Assembly (NCBI GenBank): GCA_024682455.1
Contig: JAIKZF010000005.1
Location: forward strand, 1-42,674
DNA: 42,674 nt
Direction of reading: 5' to 3'
Origin: Ruminiclostridium sp.
GTDB lineage: Bacteria; Bacillota; Clostridia; Oscillospirales; Ruminococcaceae
In this document: one piece after another, positions 1 through 42,674 of the stretch
How the letters are laid out: every line of letters starts with the position of its first letter
Numbering within the stretch: position 1 is the first letter of the stretch
Translations under genes and position numbers: made by a program
The notes under the pieces: generated by a model
Seen by the model: the letters and a program-made list of their open reading frames with translations, nothing else
Databases searched by the model: none
Told to the model about the DNA's origin: nothing

Positions 1-645
1 GACCTTCTTATAGTGAACAAGCCGAAGGGTATGGTGGTACACCCCGCCCACAGTCATTATTCCGGCACTCTCGTGAACGCGCTGATGTATCACTGCGGAG
101 AAAGTCTTTCCGGCATAAACGGAGAGGCGCGTCCAGGCATAGTGCACCGCATAGATATGAACACCAGCGGACTTCTGATAGTTGCGAAAAGCGACGCTGC
201 GCACCGAGGGCTTGCCGAACAGATAAGCGTGCACAGCTTCAAGCGTGAATACGAAGCTGTGGTCTGCGGCAATATAAAGGACGACGGCACGGTGAACGCT
301 CCCATAGGGCGGAGCAAGGCGGACAGGAAGAAAATGGCTGTTACCGCCGAAAACAGCCGTGAGGCGATAACCCATTACAGCGTTATCCGCAATTACAGCG
401 CCTATACTCATCTCAGGCTAAGGCTCGAAACGGGCAGAACTCATCAGATACGCGTTCACATGGCGTACATCGGTCACCCGGTCGCGGGCGACGAGGTGTA
501 CGGGAACGGGAAGCCCGCCTCGCTGCACGGGCAATGTCTCCACGCGAAGACTATCGGCTTCGTTCACCCGGTCACGGGCGAATATATGGAATTTGACAGC
601 GAGCTGCCCGATTATTTTACAGGATTTTTGAAAAGCATAGAATAG
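1..645 (+). CDS. RluA/RluD-family 23S rRNA pseudouridine synthase (5' end missing)
   Basis: Isomerises uridine to pseudouridine in rRNA, most likely 23S rRNA; acts in the cytoplasm during ribosome assembly. The reading frame is open from base 1 (DLLIVNKPKGMVVHPA), so the gene starts outside the window and the GTG at 13 is an internal Val codon. The family signature HRIDMNTSGLLIVAK carries the catalytic Asp, and the TGRTHQIRVHMAYIGHPVAGD motif is typical of RluA enzymes. The N-terminal S4 RNA-binding domain expected for RluD is not in the window. The next gene starts one base after the stop (TAGTATG), which suggests translational coupling. Family is certain; the exact target uridine (RluD or RluC/RluA-like) is not. 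Confidence 0.9.
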   Translation, partial: DLLIVNKPKGMVVHPAHSHYSGTLVNALMYHCGESLSGINGEARPGIVHRIDMNTSGLLIVAKSDAAHRGLAEQISVHSFKREYEAVVCGNIKDDGTVNAPIGRSKADRKKMAVTAENSREAITHYSVIRNYSAYTHLRLRLETGRTHQIRVHMAYIGHPVAGDEVYGNGKPASLHGQCLHAKTIGFVHPVTGEYMEFDSELPDYFTGFLKSIE

Positions 646-646
646 T

Positions 647-1483
647 ATGGATTTTAACAAGGTTTTGATAGTTACCGATCTGGACGGTACTCTGCTCGAC
701 GACGACAAGAACATAGCCGAGGACGACCTGCGCGCCATATCGGAGTTTCGGGCGGGCGGCGGAATTTTCGCGGCAGCCACCGGGCGCGGTGTGGCAATGG
801 CACAGCGCGTTATCGGACTTCTCGGCATTGATTTCCCCTGCGTAATATTCAACGGCGCGGCAGTTTACGATTTCGGAGCGGATAAATTCCTCTGGCACAG
901 CGATATGCCCCCGGTGTCTGACAAGTATATAAGAATGCTCGAAAAAGAGTTCCCGGATATCGGCATAGAGATATTGCATGAAAAGCTCGTCTACGTGACC
1001 GACAACAATCAGACCGTAGTGGAGCACATGGCGTTCGAGCACCTGACCCCGACCTACGCGGCGCTTGATGAGATCCCGAATGAGGGCAGATTCAAGGTGC
1101 TTATCGCCTACCCGCCGGAAAAGATACAGCGTGTCATAGACTTCACAATGGAGCATTGCCGCGAGGGAGTGAACTGGGTACATTCCTCGCCCATGTATTA
1201 CGAGATGCTCCCCGAGGGCATAAGCAAGGCCGCGGGCGTGAAGAAGCTGATAGAGCTGACCGGACAGGGAGACAGATTTACCGTAGCGGCGGGCGATTAC
1301 GGCAACGACCGTGCTATGATAGCGGACGCCGATCTCGGCGTAGCCGTGGCGAACGCGATAGACAGCGTGAAGGAAGCTGCTGATCTCATAGTGTGTGACA
1401 ACAACAGTTCTCCGATGAGGGAGATAATAGAGCATATAAGGAGTATGCGGAACCTGTCTCAGGACAGCCTGTCAGAAAAATAA
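647..1483 (+). CDS. Cof-type HAD-IIB hydrolase
   Basis: A predicted cytoplasmic sugar-phosphate or nucleotide-type phosphatase of the haloacid dehalogenase superfamily, 278 residues, the usual size for Cof proteins. Motif I is DLDGTLLDDD near residue 11 (nucleophile and acid/base Asp), motif II the AATGRG region, and motif IV GDYGNDRAM with the Mg-binding acidic residues; the cap between motifs II and III fits the C2B type. No good Shine-Dalgarno site precedes the ATG, and the start lies one base after the upstream stop, so translation is probably coupled to the pseudouridine synthase gene. The substrate cannot be read from the sequence. A short 19-bp gap leads to the next gene. Confidence 0.9.
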   Translation: MDFNKVLIVTDLDGTLLDDDKNIAEDDLRAISEFRAGGGIFAAATGRGVAMAQRVIGLLGIDFPCVIFNGAAVYDFGADKFLWHSDMPPVSDKYIRMLEKEFPDIGIEILHEKLVYVTDNNQTVVEHMAFEHLTPTYAALDEIPNEGRFKVLIAYPPEKIQRVIDFTMEHCREGVNWVHSSPMYYEMLPEGISKAAGVKKLIELTGQGDRFTVAAGDYGNDRAMIADADLGVAVANAIDSVKEAADLIVCDNNSSPMREIIEHIRSMRNLSQDSLSEK

Positions 1484-1502
1484 GGCAAAGGAGCTGGTAG
1501 AA

Positions 1503-2123
1503 ATGGAAAACACCGACGCGCGGGCGAACGTCTACGCTGAGGATCTGATATCGGCTCTCATAGGTCAGTATTTCGGGAATACTGCCGCGATCGACCGCAA
1601 TACGATACACGAGAACGTCCTGCTCGGCTGTGAGGGCGGCTTCTCCGAGGAGGACCGCACGGTTTGCGGCGAGCTTGCCGATTATCTTCTCGATAACTTT
1701 TCGGTCATCTATCTCGGGCTGCTGGTCAACGACGATTTCAGAGACCGCTTCGGCGAGGCGGTGCGCTTTGAAATGGAGCTTGCCGGCAAGAGCCGCGACT
1801 ATGCCGCCGAGATGCGAAGGCGCTTCTGCAGCCCGCTGCGCGAGCCGTCGGAATACAGTATCGTGCTGAACTTCGGCACCTTCAATCTCGCTCTTGCGAA
1901 GAACATCAGCTGCAGGATACGGGCGAGCATGGACAGGATAGCGCCCTTCGCGGACGAGTTCGACTCGATACTCCGCGAGATCTCCGACGATGATGCCGCG
2001 AAAACAGGCTTCTGTATCTGCAATTTCATGTACCTTATAAGGGCTTTTGACAAAAACCCGGATTTTGAGAGCTATGTGCGCTCGATCGTACGCTCGGTGG
2101 CTGCCGGGCTTGGTATAGCTTAA
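1503..2123 (+). CDS. Hypothetical protein, 206 aa, soluble and helical
   Basis: I do not recognise this protein. It starts at an ATG nine bases after AAAGGAG (1487-1493), so it is very likely translated. It is rich in acidic and aromatic residues, has no signal peptide or clear membrane segment, and contains several Cys (in the GCEGG, TVCGEL, RFCSP, NISCR and GFCICNF stretches) that do not form an obvious zinc-binding pattern. It lies between the HAD phosphatase and the transketolase N-half in a co-directional run with gaps of 19 and 37 bp, so it is probably co-transcribed with them. The base composition resembles its neighbours, so there is no sign of recent transfer. The gene looks real because of the start signal, operon position and codon pattern; the function is unknown. 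Confidence 0.75.
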   Translation: MENTDARANVYAEDLISALIGQYFGNTAAIDRNTIHENVLLGCEGGFSEEDRTVCGELADYLLDNFSVIYLGLLVNDDFRDRFGEAVRFEMELAGKSRDYAAEMRRRFCSPLREPSEYSIVLNFGTFNLALAKNISCRIRASMDRIAPFADEFDSILREISDDDAAKTGFCICNFMYLIRAFDKNPDFESYVRSIVRSVAAGLGIA

Positions 2124-2160
2124 ATTTTGGCAAATCAACATATACGAAAGGAAAGAATTT

Positions 2161-3003
2161 ATGGACGCAACACTCAAGAAAAACCTCGAGATCACAGCGA
2201 CCAAGGTAAGAATGGGCGTTATCGAGGGCGTGTACAACGCAAAGGCCGGACACCCGGGCGGGTCTCTGTCCGTGGCTGACACTCTCACATATCTGTATAT
2301 GGCGAGAATGCACGTTGACCCCGCAAATCCCGGAATGGAGGACAGGGACAGGCTTGTGCTGTCCAAGGGACACACCGCTCCCGCGCTTTATTCCGTTCTG
2401 GCGCAGAGAGGCTTTTTCCCGGTGGAGGAGCTGAAAACTCTCCGCAAGCAGGGCTCGCGGCTCCAGGGTCACCCCTCTCTCGGCAAGTGCCCCGGTATCG
2501 ACATGAGCACGGGCTCGCTCGGTCAGGGAGTTTCCACAGCCTGCGGCATGGCTCTCTCCGGCAAGATTTCCAATGAATCCTATAAGGTATACGCAGTCCT
2601 CGGCGACGGCGAGCTCGAAGAGGGTCAGGTATGGGAGTCCGCGATGTTCGCGGCTCACTATCAGCTCGACAACCTCGTTTACATCGTCGACAACAACAAT
2701 CTCCAGATCGACGGACCCATAACTCAGGTTATGAACCCCTATCCGATCGACAGCAAGTTTGAAGCCTTCGGCTGGCACGTCATAAACATCAACGGCCACG
2801 ACTTCGACGAGATCGAAAAGGCGTTCGACGAGGCGGAGAAGATCTCCGGTCAGCCCACCGTGATCATCCAGAAGACGACTAAGGGCAAGGGCGTTTCCTA
2901 TATGGAGAACAACGTATCGTGGCACGGAGCAGCGCCCAACGAGGAACAGTACAATATCGCGATGAACGAGCTTAAGGCTCATCTCGCTGAGCTTGAGAAG
3001 TAA
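2161..3003 (+). CDS. Transketolase, N-terminal (TPP-binding) half
   Basis: Half of a split transketolase of the non-oxidative pentose phosphate pathway, which moves two-carbon ketol units between sugar phosphates using thiamine diphosphate. The 280 residues hold the pyrophosphate-binding domain: AGHPGGSLS, SKGHTAPALYS, GSLGQGVS and the cofactor/Mg motif GDGELEEGQVWE followed by NNNLQIDG. The split into about 280 + 311 residues is common in Clostridia and archaea. It starts at an ATG after GAAAGGAAAG and is followed 13 bp downstream by the C-terminal half, so the two subunits are made together and expected to form an alpha2-beta2 type enzyme. Confidence 0.95.
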   Translation: MDATLKKNLEITATKVRMGVIEGVYNAKAGHPGGSLSVADTLTYLYMARMHVDPANPGMEDRDRLVLSKGHTAPALYSVLAQRGFFPVEELKTLRKQGSRLQGHPSLGKCPGIDMSTGSLGQGVSTACGMALSGKISNESYKVYAVLGDGELEEGQVWESAMFAAHYQLDNLVYIVDNNNLQIDGPITQVMNPYPIDSKFEAFGWHVININGHDFDEIEKAFDEAEKISGQPTVIIQKTTKGKGVSYMENNVSWHGAAPNEEQYNIAMNELKAHLAELEK

Positions 3004-3016
3004 GGAGGGGACAGGA

Positions 3017-3952
3017 ATGGATAAGAAAGCAACTCGTGAAAGCTACGGAGAAGCTCTTATAAAGCTTCTCGACATCCGCCCCGACCTTGTGGTGCTCGAC
3101 GCTGATCTCGCGGCTGCCACAAAGACAGGCATCTTCAAGAAGGCTGCCCCCGACAGGCATTTCGACTGCGGTATCGCGGAAGCGAACATGATGGGCGTAG
3201 CGGCAGGTATCGCCACAACAGGCAAGCTCGTGTTTGCAAGCTCCTTCGCTATGTTCGCGGCGGGACGCGCTTATGAGATAGTAAGAAACAGCATAGGCTA
3301 TCCGAACCTTAATGTAAAGATAGGCGCCACTCACGCCGGTATCTCGGTGGGCGAGGACGGAGCCTCTCACCAGTGCTGCGAGGATATTGCGCTCATGTCC
3401 GTTATACCGAACATGACCGTCATCAATCCCGCCGATCACGTTGAGGCGACCGCGGCGGTGCTCGCCATGGCGGATTATAAGGGACCGACATATCTGCGCT
3501 TCGGCAGACTTGCAGTACCGGTATTCAACGATCCCGAGACCTACAAGTTTGAGGTCGGCAAGGGCGTTACTGTCAAGGACGGCAAGGATATAACGATCAT
3601 AGCCACGGGACTTATGGTGGCAGAGGCGATAGAAGCCGGCAAGGCTCTCGCGGAGCAGGGAATAGACGCCCGCGTCATCAATATCCACACGATAAAGCCC
3701 ATTGACCGTGAGATAATCGAAAAGGCAGCCCGCGAGACGGGTAAGATAGTAACCGTTGAGGAGCACAGCGTTATCGGAGGCCTCGGCTCAGCGGTTGCTT
3801 CCGTAGTTACCGAGACCTGCCCCGTTCCGGTAATGAAGATCGGCGTCAAGGACGTGTTCGGACACTCCGGACCCGCCGTTGCGCTGCTTAAGGAATTCGG
3901 ACTTTCGGCGGAGAACATCGTTGCTGTCGTAAAGGGCGCACTCGGCAAGTAA
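3017..3952 (+). CDS. Transketolase, C-terminal (pyrimidine-binding) half
   Basis: Partner of the preceding gene; supplies the pyrimidine-binding domain and the C-terminal domain of transketolase. Visible motifs include FDCGIAEANMMGVAAG (with the Glu that activates the thiamine cofactor), GATHAGISVGEDGASHQ, and the C-terminal EEHSVIGGLGSA. I chose the ATG at 3017 over an upstream in-frame start at 2993, because AAGGAGGGG (3002-3010) sits directly before 3017 while 2993 lies inside the upstream gene. The protein is then 311 residues. A strong terminator follows within 20 bp and closes this operon. Confidence 0.95.
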   Translation: MDKKATRESYGEALIKLLDIRPDLVVLDADLAAATKTGIFKKAAPDRHFDCGIAEANMMGVAAGIATTGKLVFASSFAMFAAGRAYEIVRNSIGYPNLNVKIGATHAGISVGEDGASHQCCEDIALMSVIPNMTVINPADHVEATAAVLAMADYKGPTYLRFGRLAVPVFNDPETYKFEVGKGVTVKDGKDITIIATGLMVAEAIEAGKALAEQGIDARVINIHTIKPIDREIIEKAARETGKIVTVEEHSVIGGLGSAVASVVTETCPVPVMKIGVKDVFGHSGPAVALLKEFGLSAENIVAVVKGALGK

Positions 3953-3970
3953 ACGGCACAAAATCAGACA

Positions 3971-4000
3971 GTCCCGTTTCTTCGGAAACGGGACTTTTTT
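3971..4000 (+). terminator. Intrinsic terminator after the transketolase operon
   Basis: GTCCCGTTTC (3971-3980) pairs perfectly with GAAACGGGAC (3985-3994) around a TTCG tetraloop and is followed by six or more T. The T-run is only a few bases before the ribosome binding site of the next gene, so the GNAT gene must be read from low-level read-through or from a promoter I cannot see. Confidence 0.93.
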
Positions 4001-4016
4001 TCGGAGGTGAGTTATA

Positions 4017-4538
4017 ATGAGGGAGATCGAAACGGAAAGACTTAAACTGCGCTATCTGAAAGCGGACGACGCGCAGACCATATTTGACAACTGGGCGAGC
4101 GACCCCGAGGTATCGCGATATATGACATGGAACGTACACACGAGCGTCGAAACGATGAAAGCGGTGCTGAACGAATGGCTCAAACAGTACGGGAAGCCCG
4201 GCTGCTACCGCTGGGGTATCGAGCTGAAGGAGACCGGCGAGCTTATCGGAATGATAGATGTTGTTGAGTATGAGGAGAACAATGTGCCCCAGATAGGCTA
4301 CTGCTCCGGGCGCAGGTGGTGGAACAACGGCTATATGACCGAAGCCCTGAGAGCCGTGACCGCGGAGCTGTTCAATGACGGCTTTGGCGAGCTGTACATA
4401 CGCGCCGTTCGCGAGAACATCGGCAGCAACCGCGTGATACAAAAGGCGGGCTTTGAGTTCACCGGCACGATAGAGGGACCCCTGTCCGAAGCCAAGCCGC
4501 ATATCGTCACAGTAAACACATACAGACTTTGCAGATAA
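4017..4538 (+). CDS. GNAT acetyltransferase, RimJ/RimL type
   Basis: Predicted acetyl-CoA-dependent N-acetyltransferase, 173 residues, a normal length for the RimJ/RimL-like group (Acetyltransf_3). The start ETERLKLRYLKADDAQTIF is typical of that group, as are GIELKETGELIGMIDV, the central strand YCSGRRWWNNGYMTEALRA (acetyl-CoA-binding region) and NIGSNRVIQKAGFEF near the C-terminus. Start ATG at 4017 follows GGAGGTGA (4003-4010). It lies alone between a terminator and the convergent GAPDH gene. The acceptor (protein N-terminus, amino sugar or small molecule) cannot be predicted. Confidence 0.9.
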   Translation: MREIETERLKLRYLKADDAQTIFDNWASDPEVSRYMTWNVHTSVETMKAVLNEWLKQYGKPGCYRWGIELKETGELIGMIDVVEYEENNVPQIGYCSGRRWWNNGYMTEALRAVTAELFNDGFGELYIRAVRENIGSNRVIQKAGFEFTGTIEGPLSEAKPHIVTVNTYRLCR

Positions 4539-4540
4539 CA

Positions 4541-4566
4541 AAAACGGCAGTCCTTTCGGACTGCCG
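4541..4566 (-). terminator. Terminator between GNAT gene and GAPDH gene
   Basis: CGGCAGTCC (4545-4553) and GGACTGCCG (4558-4566) form a nine-base-pair stem with a TTTC loop. The A-run on the left (4541-4544) gives a U-tract on the minus strand, so it mainly ends the GAPDH transcript; the weaker TAATTT on the right may also serve the GNAT gene. Confidence 0.88.
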
Positions 4567-4583
4567 TAATTTGTGAAGTAAAC

Positions 4584-5621
4584 TTACTTGAGCTCTGCGA
4601 AGTACTTGATAGTTCTTACCATCTGAGATGTGTAGGAATTCTCGTTGTCGTACCAGGAAACTACCTGAACCTCAAAGAGGTCGTCGGCGATCTTGGCTAC
4701 CATTGTCTGTGTAGCGTCGAAGAGGGAACCGAACTTCATACCGATAACATCGGAGGAAACGATCTGATCCTCGTTGTAGCCGAAGGACTCGGAAGCAGCA
4801 GCCTTCATAGCGGCGTTGATGCCTTCCTTGGTGAGGTCAGCCTTCTTAACAACAGCTGTGAGGATAGTTGTGGAGCCTGTCGGAACCGGAACACGCTGAG
4901 CGGAACCGATGAGCTTGCCGTTGAGCTCGGGGATAACGAGGCCGATAGCCTTTGCAGCGCCTGTGCTGTTAGGAACGATGTTGGCAGCGCCGGCTCTTGC
5001 TCTTCTGAGGTCGCCCTTTCTGTGAGGACCGTCGAGGATCATCTGGTCGCCGGTATAAGCATGGATAGTGCTCATGATACCGCTCTGGATAGGAGCATAG
5101 TCGTTGAGAGCCTTAGCCATGGGAGCGAGGCAGTTTGTTGTGCAGGAAGCAGCGGAAATGATCTTATCATCGGTTGTAAGGGTGTTCTCGTTTACGGAGA
5201 ATACGATAGTCTTGAGGTCATTGCCTGCGGGAGCGGAGATAACGACCTTCTTTGCGCCTGCGTCGATGTGAGCCTGAGACTTGTCCTTCGAGCAGTAGAA
5301 ACCTGTGCACTCAAGAACAACGTCAACGCCGAGAGCGCCCCAGGGACAATCCTTAGCGTCCTTTTCAGCATAGATCTTGAGGACCTTGCCGTCTACTGTG
5401 ATAGTGCCTGCTTCGTCGTCAGCCGTAACTGTGTGCTTGCCTTCGCCGATCTTTCCGCAGTAACCGCCCTGTGCGGTATCATACTTGAGAAGGTGAGCGA
5501 GCATGGAGGGCTTTGTAAGATCGTTGATAGCAACTATCTCATAGCCTTCCGCGTCGAACATCTGTCTGAAAGCGAGACGACCGATACGACCGAAACCATT
5601 GATTGCAACTTTAACTGCCAT
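4584..5621 (-). CDS. gap: Glyceraldehyde-3-phosphate dehydrogenase, type I
   Basis: NAD-dependent glycolytic enzyme that oxidises and phosphorylates glyceraldehyde 3-phosphate. The 345-residue protein opens with [16 protein letters not shown] (Rossmann nucleotide-binding turn), has the catalytic [13 protein letters not shown] segment with the active-site Cys, HAYTGDQ, and [16 protein letters not shown] near the end. The frame is open upstream to 5768, but the ATG at 5621 is the right start: it has the conserved N-terminus and AGGAGG (complement of 5631-5635) before it, and the longer form would run through the promoter. It is a single-gene unit with its own promoter and terminator. Codon use is strongly biased, as expected for a highly expressed gene. 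Confidence 0.97.
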
Positions 5622-5702
5622 TGTTGGATTCCTCCTGAAAAATAAATATTCTTTGCGGTACATACCCGCCGGTGAACCGGCTTGCTGTATCTTACCTATA
5701 AT

Positions 5703-5731
5703 ATTATACAGGATTTGGAAGAGAATATCAA
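5703..5731 (-). promoter_or_regulatory. Promoter of gap
   Basis: On the minus strand TTGATA (complement of 5726-5731) and TATAAT (complement of 5703-5708) are 17 bp apart, a close match to the sigma-A consensus. The transcript start would be near 5696, giving a leader of about 75 bases. Confidence 0.8.
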
Positions 5732-5933
5732 GTGTTTTGATGATTTTTCGGCTTTGAAAAAGAAGCAATTATCGTAAAAAAACATAAGTGTTTTTTGTGC
5801 ACATTAAACAAAATGTGGGTGAGGGCAGGTTCAAAGGCACTATATATGGGGCTTTGAGAGCTTTTCTTTTTTATACCATTTAAATATAATAAGGGAATGC
5901 GAAAAAAATTTTTGAAAAAAGTGAAAATTTTTC

Positions 5934-5962
5934 TTGACTTTTGAGTTGACTTGTGATATGAT
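5934..5962 (+). promoter_or_regulatory. Probable promoter of rpoBC
   Basis: TTGACT (5934-5939) and TATGAT (5957-5962) are 17 bp apart. A second TTGACT (5946-5951) and two further TATAAT boxes (5965-5970, 5975-5980) overlap it with non-standard spacing, so the exact start site is ambiguous. The rest of the 426-bp gap between gap and rpoB is AT-rich and holds no other gene or clear structure. Confidence 0.6.
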
Positions 5963-6048
5963 AATATAATGTATTATAATGGTCATATTAACCGATACAA
6001 GAAAAATTTGCGCAAATTTTTCAAAAAATTAAGGAGTGATCTAAGCTA

Positions 6049-9000
6049 ATGGTGAATGTAAAACCGTTGAAGATGGGTAATATTACCCGTATGAGCTTTT
6101 CTAAGATCAATGAGGTCATTGATATGCCGAACCTCATCGAGATCCAGAAAAACTCGTATGAATGGTTCCTGGACAAGGGTATCAAGGAAGTATTCAACGA
6201 TATCTCGTCCATAACCGATTCAAACGGAAAGCTGGTTCTTAGCTTCGTCGACTACCGCATCGACGAAACACCGAAGTACACCATAGAGGAGTGCAAGGAA
6301 CGTGACGTTACCTACGCCGCCCCTCTGAGAGTCAAGGCAAGACTCCGCAACAACGAAACCGGCGAAGTAGCCGAGAGCGAGATCTTCATGGGCGATTTCC
6401 CGCTCATGACCGACAGCGGCACATTCGTCATCAACGGCGCCGAGCGTGTCATAGTTTCACAGCTCGTACGTTCACCGGGAGTTTATTTCGGTTTTGAATA
6501 CGACAAGACCGGAAAGAAGCTCTTCACCTCACAGGTCATACCGAACAGAGGCGCGTGGCTGGAATATGAAATGGACAGCAACGACATCTTCTATGTACGT
6601 ATCGACAAGAACAGAAAAATCCCCGCGACGACCCTCGTGAGAGCGTTGGGGAAGGGCACTGACGAGGAGCTCTACACCATGTTCGGCGATGATGAGCGTA
6701 TCCGTCAGACCATAATCCAGAAGGACACCACAAAGAACAAGGAAGAGGCGCTGCTTGAAGTATACAAGAAGCTCCGCCCCGGCGAGCCTCCCACGGTCGA
6801 GTCCGCGGAAATACATCTCAACAACCTGTTCTTTGACCCTAAGAGATACGATCTCTCCAGATTCGGCAGATATAAGTTCAACAAGAAGCTCGGCGTATCG
6901 AACCGTATCGCGGGTCATAAGCTCGCGGCTCCCGTGTTCGACTCGTTTACCGGCGAAATAATCGCCGAGGAGGGCGAGTTCATCAATACCGAAAAGGCAA
7001 TGATGATCGAGCAGGCGGGCGTTACCGAGGTCATACTCGATACTGAGAACGGCCCCGTAAAGGTAATAGGCAACGGCACGGTAGATATCAGACCCTATAT
7101 CCCCGCCGAGATCGACCCCGAGGAGCTCGGCATAAACGAGCACGTTTACGCTTCTGTTCTCCGCGAGATACTCGACGAAGCGGAGGACGATACCGAGGCT
7201 CTCCGTGAAGCTCTCCGCATGAGAGCCGAGGAGCTCGTTCCCAAGCACATCACCGTAGACGACATCTTCGCGAGTGTGAGCTACTTCATCAACCTCTGCG
7301 AGGGCGTTGGAAGTGTCGATGATATAGACCACCTCGGCAACCGCCGTATCCGTTCCGTCGGCGAGCTGCTCCAGAACCAGTTCAGGATCGGCTTTACGAG
7401 AATGGAGCGCGTTATCCGCGAGAGGATAGGCCTCCAGCAGGAAACAACGAACATCAAGCTCGGCGACCTTGTCAATATCAGACCCGTCGTGGCGGCGATC
7501 AAGGAATTCTTCGGTTCCTCTCCGCTGTCGCAGTTCATGGATCAGAACAACCCGCTTGCGGAGCTCACTCACAAGAGAAGACTCTCCGCGCTCGGACCCG
7601 GAGGACTTTCCCGTGACCGTGCCGGATTCGAGGTACGTGACGTTCACTATTCTCACTACGGACGTATGTGTCCTATCGAGACTCCGGAAGGTCCGAACAT
7701 CGGACTTATCTCCTACCTCGCTTCCTTCGCTCGCATAAACGAGTACGGCTTCATCGAGGCTCCGTACCGCCGCGTTGACAAGGAAACGGGCAAGGTGCTC
7801 GACGAGGTCATCTATATGACTGCGGACGTTGAGGATCTTTACACGATCGCCCAGGCGAACGAGCCCCTCAACGAGGACGGCACATTCAAGAGAAAGCGCG
7901 TTACCGCGAGACGCAAGGACGAGATCCTCGAAGTTGCCCGCGATCAGGTAGACTTCATGGATGTATCGCCTAAAATGGTCGTTTCCGTGGCTACCGCAAT
8001 GATACCGTTCCTGGAGAACGATGACGCGAACCGTGCGCTGATGGGCGCGAACATGCAGAGACAGGCAGTTCCGCTCATGGTGACTCAGAACCCGATCGTC
8101 GGAACAGGTATGGAATACAAGGCTGCCGTTGACTCGGGAGTATGCGTGCTCGCGAAGGAGAACGGCACAGTCACCCGTGTCACCGCCGACGAGATCACCG
8201 TAAAGGGCGATGACGGACAGGACAGAAAGTATAAGCTCATCAAGTTCAAGCGTTCCAACCAGGGTACCTGCGTGAACCAGCGTCCTATCGTGAATAAGGG
8301 CGAAAAGGTCATCAAGGGCCAGGTGCTCGCGGACGGTCCGGCTACGAGCCAGGGCGAGATATCGCTGGGCAAGAACGCGCTCATAGGCTTCATGACATGG
8401 GAAGGCTACAACTACGAGGACGCCGTTCTCATTAACGAGAAGCTTGTATATAACGATGTCTACACCTCTATTCACATTGAGGAATACGAGCTTGAATGCC
8501 GTGACACCAAGCTCGGACCCGAGGAGATCACGAGAGACATACCGAACCTCGGTGAGGAAGCCCTCAAGGACCTCGACGAGAACGGTATAATCCGTATCGG
8601 CGCAGAGGTACACTCGGGCGATATACTTGTCGGCAAGGTAGCCCCCAAGGGCGAGACCGAGCTCACCGCAGAGGAGAGACTGCTCCGAGCCATATTCGGC
8701 GAGAAGGCGAGAGAGGTGCGTGACAGCTCGCTGCGTGTGCCTCACGGCGAAAGCGGCGTCATAGTTGACGTCAAGGTGTTCACGAGAGAGAACTGCGACG
8801 AGCTCGCGGCGGGAGTAAATATGGCTGTACGCTGCTACATCGCGCAGAAGAGAAAGATCTCCGTCGGTGATAAGATGGCGGGCCGCCACGGAAACAAGGG
8901 CGTCGTTTCGCGTATCCTGCATCAGGAGGATATGCCGTTCCTGCCCGACGGCACACCGCTCGATATCGTTCTTAACCCGCTCGGCGTTCCTTCCCGTATG

Positions 9001-9870
9001 AACATCGGTCAGGTGCTTGAAGTGCATCTCGGTTACGCGGCAAAGGCGCTCGGCTGGAAGGTAATGACTCCCGTATTCGACGGCGCTCACGAGGAGGACA
9101 TCAGACAGATGTTCGCCATGGCTGAGGAGCAGAGAGCCGAATATGAGGGCAAGGACGGCCCGGGCATCGACTTCTCGAAGATACCGATGACCCAGGACGC
9201 AAAGACACAGCTTATCGACGGCAGAACGGGCGAGAAGTTCGACAGCCTCGTTACCGTCGGCTATATGTACTACCTCAAGCTGCATCATCTCGTTGACGAT
9301 AAGATACACGCGCGTTCGACGGGACCCTATGCGCTTGTTACGCAGCAGCCTCTGGGCGGCAAGGCTCAGTTCGGCGGCCAGCGTTTCGGTGAGATGGAAG
9401 TCTGGGCTCTCGAAGCTTACGGCGCTGCCTACACCCTCCAGGAGATACTCACCGTGAAGTCCGACGACGTTGTCGGAAGAGTAAAGACCTACGAAGCGAT
9501 AGTAAAGGGCGAACCTGTTCCCAATCCCGGCGTTCCGGAGTCGTTCAGGGTTCTTATCAAGGAGCTCCAGTCACTCGGTCTCGATATCAAGATACTTGAC
9601 GAGAACAACGAGGAGATCGACCTTAAGCAGACCTTCGACGACGACGATAACACAGGCGTTGTCACCGAAGACGACTTTGAGTACAGAGTCAATGAGGACG
9701 AGCTGGGAGATTCGTTCATCACACATGATGCCGACGATGATTATTTCAGTAATGATGATGACGACGGCGATTTCGATGAAGACACCGACTACGGTGATGA
9801 TGATGATATCGACCAGTACCTCGGCATCGGCGATGATGATGACGACGGCAGCGGCGACGAGATCGACTGA
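6049..9870 (+). CDS. rpoB: DNA-directed RNA polymerase beta subunit
   Basis: Catalytic core subunit of RNA polymerase, 1273 residues. The N-terminus ([15 protein letters not shown]), the rifampicin-pocket segment ([27 protein letters not shown]), [26 protein letters not shown] and the C-terminal [26 protein letters not shown] are all present. ATG at 6049 follows AAGGAGTGAT (6030-6039). Odd: after the normal end near residue 1196 there is a 77-residue tail in which about half of the residues are Asp or Glu, in runs such as NDDDDGD and GDDDDDG. The upstream gene is gap on the other strand, not the usual rplJ-rplL pair, so rpoB begins its own operon here. Confidence 0.98.
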
Positions 9871-9883
9871 TGTGTGATCTCCT

Positions 9884-9950
9884 GTGTCCTGCCCGGAAGG
9901 CCGGACACGAAATGCAGAAGGATTCGGACAGTGCGGTGATTACCGCCGAA
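9884..9950 (+). other. Two hairpins in the rpoB-rpoC intercistronic RNA
   Basis: GTGTCC (9884-9889) pairs with GGACAC (9903-9908), with an inner GCC/GGC extension around CGGAA. A second hairpin, GCGGT (9933-9937) with ACCGC (9942-9946) and an outer TTCGG/CCGAA arm, follows. Neither has a U-tract, so they are not intrinsic terminators; processing or stability elements are possible. The structure is seen; the role is inferred. Confidence 0.55.
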
Positions 9951-9975
9951 TTTACAGAAATTGAGGTTTTTGAAA

Positions 9976-13524
<3,549 letters not shown>

Positions 13525-13532
13525 TATCACGG

Positions 13533-13566
13533 TCATCTCCGGCTTTATGCCGGAGATGATATTTTT
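13533..13566 (+). terminator. Terminator after rpoC
   Basis: TCATCTCCGGC (13533-13543) pairs with GCCGGAGATGA (13549-13559) around TTTAT, followed by TATTTTT. It separates rpoBC from the rpsL operon, which has its own promoter. Confidence 0.92.
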
Positions 13567-13649
13567 GAAGTAATTGTGCACAAAAAGTCGTATCATATCA
13601 CATTTTAACGGGCAGAATGTACAATATTTTCAATAATTATTTGAAAGTA

Positions 13650-13678
13650 TTGACTTTTTGTCCGTTATTGTGTATAAT
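13650..13678 (+). promoter_or_regulatory. Promoter of rpsL-rpsG-fusA
   Basis: TTGACT (13650-13655) and TATAAT (13673-13678) with a 17-bp spacer, after the rpoC terminator and 55 bp before the rpsL start. Confidence 0.85.
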
Positions 13679-13733
13679 ATTTAGTATTGCGGATTGTAAT
13701 TTCCGTAAAATATAATATCGGAGGTGAAATGAA

Positions 13734-14159
13734 TTGCCAACCTTTAACCAGCTTGTAAGAAAGGGAAGAGAGGTTTCCGAAAAGAAGTCCAAGGCACCTG
13801 CACTTTTAAAGGGTCTCAACACTCTTAAGAAGGCTCCTACAGATGTACAGGCTCCCCAGAAGCGCGGAGTATGCACAGCCGTAAGAACTGCAACGCCTAA
13901 GAAGCCTAACTCCGCTATGCGTAAGGTAGCCAGAGTAAGACTTTCGAACGGTTATGAAGTTACCGCTTACATTCCCGGTATCGGACACAAGCTCCAGGAG
14001 CACAGCGTTGTCCTCATCAGAGGCGGACGTGTAAAGGATCTCCCCGGTGTGCGTTATCATATCGTACGCGGAACACTCGACGCACAGGGCGTTGACGGAA
14101 GAATGCAGGGCAGATCCAAGTACGGCGCTAAGCGTCCGAAGGCAGGTAAGAAATCGTAA
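13734..14159 (+). CDS. rpsL: Ribosomal protein S12
   Basis: Small-subunit protein at the decoding centre, 141 residues. It carries [11 protein letters not shown] at the start, QKRGVCTAV, the [15 protein letters not shown] loop (with the Lys often changed in streptomycin resistance still Lys), and [17 protein letters not shown]. Translation starts at TTG 13734; GGAGGTGA (13720-13727) precedes it and a nearby ATG at 13729 is out of frame. Use of TTG for such an abundant protein is unusual and could limit expression. First gene of the str-type operon rpsL-rpsG-fusA. Confidence 0.97.
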
Positions 14160-14210
14160 GCGAAACTGAATATCGCCCCATAAGAGGTTATTATACATTA
14201 TGATAGTTGC

Positions 14211-14268
14211 CTCGAAATGGCTGGCGGGAGCAGGGTGCCGGAAAACAGCGGCACCGGACGCTTTCGAG
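14211..14268 (+). promoter_or_regulatory. Structured rpsL-rpsG intercistronic RNA, possible S7 control site
   Basis: The 175-bp gap between rpsL and rpsG contains nested pairings: CTCGAAA (14211-14217) with TTTCGAG (14262-14268) outside and GGTGCCG (14234-14240) with CGGCACC (14249-14255) inside. In E. coli, protein S7 represses the str operon by binding the rpsL-rpsG gap. That this element does the same is an inference from position and structure only. Confidence 0.45.
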
Positions 14269-14334
14269 TACCGATGAATTCGTTTTTGCAGTTTTCGGAG
14301 AAAGCTGCGCAAATTTATGAAGGAGGGAAGTAAA

Positions 14335-14805
14335 GTGCCAAGAAGAGGTAATGTACCTAAGCGTGATGTACTGCCGGATCCGCTTTACAATTCGGAGCTG
14401 GTGACAAGACTCATCAACAACATCATGCTTGACGGCAAGAAGGGTGTAGCCCAGAAGATCGTATACGGCGCATTCGAGATCGTAGGCGAGAAGACAGGCA
14501 AGGAACCCCTTGAAGCATTTGAAGAGGCAATGGAGAACATCATGCCTCAGCTCGAAGTAAAGGCTCGCCGTGTAGGCGGTGCAACATATCAGGTCCCCAT
14601 GGAGGTCCGTCCCGAAAGACGCAGAACTCTGGGACTCCGTTGGATCACCCAGTACAGCAGAGCAAGAAACGAAAAGACAATGAAGGAAAGACTCGCAAAC
14701 GAGATCCTTGACGCTCTTAACGGACAGGGCGGCTCGTGCAAGAAGCGCGACGATACCCACAGAATGGCTGAAGCCAACAGAGCGTTCGCACACTATAAGT
14801 GGTAA
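14335..14805 (+). CDS. rpsG: Ribosomal protein S7
   Basis: Primary 16S rRNA-binding protein of the small-subunit head, 156 residues, the standard length. Typical segments are [53 protein letters not shown] and the C-terminal [20 protein letters not shown]. The start is GTG 14335: GGAGG (14322-14326) lies eight bases before it, whereas the in-frame ATG at 14317 sits before that site and would give an atypical N-terminus. Followed 18 bp later by fusA. Confidence 0.97.
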
Positions 14806-14823
14806 TTTCGAAACGGAGGAAAT

Positions 14824-16902
14824 ATGGCAAGAGACGTAACGCTGGAAATGACCCGTAACATCGGTATCATGGCGCATATCGACGCGGGCAAGACCACCAC
14901 TACCGAACGTATCCTTTACTATACCGGAATCAACCACAAGATAGGTGAGACGCACGACGGCTCGGCTACAATGGACTGGATGGCGCAGGAGCAGGAGAGA
15001 GGTATTACCATCACCTCCGCTGCGACAACAGCTTATTGGAAGCAGCACAGAATAAACATCATTGACACCCCCGGCCACGTTGACTTTACGGTCGAGGTCG
15101 AGCGCTCGCTCAGAGTCCTCGACGGCTCCGTGACCGTCTTCTGCGCAAAGGGCGGCGTTGAGCCCCAGTCGGAGACCGTTTGGCATCAGGCTGATAAGTA
15201 CAAGGTACCGAGAATGGCCTATGTCAACAAAATGGACATCATGGGCGCAGATTTCTATAACGTCGTTCAGATGATGAAGGATCGTTTAAAGACCAACGCG
15301 GTCCCGATCCAGCTTCCTATCGGTTCCGAAGATACGTTCAGAGGAATTATAGACCTCGTTGAAATGAACGCGGACATCTACTATGATGACCTCGGCAAGG
15401 ATATGAGAGTCGAAGAGATCCCCGCCGATATGAAGGAGATCGCCGAGAAGTACAGAACAGAGCTTCTCGAAGCGGTATCCGAGCAGGACGAGGAGATCAT
15501 GAACAAGTACCTCGAGGGTGAGGAGATCACCACAGAGGAGATAAAGAAGTGCATCAGAAAGGCTTGCATAGCCAACGATATGGTACCCGTGACCTGCGGT
15601 ACCTCGTACAGAAACAAGGGCGTTCAGAAGCTCCTTGACGCTGTCGTTGACTATATGCCCTCTCCGCTCGATATCCCGCCTATCAAGGGCGTAAACCCCG
15701 AAACAGGCGAGGAGGAAGAGAGAAGAGCCGGCGATAATGAGCCGTTCTCCGCACTAGCATTCAAGATCGCGACCGACCCGTTCGTAGGTAAGATTTGCTA
15801 CTTCCGCGTATATTCGGGTATCGTCGAGGCAGGTGCAAGCGTCCTCAACGCAACAAAGGACAAGAAAGAGCGCATGGGTCGTATCCTTCAGATGCACGCC
15901 AACCACAGACAGGATCTTGAAGTATGCTACTGCGGCGATATCGCTGCCGCTGTCGGCGTAAAGAATACAACAACGGGCGATACCCTCTGCGACGAGGATC
16001 ACCCGATAATACTTGAGTCCATGGAATTCCCGGATCCCGTTATTGATCTGGCTATCGAGCCCAAGACCAAGGCAGGTCAGGAAAAAATGGCACTCGCGCT
16101 CGCAAAGCTGGCTGAGGAAGACCCCACCTTCAAGACATGGACAGACTCCGAAACGGGTCAGACCATCATCGCAGGTATGGGCGAGCTTCATCTGGAGATC
16201 ATCGTTGACAGACTTCTCCGTGAGTTCAAGGTAGAAGCGAATGTCGGCGCTCCTCAGGTAGCATATAAGGAAACGATCACCACCGCTACCGATGTTGACA
16301 CCAAGTATGCGCGTCAGTCCGGCGGTAAGGGTCAGTATGGTCACGTCAAGCTCAAGGTCGAGCCGAACGAATCCGGCAAGGGCTATGAGTTCATCAACGC
16401 GGTAGTCGGCGGCGCTATCCCGAAGGAGTATATCCCGGCTGTTGACGCGGGTATACAGGGAGCTATGCAGGCAGGCGTTATGGCAGGCTATCCCGTAGTT
16501 GACCTTAAGGTAACACTTTACGACGGTTCCTACCATGAAGTAGACTCGTCCGAAATGGCATTCAAGATCGCCGGTTCTATGGCTATCAAGGAAGCCTGCA
16601 AGAAGGCTAACCCCGTTATCCTCGAACCGATAATGAAGGTCGTTGTCATCGTTCCGGAGGAGTATATGGGCGACGTTATCGGCGACCTCAGCTCCAGACG
16701 CGGTACCATTCAGGGTATGGACGACAGAAACGGCGTAAAGCAGATCAACGCTCTCGTTCCGCTTTCCGAAATGTTCGGTTATTCCAACGACCTGCGCTCC
16801 AAGACGCAGGGCCGCGGACAGTATGTAATGGAGCCTCACAGCTACGTTCAGGTACCGAAGAACATCGCGGATAACATCGTGAACAAGAGAACAAAAGATT
16901 AA
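14824..16902 (+). CDS. fusA: Elongation factor G
   Basis: Translocase GTPase of protein synthesis, 692 residues. GTPase motifs: [13 protein letters not shown] (P-loop), [17 protein letters not shown] and NKMDIMGAD. Domain IV is recognisable by [11 protein letters not shown] and domain V by [20 protein letters not shown] and [12 protein letters not shown] follows ACGGAGGAAAT. Third gene of the rpsL operon. No hairpin terminator is seen before tuf, so read-through into tuf is possible in addition to the tuf promoter. Confidence 0.98.
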
Positions 16903-16924
16903 TTAAAATTTTTTTAAAAAACAC

Positions 16925-16953
16925 TTGTAATTTTCCGGAATTTTTGGTACAAT
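16925..16953 (+). promoter_or_regulatory. Promoter of tuf
   Basis: TTGTAA (16925-16930) and TACAAT (16948-16953) with a 17-bp spacer in the 103-bp gap between fusA and tuf. It gives tuf separate expression from the S12/S7/EF-G operon. Confidence 0.75.
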
Positions 16954-17005
16954 ATACCTATGGGAAATTCTTGAAATTACCATCAAATTTTAGGAGGAAT
17001 CAAAA

Positions 17006-18208
17006 ATGGCAAAGGAACATTTTAACCGAACCAAACCCCACGTAAACATCGGCACGATCGGTCACGTTGACCATGGTAAGACCACACTTACAGCGGCTAT
17101 CACAAAGGTACTCGCTATGAAGGGTCAGGCTAAGTTCGAGGCTTATGACATGATCGATAAGGCTCCCGAGGAGAGAGAGCGCGGTATCACGATCAACACA
17201 GCTCACGTTGAGTATGAGACAGACAAGCGTCACTACGCTCACGTTGACTGCCCCGGTCACGCTGACTATATCAAGAACATGATCACCGGTGCAGCTCAGA
17301 TGGACGGCGCTATCCTCGTTGTTGCAGGTACAGACGGTCCTATGGCTCAGACAAAGGAGCACATCCTTCTTGCTCACCAGGTAGGCGTTCCCGCAATGGT
17401 AGTATTCATCAACAAGTGCGATGACGTTGACGATCCCGAGCTTCTCGACCTCGTTGAAATGGATATCCGTGATATCCTCACAAAGCATGATTTCCCCGGC
17501 GATGATATCCCCGTTATCCGCGGCTCCGCTAAGGTTGCTCTCGACAGCACAAGCACAGATATCAACGCTCCCGAGTATGCTTGCATCATCGAGCTTATGA
17601 ACGCTGTTGACGATTATATCCCGACACCCGATCGTAAGGCTGATCTCCCGTTCCTTATGCCTGTTGAGGACACAATGACCATCACAGGCCGTGGTACAGT
17701 TGCTACCGGTCGTGTAGAGCGTGGTATCCTCAAGACCAACGATACAGTTGAGATCACAGGTCTTACAGACGAGCCCAAGTCCACTGTTGTTACAGGTATC
17801 GAGATGTTCCGTAAGATCCTCGATTACGCTGAGGCAGGCGACAACATCGGTGCTCTTCTCCGTGGTATCCAGAGAAGCGAGATCGAGCGTGGTCAGGTTC
17901 TCTGCAAGCCCGGTTCGATCCACCCCCACACAAAGTTCTCCGGCCAGGTTTACGTTCTTAAGAAGGACGAGGGCGGCCGTCACACACCTTTCTTCTCCAA
18001 CTACAGACCTCAGTTCTTCTTCAGAACAACTGACGTTACAGGCGTTATCACACTTCCCGCTGACAAGGAAATGTGCATCCCCGGCGATAACGTAACAATG
18101 GATGTTGAGCTCATCACTCCTATCGCTATCGAGGAAGGTCTCCGCTTCGCTATCCGTGAGGGCGGCAGAACCGTTGGTTCGGGCGTTGTAACCAAGATCA
18201 TTGAATAA
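17006..18208 (+). CDS. tuf: Elongation factor Tu
   Basis: GTPase that brings aminoacyl-tRNA to the ribosome, 400 residues. Motifs [32 protein letters not shown] and NKCD are all present, with domain 2/3 segments [13 protein letters not shown] and [19 protein letters not shown]. The ATG follows TAGGAGGAA (16991-16999). Codon choice is more biased than in any neighbour (repeated GAG, ATC, GTT, CTC), fitting its abundance. Ends in a complex terminator region. Confidence 0.98.
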
Positions 18209-18227
18209 TTAAAACCCAGTTCTGAAA

Positions 18228-18378
18228 TTTCTCCCTCGGTAAGACCGGGGGAGAAGTGATATTAACAAAAACAGCCAATTGCCTTTGTTGACTCAGGGAT
18301 TTGGATTTCCGGCAGACCGTTCAGGTTTAACCGGGTGTCGTTTCGTCCTTAAAGCCGACATGCAGCGGCTTTTTTTGT
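18228..18378 (+). terminator. Terminator region after tuf
   Basis: A first hairpin, TTCTCCC with GGGAGAA (18228-18254), has no T-run. The likely terminator is AAAGCCG (18351-18357) pairing with CGGCTTT (18366-18372), followed by a T-run. The latter lies inside a larger inverted repeat, TGTCGTTTC (18336-18344) with GAAACGACA (18395-18403). Confidence 0.75.
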
Positions 18379-18420
18379 TGCTTTTTGTCGAAATGAAACG
18401 ACAAGGTACAGCTTTGCTGA

Positions 18421-18455
18421 CAAAAAATGCTCCCGGAAGATCTTCTTCCGGGAGC
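18421..18455 (-). terminator. Terminator of the surface-protein gene
   Basis: GCTCCCGGAAGA and its complement (18429-18455) form a stem of at least 12 bp; on the minus strand it is followed by ATTTTTTG (18421-18428). It lies 20 bp past the stop of the minus-strand gene. Confidence 0.9.
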
Positions 18456-18475
18456 TGCTTGTTTATCGAGTTATT

Positions 18476-21400
18476 TTACTTTCTTTTTCTGCGGGGACTG
18501 AGCACGAGTATGCCAAGTGCGGAGATTGCAACGAGTGTAAGGAGTCCAGACACATCGGAGTCTGTATGCGGGTTGCTGTCCGTGTTGTCCATGTCGATGT
18601 CGATATCGTACATCAGAACATAATCAGAGAATTTGTCAGACTCGAATGAGAGTGTGCAGGTATCAGGGTCATAGGTGAAGGGGATGAAATCTATATTACC
18701 GTCATGTATTCTCGCGAGCACACAATCGTCGGCATATTCATCCAGAAGATCTCTCATGTCTTCCGGGAGCTCTACCGAAACAGATACCGGCTTATCGGCA
18801 TTTTTTATTTCCTCTGTAATTACGCCGTTGACTGTCTTGTAAAGCCTGATATCCCAAAAGACGCCGTCAATGAATCTCTTGTTTATCTGTAATGCAGCGT
18901 TTTTAACGGTGTTCTTTATTTCATCGCTCGGGGAGTCAATAATTGTAACAACTATCTTATAACCGATATCGTCGGTTTCGTCTGTATCGGAGTCTACGTC
19001 GTTGTCATCGTCATCGCTGTCCACAGTCTGATCTATATCATCGTCGTCGTTGTCATCTTCGTCGTCGTCATCGTCATCATCATCATCATCGTCAGTCGGG
19101 TCATCGGACGGGGGAACGACAGGATCCTCAGAAGGCGGAACGTTTGTCGGAGGAATATATATAGGAGGCTGAGGCCAGTGAGGAGTACCCATGTACATCC
19201 ATGTTGCCGTAACTGTAAGGTCGTGAGCGGGCATAACGTTCGGAAGGGCGGGGTTCCAGCCTGTAAACATAAAACCGTCTCTTACGGGGTTCTCGGGAGG
19301 TACGATAACCGCGCCTGCACCAAGCTCGATTGGAGCTATATAAGAGCCGCCGTTGCTGTCAAACGTAAGCGTATAGGTCTGCGTAAGCGTCCATACGGAG
19401 TAAAGCGTAATGTCCTGTGTAACTCTGTCTGTCGTGAGCTCCCACTTATTTGTCAGTGCGGCGTCCGTGTACCATGTCGCCACATATCCGTCTCTCTGGA
19501 TCTCGTTCGGTACGGTCACAAGGCTGTTCCAGTTGACGCTGCTTGTGCCGAGCACGGTGTCGCCCTCCATGAAGGTGACCGTCAGCGGGTTTCCGGGAGC
19601 TACCGTGACCTTTGTGAAAGGCGACGGATTGTGGTTTTCGTCTCCCTTTAAGCGGAAGAAGTAAACGCCGGGCTTAAGATCTTCAATGGCAGAGCTTGGG
19701 TTCTCGGTAATGAGCTCACCTACGGGGGCGTCGGCGTCTGTTTCGGAATATCCGTATTCCATAGCGTAAGTGATATTATCTATCTTACCGTCATTCTTTC
19801 CGCGGATAGTTTCCGCCGTAGCGACGAGACCTGTCGGAGCCGCCTGATCCGCCTTATTGATCCTGAAGTTCGCGGTAGCCTCAGCGGCCTTGTAGTTGGT
19901 GCTTTCCGCGATAGAGGCTCTTATGGTGTAGTCGCCCGCGTTCAGGGGCTTTGTCACAGTATAATCATTGTCGGAGGCTGTTCTTGCCTTATATTCGAAG
20001 GTAACGTTCTCGTTTGAGGTATTGCCTGTAACTTCGGGGGTCGAGGAAGTCTCGTCGAATGTCCAGTCAGCCATGGAGACTGTGATAGCTATGGTAGCCT
20101 TATTGATCTTGAAGTCCGCCGTAGCCACAGCCTCGTTGTAGTTTGCGCTTTCCGCGATAGTGGATCTCACGGTGTATTCGCCCGCTTCTGAGGGCTTTGT
20201 AGCTGTATAATTGTTGTCGGAGGCTGTCTTTAACTTATATTCGTAGATGACATTACCATTTATGGTATTGCCTGTAACTACGGGATCCGAGGCAGTTTCG
20301 CCGTATGTCCAGTCAGCTATGGATACTGCGAGAGGAAGGTTCGCCTTATTGATCTTGAAATTCGCGGTAGCGGTATCGCCGTTGTAGTTGGTGCTTGCCG
20401 CGATAGTGGCTCTAACGGTGTATTCGCCCACGTCTGAGGGCTTTGCAGCTGTATAATCGTTGTCGGTGGCGGTTCTTGCCTTATACTCGTAGGTAACATT
20501 ACCGTTGCCGGAATTGCCGGTAAGAACAGGATCCGAGGCAGTCTCACCGTATGTCCAGTCAGCCATGGTGAGTGTGGGAGCTATGTCCGCCTTTGCGATA
20601 GTGAACTGTGTCGTAGGCTTGGCTCCATTTGCTTCAACAACAACCAGAGCATAGTTTGTGTTTGAGAGCTCGTTTGCCGTAGCGGTGTAGGATTCTCCGG
20701 GAGCGTTGGCGTTTGTCTGCTCGCCCGTTACGATAACGGTGCACACGTCGCCGTTTACGAGGTCGCCCGCTGCTATCGTCGCCGTAGGCTTCTGCGGATT
20801 GCCGTTATAAATAAAATTCGTTGCGCCCCATATAACGTTTGCTATGGGCTTCGGGAGGACTGTGAGAGTTCCCGCTGCGAATGTGATATCGTAGTTGGCG
20901 GAGGTAAGACCCTTCGGAGTAATCGTGTACGCGTGGTTAGCGTCGCTTACGGCGCCGTACTGTGCGTAGGTGTAATCGTAAGCGAGAGCACCGACTAAAA
21001 CCGCAGCCGTCTCATTGTTCACGAAGCCGGTGTATGTAACGCCGTTGTCTGCCGGTGCCTCACCGTAGGTTATCGACTTATTATTAGCCTTGACGGTAAG
21101 GGGAGCCTTGGCTATGGTTACAGAAGTACTGCCGTTTGCGGCGGCGTATGCATCGGACTCGTCACCGGCATTCACTATTTTATAATATACTGTGTAATCA
21201 CCGGGAATTGTTGCTGTCGGGACAGCTGCACCGTAATTATTGCCATCAGTACTGTAACGGAAGGCATAAGCAGTGTTTGTAAGCCCATCGCCCGCAGTAA
21301 TAAGATCCTTAGCGGTACCGTCATACGTCAGGTTTTCTTTGGCAGTTGGTTTTATTACAGCCGTCAGATCCAGTTTAAGTCTGACGGAACTGCCGGCGCT

Positions 21401-21742
21401 GCCATTTATCTGTATATCATTGCCTGTTTGAAGCCAGCATAATATATCCGGCTTGTCAAGAGTAAGCGTATATGGATTTGATTCCGGTTGTACAACGACC
21501 TCATCTTCATTTTTGTACTTATATGTTATTTCGAAACCTTTATCTTCTAAAGCATGACCATCTGAAATGACAAGTTGTATCGTTTCGTTAAAAGCATAGA
21601 AATCCGCAGCCTCGTTATGGTCAATATCATAAACTATCAGCGCTCCGATATCTACTGGCGGCATGAACTGAAACGCTATCAGCACCGAAAGCATCAGCGC
21701 CAGAAAGCCGTGTCTCCTTTTACGTATCACATTTTTATCCAT
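18476..21742 (-). CDS. Large surface protein with MBG-type, tandem and InlB-like repeats
   Basis: A 1088-residue secreted, envelope-anchored protein. Residues 1-33 form a signal peptide (KRRHGF then a hydrophobic stretch). About 200-300 resembles MBG/YDG-type repeats (ITYGEAP, YTITPKGLTSANY). Residues 385-630 are three 82-residue modules, each with a version of MADWTYGETASDP and a GEYTVR-type strand. Around 715-845 are two InlB/Listeria-Bacteroides-like repeats (LTFDSNGGSY, GFMFTGWNPALP). A Pro-rich stretch and a run of Asp (about residues 880-935) follow, then a compact domain and a C-terminal hydrophobic helix ending in RRKRK. The tail carries NPHTDSDVSG before the helix, resembling an NPxTG sorting signal but with Asp instead of Gly; no LPXTG is present. 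Probable role: adhesion or wall display; ligand unknown. Confidence 0.85.
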   Translation of the reverse strand: MDKNVIRKRRHGFLALMLSVLIAFQFMPPVDIGALIVYDIDHNEAADFYAFNETIQLVISDGHALEDKGFEITYKYKNEDEVVVQPESNPYTLTLDKPDILCWLQTGNDIQINGSAGSSVRLKLDLTAVIKPTAKENLTYDGTAKDLITAGDGLTNTAYAFRYSTDGNNYGAAVPTATIPGDYTVYYKIVNAGDESDAYAAANGSTSVTIAKAPLTVKANNKSITYGEAPADNGVTYTGFVNNETAAVLVGALAYDYTYAQYGAVSDANHAYTITPKGLTSANYDITFAAGTLTVLPKPIANVIWGATNFIYNGNPQKPTATIAAGDLVNGDVCTVIVTGEQTNANAPGESYTATANELSNTNYALVVVEANGAKPTTQFTIAKADIAPTLTMADWTYGETASDPVLTGNSGNGNVTYEYKARTATDNDYTAAKPSDVGEYTVRATIAASTNYNGDTATANFKINKANLPLAVSIADWTYGETASDPVVTGNTINGNVIYEYKLKTASDNNYTATKPSEAGEYTVRSTIAESANYNEAVATADFKINKATIAITVSMADWTFDETSSTPEVTGNTSNENVTFEYKARTASDNDYTVTKPLNAGDYTIRASIAESTNYKAAEATANFRINKADQAAPTGLVATAETIRGKNDGKIDNITYAMEYGYSETDADAPVGELITENPSSAIEDLKPGVYFFRLKGDENHNPSPFTKVTVAPGNPLTVTFMEGDTVLGTSSVNWNSLVTVPNEIQRDGYVATWYTDAALTNKWELTTDRVTQDITLYSVWTLTQTYTLTFDSNGGSYIAPIELGAGAVIVPPENPVRDGFMFTGWNPALPNVMPAHDLTVTATWMYMGTPHWPQPPIYIPPTNVPPSEDPVVPPSDDPTDDDDDDDDDDDEDDNDDDDIDQTVDSDDDDNDVDSDTDETDDIGYKIVVTIIDSPSDEIKNTVKNAALQINKRFIDGVFWDIRLYKTVNGVITEEIKNADKPVSVSVELPEDMRDLLDEYADDCVLARIHDGNIDFIPFTYDPDTCTLSFESDKFSDYVLMYDIDIDMDNTDSNPHTDSDVSGLLTLVAISALGILVLSPRRKRK
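19853..20590 (-). repeat. Three tandem 246-bp modules in the surface-protein gene
   Basis: Units at 20345-20590, 20099-20344 and 19853-20098, each exactly 246 bp (82 codons) and starting at an Ala codon after KINK or an equivalent. They share the WTYGETASDP-like strand, an EYK-T-DN-YT core and the NYN/NYK plus FKINK end, with many silent and coding differences, so the duplications are not very recent. Confidence 0.9.
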
Positions 21743-21808
21743 AGTATGGACCTCCGTTCGGTTATCCCATAAATGTGTACAAATACATCATCATATTTAT
21801 ACCATTTT

Positions 21809-21837
21809 ATTATAATACTATTTGTCAAAAAAATCAA
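21809..21837 (-). promoter_or_regulatory. Promoter of the surface-protein gene
   Basis: On the minus strand TTGATT (complement of 21832-21837) and TATAAT (complement of 21809-21814) are 17 bp apart. The leader would be about 60 bases. Confidence 0.7.
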
Positions 21838-21868
21838 GTGTTTTTTTGCGATTTTGAACAAAAAAACT

Positions 21869-21897
21869 AAAAAAAAGCGCTCCCGTGGGGGGAACGC
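21869..21897 (-). terminator. Terminator of the lysine operon
   Basis: On the minus strand GCGTTCCC (complement of 21890-21897) pairs with GGGAGCGC (complement of 21877-21884), one G-T wobble, followed by a run of T. It ends the asd-dapA-dapB-ACT transcript 20 bp after the last stop. Confidence 0.87.
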
Positions 21898-21916
21898 GTT
21901 CCTTGAAGGCTGATAT

Positions 21917-22366
21917 TCAATCAAATATCCTGTGCAGCTCTGTTTCAAAGTCCGTGCTGTCGCTCTCGCGCACCACAACGGATATCTCGTCGAGCGCCGT
22001 CGTGATAAGTATCGGGTTGGCTTTCGCCGCGGCGAGAGCTCTGAACACACTCTCCGCGAAGCCTACGCCGGTTATCATCTCGGCGGACTTGATAATGAAC
22101 TTCACATTGCCGGAGTTTATCATCGGCGGTCTGTCGGCGTTTATCACCTTTGCGGCTTTCAGCATTCTCGGCATATCCTCGTCGGAGAAGGTGAAGCCGA
22201 TCGACGTGCTCTCCGCCGAAACGGGGGTCTTTGAGATCATGTCTATGTTGATCTTCTCGCGCGCAGCGGCGGAGAATACCTTGCAGATAAACTCGCTCTC
22301 GCTGTCGAAGGGGATATTGCCGAAGGTGATTATCGAAACGCCCTCGTTTGTAGTGATATCGGTCAT
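21917..22366 (-). CDS. Stand-alone ACT-domain protein
   Basis: A 149-residue protein that looks like two ACT domains in tandem (about residues 8-80 and 85-149), resembling the regulatory C-terminus of aspartate kinase: VSIITFGNIPFDSESEFICKV, INIDMISKTP, ESTSIGFTFSDED in the first and GVGFAESVFRALAAAKANPILITT in the second. No kinase domain is present, and no signal peptide or membrane segment. ATG at 22366 follows AAAGGAGAA and lies 18 bp after dapB, so it is the last gene of the lysine operon. Inferred role: amino acid (lysine?) sensing subunit for an aspartate kinase or another pathway enzyme. ACT fold is fairly clear; the partner is unknown. Confidence 0.8.
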   Translation of the reverse strand: MTDITTNEGVSIITFGNIPFDSESEFICKVFSAAAREKINIDMISKTPVSAESTSIGFTFSDEDMPRMLKAAKVINADRPPMINSGNVKFIIKSAEMITGVGFAESVFRALAAAKANPILITTALDEISVVVRESDSTDFETELHRIFD

Positions 22367-22384
22367 TGTAGGTTCTCCTTTCGC

Positions 22385-23143
22385 TTAAACTTCCGCGAGC
22401 AGGTCGGACATATCGTAGAGTCCCTTTTCCTTCTTGCAGAGGAACATAGCCGCGTTAATGGAGCCGTTTGCGAATACGTCCTTTGAAGCCGCGGAGTGGG
22501 AGAGGGTTATGACCTCGTCGTGTCCCGCGAAGATTATGTCGTGCTCGCCGACTATCGTGCCGCCGCGTATGGAATGAAGTCCTATCTCGTCGGGGTCGCG
22601 GGGCTTTCTGACGCTGTGGCGGTCATAAACGTAATGATACTTATTGTCCAGCTCATTGTTGAGAGCCTCGGCGATCATTATAGCCGTGCCGGAGGGAGCG
22701 TCCTTCTTGAGATTGTGGTGCTTTTCGACTATCTCTATGTCGAACTGTCCGCCCAGAACGTTCACGGCGCGCTTTCCGAGCTCGACCAGCAGATTGATGC
22801 CCAGAGACATATTAAAGGTGAAGAACACCGGTATCTGCTCCGCGGCTTTCTTAATCTGCGCTATCTGATCGTCGGTGTAGCCGGTCGTCGCCACGACTAT
22901 CGGCACGCCGTTCATAGTGCAGTAGGAGAGCAGGTCGGCGAGTGCGCTTGGGTGAGAGAAGTCGATGATGACATCTGGCTTCTGCGGCAGCTCGAACGGG
23001 CTCTTCACTATACGGAATTCGCCGTTTCTGTCGGTATTGATGTCGATGCCCGCAACGACCGCGCAGTCGTCGCGCTCATCGACGAGTCTCGTTATTACGC
23101 GTCCCATTTTACCGTTCGCGCCGGTAATTGCAATTTTTACCAT
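22385..23143 (-). CDS. dapB: 4-hydroxy-tetrahydrodipicolinate reductase
   Basis: NAD(P)H-dependent reductase of the diaminopimelate/lysine pathway, acting after DapA. The 252-residue protein has the Rossmann motif ITGANGKMGRVI, the VIDFSHPSALADLL and ATTGYTDDQI segments, the signature EIVEKHHNLKKDAPSGTA (catalytic His pair and Lys), and the RGGTIVGEHDIIFAGHDEVI end. It follows dapA by about 38 bp in the same transcript. Confidence 0.97.
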   Translation of the reverse strand: MVKIAITGANGKMGRVITRLVDERDDCAVVAGIDINTDRNGEFRIVKSPFELPQKPDVIIDFSHPSALADLLSYCTMNGVPIVVATTGYTDDQIAQIKKAAEQIPVFFTFNMSLGINLLVELGKRAVNVLGGQFDIEIVEKHHNLKKDAPSGTAIMIAEALNNELDNKYHYVYDRHSVRKPRDPDEIGLHSIRGGTIVGEHDIIFAGHDEVITLSHSAASKDVFANGSINAAMFLCKKEKGLYDMSDLLAEV

Positions 23144-23181
23144 ACTTTCAATTCCTAATAATTACTGTATTATCCTGTTTA

Positions 23182-24063
23182 TTACAAAAGTCCGGCCTTT
23201 ACAAGCTCCCTGCGCAGCTTCTCGATCTTTGCTTCTTCCATTCTGATGAGCGGCAGTCTGCATTCGCCGACGTTCTTGCCGAGGAGGTTCATAGCCTCCT
23301 TGACCGGTATCGGGTTAACGTCGCAGAACAGCGCGTTTTCGAGATCGAGGTACTTAAGCTGGAGCTCCAGAGCTTCCTTTGTCTTGCCCTGCATATACAG
23401 CTCTGCCATGTCGTGCTTCTGTCTCGGTATGATGTTTGAAGATACCGAGATAACGCCCTTGCCGCCCAGAGACAGGAAGGGCAGGAGCTGATCGTCGTTT
23501 CCGGAGTAGATATCGAAGTCCGTGTGAGCCGCTATCTCAGCCGCAAGGGATAGATTGCCGCTGGCTTCCTTGACCGCGGATATCTTTTCGTTCTTCGAGA
23601 GCTCAACATAAGTATCGAGCGCGATAGCCGTGCCTGTTCTCGACGGTACATTGTACAGTATCGTCGGTATGTTCACCGCGTCCGCGATAGTGTTGAAGTG
23701 AGCGACGAGACCGCACTGAGAGGTCTTGTTGTAGTACGGTGTCACCTGTAAAGTAGCGTCCGCGCCGACGCGCTCAGCCTCCTTGGTGAGCTCCACAGCG
23801 TAGCCGGTGTCGTTGCTTCCGGTGCCTGCGACTACGGGAACGCGCTTCGCGACCTTCTCGACGCAGTATCTTATCATCTCGACGTGCTCTTCGTCGGTCA
23901 TTGTGGAGGCTTCTCCGGTAGTGCCGACAACGACGATGGCGTCGGTCTTGTTCGCGATCTGCTCCTCGATGAGCTCGCCGAACTTTTCATAGTTTATACT
24001 TCCGTCGGGGAACATGGGGGTGACGATAGCCACGCCCGTTCCCGTAAAGACAGTCTTTCTCAT
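23182..24063 (-). CDS. dapA: 4-hydroxy-tetrahydrodipicolinate synthase
   Basis: Condenses pyruvate with aspartate semialdehyde; first committed step to diaminopimelate and lysine. The 293-residue protein shows GTGVAIVTPM, VVVGTTGEASTMTDEEH, PYYNKTSQCGLVAHF and YNVPSRTG (catalytic Tyr and substrate Arg), and the Schiff-base Lys in AVKEASGN. ATG 24063 follows AAGGAGA, which overlaps the end of asd; only 12 bp separate the two genes. Confidence 0.97.
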   Translation of the reverse strand: MRKTVFTGTGVAIVTPMFPDGSINYEKFGELIEEQIANKTDAIVVVGTTGEASTMTDEEHVEMIRYCVEKVAKRVPVVAGTGSNDTGYAVELTKEAERVGADATLQVTPYYNKTSQCGLVAHFNTIADAVNIPTILYNVPSRTGTAIALDTYVELSKNEKISAVKEASGNLSLAAEIAAHTDFDIYSGNDDQLLPFLSLGGKGVISVSSNIIPRQKHDMAELYMQGKTKEALELQLKYLDLENALFCDVNPIPVKEAMNLLGKNVGECRLPLIRMEEAKIEKLRRELVKAGLL

Positions 24064-24075
24064 AGTGTTCTCCTT

Positions 24076-25155
24076 TTAGTCAAAGTAGCCCTTTGCCGCG
24101 TAAAGCTCGGCCATGAGCACAGCGCCTCCGGCAGCTCCGCGCAGAGTATTGTGCGAGAGGCATACGAACTTGTAGTCGTACTGGGTGTCGGGTCTGAGAC
24201 GTCCGATAGATACCGCCATGCCGTTTTCGAGGTTGCGGTGGAGAGCCGCCTGCGGGTAATTGTCCTCGGTGAAGTAGTTGAGGAACTGCTTCGGCGCGCT
24301 GGGCAGCTCAAGCTCCTGCGGAACGCCCTTGAAGTTCTTCCAGATGTCGATGATCTCGTCGACAGAGGGCTTGTTTTCGAAGCTTACGAACGCCGCCGCG
24401 AAGTGACCGTTCGATACCGGCACACGCAGGCACTGCGTTGTGATAGACGGGCTCGAAGCCTTTACTATCTCATTGCCTTCGATCTTTCCCCATACCTTAA
24501 GAGGCTCCTGCTCGGACTTTTCCTCCTCGCCGCCGATGTAGGGGATAAGGTTATCGACCATTTCCGGCCATGTCTCGAACGTCTTGCCCGCGCCGGATAT
24601 AGCCTGATAGGTGCAGGCGAGCACCTTTGTGATGCCGAACTTTCTGAGCGGGGAAAGAGCGGGAACATAGCTCTGTATCGAGCAGTTGGACTTTACGGAT
24701 ATGAAGCCGCGCTTTGTGCCGAGGCGCGCTCTCTGCGCCGCGACGATCTCGATGTGCTCGGGGTTTATCTCCGGTATGATCATAGGAACGTCCGGTGTGA
24801 AGCGGTGCGCCGAGTTGTTGGACATAACGGGCACTTCATGCTTCGCGTATTTCTCTTCAAGAGCCTTTATCTCGTCCTTCTTCATGTTTACGGCGCAGAA
24901 AACGAAATCTACCTGCTCCGCTATCCTGTCGATGTCCTTTTCGGCGTCCATGACTACCATATCCGCCATAGCCGCGGGCATGGGCTTTTCGATGAGCCAG
25001 CGGCTGCCGACCGCGTCCTTGTAGGTCTTTCCGGCGGAACGCTCGGAAGCGGCGAGCACCTTGACTTTAAACCACGGGTGGTTTTCAAGGAGCACCGCGA
25101 AGCGCTGACCTACCATGCCCGTTGCGCCGATGATGCCTACATTGTACTGTTTCAT
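24076..25155 (-). CDS. asd: Aspartate-semialdehyde dehydrogenase, archaeal/fungal-type
   Basis: Reduces aspartyl phosphate to aspartate semialdehyde, which feeds lysine (via DapA) and the threonine/methionine branch. 359 residues, with GIIGATGMVGQRFAVLLENHP (NADP site), SNNSAHR, the catalytic SVKSNCSIQSYVPAL and ACTYQAISGAGKTF. The length, the SNCSIQ active site and the GEEEKSEQEPLKVWG segment fit the archaeal/fungal branch of the family better than the common bacterial one, a known mixed distribution in Clostridia. First gene after the lysine riboswitch; Shine-Dalgarno AAAGGA. Confidence 0.94.
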   Translation of the reverse strand: MKQYNVGIIGATGMVGQRFAVLLENHPWFKVKVLAASERSAGKTYKDAVGSRWLIEKPMPAAMADMVVMDAEKDIDRIAEQVDFVFCAVNMKKDEIKALEEKYAKHEVPVMSNNSAHRFTPDVPMIIPEINPEHIEIVAAQRARLGTKRGFISVKSNCSIQSYVPALSPLRKFGITKVLACTYQAISGAGKTFETWPEMVDNLIPYIGGEEEKSEQEPLKVWGKIEGNEIVKASSPSITTQCLRVPVSNGHFAAAFVSFENKPSVDEIIDIWKNFKGVPQELELPSAPKQFLNYFTEDNYPQAALHRNLENGMAVSIGRLRPDTQYDYKFVCLSHNTLRGAAGGAVLMAELYAAKGYFD

Positions 25156-25187
25156 AGTTTTTGTTTCCTTTCTGTTTGTCTTTGTAA

Positions 25188-25215
25188 TAAAAAAGCCGGC
25201 TTTAATACAGCCGGC
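25188..25215 (-). terminator. Riboswitch expression-platform terminator
   Basis: On the minus strand AGCCGGC/GCCGGCT-type stem (complement of 25195-25201 and 25209-25215) followed by a T-run. It stands between the riboswitch aptamer and asd, where lysine binding would favour termination. Confidence 0.9.
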
Positions 25216-25261
25216 CGATTAACATAACAGGGAATACGACAAATGCGAAAAAGCATATATT

Positions 25262-25438
25262 GCCGATAGCTCTCCATTACGCCGGCGACGGCTTAATGAC
25301 AATCGTGCATCTGTTAAATGCACGACCGGATATGTATACCCCGACTTATACATTCCTCGGCGGTGCTTCCTTTCACATTAACAATATGTCGGAATATTGA
25401 CGTTAATGCTACTGATAAGACCCGCGCCTCTATCTTTC
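25262..25438 (-). promoter_or_regulatory. Lysine riboswitch (L box)
   Basis: Read on the minus strand, the aptamer opens with GAAAGATAGAGGCGCGGG, contains AGTA, the conserved GGAAGCACCGCCGA segment and a GTCGGGG arm, and closes with GGAGAGCTATC, which pairs with GATAGAGG to form P1. These are the conserved parts of lysine riboswitches. It precedes asd-dapA-dapB-ACT, and a terminator follows, so high lysine is expected to stop transcription of the operon. This explains the 331-bp gap between asd and the next gene. Confidence 0.93.
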
Positions 25439-25442
25439 GTAT

Positions 25443-25471
25443 ATTGTATCACAGTATGTCGGTTTTGTCAA
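25443..25471 (-). promoter_or_regulatory. Promoter of the lysine operon
   Basis: TTGACA (complement of 25466-25471) and TACAAT (complement of 25443-25448), spacer 17 bp, directly before the lysine riboswitch on the minus strand. The -35 box is only 16 bp from the 3' end of the esterase gene, which has no visible terminator, so esterase transcripts may enter the riboswitch. Confidence 0.87.
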
Positions 25472-25487
25472 GTGTTTCTTTCCGATT

Positions 25488-26573
25488 TTATACTTTCATT
25501 ATCTCTCTTATCTTTTCGGCGAGCACCTTCGCGGCCTTATCATGTGTGGCGGGGGAGGGGTGATAGTCCGCTCCGAAGCCCAGCGAGCCGTCGTGCGGCG
25601 TGAACCTCGCGGTGTATATCTCCTTAAAGCCTGTCTTCTCACGGAAGAGCTCAACTGCCTTTTCCATGTACGGATATATCTCGTCCACCATTATGCCCAT
25701 TATGCAGAGTATCTTCGACGAGGGGTTGCACTTGTGCACGGTCTCAAGGAATTTCACGTATTCCGCGGTGTATTCCGCGTACCTGTCCTCGTGTCCCATG
25801 CACCAGCTGAAATCGTTCGTGCCGAGGTTTATAACGATCAGACCGGGAATATACTTTGTGAAATCCCAGTCGATATCCTGCGGAGCGAGACCGTCGCGGT
25901 CATCGAACTTTTCGTCGGAGAAGCCAAGCTTCGTATAGTACGGCGGCAGCAGGTTGGTGGTAAGCGGCGGCATATCGGGGGAATCCACATATCCGGATAT
26001 GATACCCCAGCCGCTTATCGAGAACGCGCGCACATCGGCATCAAGGAGCTGTCCGACCTTGTAAGCGTAGCTCTTTGTGAAATCCTCGGTCGATGTCCTG
26101 AAATGAACAAGCGGGTCGTACTCGTCAACACCGTAGCCGCAGGTTATCGAGTCGCCTATGATCTCCAGCTTCAGAGGCTTCTCCGGAGCGGGAGTCATCA
26201 CCCCGTCGCATATTACCGGCTTTATCCCTATCGTCGATTTAGCGCTTTCGGACAGCTTGATGAATTTTATGTCGGCTTCGGTCTCCTTTGAGTTTTCCGA
26301 CCCGCAGATAACGGGGACGGTCTTTGTTACCCTGTCGAGAAGCCCCTCGGTCGTTCTTATGCCGTTCACAAATACCGCGTATCTTGCCCAGTTCTCGTCG
26401 TTGCCGGGTTTTTCGGGGGCTGCGTCACCGACGAGCTCCAGAATAAACTCCCTGCCCTTGAAACGGCACTCGAAGCCGCTGCCGGAGAGCGCGCACCAGT
26501 AGATCTTGTCCTCGTCCCACGTGCCGCGTCCGGTAAGCTTGCAGTTCTGTTCGTTTATGATGTAAGTATTCAT
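25488..26573 (-). CDS. SGNH esterase, CE2-like with N-terminal jelly-roll domain
   Basis: Predicted carbohydrate acetylesterase, 361 residues. The N-terminal third (GRGTWDEDKIYWCALSGSGF, FELVGD-type strands) looks like the beta-sandwich of CE2 esterases, and the rest is an SGNH hydrolase: block I LEIIGDSITCGYGVDE with the nucleophile Ser, INLGTNDFSWC, and a C-terminal ADYHPSPATHDKAA with the catalytic His. No signal peptide is visible, so a cytoplasmic enzyme acting on imported acetylated oligosaccharides is likely. I start it at ATG 26573: it overlaps the plsY stop in an ATGA junction, and the in-frame extension to 26705 lies within plsY. CE2 assignment is from domain layout; the exact substrate is unknown. 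Confidence 0.83.
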   Translation of the reverse strand: MNTYIINEQNCKLTGRGTWDEDKIYWCALSGSGFECRFKGREFILELVGDAAPEKPGNDENWARYAVFVNGIRTTEGLLDRVTKTVPVICGSENSKETEADIKFIKLSESAKSTIGIKPVICDGVMTPAPEKPLKLEIIGDSITCGYGVDEYDPLVHFRTSTEDFTKSYAYKVGQLLDADVRAFSISGWGIISGYVDSPDMPPLTTNLLPPYYTKLGFSDEKFDDRDGLAPQDIDWDFTKYIPGLIVINLGTNDFSWCMGHEDRYAEYTAEYVKFLETVHKCNPSSKILCIMGIMVDEIYPYMEKAVELFREKTGFKEIYTARFTPHDGSLGFGADYHPSPATHDKAAKVLAEKIREIMKV

Positions 26574-27256
26574 TTTGCAGCCTCGTTTTCTTCGGACTTC
26601 TGTCCGAGCTTCTTTTCCGTATGTGTAAGCAGTCTCTTTATATTTGCGCGGTGCATGAATATCAGCATTATACCTATCACCATGCTGAGCCCGAAGTTTA
26701 TCCACGACGACCAGTCATTGTTCAAAAGCGATAGTATCAGCACGGTGAACGGATACACAGCCGCGGCTGTTATCGAGCCGAGGGATACATAGCGTGATAT
26801 CGCGACGACTATCACGAATATAATGAACGGTATGATACCTGCGAGCCAGTTTATGGCGAGCATAGCTGCGAAGGTGACGAGAATGCCCTTGCCTCCCTTG
26901 AAGCCGTAGTATATGGGGTAGATATGACCGAGCGCGCCGAAAACTCCGGCGAAGTAATTCACCCATGTCCATGTTCCCAAAGTATAGTAGGTATCGACAT
27001 CGAGTACAAGCTTGAAGATGAAATGCACTGCTAAAATGGAAAGCACGCCTTTCAGAATATCGCCTATGAGCACGAAGAGCGCGGCGACTTTTCCCTGTGT
27101 GCGGAGGGTGTTTGTGAGACCGGCGTTGCCGCTTCCGAGCTCGCGGATATCCTGACCGCTTTTTATCTTGGTCACGATTATCGCGGAGTTGATGCCGCAC
27201 ACAAGGTACGGCACAATGGCGGCGAGCGCCATACAAGCTATTGTTTCAATATTCAT
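26570..27256 (-). CDS. plsY: Acyl-phosphate:glycerol-3-phosphate acyltransferase PlsY
   Basis: Membrane enzyme of phospholipid synthesis that transfers an acyl group from acyl phosphate to glycerol 3-phosphate. The 228-residue protein has about five hydrophobic segments and the conserved loops RELGSGNAGLTNTLRTQG, LGHIYPIYYGFKGGKGI, and a central ISRYVSLGSI. Its end is longer than usual, a charged TEKKLGQKSEENEAAK tail. It starts at ATG 27256 with AGAGGT before it, and its stop overlaps the ATG of the esterase. Der lies upstream, but 331 bp with repeats separate them, so co-transcription with der is uncertain. Confidence 0.95.
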   Translation of the reverse strand: MNIETIACMALAAIVPYLVCGINSAIIVTKIKSGQDIRELGSGNAGLTNTLRTQGKVAALFVLIGDILKGVLSILAVHFIFKLVLDVDTYYTLGTWTWVNYFAGVFGALGHIYPIYYGFKGGKGILVTFAAMLAINWLAGIIPFIIFVIVVAISRYVSLGSITAAAVYPFTVLILSLLNNDWSSWINFGLSMVIGIMLIFMHRANIKRLLTHTEKKLGQKSEENEAAK

Positions 27257-27307
27257 GATAGACCTCTGAAAGTTTTTTCTGATAAAGTATATCCCGAAAA
27301 GGCGTAG

Positions 27308-27471
27308 TCATTAACGAATCTGGCGGGGAACGCCCCGCGGCGAATCCGTATGTTACATTTCAGCAATGGGCGGGTCATCTGCCTCGCAGTCGTCATTAAA
27401 AGGAGCACTCATTAACGAATCTGCAAGGCGAAGCGATTTAATTTAGGGTCCAGCCCTTTTTAAAGGGCTGG
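27308..27471. repeat. Intergenic palindromes and short direct repeat between der and plsY
   Basis: A 15-bp direct repeat, TCATTAACGAATCTG, occurs at 27308-27322 and 27409-27423. Between and after the copies are two hairpins: GCGGGG with CCCCGC (27323-27338) and CCAGCCCTTT with AAAGGGCTGG (27450-27471). No T-run follows either. Together with the tandem repeat next to it this explains the non-coding stretch 27257-27587. It may be a dispersed intergenic repeat of this genome; that cannot be judged from one copy. Confidence 0.6.
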
Positions 27472-27490
27472 CCGCCGGAGGCAACTTATT

Positions 27491-27600
27491 CTCGTTCTCG
27501 AGCGTGAGCGATCACTTGTTCCCGTTCTCGAGCGTGAGCGGCCACTTGTTCCCGTTCACGAGCGTAAGCGGCCACTAGTTCCCGTTCTCAAGCTTTTGCG
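27491..27600. repeat. 30-bp tandem repeat at and after the 3' end of der
   Basis: Three full units (27491-27520, 27521-27550, 27551-27580) and a partial one (27581-27600) that overlaps the last codons of der. Units differ at only a few positions. Read on the minus strand in the der frame, each unit is open and codes for a variant of AREREQVAAH. Confidence 0.92.
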
Positions 27601-28922
27601 TTCTTCTCGTCGCCGCGTTCGCGGACTACTATTTTGATCGGGGTAGCGTCGAGCGAGAAGGCCTCGCGTATCTGGTTCTCGATATAGCGCTGGTACGAGT
27701 AATGGAAGAGCTCGCGGTTATTGCAGAACACAACGAACGTCGGAGGCTTTGTCGATGCCTGGGTCATGTAATAGAGCTTAAGTCGCTTGCCCTTGTCGGA
27801 GGGCGGCTGTACGCGCGCCGTGGCGTAGCTGAGCAGGTCGTTGAGCATACCGGTCGTGATACGCCGTGCGTTCTGCTCCGCCGTATACTTTATCAGCTCG
27901 AAGAGCTTGTCTATGCGCTGACCGGTGAGCGCCGAGATGAACACTATCGGAGCGTAGGACATGAACGAAAAATCGACCTCCAGCTTCTTGCGGAACTCGT
28001 TCATGGTCTTGTCGTCCTTTTCTATGCTGTCCCACTTGTTCACAGCGATGACGCACGCCTTGCCCTGATCGTGGGCGTAGCCGGCGACCTTGCTGTCCTG
28101 CTCCGCGAAGCCCTCGTTCGCGTCGATCATTATAACGCATACGTCCGAGCGGTCTATCGCCATGTAGGCGCGCAGTATGCTGAACTTCTCGATGTTTTCG
28201 GTTATCTTCGACTTGCGGCGTATACCGGCGGTATCAATAAACACATATTTCTCCCCGCCGCGCTCTATGACGGTATCTATCGCGTCTCTTGTAGTTCCGG
28301 CGATATCCGATACTATGACGCGCTGTTCACCTGCCACCTTGTTGATAAGCGAGGATTTCCCGGCGTTCGGTCTGCCGATGACCGCGACCTTGATGAGCGC
28401 GTCGTCGTATTCCTCCTCGTCTTCGGAGGGCATATTCGCCATGACAGCGTCGAGCAGGTCTCCGGTACCGTGACCGTGCACCGACGAGACAGCTATCGGC
28501 TCGCCGAGCCCGAGATTGTAGAACTCGTATATCTCCGGCGGAGGCTCGCCTATCGAGTCGCACTTGTTCACGCACAGCACAACGGGCTTTCCGCTTTTCA
28601 GGAGCATCGAGGCGACGCTCTGGTCGCTCGCGGTCACTCCGGTCGTGATATCAGTCACGAATATTATCACGTTTGCGCTGTCGATAGCGAGCTGAGCCTG
28701 CTCACGCATCTGCGACAGTATAACGTCCTTCGAGTCGGGTTCGATACCGCCGGTGTCCACGAGCATGAAGCTTTTGTCGAGCCACTCGGCTCTTCCGTAT
28801 ATCCGGTCGCGGGTAACTCCCGGCGTGTCCTCGACTATCGAGAGCCGCTGACCTATGATCTTGTTGAATAGCGTCGATTTGCCGACATTCGGCCTTCCGA
28901 CGATAGCGGCGAGTCTGTTCAT
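27588..28922 (-). CDS. der: Ribosome biogenesis GTPase Der (EngA)
   Basis: Double GTPase required for 50S subunit assembly, 444 residues. First G domain: GRPNVGKSTLFNK, DTPGVTRD, DTGG, NKCD; second: GRPNAGKSSLINK, DIAGTTRDAID, DTAGIRR, NKWD; then the KH-like C-terminal domain (RLKLYYMTQASTKPPTFVVFCNN). The end KNAKA followed by TGA lies in the first, partial unit of a 30-bp repeat; after the TGA the frame stays open for about 33 more codons. It follows the DnaI-like gene by 22 bp. Confidence 0.97.
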   Translation of the reverse strand: MNRLAAIVGRPNVGKSTLFNKIIGQRLSIVEDTPGVTRDRIYGRAEWLDKSFMLVDTGGIEPDSKDVILSQMREQAQLAIDSANVIIFVTDITTGVTASDQSVASMLLKSGKPVVLCVNKCDSIGEPPPEIYEFYNLGLGEPIAVSSVHGHGTGDLLDAVMANMPSEDEEEYDDALIKVAVIGRPNAGKSSLINKVAGEQRVIVSDIAGTTRDAIDTVIERGGEKYVFIDTAGIRRKSKITENIEKFSILRAYMAIDRSDVCVIMIDANEGFAEQDSKVAGYAHDQGKACVIAVNKWDSIEKDDKTMNEFRKKLEVDFSFMSYAPIVFISALTGQRIDKLFELIKYTAEQNARRITTGMLNDLLSYATARVQPPSDKGKRLKLYYMTQASTKPPTFVVFCNNRELFHYSYQRYIENQIREAFSLDATPIKIVVRERGDEKNAKA

Positions 28923-28944
28923 CTCTTATCTCCGTTTCTTTTGT

Positions 28945-29916
28945 TTATTCAAGGCTTTTTCTCACTCTGACATCGCTTCCCGTGAAGAAAAGTTTTTCCA
29001 TAGTCAGCAGACGCGAGCTTATGCGCTCGTCGTATTTTCTTTCAAGCTCTCTCAGCTCAAGGTTCGTATTGATGACCGTGGGCAGGGAAGCGTTCATTCT
29101 GGCGTTTATGAGACTGTACAGCACGGAAACATAAAGCCGGTTGTCCATTTCCGCGCCGAGGTCGTCAAGTATCAGCAGATCGGCGGTCTCCAGCATATCC
29201 ATGACCTCGCCGCCCTCGAACTTCTCCTTGTCCAGCTTTCTCATAAGATCCGGCACCGAACCGTATATCACATTGTAGCCCTTGCGGAGTACCTCCGACG
29301 CTATACTGAGAGACAGGTGGGTTTTGCCGAGCCCGGTCTTTCCCTGCATGAGCAGGCTCTTGTAGGGGAGGTGGAACTCGTCCGCGTACCTTCTGCACGC
29401 AGTAAGATTATCAGACATCACTTCTCTGGCGGTAGTGCCGAGCTCGGTGGGGCGGGAATCGTCATAGTAAGCGAGGCTGAAATCGTCGAACGAGCAGAGC
29501 TTCAGCGGCGCGGTGCTGTTGAGCTTCTCCGCAGCCTTGCGCTTAACTATGTCCATGAAGCACGAGCAGTATTTGTCGCCGACTATCCCTGTATCCTCGC
29601 AGATACTGCATCTGTATATGGGCGACAGATAGTTCTCCGGGTAGCCGTTTTTCACAAGAGCGCAGCGTATACGCTCCTGGAGCGCGAGGTTTTCCTTTTC
29701 CAGAGCGGCTATCTTATCCATTGCGTTGTCGGCGCGTTCGGTGATTATAGTAATCAGCTTGGTCAGTGTACCCGAAAGCTCTCGTTTCATTTCGGCGATC
29801 TCGGGATATTTGTTTCTTATCTCCTCGTTTCTCCGGTCAAGAAGCATACTGTTCTTCAGCCGTATATCGCTGAGCTCGTTCTCCGCTTCGCTGAAAAAAA
29901 TGCTGTCAAATCCCAT
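28945..29916 (-). CDS. DnaC/DnaI-type helicase loader ATPase
   Basis: AAA+ protein predicted to load the replicative helicase. The 323-residue protein has an N-terminal coiled-coil-like part (about 1-95), a zinc-binding region YRCSICEDTG...YCSCF near 100-120, then Walker A GKTGLGKTH, Walker B LLILDDLGAE and a sensor region (SLPTVINTNLELREL, DERISSRLL). This layout matches DnaI of Firmicutes. It lies 9 bp after the DnaD-like gene, as is common in Clostridia, which supports a role in replication start or restart. Confidence 0.92.
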   Translation of the reverse strand: MGFDSIFFSEAENELSDIRLKNSMLLDRRNEEIRNKYPEIAEMKRELSGTLTKLITIITERADNAMDKIAALEKENLALQERIRCALVKNGYPENYLSPIYRCSICEDTGIVGDKYCSCFMDIVKRKAAEKLNSTAPLKLCSFDDFSLAYYDDSRPTELGTTAREVMSDNLTACRRYADEFHLPYKSLLMQGKTGLGKTHLSLSIASEVLRKGYNVIYGSVPDLMRKLDKEKFEGGEVMDMLETADLLILDDLGAEMDNRLYVSVLYSLINARMNASLPTVINTNLELRELERKYDERISSRLLTMEKLFFTGSDVRVRKSLE

Positions 29917-29925
29917 AATGGCTCC

Positions 29926-30942
29926 TTATTTTTTGTATTTGCTTTTTGCTATCTTCATGATCTCGTCGATGTTGTAGGAGGGGGACGAGCTCTCGCCCTT
30001 TCCGCCGCCCGAGGAGGGCTTCGGCATATCCGCGAGCTGCGCCGGGTCGGTTATGCCCTTGTCGAGCCATGAGCGCAGTACCTTATCCATATAAGCAAAG
30101 CTCAGCTTCGACGTATTTTCGATGCACTCGTCATAAGCGGCGCCGATAAGCTCCTCGCTCAGTCCGAGGTTTGTCCATTCATCGATCATGCCGCGCTGCT
30201 TCGAGGAGAACGCCGTATTCATCCCGAACCGTCTGCGCAGGTTCATCTCTGTCGTGTGAGCGGCGCGCAGCTTTCTTATATGCTCCTCCGCCTTATGTAT
30301 ATCGGTAATGCCGTTCTCGACCCAGTCCGCGGCGACGGATTTCATATACGCGGGCGTGGCTCTGTCGATATTGAAGCAGTATTCCACCAGCATCATAGTG
30401 ACCTCACACGGCAGCCCGATCTCCTCGACAAGGATCATCAGAGTTTCCTGCTCTGAATGCTTCGGAAGTCTGCCGGAAAGGCTCTGGTACATATCAAAAA
30501 GAGCTTTCACGGCGTTGTCGCCCTTTATGGCTCCCGCTATTATCTCGGCGGGGAAATGGGTCTGCGAGTGCAGCAGAGCCATAGCCTCCGGGGTATTCAG
30601 CGAAGGAGCTTCCGGCGGCGCGGGTGAGGTCACCGAAGCCGCGGGTGCGGGAGTCGGAGCCGAGGAGACAGCCGCTGCGTTCTCCGACGGGAAGTATTCC
30701 TTTCCGTCGCAGGCAAGCACGTCGGAGCTGACCCAGTACAAAAGAGCGTCGTCAACATCCTCCTTGCTTATGCCGATGGCACCGGCTATGTTTTCGGCGC
30801 GGTGTCCGAGATCCGGGTACGCCAGCATATACAGGAGCACCTTCAGCTGCGTCCCCGAAGCGATCTTCAGGTGATCTTCCGCGACGCACAGCGGCACGGC
30901 GAAGATCTTCCTCCAGGCACCGAGATTTAGTCTGTAATCCAA
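29926..30942 (-). CDS. DnaD-domain replication protein
   Basis: Primosome-type protein that works with the DnaI loader. The protein (338 residues from the chosen start) has an N-terminal winged-helix-like part (LNLGAWRKIFAVP, QLKVLLYMLAYPDLG), a Pro/Ala/Ser-rich linker (about 105-125) and two DnaD-like helical domains (LFDMYQSLSGRLPKHSEQETLMIL and MIDEWTNLGLSEELIGAAYDEC). I choose TTG 30942 as start: it gives the family N-terminus LDYRLNLGAW and has AAAGGGA before it, whereas an upstream in-frame GTG at 30990 lies at the promoter. Heads the dnaD-dnaI-der transcript. Confidence 0.9.
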   Translation of the reverse strand: MDYRLNLGAWRKIFAVPLCVAEDHLKIASGTQLKVLLYMLAYPDLGHRAENIAGAIGISKEDVDDALLYWVSSDVLACDGKEYFPSENAAAVSSAPTPAPAASVTSPAPPEAPSLNTPEAMALLHSQTHFPAEIIAGAIKGDNAVKALFDMYQSLSGRLPKHSEQETLMILVEEIGLPCEVTMMLVEYCFNIDRATPAYMKSVAADWVENGITDIHKAEEHIRKLRAAHTTEMNLRRRFGMNTAFSSKQRGMIDEWTNLGLSEELIGAAYDECIENTSKLSFAYMDKVLRSWLDKGITDPAQLADMPKPSSGGGKGESSSPSYNIDEIMKIAKSKYKK

Positions 30943-30992
30943 AAATTCTATCCCTTTCAGAAATTTATTACGCGAAATGCGCATATACACAC

Positions 30993-31021
30993 ATTATATC
31001 ACATATAGAAGAAAAAAGCAA
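30993..31021 (-). promoter_or_regulatory. Promoter of dnaD-dnaI-der
   Basis: On the minus strand TTGCTT (complement of 31016-31021) and TATAAT (complement of 30993-30998), spacer 17 bp. It lies in the first copy of a 94-bp duplication; in the second copy the -10 box reads TATAAG, so a weaker second promoter may exist 94 bp upstream. Confidence 0.65.
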
Positions 31022-31181
31022 TGGGAGAAGAGGATAAAAATTACATAAATACTATCCGAGGTATTATTGGGGGCGCGGGCTCCGCGCTTATATCACATAT
31101 AGAAGAAAAAAGCAATGGGAGAAGAGGATAAAAATTACATAAATACTATCCGAGGCATTATTGGGAGCGCGGGCTCCGCGC
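30994..31181. repeat. 94-bp tandem duplication
   Basis: 30994-31087 and 31088-31181 are almost identical: I see two differences (GGTATT/GGCATT and GGGGGC/GGGAGC). Each unit ends in the hairpin GCGCGG-GCT-CCGCGC. It fills most of the 369-bp gap between the dnaD start and the lipoprotein gene. Because 94 is not a multiple of three, and because the ORFs inside have no ribosome binding site, the unit is not coding. Confidence 0.95.
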
Positions 31182-31243
31182 TTATAACTGCTTGCAGGAA
31201 TTGCCGTGAGCGGAAATTATTTCAGGGAATTGCTGCTGTAATG

Positions 31244-31272
31244 TTGACTTTTGTCGTTTTTTATGATAAACT
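31244..31272 (+). promoter_or_regulatory. Promoter of the SGNH lipoprotein gene
   Basis: TTGACT (31244-31249) and TAAACT (31267-31272) with a 17-bp spacer, 40 bp before the start codon. Confidence 0.65.
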
Positions 31273-31311
31273 ATTAACATTGAAACTACCTAAAAAGGCG
31301 GCGATATAAAA

Positions 31312-32403
31312 ATGAAGAGAAAGCCCGCATATAAAGCGTTCGTGATGCTCCTGTCAGCGGTCATGGCGCTCGGGAGCTGCTCGCAGGATATTTCCGGCAG
31401 TATTCCCGCCGCGGCGACCGTGAATATCCCCGAGGAAGTGACCTCATCTACTGCTGCCGCGACCGAAGCAGTTACAGAGAAGACCACCACAACTACCGAG
31501 AAAACGACCGTCGTTACCACAACGTCCGAGACCACGACCACCGAAGCCGAAACGACTGCCGAGTCCGCGACCGAGCCTCCGGAGACAGTTCAGACTCAGG
31601 TGAGCGAGGAGCTGGTCGAGACATATAAAACCTACGTGATGAGCGACGCGTACAATGATTTCATATCAAAATGCGTATTCGTCGGAGACAGTATATGCAG
31701 CGGCTTTAAGGCATACGGCATTCTTCCTCCGAAGAACGTGCTCGCTCAGGGCAATGTCGCGGCAAGGAGCATCTACGATTACACGTTCAAGGTGAACGGC
31801 GACGAGATGTCCATACTTGCGGCTCTGCTGGAGCTTAAGCCCGAATATGTGGTATTCTCCATGGGAATGAACGATGTGAATATGACGTCGGAGCAGACCT
31901 TCTGCGAGAACTACGGCGAGCTTCTTTCGCAGGTCGAGAGCTTCCTGCCGGACGCCACTCTGATAGTGTGCTCGATAACACCCATAACCTACGGCGAAAG
32001 CGGAAAGCTCTTCACATACCCGTCGAATATCGACAGCTTCAACGCCGCTCTTAAAGAATACCTTGACGCAAGCGAGAAGTGGATATACTGCGATATCACG
32101 CATGATATGAAAAACTCGCTGAACCTTCTCAAGTCCGCGTACCTCGGCTCTCCCGACGGCGTGCATCTGGCTCCAGACGCGTATTACGCGATAATGTACC
32201 AGATCTGCGAGCGTATGGTGGACGGCAGGATATACAACGCCGACGGCACTCTCGCCGAGACCGAGCCCGCCGAAACAACGACAGCTCCGACCGAGACCAA
32301 GCCCGAGACAACGAAAAAGACTTCCGAAAAGACAGACAAGACTCCGGAAAGCGATACCGACGACAGCCTTTCGGGTACTATAATAATAAGCGACGAAGAC
32401 TGA
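31312..32403 (+). CDS. SGNH-hydrolase lipoprotein
   Basis: A 363-residue predicted lipoprotein with an esterase-type domain, exported and anchored to the outer face of the membrane. The signal sequence ends in the lipobox ALGSC (Cys 23). Residues about 35-95 are a Thr/Glu/Val-rich linker (many TTT and ETT runs), a probable spacer through the wall. The SGNH domain follows: block I FVGDSICSGF, block III-like VFSMGMNDVNM, and a C-terminal SPDGVHLAPDAY with the catalytic Asp/His. A second Thr/Lys/Glu-rich tail ends the protein. Possible substrates are acetylated cell-wall or dietary polysaccharides; the sequence does not decide. No terminator is visible before the next gene's promoter. Confidence 0.87.
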   Translation: MKRKPAYKAFVMLLSAVMALGSCSQDISGSIPAAATVNIPEEVTSSTAAATEAVTEKTTTTTEKTTVVTTTSETTTTEAETTAESATEPPETVQTQVSEELVETYKTYVMSDAYNDFISKCVFVGDSICSGFKAYGILPPKNVLAQGNVAARSIYDYTFKVNGDEMSILAALLELKPEYVVFSMGMNDVNMTSEQTFCENYGELLSQVESFLPDATLIVCSITPITYGESGKLFTYPSNIDSFNAALKEYLDASEKWIYCDITHDMKNSLNLLKSAYLGSPDGVHLAPDAYYAIMYQICERMVDGRIYNADGTLAETEPAETTTAPTETKPETTKKTSEKTDKTPESDTDDSLSGTIIISDED

Positions 32404-32466
32404 TTTTCGTGGAACATCTGTGGAACTTCCGCCTGAAAAATTTTTGAAAAAAATTTAAAAAAACAC

Positions 32467-32495
32467 TTGCATTTCACTATATGTTGTGGTATAAT
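32467..32495 (+). promoter_or_regulatory. Promoter of the small NrdD-tail-like gene
   Basis: TTGCAT (32467-32472) and TATAAT (32490-32495), spacer 17 bp; the leader would be about 95 bases. Confidence 0.72.
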
Positions 32496-32596
32496 ATAAA
32501 AGCAGTCACGAAATGTAGAGGTATAATGTTCATATCAGACAAATTTCTACGTTCATATACAGCTCAAAAACACAACATTCAGGAGGAAATCGCAAA

Positions 32597-32905
32597 ATGA
32601 AAAACGTTCAGATCACGACTACCGGCGGAATACTTTCGGACACAGAGGTGCAGGCTTATGTTGACAGGGGCAGGGAACTGAAGCCCGGTCAGAAGCTCAT
32701 CGCACTTGATATAGCACTCGACGGCGATTATGTGGATCTTTCCTATCAGTACGAAGCAAGACCCTTTGAGCGTATCAGACGCATCACCGGCTATCTGGTG
32801 GGCACGCTGGATCGCTTCAACAACGCAAAGAGAGCGGAGGTACTCGACCGCGTTACACATGAAGTCGTTGATGACTGCGAGGATGTGTACGTTGACGCAG
32901 TCTGA
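32597..32905 (+). CDS. Small protein resembling the C-terminal part of NrdD-like proteins
   Basis: A 102-residue acidic cytoplasmic protein with a good start (AGGAGGAAAT before ATG). Residues about 55-92 (RPFERIRRITGYLVGT, DRFNNAKRAEVLDRVTH) resemble a segment found near the C-terminus of class III (anaerobic) ribonucleotide reductase and in small proteins annotated after it. The paired zinc-binding Cys of the NrdD tail are missing; only one Cys is present. It has its own promoter and terminator and no nrdD gene nearby. Assignment is from memory of the motif, so it is tentative; the gene itself looks real. Confidence 0.6.
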   Translation: MKNVQITTTGGILSDTEVQAYVDRGRELKPGQKLIALDIALDGDYVDLSYQYEARPFERIRRITGYLVGTLDRFNNAKRAEVLDRVTHEVVDDCEDVYVDAV

Positions 32906-32930
32906 TCGTACCTGAAAAAAATAAGACATG

Positions 32931-32967
32931 AAAAAGGCGCTTCCCGGTTGGAGAGCGTCTTTTCTTG
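32931..32967 (+). terminator. Terminator after the small gene
   Basis: GGCGCT (32936-32941) pairs with AGCGTC (32954-32959), one wobble, then TTTTCTTG. Modest stem; a stronger terminator lies 60 bp further on. Confidence 0.6.
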
Positions 32968-33025
32968 TGTGCCTGAAAAACTGCCCGGTGAACGGGACGA
33001 TTTCAGCAGTACATAAACAAACATT

Positions 33026-33066
33026 AGCCCGAACGGTATAACCGTTCGGGCTGTACTTGTTTTTTA
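33026..33066. terminator. Strong convergent-gene terminator
   Basis: AGCCCGAACGGT (33026-33037) pairs perfectly with ACCGTTCGGGCT (33041-33052) around ATA. A T-rich run follows at 33056-33066. It lies between the small gene (plus) and the GGDEF/EAL gene (minus) and could serve either side, better the plus strand. Confidence 0.85.
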
Positions 33067-33145
33067 TACTGCTATCATTTCTGTGTGCGGGCATATTGAC
33101 GAGATCATAGCCGACAAGATAATACAGACAGGAACGGATCCGGTA

Positions 33146-36100
33146 TCAGGGGATATAAACGCAGAATTCTTCCTCTGTGCTGTCACGTTCCGCAAAGTAT
33201 GTGTATTTATCGTTGTCGGAGTAGAAGGTCCTCTCATAGCGGACATCATTCGTCAGCTTCTCGCAATGCAGAGGCTGGTCGAAAATGTTCACAGCGCTGA
33301 TCTGATCCTTCTGTGCCGGAATGACATTTCCGCCTGTGATGACGGTGCGGCAGTCGGCGGAGCCGAACTGCTTGATGTTGCCGGACAGTATCTTGACGGT
33401 GACCGTTCCGCCGGAAATGCGTGTTACACCGCTGCCGTCGGAGCTTCCGTAGCCGGAAACTGTATCGCCCTCACCGTACGCGATCACCTTTCCTGCGGAG
33501 CAGGTGATATCGCCATATCCGTGAAGCGAGCCTATGCATACGGCTGTATCTCCGTGAACGACCGCCGAGGTATAACCACCTGTGATGTTCACCTCTGCCG
33601 TGCCTTTGTTCAGAACACCGAGAGACGCGCACAGTTCTCCGTCTGCCTGAAGCTCCAGCTTACCGCAGTTATTCACAACGGTATCGCCGTCTATCGAGCC
33701 GAGAGCCACAGCGGACTTGCCGGAGCAGTGAGAAACGATGCTGCCGGTCTCGCCGATCTCAATAACGCTCTTTCCTCTAACGCTGCCTATGCCAAGAGAC
33801 TCGACGCACTGCGAGTTGATCGTGGTGGTGCCGTTCAGGAACTTGAGCGCGGTATTCTCGCCGGGCGCACCGCCGCCGATACCGACGCCCTTGTCTATGA
33901 ACAGCTCGACCGTGACATTGCCGGTCTGCGCAAAGGTTATGTTTCCGTAAGTCCCGTCATAGCCGCTTCCGATACCTGCGCCTCCGTTGGTCTTGAGCGA
34001 GACCTTCAGGCTGCCGTCGCCCCTGAATTCAAGAGAGGAGTTCTCCGGTACCGATATGCCGTTTTTCAGGATAGTGTTCTTGCCCTCCAGCGTAAGCACG
34101 GTCCTGCTGTTCTTACCGAGTCTTACGGCGGGTTTTTCCGCAGACCGCAGGCATACGTCGCGGAAGGTGAGGCTGATATCCGTGTCGTCCTCGATGATTA
34201 TCGGCAGTTCGACCGCGGAATCCATTTTACCGATGATACGGACGTTGCCCTTGCAGATTATTATCGAGCCGTATTTCTGGAGAGCGAGCTCGTAGAGGTC
34301 GATGGTCGCGTCTCCGTTCACGATATAGTGCATAAGGTCGCTGCCGTATCTGGAAACGATGATATTCTCGTTTATTATCTCATTGCGTATATCAATGGGG
34401 AGCTCACCGATAGGATCGGGCGCGGGGCGTGCTGTGTAGAAGCCTTGTATCAGGTCGACGCCGAACTCTATGACCTTTTTCATTTCCTCGTAGGTCTCAA
34501 CGCCCTCGGCGAGCACTTTGATATTGTTTATCCGCGCGAATTCTATCGTGCTCTTTACGAACATCTGCTTGTTCTGATCGTTCTGGATATTGGAGATGAG
34601 GAAGCGGTCGATCTTGATGATATGCGGCGAATAGCGCAGCAGATTGACAATATTTGAATGTCCCGTTCCGTAATCGTCTACGGCGATCCGGTTCTGTGTA
34701 TCCGAGTCATCATCGTCGTCGGAAATGCTTCCCAGATAGCGTATCGAGTCAAGCTCGGCATCCGATACCGTACCCTGTTCGGTGATCTCAAAGACGAAAT
34801 TCCGCATATACTGACTGTACTTGGTCTTGAGCTCGACCAGATCCTCGTTTTTGAGGAAGTTCCCTGGTATGGTATTTATGAACACTTTAGCGCCCCTGAA
34901 CATTTCATTGTCCTTGGCGTAGCGCTCCATGACATTGAACAGGGTGGCGCGCTCGATGTTGTAGAGCATATTGTATTCTTTGGCGACATCGAGTATCTCC
35001 ATGGGGGACATCTTTATCCCGCCCGCTGAGCGCATAAGAGCCTCATAAGCGTAGATATCGCCGGTCTTTGCGTCAATGATAGGCTGGAAATAGTAGGTGA
35101 AGAGGTTTTTCTCAACGAGTATCATGAACTCGTTGTACATATCCTTTACGTTCTTTTCGGCAGCGGCGGGCTTATCCTCCTTGACGGCGGCGGTAAGGCC
35201 GTTTTTCACCTTGGTCATATACATCTCGGCATTCGCGAGCTTGATAAGGCTGCTCAACGAGCTGTTCCAGCCGCTGTTGGCAGTGGTGCAGCCGCAGTTG
35301 ACCTCTATCGCGTAGCCCTTTTCGTTGCTGGAGTTGTAGCCCTCTATGACTCCGTAGAACACCGCGACAGCGTTGTCGATGAGCATAGAGACCTCGTTCT
35401 CGTCGTCGACATAATTGATAACAACGAACTCATCGGTGCCGGAGCGCGCAATGAAGCCGTTATCCTTGTTCGCGAGGCTTAGAGCGTCCGCCACAAAGCG
35501 TATCGAGGTCTCGATCTCCTCTATGCCGAAGTTTTCATAGATGTATTTGTACTGCGGAATATGATAAACTGAGACAGTAACCGTCTTTTTGTGGTTCTCT
35601 TCCACGTCGCTGAATTCGGTGAACCACTTCGCGAGCCCCTTCAGGTTCGCAAGTCCGGAAAGCGGATCTATGAACATCGCGTTCTGCATACTGTTCTGTA
35701 TACGCTGCTTGTACAGTCTGTTTATCAGAGCACCGAACGCTATGTTCATTATTTTGGAGACGCGGAACACCTTGTGTGTGGTGTTCGGTATGTCATTGGT
35801 CTTGACCGCGTAGTATCCGCAGGTCTCGGCGTTCATATATATTGGGGTCAGAATATAAAGGGTGTCGTCATTGAGCCACGCTTCAAGATCGGGGACCATT
35901 TCAGAAACAGGGAAGCGCCCCTGTCTGCCGTTCTTGTAATCCTCCGCGCGCGAGGTCACGACTATGAGCTCGTTCATAGCCTGTTCGGTCTGCTTGTCGC
36001 CGGTTTTGCCGAGCGACGCCATTATAAAGTCCTCGTTGAGGCAAACGCCGGAGTTTGGAAGTATGTAGTTCCGCAGCACCGAACCGAGCATATTTAGATT

Positions 36101-37087
36101 TTCACAGTCAAGTATCTGATCCGCGAGCGAATAGATATGCTTTTCGTGCTGCTGGATCTCCTGCGTCATCTTATACAGGAAGCTCGCGCGTCTGCGGAAA
36201 TCAATAGCCATGCCGTTTACGCAGCCGCAGGACTCACCTATGTACGCCATATACGTCTCCGAGAAGGCTCCGGGCTGAACGGTCCCGTTGAGACTGCCGT
36301 TGATAAGCCTTATGGTCAGTTCCGCGAGATAGGGTATATCCTCCTTGCAGGTAGTAAGGCGGGGCATGAAGTATTCGGCGGAAACAAGTCCGTCAAAGCC
36401 CGTGACCTTAATGTCGGACGGCACGATGTATCCGTTTGAGCTCAGCTCCTCGCAGACTGCCATAGCCATATTGTCGTTCGCGCATAAAATGGTATCGGGC
36501 AGGGCACGGCCGCTGCGCAGATAATCCTGTACAGCCATTCTCGCGGGGATATCCCAGTATTCGCCGTACATGACGTTCTCTTCCGGCAGATCGAGGTCGT
36601 GTTTGGCAAGCGTATCTTTTACTATTTTCAGGCGCAGCTCTGTCTCGGGGTCATCGTTGCGTCTGCCGCCGATGAAAAGGAAGGATTTTGACCCATGGTC
36701 GTTTATCATGTGCTCGATGACCTGTTTGTAGGCTGACGAATAGTCCGGGTGTATACAGCAGCAGCCCTCATGGTCTCCGTGAACAAGTATCACGGGTACG
36801 CCGAACTTTCCGGCTTTTGCGATGATATCTTCTTTGAGCTGTTTGTCATATATGCTTTCGCAGAGTATGACAATGGCGTCGAGTATGTCATAGTTGATCG
36901 TATCGAATATCTTTTTCGAGCCCTGATCGTTCAGGTCTCCGAAGTAAAGATCGCGAAGGCTGTTGAATATGATGAGCTTATAGTCGTTGTCCAGCGCAAA
37001 TCTGTGCAGATTTGAGATATAATCGGTACCGAACTCATCCTGTATCTTGGAGAGACATACTCCTATGATTTTTCTGTTGTTGATCAA
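33146..37087 (-). CDS. LacI-type sensor / degenerate GGDEF / EAL / beta-solenoid protein
   Basis: A 1313-residue protein with no signal peptide or membrane segment. Residues 5-285: periplasmic-binding/LacI-type sugar-binding domain without a DNA-binding part (LCANDNMAMAVCEELSSNG, VPSDIKVTGFDGL). 290-465: linker, partly coiled. 470-630: GGDEF domain, degenerate: the signature reads SGTDEF (549-554) and the metal-binding DxD...FKxxND region reads HIPQYKYIYE (509-518). 655-890: EAL domain with all key motifs: EAL 682-684, Asn 738, EITE 767-770, DDYGTG 804-809, KID 825-827, AEGVE 860-864, QGF 881-883. 945-1260: short repeated strands (AGIGSG, GNITF, GVGIGGG) like a beta-helix of the Cthe_2159 kind. 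Likely a c-di-GMP phosphodiesterase controlled by a ligand. Start TTG 37087 after GGGTGAT. Single-gene unit. Confidence 0.85.
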   Translation of the reverse strand: MINNRKIIGVCLSKIQDEFGTDYISNLHRFALDNDYKLIIFNSLRDLYFGDLNDQGSKKIFDTINYDILDAIVILCESIYDKQLKEDIIAKAGKFGVPVILVHGDHEGCCCIHPDYSSAYKQVIEHMINDHGSKSFLFIGGRRNDDPETELRLKIVKDTLAKHDLDLPEENVMYGEYWDIPARMAVQDYLRSGRALPDTILCANDNMAMAVCEELSSNGYIVPSDIKVTGFDGLVSAEYFMPRLTTCKEDIPYLAELTIRLINGSLNGTVQPGAFSETYMAYIGESCGCVNGMAIDFRRRASFLYKMTQEIQQHEKHIYSLADQILDCENLNMLGSVLRNYILPNSGVCLNEDFIMASLGKTGDKQTEQAMNELIVVTSRAEDYKNGRQGRFPVSEMVPDLEAWLNDDTLYILTPIYMNAETCGYYAVKTNDIPNTTHKVFRVSKIMNIAFGALINRLYKQRIQNSMQNAMFIDPLSGLANLKGLAKWFTEFSDVEENHKKTVTVSVYHIPQYKYIYENFGIEEIETSIRFVADALSLANKDNGFIARSGTDEFVVINYVDDENEVSMLIDNAVAVFYGVIEGYNSSNEKGYAIEVNCGCTTANSGWNSSLSSLIKLANAEMYMTKVKNGLTAAVKEDKPAAAEKNVKDMYNEFMILVEKNLFTYYFQPIIDAKTGDIYAYEALMRSAGGIKMSPMEILDVAKEYNMLYNIERATLFNVMERYAKDNEMFRGAKVFINTIPGNFLKNEDLVELKTKYSQYMRNFVFEITEQGTVSDAELDSIRYLGSISDDDDDSDTQNRIAVDDYGTGHSNIVNLLRYSPHIIKIDRFLISNIQNDQNKQMFVKSTIEFARINNIKVLAEGVETYEEMKKVIEFGVDLIQGFYTARPAPDPIGELPIDIRNEIINENIIVSRYGSDLMHYIVNGDATIDLYELALQKYGSIIICKGNVRIIGKMDSAVELPIIIEDDTDISLTFRDVCLRSAEKPAVRLGKNSRTVLTLEGKNTILKNGISVPENSSLEFRGDGSLKVSLKTNGGAGIGSGYDGTYGNITFAQTGNVTVELFIDKGVGIGGGAPGENTALKFLNGTTTINSQCVESLGIGSVRGKSVIEIGETGSIVSHCSGKSAVALGSIDGDTVVNNCGKLELQADGELCASLGVLNKGTAEVNITGGYTSAVVHGDTAVCIGSLHGYGDITCSAGKVIAYGEGDTVSGYGSSDGSGVTRISGGTVTVKILSGNIKQFGSADCRTVITGGNVIPAQKDQISAVNIFDQPLHCEKLTNDVRYERTFYSDNDKYTYFAERDSTEEEFCVYIP

Positions 37088-37158
37088 GCGATATCACCCG
37101 TTCTTCCATATTTGTATCAGTAATAAGTAAGATGAAAGAGTACGCAAATTTTCATTAT

Positions 37159-37187
37159 ATTATAACATATTTTTTTCATATTGTCAA
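37159..37187 (-). promoter_or_regulatory. Promoter of the GGDEF/EAL gene
   Basis: On the minus strand TTGACA (complement of 37182-37187) and TATAAT (complement of 37159-37164), spacer 17 bp, a near-consensus promoter. The leader is about 65 bases. Confidence 0.82.
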
Positions 37188-37235
37188 TAATAATAATAGC
37201 TAAATTGCACAAAAATATAGCCGCTGAGTGTACAG

Positions 37236-37264
37236 TTGACAAAAGCTTGTATTTGTGGTATAAT
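37236..37264 (+). promoter_or_regulatory. Promoter of the zinc-ribbon membrane protein gene
   Basis: TTGACA (37236-37241) and TATAAT (37259-37264) with a 17-bp spacer. It is divergent from the GGDEF/EAL promoter, about 50 bp away. Confidence 0.85.
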
Positions 37265-37340
37265 CAAATCAGGCAATGAAAAATGCAGGCACTTCGGAAG
37301 CGTTTATTCCGGATATACAGGCAGGCAGAAAGGAAACGAT

Positions 37341-37787
37341 ATGAAAAAATGCATTAACTGCGGAAAGGAAAACAGAAACGAAAATCAGTTCTGCAGCACC
37401 TGCGGCGGAACAAGCTTTGAGGCTCCGTACAGCACTGACGAGCCGGCAGCGGTTCCTCCGCCTCTTCAGACCCCGCCTCCGGCATATCAGACCCCGCCGG
37501 TGATGATGGGACCTCCCCCCACGGTAAAGAAGCCCTTCACCTTATTCGACGTACTTACGATACTCGGCTTTGTGTCGTCGCTCGTAGGTCTGGTGCAGAT
37601 ATGGGTAGTTCTTGAACCGCTGGCTCTGGCAAGCTCCGTACTCGGTTTCTTCAAGGGCAACCGCAGCAAGGGTCTCGCAGCCGCGGGCACAGTCATCGCG
37701 GTGATCGCTTTCATAATCCGTCTTTTCATGACGCTGTACAACAACAATATCATCGGAAGATGGGCTATCGAGGGCGCGTTCAAATAA
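37341..37787 (+). CDS. Zinc-ribbon membrane protein
   Basis: A 148-residue protein with an N-terminal zinc ribbon (CINCGKENRNENQFCSTCGG, four Cys), a Pro-rich linker (about residues 35-60, PPPLQTPPPAYQTPP) and two hydrophobic segments (about 72-100 and 108-130) linked by GFFKGNRSKGLAAAG. This resembles DUF4190-like proteins of Firmicutes; function unknown. The start ATG 37341 has AAAGGA before it; an in-frame start at 37236 would begin inside the promoter. Monocistronic, convergent with pnp. Confidence 0.8.
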   Translation: MKKCINCGKENRNENQFCSTCGGTSFEAPYSTDEPAAVPPPLQTPPPAYQTPPVMMGPPPTVKKPFTLFDVLTILGFVSSLVGLVQIWVVLEPLALASSVLGFFKGNRSKGLAAAGTVIAVIAFIIRLFMTLYNNNIIGRWAIEGAFK

Positions 37788-37824
37788 GAAAAAAATATCC
37801 CCGCGGAACTTCGGCTCCGCGGGG
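37788..37824 (-). terminator. Terminator of pnp
   Basis: CCCCGCGGA (37799-37807) pairs with TCCGCGGGG (37816-37824). On the minus strand a long T-run follows (37788-37798), so it ends the rpsO-pnp transcript; it may also help end the convergent gene. Confidence 0.9.
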
Positions 37825-37844
37825 AATTACTTATTTCCGGAAAA

Positions 37845-39962
37845 TCACTTATTGTTCTTCTTTGCTTCGATATCGGCGAGGGCAGCCTTTCTGGAGAGAC
37901 CAATCTTGCCCTGATTGTCGATCTTGATGATCTTGACGATTATCTGATCGCCTACGTTGCAAACGTCCTCGACCTTCTCGACGCGTCTGTTTTCAAGCTC
38001 GGAGATGTGCACCATGCCCTCCTTGCCGGGCGCGAACTCAACGAAAGCGCCGAACTCCTTGACGCGGACAACCTTGCCCTTGTATATAGCGCCGATCTCG
38101 GGATCGGTAACAATGGACTTGATAGTGTCGATGCAGGCGTTCGCCTTATCGAGATCGCTGCCGCAGATGAATACGTTGCCTTCCTCATCGATGTCGATCT
38201 TGACCTCAAAGTCGGCGCAGAGCTTCTGGATCACCTTTCCGCCGGTGCCGATAACATCTCTGATCTTCTCGGTCGGAACCTTCATGTTCATCATCTTTGG
38301 AGCGTACTTGTTGACCGTAGCTCTCGGAGCGGGGATAGCCTTGAGGATTATCTCGTCAAGTATATAATCGCGCGCCTTGTGGGTCTTTGCGAAAGCGTCC
38401 TTGATGATCTCGGGGGTAAGGCCGTCGATCTTGAGGTCCATCTGGATAGCTGTGATACCCTTGTGGGTACCGCCTACCTTGAAGTCCATATCGCCGTAGA
38501 AGTCCTCAAGACCCTGGATATCAACCATTGTCATCCAGCGGTCGCCCTCGGTGATAAGTCCGCAGGAGATACCGGCGACAGGGGACTTGATCGGAACGCC
38601 CGCGTCCATAAGAGCAAGTGTGGAGCCGCAGATAGAAGCCTGCGATGTGGAGCCGTTGGACGAAAGCACCTCGGAAACGAGTCTTATGGCGTAGGGGAAT
38701 TCCTCAACGCTCGGGAGAACGGGCTCCAGAGCTCTCTGCGCGAGCGCGCCGTGACCGATCTCACGTCTGCCGGGGCCTCTGCTCGCCTTTGTCTCGCCTA
38801 CGGAGTAAGCGGGGAAGTTGTAGTGATGCATATATCTCTTGGTATCCTCGTCGTCGAGACCTTCAAGACGCTGTGAATCGCTTACCGGTCCGAGAGTGGC
38901 GACTGTGAGGACCTGAGTCTGACCTCTTGTGAAAAGTCCCGAGCCGTGAACGCGGGGCAGGAGGTTGACCTCAGCGGCGAGCGGGCGCATCTGATCCATG
39001 CTTCTGCCGTCGACGCGCTTCTGCTCGTCGAGGAGCCAGCGGCGAACGATGACCTTCTGGAGCTTGTAGATAGCCTCGTCGATCATAGCAGCCTGATCCG
39101 GATATACGGGATCGTACTGCTCGTGGATAGCGTCCTTGATAGGCTGTAAACGAGCCTCGCGGATATTCTTGTCGTCTGTATCGAGAGCGAACTTTACCTT
39201 GTCGCTGTATTCTTCAAGAAGCTTGTCGAGGAAGTCGTGATCTATCTCCATGGACGGGAAATCGAACTTCGGCTTGCCGATCTGCGCAACGATATCCTTG
39301 ATGAAGGGGATAATGGACTTGTTGATCTCCTCGTGGCCTGCCATGATAGCCTTGAGCATAGTGTCGTCGTCGACCTCGTTGGCGCCGGCTTCGATCATGA
39401 CTACCTTCTTTTCGCTGGAAGCCACGGTGAGCTGGAGGTCGGACTTTGCTCTCTGCTCGGCGTCGGGCATGAGCACAATCTCGCCGTCAACGAGACCGAC
39501 GGAGATGCCGCCGATAGGACCGTTCCACGGTATATCGGAAATGGACACCGCTATGGAAGCGCCAATCATGGAGAGTATCTCGGGCTGTGTATCGGGGTCT
39601 ACCGCGAGGACTGTCATCGTGATAGCGACGTCATTTCTCATATCCTTGGGGAAGAGGGGACGCATAGGACGGTCGACCACGCGGGAGGTGAGTATCGCCT
39701 TCTCGCTGGGTCTGCCTTCTCTTTTGAGGTAGCCGCCGGGGATCTTGCCGACGGAGTAGAGCTTCTCCTCGTAGTCAACGGAAAGCGGGAAGAAGTCGAC
39801 GCCCTCTCTGGGCTTCGGGCTTGCCGCGACATTGACCATTACCACGCTCTCGCCGTAGCGCACCCAGCAGGAGCCGTTCGCGAGACCGCATACCTTGCCG
39901 GTCTCTACCATGAGCTCTCTGCCGGCAAACATAGTCTTGAATGTTCTGTAATTTTCAAACAT
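37845..39962 (-). CDS. pnp: Polyribonucleotide nucleotidyltransferase (PNPase)
   Basis: Phosphorolytic 3'-5' exoribonuclease of RNA decay, 705 residues. Two RNase PH domains (VSVDYEEKLYSVGKIPGGYLKREGRPSEKAIL; later RRVHGSG-like LPRVHGSGLFTRGQTQVL), a KH domain (KIRDVIGTGGKVIQKL) and a C-terminal S1 domain (KGKVVRVKEFGAFVEFAPGKEGMVHISEL). ATG 39962 follows AAAAGGAGAA. It lies after rpsO, the conserved order, with hairpins between that probably set its level. Confidence 0.97.
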   Translation of the reverse strand: MFENYRTFKTMFAGRELMVETGKVCGLANGSCWVRYGESVVMVNVAASPKPREGVDFFPLSVDYEEKLYSVGKIPGGYLKREGRPSEKAILTSRVVDRPMRPLFPKDMRNDVAITMTVLAVDPDTQPEILSMIGASIAVSISDIPWNGPIGGISVGLVDGEIVLMPDAEQRAKSDLQLTVASSEKKVVMIEAGANEVDDDTMLKAIMAGHEEINKSIIPFIKDIVAQIGKPKFDFPSMEIDHDFLDKLLEEYSDKVKFALDTDDKNIREARLQPIKDAIHEQYDPVYPDQAAMIDEAIYKLQKVIVRRWLLDEQKRVDGRSMDQMRPLAAEVNLLPRVHGSGLFTRGQTQVLTVATLGPVSDSQRLEGLDDEDTKRYMHHYNFPAYSVGETKASRGPGRREIGHGALAQRALEPVLPSVEEFPYAIRLVSEVLSSNGSTSQASICGSTLALMDAGVPIKSPVAGISCGLITEGDRWMTMVDIQGLEDFYGDMDFKVGGTHKGITAIQMDLKIDGLTPEIIKDAFAKTHKARDYILDEIILKAIPAPRATVNKYAPKMMNMKVPTEKIRDVIGTGGKVIQKLCADFEVKIDIDEEGNVFICGSDLDKANACIDTIKSIVTDPEIGAIYKGKVVRVKEFGAFVEFAPGKEGMVHISELENRRVEKVEDVCNVGDQIIVKIIKIDNQGKIGLSRKAALADIEAKKNNK

Positions 39963-39995
39963 CTGTTTTTCTCCTTTTCACTGTTATTGTGAGAG

Positions 39996-40064
39996 GTACA
40001 GATCCGGCACTAAATCCAGCCGGCGGCGCGCGCCCGGTTCGATTTAATGCCAAATCGTCTGTAC
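39996..40064 (-). promoter_or_regulatory. Long hairpin in the pnp leader, possible RNase III site
   Basis: A 69-base near-continuous hairpin: GTACAGA with TCTGTAC at the base, then GGCATTAAATC with GATTTAGTGCC (11 pairs, one wobble) and a GC-rich top. In E. coli an RNase III-cut hairpin at the same place starts PNPase autocontrol. Structure is seen; the function is inferred. Confidence 0.6.
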
Positions 40065-40083
40065 GCTCCCGATTCCTTGATTT

Positions 40084-40120
40084 TTGCAAAAGAGCAGAAC
40101 ACGGGAAATTCCGCGTCTGC
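40084..40120 (-). terminator. Partial terminator between rpsO and pnp
   Basis: On the minus strand GCAG-ACGCGG pairs with CCGTGT-CTGC (complement of 40094-40120), followed by TCTTTTGCA. The short T-run suggests that some transcripts stop after rpsO and others continue into pnp. Confidence 0.65.
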
Positions 40121-40143
40121 TCGAATGCACAGCCTGTTTCAGC

Positions 40144-40410
40144 TTACTTACGGATACCGAGCTTCGCGATTATAGCACGATAGCGTTCGATGTCCTTCTT
40201 CTGAAGGTAGTTCAGAAGGTTGCGTCTTCTGCCGACCATTTTGAAAAGACCGCGTCTGGAATGATGATCCTGCTTGTGGGTCTTCAGATGTTCGGTAAGA
40301 TCGGCGATCCTCTTTGTGAGGATAGCTATCTGGACTTCGGGAGAACCCGTGTCGTTTTCGTTGAGACGGTTAGCCTCGATGATAGCTGTTTTTTCGTCCT
40401 TGAGCATCAT
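40144..40410 (-). CDS. rpsO: Ribosomal protein S15
   Basis: Small-subunit protein, 88 residues, normal length. Typical text: [36 protein letters not shown] and [17 protein letters not shown]. Two ATG codons are adjacent; the first (40410) has the better distance to AAAGGGGTG. S15 binds its own mRNA in many bacteria; the 125-base leader here could serve that. Followed by pnp. Confidence 0.97.
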
Positions 40411-40541
40411 AGCGTTTTACACCCCTTTACTGTTATTATACGGCACGTCACAGCAGAGGGCAGGTATGTTCTCCTTGTCGGAGCTTAGACCGCAGAGCCG
40501 TGAGGTGTCACTTTCAGCGCCGCAATTACAGCGACTGAATT

Positions 40542-40570
40542 ATTATAACATAATTACCGGAGTTTGTAAA
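40542..40570 (-). promoter_or_regulatory. Promoter of rpsO-pnp
   Basis: On the minus strand TTTACA (complement of 40565-40570) and TATAAT (complement of 40542-40547), spacer 17 bp. A second TATAAT at 40435-40440 has no matching -35 box and was not called. Confidence 0.72.
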
Positions 40571-40613
40571 TACTTTTTTGTAATTTTTTTAAAAAAATAT
40601 ATTTAATTATATA

Positions 40614-40642
40614 TTGTAATCGTCGGAAAAATGTGGTATAAT
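40614..40642 (+). promoter_or_regulatory. Promoter of the DUF4234-like gene
   Basis: TTGTAA (40614-40619) and TATAAT (40637-40642), spacer 17 bp. Back to back with the rpsO promoter. The leader of about 125 bases contains a small GCTCC/GGAGC hairpin (40720-40734) before the ribosome binding site. Confidence 0.72.
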
Positions 40643-40776
40643 ATATAAGGCAAAAATTCGGATTGTATGTGAACGAGGCAAAAGTCTGACAATCTCTGAT
40701 CATCGGACCTGCGTTTGACGCTCCCGGTCGGAGCGGCCGGATAATCCGCGAAAACATTGATGAAAAGGAGCAGCAT

Positions 40777-41301
40777 ATGAAATACTGCAAGAACTGCGGC
40801 GCTCAGATGAATGACGATGCCGTGATATGCTCAGGCTGCGGAACGGCTGCGGGAAATCAGACCGTGCAGCAGAATATCTATGTACAGCAGCCCGCGGCGC
40901 CTGCCGTAAGGCTCGCGACGAACAGGGGACTGCTGAAATACATACTTCTCTCGGCGATAACCTTCGGGATATACGGACTGTGGCTCCTGTCCACGGTGTC
41001 CTCCGATATAAACATCATAGCCAGCCGCTATGACGGCAGGAAGACCATGCACTACTGTCTGCTGGTATTTGTCGTAGGTCCGCTGACACTCGGCATCGCC
41101 GTTATCGTGTGGTTCCACCGCATCAGCGGAAGGATAGGCGACGAGCTGAGAAGGCGCGGGATAGCATATTCGTTCGGAGCTTCCGATTTCTGGCTGTGGG
41201 ACATTGTGGGCACGTTCATACTTATCGGACCGTTCGTTTATATGCATAAGCTGTTCAAGGCAATGAATCTGCTTTCCGAGAACTACAACATTTACGGCTG
41301 A
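40777..41301 (+). CDS. Zinc-ribbon, DUF4234-like membrane protein
   Basis: A 174-residue membrane protein. The N-terminus is a zinc ribbon (YCKNCGAQMNDDAVICSGCG), followed by a Gln/Ala/Pro linker and a DUF4234-like part: LLKYILLSAITFGIYGLWLL, a second hydrophobic stretch (MHYCLLVFVVGPLTLGIAVIVWF) and a third (FWLWDIVGTFILIGPFVYMHKLF), ending in NLLSENYN. Function unknown. AAAGGAG precedes the ATG. No terminator is visible after it, so transcription probably runs on into the small ORF and corA. Confidence 0.83.
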   Translation: MKYCKNCGAQMNDDAVICSGCGTAAGNQTVQQNIYVQQPAAPAVRLATNRGLLKYILLSAITFGIYGLWLLSTVSSDINIIASRYDGRKTMHYCLLVFVVGPLTLGIAVIVWFHRISGRIGDELRRRGIAYSFGASDFWLWDIVGTFILIGPFVYMHKLFKAMNLLSENYNIYG

Positions 41302-41344
41302 TATCAACAAAATTCAAATAAACAATAAAGCAGAGGTGAGAACT

Positions 41345-41419
41345 ATGGCAGCCGACCCTAACGGGCGAAAACGGAATTATAAAAAAAGAGGGAGACTGTC
41401 ATCGGCTCGCTTTTCCTGA
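41345..41419 (+). CDS. 24-codon basic upstream ORF, candidate corA leader peptide
   Basis: ATG at 41345 with GAGGTGA (41333-41339) six bases before it; stop TGA at 41417-41419. It codes for 24 residues, MAADPNGRKRNYKKRG followed by RLSSARFS: nine of the 24 are Arg or Lys. The ORF ends 31 bases before the corA start, and its last third lies in a hairpin that reaches towards the corA ribosome binding site. I know of no named family for it. The start signal is as good as those of the annotated genes, which is why I list it. Role as a regulatory leader peptide is an inference. Confidence 0.55.
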   Translation: MAADPNGRKRNYKKRGRLSSARFS

Positions 41420-41431
41420 GCGCGGTCTCCC
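41390..41431 (+). promoter_or_regulatory. Hairpin before corA
   Basis: GGGAGAC (41390-41396) pairs with GTCTCCC (41425-41431); an inner GCTC/GAGC arm lies inside. It spans the end of the small upstream ORF and lies seven bases before the AGGAGA ribosome binding site of corA (41438-41443). No T-run follows, so it is not a terminator by itself. Confidence 0.55.
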
Positions 41432-41450
41432 CGTATAAGGAGAGATCGCA

Positions 41451-42377
41451 ATGATAACCACTTTCAAGTCCACCGAAGCGGGGATGACGGAAGTCGAGGA
41501 GATCGAGGCAGGCTGCTGGATCTCCGCGGTCGCGCCGACCGAGGCGGAGATATCGAAGCTTGAGACCGAGCTTTCGGTAGACCGTGACTTTATCCGTTCC
41601 GCGCTTGATGAGGAGGAGTCCTCGCGTATCGAAAATGATGAGGGTCAGACTCTCATAGTTCTTGACTACCCGGTAGCCGAGAAGAACGACGACGAGACCT
41701 TCTCGTATTCGACCCTGCCTATGGGCATAATACTCACCGACAGCAACGTCATATCGGTAAGCCTGACACAGAACTCGATAATCGACGATTTCGCCAAGGG
41801 TGTTGTGAAGAACGTGAACACGCGCTTCAAGACCCGCTTCGTGTTCTGTATCCTGCTGCGCATCGCGGCGAAGTATCTACAGTACCTGAAACAGATCGAG
41901 CGCATTTTTGACTACGTTCAGAAGCAGCTCCACACCTCGATGAAGAACGAGCACCTTATGCAGCTGCTCGGTCTGGAAAAATCTCTGATTTACTTCTCGA
42001 CCTCGCTGAAAGCTACCGAGACCGTGCTCGAAAAGCTACTGCGCGGCCGCGTCATAAAGCTCTACGACGAGGATCAGGAGCTCCTTGAGGACGTACTGGT
42101 CGAGATCAAGCAGGCGATAGAGATGAGCAATATCTACTCGAACATTCTGTCCAACACCATGGACGCCTATTCGAACATAATCTCCAACAATATGAACAAC
42201 GTAATGCGGGCGTTGACTATCATAACGATAGTGCTTGAGATACCGAATATCATCTTTGCTTATTACGGTATGAACACCGATCTTCCGCTGCCGTATACAT
42301 GGGTGGCGATAGTGCTTGCGGTGGTGCTCGCCGGTATTGCGACGTTTATCCTGCTGAAAAGCAAATTCCTTAAATAG
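41451..42377 (+). CDS. corA: CorA-family divalent metal transporter
   Basis: Homopentameric membrane channel, most likely for Mg2+. 308 residues: a cytoplasmic N-terminal domain with alpha/beta fold (FIRSALDEEESSRIEND, LPMGIILTDSNVISVSL), a long helix (about 150-245) and two C-terminal membrane helices with the selectivity loop YGMN after the first (EIPNIIFAYYGMNTDLPLPY) and a short basic tail. ATG follows AGGAGAG. Probably co-transcribed with the DUF4234-like gene; the small ORF and hairpin in between may control it. Zn or Co transport cannot be ruled out. Confidence 0.93.
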   Translation: MITTFKSTEAGMTEVEEIEAGCWISAVAPTEAEISKLETELSVDRDFIRSALDEEESSRIENDEGQTLIVLDYPVAEKNDDETFSYSTLPMGIILTDSNVISVSLTQNSIIDDFAKGVVKNVNTRFKTRFVFCILLRIAAKYLQYLKQIERIFDYVQKQLHTSMKNEHLMQLLGLEKSLIYFSTSLKATETVLEKLLRGRVIKLYDEDQELLEDVLVEIKQAIEMSNIYSNILSNTMDAYSNIISNNMNNVMRALTIITIVLEIPNIIFAYYGMNTDLPLPYTWVAIVLAVVLAGIATFILLKSKFLK

Positions 42378-42390
42378 CGTGATATGGATA

Positions 42391-42423
42391 AGCGCTGTCC
42401 GTTTTTCGGACAGCGCTTTTTTT
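42391..42423 (+). terminator. Terminator after corA
   Basis: AGCGCTGTCCG (42391-42401) pairs with CGGACAGCGCT (42407-42417) around five T, followed by a T-run. It lies between corA and the convergent kinase gene. Confidence 0.93.
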
Positions 42424-42674
42424 ACAGCTTTACGGTAATGGTCAGACTCTTTCCGTCTCGGCTGAACGCCTCGATCGTTCCGTTAGGAGCCTCGGTGATC
42501 GACTGAGCCATTGACAGTCCGATACCGAAGCCCGGTATAGCGCCGTTATGCGAGGCGTCACCGCGCCGGAAACGGTCGAAAAGCTCCGGGTGATCGCCTT
42601 TCTCAACGTTTTGTGCCGTGTTTTCGGTACGGAACGTTATTTTTTTGTTCTTTGCCGAAAGCCTGAAGCTTATG
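42422..42674 (-). CDS. Sensor histidine kinase, C-terminal fragment (cut by window edge)
   Basis: The last 84 codons of a histidine kinase read on the minus strand from the right edge to TAA at 42422-42424. It shows the end of the HATPase domain: the F box ELFDRFRRGDASHN, the G2 box GFGIGLSMAQSITE and the closing strand DGKSLTITVKL. The N box, dimerisation domain and sensor part lie outside the window. The SHNGAIPGFGIGLS spacing is typical of OmpR-system kinases. Signal unknown. Confidence 0.88.
   Translation of the reverse strand, partial: ISFRLSAKNKKITFRTENTAQNVEKGDHPELFDRFRRGDASHNGAIPGFGIGLSMAQSITEAPNGTIEAFSRDGKSLTITVKL

Follow-up and report, generated by a model that had tools for sequence, protein, structure and literature searches.

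Why should a protein built to handle c-di-GMP end in a beta-solenoid, a fold better known from exported proteins? The question is raised by a minus-strand gene in the window, the whole 42,674-nucleotide stretch of a Ruminiclostridium sp. contig that was analysed. The gene is read as a single uninterrupted frame of 1313 codons (33146..37087), just as an earlier note on this DNA had claimed, and its product aligns with orthologues over the whole length. The features are as follows.

37187..37159, minus strand: sigma-70-type promoter-like site upstream of the gene, TTGACA-17-TATAAT, 12/12
33146..37087, minus strand: complete gene, 1313 codons plus stop, TTG start, open frame throughout
36218..37087, minus strand: LacI/PBP-type ligand-binding core (residues 1-290), no HTH, terminal SCGC; Pfam PF13377, E 1.2e-17, and PDB match 9nt3, E 5.6e-13
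35702..36217, minus strand: middle region (residues 291-462), least conserved (mean conservation 0.435), no Pfam match
35168..35701, minus strand: degenerate GGDEF domain (residues 463-640), HIPQYKYIYENFG and SGTDEF; PF00990, E 1.4e-11, and alignment to 9p6j
34418..35134, minus strand: EAL phosphodiesterase domain (residues 652-890), catalytic residues intact; PF00563 match
34274..34417, minus strand: linker (residues 891-938), low-confidence hinge near 910-919 (pLDDT block 62)
33302..34273, minus strand: beta-solenoid (residues 939-1262), about 28 residues per rung; from pLDDT, periodicity and homology to exported GIG-repeat beta-helices
33149..33301, minus strand: C-terminal hairpin (residues 1263-1313), ...YxYxA...CVYIP; predicted strands, common to groups A and B
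33025-33053, no strand assigned: bidirectional terminator-like hairpin, 3' of the gene

A plus-strand ORF of 524 amino acids lies antisense to the 1313-residue gene. In the Rfam scan of the window, the sole match was a lysine riboswitch distant from the gene. Among 81 loci, neighbouring gene families recurred in 14 at most (the largest clusters had 14, 13, and 10, distance to the gene being unweighted). The search for c-di-GMP-I riboswitches in the same genome found no match, and since the control likewise found none anywhere, it is uninformative. PilZ gave no match in this genome, from which nothing is concluded, because the genome is 86% complete and, of 36 genomes from the genus, 30 carry PilZ.

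Where does the protein reside? The Kyte-Doolittle maximum is 1.22, so that no membrane helix is predicted, and the N terminus does not look signal-like by eye. As the earlier note had proposed, the protein is most likely soluble and cytoplasmic, and it does not carry the mark of export that GIG-repeat helices do. Some paralogues are membrane proteins with a two-helix hairpin and basic flanks; judged by eye, this arrangement would also place the EAL domain and the solenoid inside the cell.

The N-terminal part was said to be a LacI-like, sugar-binding-type domain without a DNA-binding part, and it is. Peripla_BP_3 (PF13377) matches residues 130-274 with 65 bits against a cut-off of 26.5. The N-terminal HTH of LacI/GalR regulators is missing, since full-length LacI-family models align only from position 56-64 onward, at residues 2-8; the protein begins at the core. 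Four positions aligned with the LacI pocket are kept among the 77 orthologues: R152 in 74, Y177 as Y or F in 72, N204 in 75, and D232 in 73. Their equivalents are ligand contacts in LacI. The same sensor family, Periplas_BP, has been described in c-di-GMP proteins, as a putative sensor with a possible affinity for sugars and no validated role (PMC8846402). The wider PBP clan is periplasmic according to the same review, whereas the domain in the window is most likely cytosolic, with a solenoid added.

The GGDEF domain (PF00990, residues 472-627) is degenerate. In an ungapped alignment with the cyclase 9p6j, DID is changed to HIP, IND to IYE, and GGEEF to GTDEF. Thus, the domain has neither the GG(D/E)EF signature nor the DxD metal motif of a diguanylate cyclase. 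Both the first metal Asp and the Asn that recognises the base have been exchanged, as had been noticed before; the loss of signature residues was somewhat overstated, because only the second Gly of the signature is gone. The further suggestion that this domain binds GTP as an activator is not supported. Judging from the sequence, GTP activation through it is unlikely on account of these two substitutions, of the metal Asp and the base-recognition Asn. In Caulobacter CC3396, too, an intact EAL comes after a degenerate GGDEF, and this protein is reported to bind GTP at its GGDEF (PMC7288161). Unlike CC3396, the window protein has lost those two residues, and it has a LacI core in front and a solenoid behind.

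In contrast to the GGDEF domain, the EAL domain keeps every catalytic motif, in agreement with the earlier note. It matches PF00563 at residues 658-888 (E 6.1e-43, 147.3 bits against a cut-off of 31.3). The 12 metal and catalytic positions are conserved in 36/36 rows covering them and in 77/77 orthologues. Two more positions bring those examined in the 77 orthologues to 14: A683 is found in all 77, while R828 is retained in 70 and replaced by H in 7. The domain is probably active and would cleave c-di-GMP. Might the protein be a receptor instead, whose EAL domain binds c-di-GMP and whose solenoid, as the output, engages a target? LapD and FimX function as c-di-GMP receptors, and their catalytic positions are not intact. 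They provide the precedent, and the solenoid does follow the EAL domain, on the output side. However, the catalytic positions intact in 77/77 orthologues, unlike those of LapD and FimX, make the receptor role very improbable.

The fold of the C-terminal part is clear in the prediction. AlphaFold models residues 940-1239 as all-beta with a pLDDT of 87-98, and a period of 28-29 residues is seen (z 4.3 at lag 29 and 4.6 at lag 56, uncorrected for the 55 lags tried). A beta-solenoid is thus predicted, so that the check which the earlier note had named for its own claim came out in favour of it; the claimed stretch of about 315 Gly-rich residues stands and is slightly longer, about 939-1262, with the hairpin running to 1313. 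When the C-terminal 419 residues alone were submitted to Pfam, only GerPB appeared, with an E of 0.88, far below its cut-off. In the PDB fold search, the best 50 matches were EAL structures. Mean conservation is 0.52 for the solenoid, 0.54 for the sensor, and 0.74 for the EAL domain, so that the solenoid is about as variable as the sensor. Its positions conserved above 85% are mostly Gly or core-type. Other conserved positions in the solenoid and C-terminal part are E1206 (100%), D1065, N1034, N1254, Y1204, and Y1297, which could serve in binding of any kind.

To which proteins is the solenoid related? The suspected kinship with exported beta-helix proteins was confirmed: hhalign aligned the solenoid with six exported segments from four loci at a probability of 98.9 (E 1.2e-17, 180 columns). 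These GIG-repeat beta-helices, of the PF18889 (Beta_helix_3) type, share the rungs and the element GxNxl...GIxVPxxSxLxIxGxGxL, and the C-terminal end ...YAWLP of two of them resembles the window hairpin by eye. PF18889 itself gave no direct Pfam match for the window protein, and the PDB search with the exported segments gave no match. The exported helices look exported and are poor in Cys, whereas the window solenoid is fused to an EAL domain and lacks a signal. Cys makes up 3.09% of 9534 solenoid residues, compared with 0.17% of 1201 residues in the six exported segments; the whole exported ORFs have 0.90%, above their six segments. Since the solenoid is homologous to exported GIG-repeat helices and yet is signal-less and rich in Cys, the likeliest reading is that a module of exported type now resides in the cytosol. 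In a viral library, the top match was a phage glycerophosphodiesterase (E 3e-4); the next 49 of the best 50 matches (362 in total) had E values of at least 0.03 and included pectate-lyase-like, beta-helix, and tail-spike proteins. All of these are too weak for use.

A second, fainter relationship is to Cthe_2159, a beta-helix reported to bind cellulose and pectin (PMC6712302). The family profile PF14262 matched 2 of 30 solenoids (best E 7.2e-6), and the best PDB profile match of the solenoid was 4peu, one of the Cthe_2159 structures (4peu/4phb), at a weak E of 0.018. The window's own solenoid has no PF14262 match, and the protein lacks a signal peptide. The solenoid profile matched 3 of 5 exported relatives; the Cthe_2159 proteins L113 and L119 are not among the matches reported, while their genomes had earlier given weak matches (3.2e-8 and 1.6e-4). 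This link, together with the LacI-type core in the same protein, would suit a solenoid that binds a cytosolic polysaccharide or an imported oligosaccharide and tunes the EAL domain, so that two carbohydrate signals are read. Four solenoid columns are aromatic in at least half of 30 rows (column 1047 is F, Y, or H in 26/30), and total aromatics match those of the exported relatives (4.20 vs 4.25%). However, Trp amounts to 0.09% compared with 0.83% in the exported segments, and with the PF14262 match lacking in the window solenoid, I regard glycan sensing as rather unlikely. The earlier note had suggested more broadly that the solenoid binds or senses a polymer, of which the comparisons gave no positive sign. 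Bactofilins are cytosolic beta-helix scaffolds. Membership of the solenoid in this family (PF04519) was rejected, as 1 of 30 relatives matched at E 0.69 and the window protein did not; what is shared is a cytosolic beta-helix, a conceptual scaffold model without sequence support.

Is this architecture peculiar to the window protein? Named genomes were scanned with profile A1, and the best 80 of 134 related loci were kept, several being records that are also among other sampled genomes (e.g., L122 and L011). In these 80, the full order of LacI core, GGDEF, EAL, and solenoid was found in 39, the order without the solenoid in 37, and a partial order in 4. Thus, the order is not unique to the window protein. 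A scan of the named genomes with the C-terminal protein alone gave no match. The full-length alignment comprised 76 of the 80 loci and the window protein, the 4 partial loci being left out. L019, with an internal stop, was unaligned; L018 is in A1 and not in A2; the motif rule placed L026 and L047 outside A2 and A3; and A3 omits L011 as incomplete and has five group B rows without their last residues.

The solenoid travels with the EAL domain. Strong solenoid matches (more than 200 profile columns, E below 1e-30) share an ORF with an EAL domain in 81 of 82 distinct cases, a count biased to EAL because loci L121-L200 were gathered by GGDEF/EAL motifs. The exception, L051, ends at a contig edge, and pieces like L057, 192 aa long and at a contig edge, fall below the threshold. 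Searches with A3 also favour EAL-linked copies, since this profile contains the final EAL residues and the linker. In the class search, 14/14 strong loci, the window included, have the EAL domain in the solenoid ORF. The coupling persists across several kinds of input, and in the class sample it spans four genera. For the EAL tree, thinning reduced 112 EAL regions to 68 (of 119 ORFs, 7 yielded no such region). One branch (100/99) holds 61 rows: every group with a solenoid, the orthologues of these groups that lack it, and a single further EAL; the 8 other EALs lie on one side of a branch (79/93). A single origin of the pair is weakened by the long-branch EAL of L038, which falls inside the 61-row branch. 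The EAL domain and the solenoid behave as one inherited unit with exchangeable inputs.

Some lineages do without the solenoid. In a second tree, thinned at 75% identity from 79 rows to 64, its presence or absence changes 4 to 5 times among orthologues. These changes, the 37 of 80 kept loci that lack it, and a conservation that is mostly structural would fit a part that acts only as a rigid spacer or braces a dimer, has no partner, and is readily lost. However, a mere spacer would hardly keep a length of about 320 residues, nor would it be expected to stay coupled to EAL under several input types in four genera, and this explanation is accordingly improbable.

The reading I prefer, at about even chances, is a ligand-gated cytoplasmic c-di-GMP phosphodiesterase whose solenoid docks or assembles the enzyme. 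The data show its anatomy, residue conservation, predicted fold, homology, linkage, and distribution; its ligand, activity, fusion direction, and docking role are what I infer. The LacI-type core would close around a small solute, which is probably a sugar or nucleoside, and the change would travel through the middle region and the GGDEF domain to set the rate of the EAL domain. The GGDEF domain would no longer make c-di-GMP and may act as a coupling or dimer element, while the EAL domain is predicted from its intact residues to cleave c-di-GMP. An exported-type GIG-repeat beta-helix may have become fused to a cytosolic EAL domain and then been co-inherited with it while inputs were swapped. 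Accessory to catalysis and apparently lost in several orthologue lines, the solenoid would most likely offer a rigid surface for docking or assembly. Held by it next to a partner or within an oligomer, the phosphodiesterase would lower c-di-GMP locally. Tentatively, one may go further: the EAL-solenoid unit could be a cytosolic organiser derived from an exported-type beta-helix, which assembles with itself or attaches to a polymer or scaffold within the cell and creates local zones of low c-di-GMP, with various sensors plugged in.

The earlier statement that no system with this order is described agrees with the literature search, which covered titles and abstract openings (most subscription papers being beyond reach); in genomes the order is common, as the 39 of 80 kept loci attest. 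What is new here is that the order is not unique, that the EAL-solenoid pair behaves as one inherited unit, and that the solenoid is homologous to exported GIG-repeat helices. Since orthologues of both kinds occur naturally, some with the solenoid and some lacking it, its role can be tested directly. If the preferred reading is true, a fold of exported proteins would have been reused intracellularly as a c-di-GMP signalling module, and this family would allow local control of c-di-GMP to be tested in gut Clostridia.

The solenoid-bearing protein is encoded by a gene that looks monocistronic. The features of the gene and of its product are as follows.

33146..37087, minus strand: ORF of 1313 codons with a TTG start, open throughout
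37187..37159, minus strand: promoter-like site, 12/12 consensus match (consensus match only)
33025-33053: terminator-like hairpin (consensus match only)
36221-36232, minus strand: SCGC motif (residues 286-289) closing the LacI core
35525-35557, minus strand: PxYxYIYENYG motif (residues 511-521) in the place of the GGDEF active-site motif

The earlier note had described one uninterrupted 1313-codon frame joining a LacI-like domain without a DNA-binding part, a GGDEF domain, and an EAL domain, with no membrane helix. All of this was borne out. The frame is open from the TTG codon, a short way 5′ of which lies GGGTGAT (by eye); Pfam gives Peripla_BP_3, GGDEF, and EAL in this order, and past the EAL domain GerPB alone (E 0.88); no membrane helix is predicted. 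Residues 1-290 are similar to LacI-family cores (best given: 9nt3, E 5.6e-13), and an HTH is absent ahead of the core. Two divergent perfect promoter-like sites in 37159-37264 separate the gene from the adjoining zinc-ribbon gene. The window also has a lysine riboswitch (RF00168; 25259-25440, minus strand; 98.5 bits, E 4.1e-25).

LacI-like domains of c-di-GMP proteins have been named putative sensors whose role is not validated (PMC8846402). In the full-length alignment of 77 orthologues, the positions aligned to the LacI-family pocket are kept: R152 in 74, N204 in 75, and D232 in 73, while Y177 is Y or F in 72. The counterparts of these four residues are presumably ligand-contact positions in LacI. 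Within the SCGC motif, Cys287 is found in 77/77 and Cys289 in 76/77 orthologues. Further sensor cysteines (C109, C202, and C247) are conserved at 90% or more in alignment A4.

Is the GGDEF domain still a cyclase? When aligned to the diguanylate cyclase 9p6j, DID is replaced by HIP, IND by IYE, and GGEEF by GTDEF, and the Asp six residues beyond IND is a Glu. The domain's own motif is strong among the 77 orthologues (P511 in 53, Y513 in 72, I516 in 72, E518 in 73, N519 in 64, and G521 in 77). Since the active-site motif is replaced and another motif is conserved, the domain seems to be retained for a role other than cyclase activity. The Caulobacter phosphodiesterase CC3396 binds GTP at its degenerate GGDEF domain (PMC7288161). 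The suggestion that the present GGDEF domain may bind GTP as an activator did not hold up well; judged by sequence, with the above replacements, binding in the manner of CC3396 is unlikely.

The predicted beta-solenoid was found in an AlphaFold model covering the EAL and C-terminal part only, for which 37 sequences were used and whose mean pLDDT is 89.9. Between residues 940 and 1239, all blocks score 87-98 with strands all along, and the repeat period is 28-29 residues; residues 910-919 form a low-confidence block (pLDDT 62). The solenoid thereby passes the structure-prediction check that the earlier note had set. The pTM of 0.65 means that the relative placement of the EAL domain and the solenoid is not fixed by the model.

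A profile-profile comparison with six exported GIG-repeat segments (probability 98.9, E 1.2e-17, 180 columns) indicates homology between the solenoid tail and exported beta-helices; presumably an exported-type module moved into the cytosol. The weaker solenoid matches sit within large proteins. Among those with a visible start, L111, L112, L113, L114, L119, L213, and L218 look signal-bearing, and L120 has an internal membrane-helix-like stretch (both by eye). Pfam assigned one of five weak-match proteins to Beta_helix_3 (5e-25) and two to Cthe_2159, and gave no match for the other two. Of the exported Cthe_2159-type genes, L119 lies near ORFs that by eye resemble VTC-domain and DUF4956 proteins, and L113 near ORFs that by eye resemble MBOAT/AlgX-like proteins. 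L115, on contig C62 of genome G004, is a 1206-aa ORF with a flagellin-like start (Flagellin_N, 3.1e-35); an ORF of the same length on that contig has weak solenoid-profile matches and five GIG motifs. L115 is perhaps a flagellin carrying a beta-helix insert.

The EAL-linked solenoids differ from the exported segments in Cys content, 3.09% versus 0.17% (Fisher p 4e-13, the rows not being independent); whole exported ORFs have 0.90%. At least three Cys residues occur in 30/30 EAL-linked solenoid rows, and likewise in 40/40 rows of group A, which shares the C-terminal hairpin. In the membrane paralogues, a short hairpin of two helices is flanked on both outer sides by basic residues (by eye), a topology that would put the EAL domain and the solenoid inside the cell. 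Because of the Cys content, this topology, and the cytosolic substrate of the EAL domain, the evidence points to a cytosolic solenoid, in line with the cytoplasmic protein proposed earlier.

The C-terminal 419 residues have a match in 22/60 relatives, all of the window's genus (22/36 genomes, its own counted). A3, a profile of 30 C-terminal domains that also covers the linker and the final few positions of EAL, matched 15 of 391 genomes of the class at 1e-10, 13 of them strongly and from 4 genera, and 3 of 398 genomes of the phylum at 1e-20, the own genome included. The named relatives carry labels such as Ruminiclostridium, Ruminococcus, Lachnospiraceae, and Acetatifactor, and their isolate names suggest the guts of ruminants, rabbits, and horses. 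The contig of one orthologue without a solenoid, L195, bears the label Treponema sp. UBA4307, reflecting inter-phylum transfer or a binning error.

An EAL domain directly precedes the solenoid in all 14 strong loci examined (the window locus among them), and is lacking directly ahead of the match in the four weaker loci, which come from two genomes. Among all fetched loci, it is in the same ORF for 81 of the 82 distinct strong matches; the remaining one is interrupted by a contig end. Ahead of this EAL-solenoid unit lie LacI-GGDEF (the window protein and 39 of 80 kept loci), LacI alone (L050, L220, L221, L223), a hairpin of two helices (L040-L045, L058), such a hairpin plus a weak GGDEF (L222), a GGDEF with an N-terminal part without assignment (L023), or a short part that no Pfam family matches (L053, L059). 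L052 (about 1200 aa) has a LacI core, a GGDEF whose signature is intact, another GGDEF-like part, and an EAL domain, with the solenoid absent (by eye). In the EAL tree, a 61-row branch (100/99) comprises the groups with a solenoid, the orthologues of these that lack it, and the long-branch EAL L038; all of the other eight EALs fall to one side of a branch (79/93). An early EAL-solenoid fusion was probably followed by exchange of inputs and repeated loss of the solenoid. On the orthologue tree, the solenoid label requires four to five changes, two to three of them forced by starred branches; the solenoid may instead have been gained repeatedly.

What does the solenoid do? Averaged over its positions in the 40 sequences of group A, its conservation (0.52) is near that of the sensor (0.54), with the EAL domain at 0.74. 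Its positions conserved above 85% are chiefly Gly and core-type residues; others kept are E1206 (100%), Y1297 (97%), N1254 (95%), N1034 (92%), D1065 (90%), and Y1204 (87%). Trp makes up 0.09% of EAL-linked solenoids versus 0.83% of exported segments, although the two do not differ in total aromatics; in 26/30 solenoid rows, column 1047 holds F, Y, or H. The solenoid may serve docking or ligand binding. I lean towards docking or assembly, since the window protein has no Pfam carbohydrate-binding match and many orthologues do without the solenoid.

No description of an EAL domain joined to a beta-helix or solenoid was found in the open-access literature, as far as titles and abstract openings show. 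The component parts are already known; it is the recurring pairing, in the cytosol, of an EAL domain with an exported-type beta-helix that appears undescribed. GGDEF is matched 23 times in the own genome, which is 86% complete; PilZ proteins occur in 30/36 genomes of the genus, and flagellin in 22/37 relatives. Since PilZ and flagellin occur among the relatives, motility is a plausible output of c-di-GMP control here.
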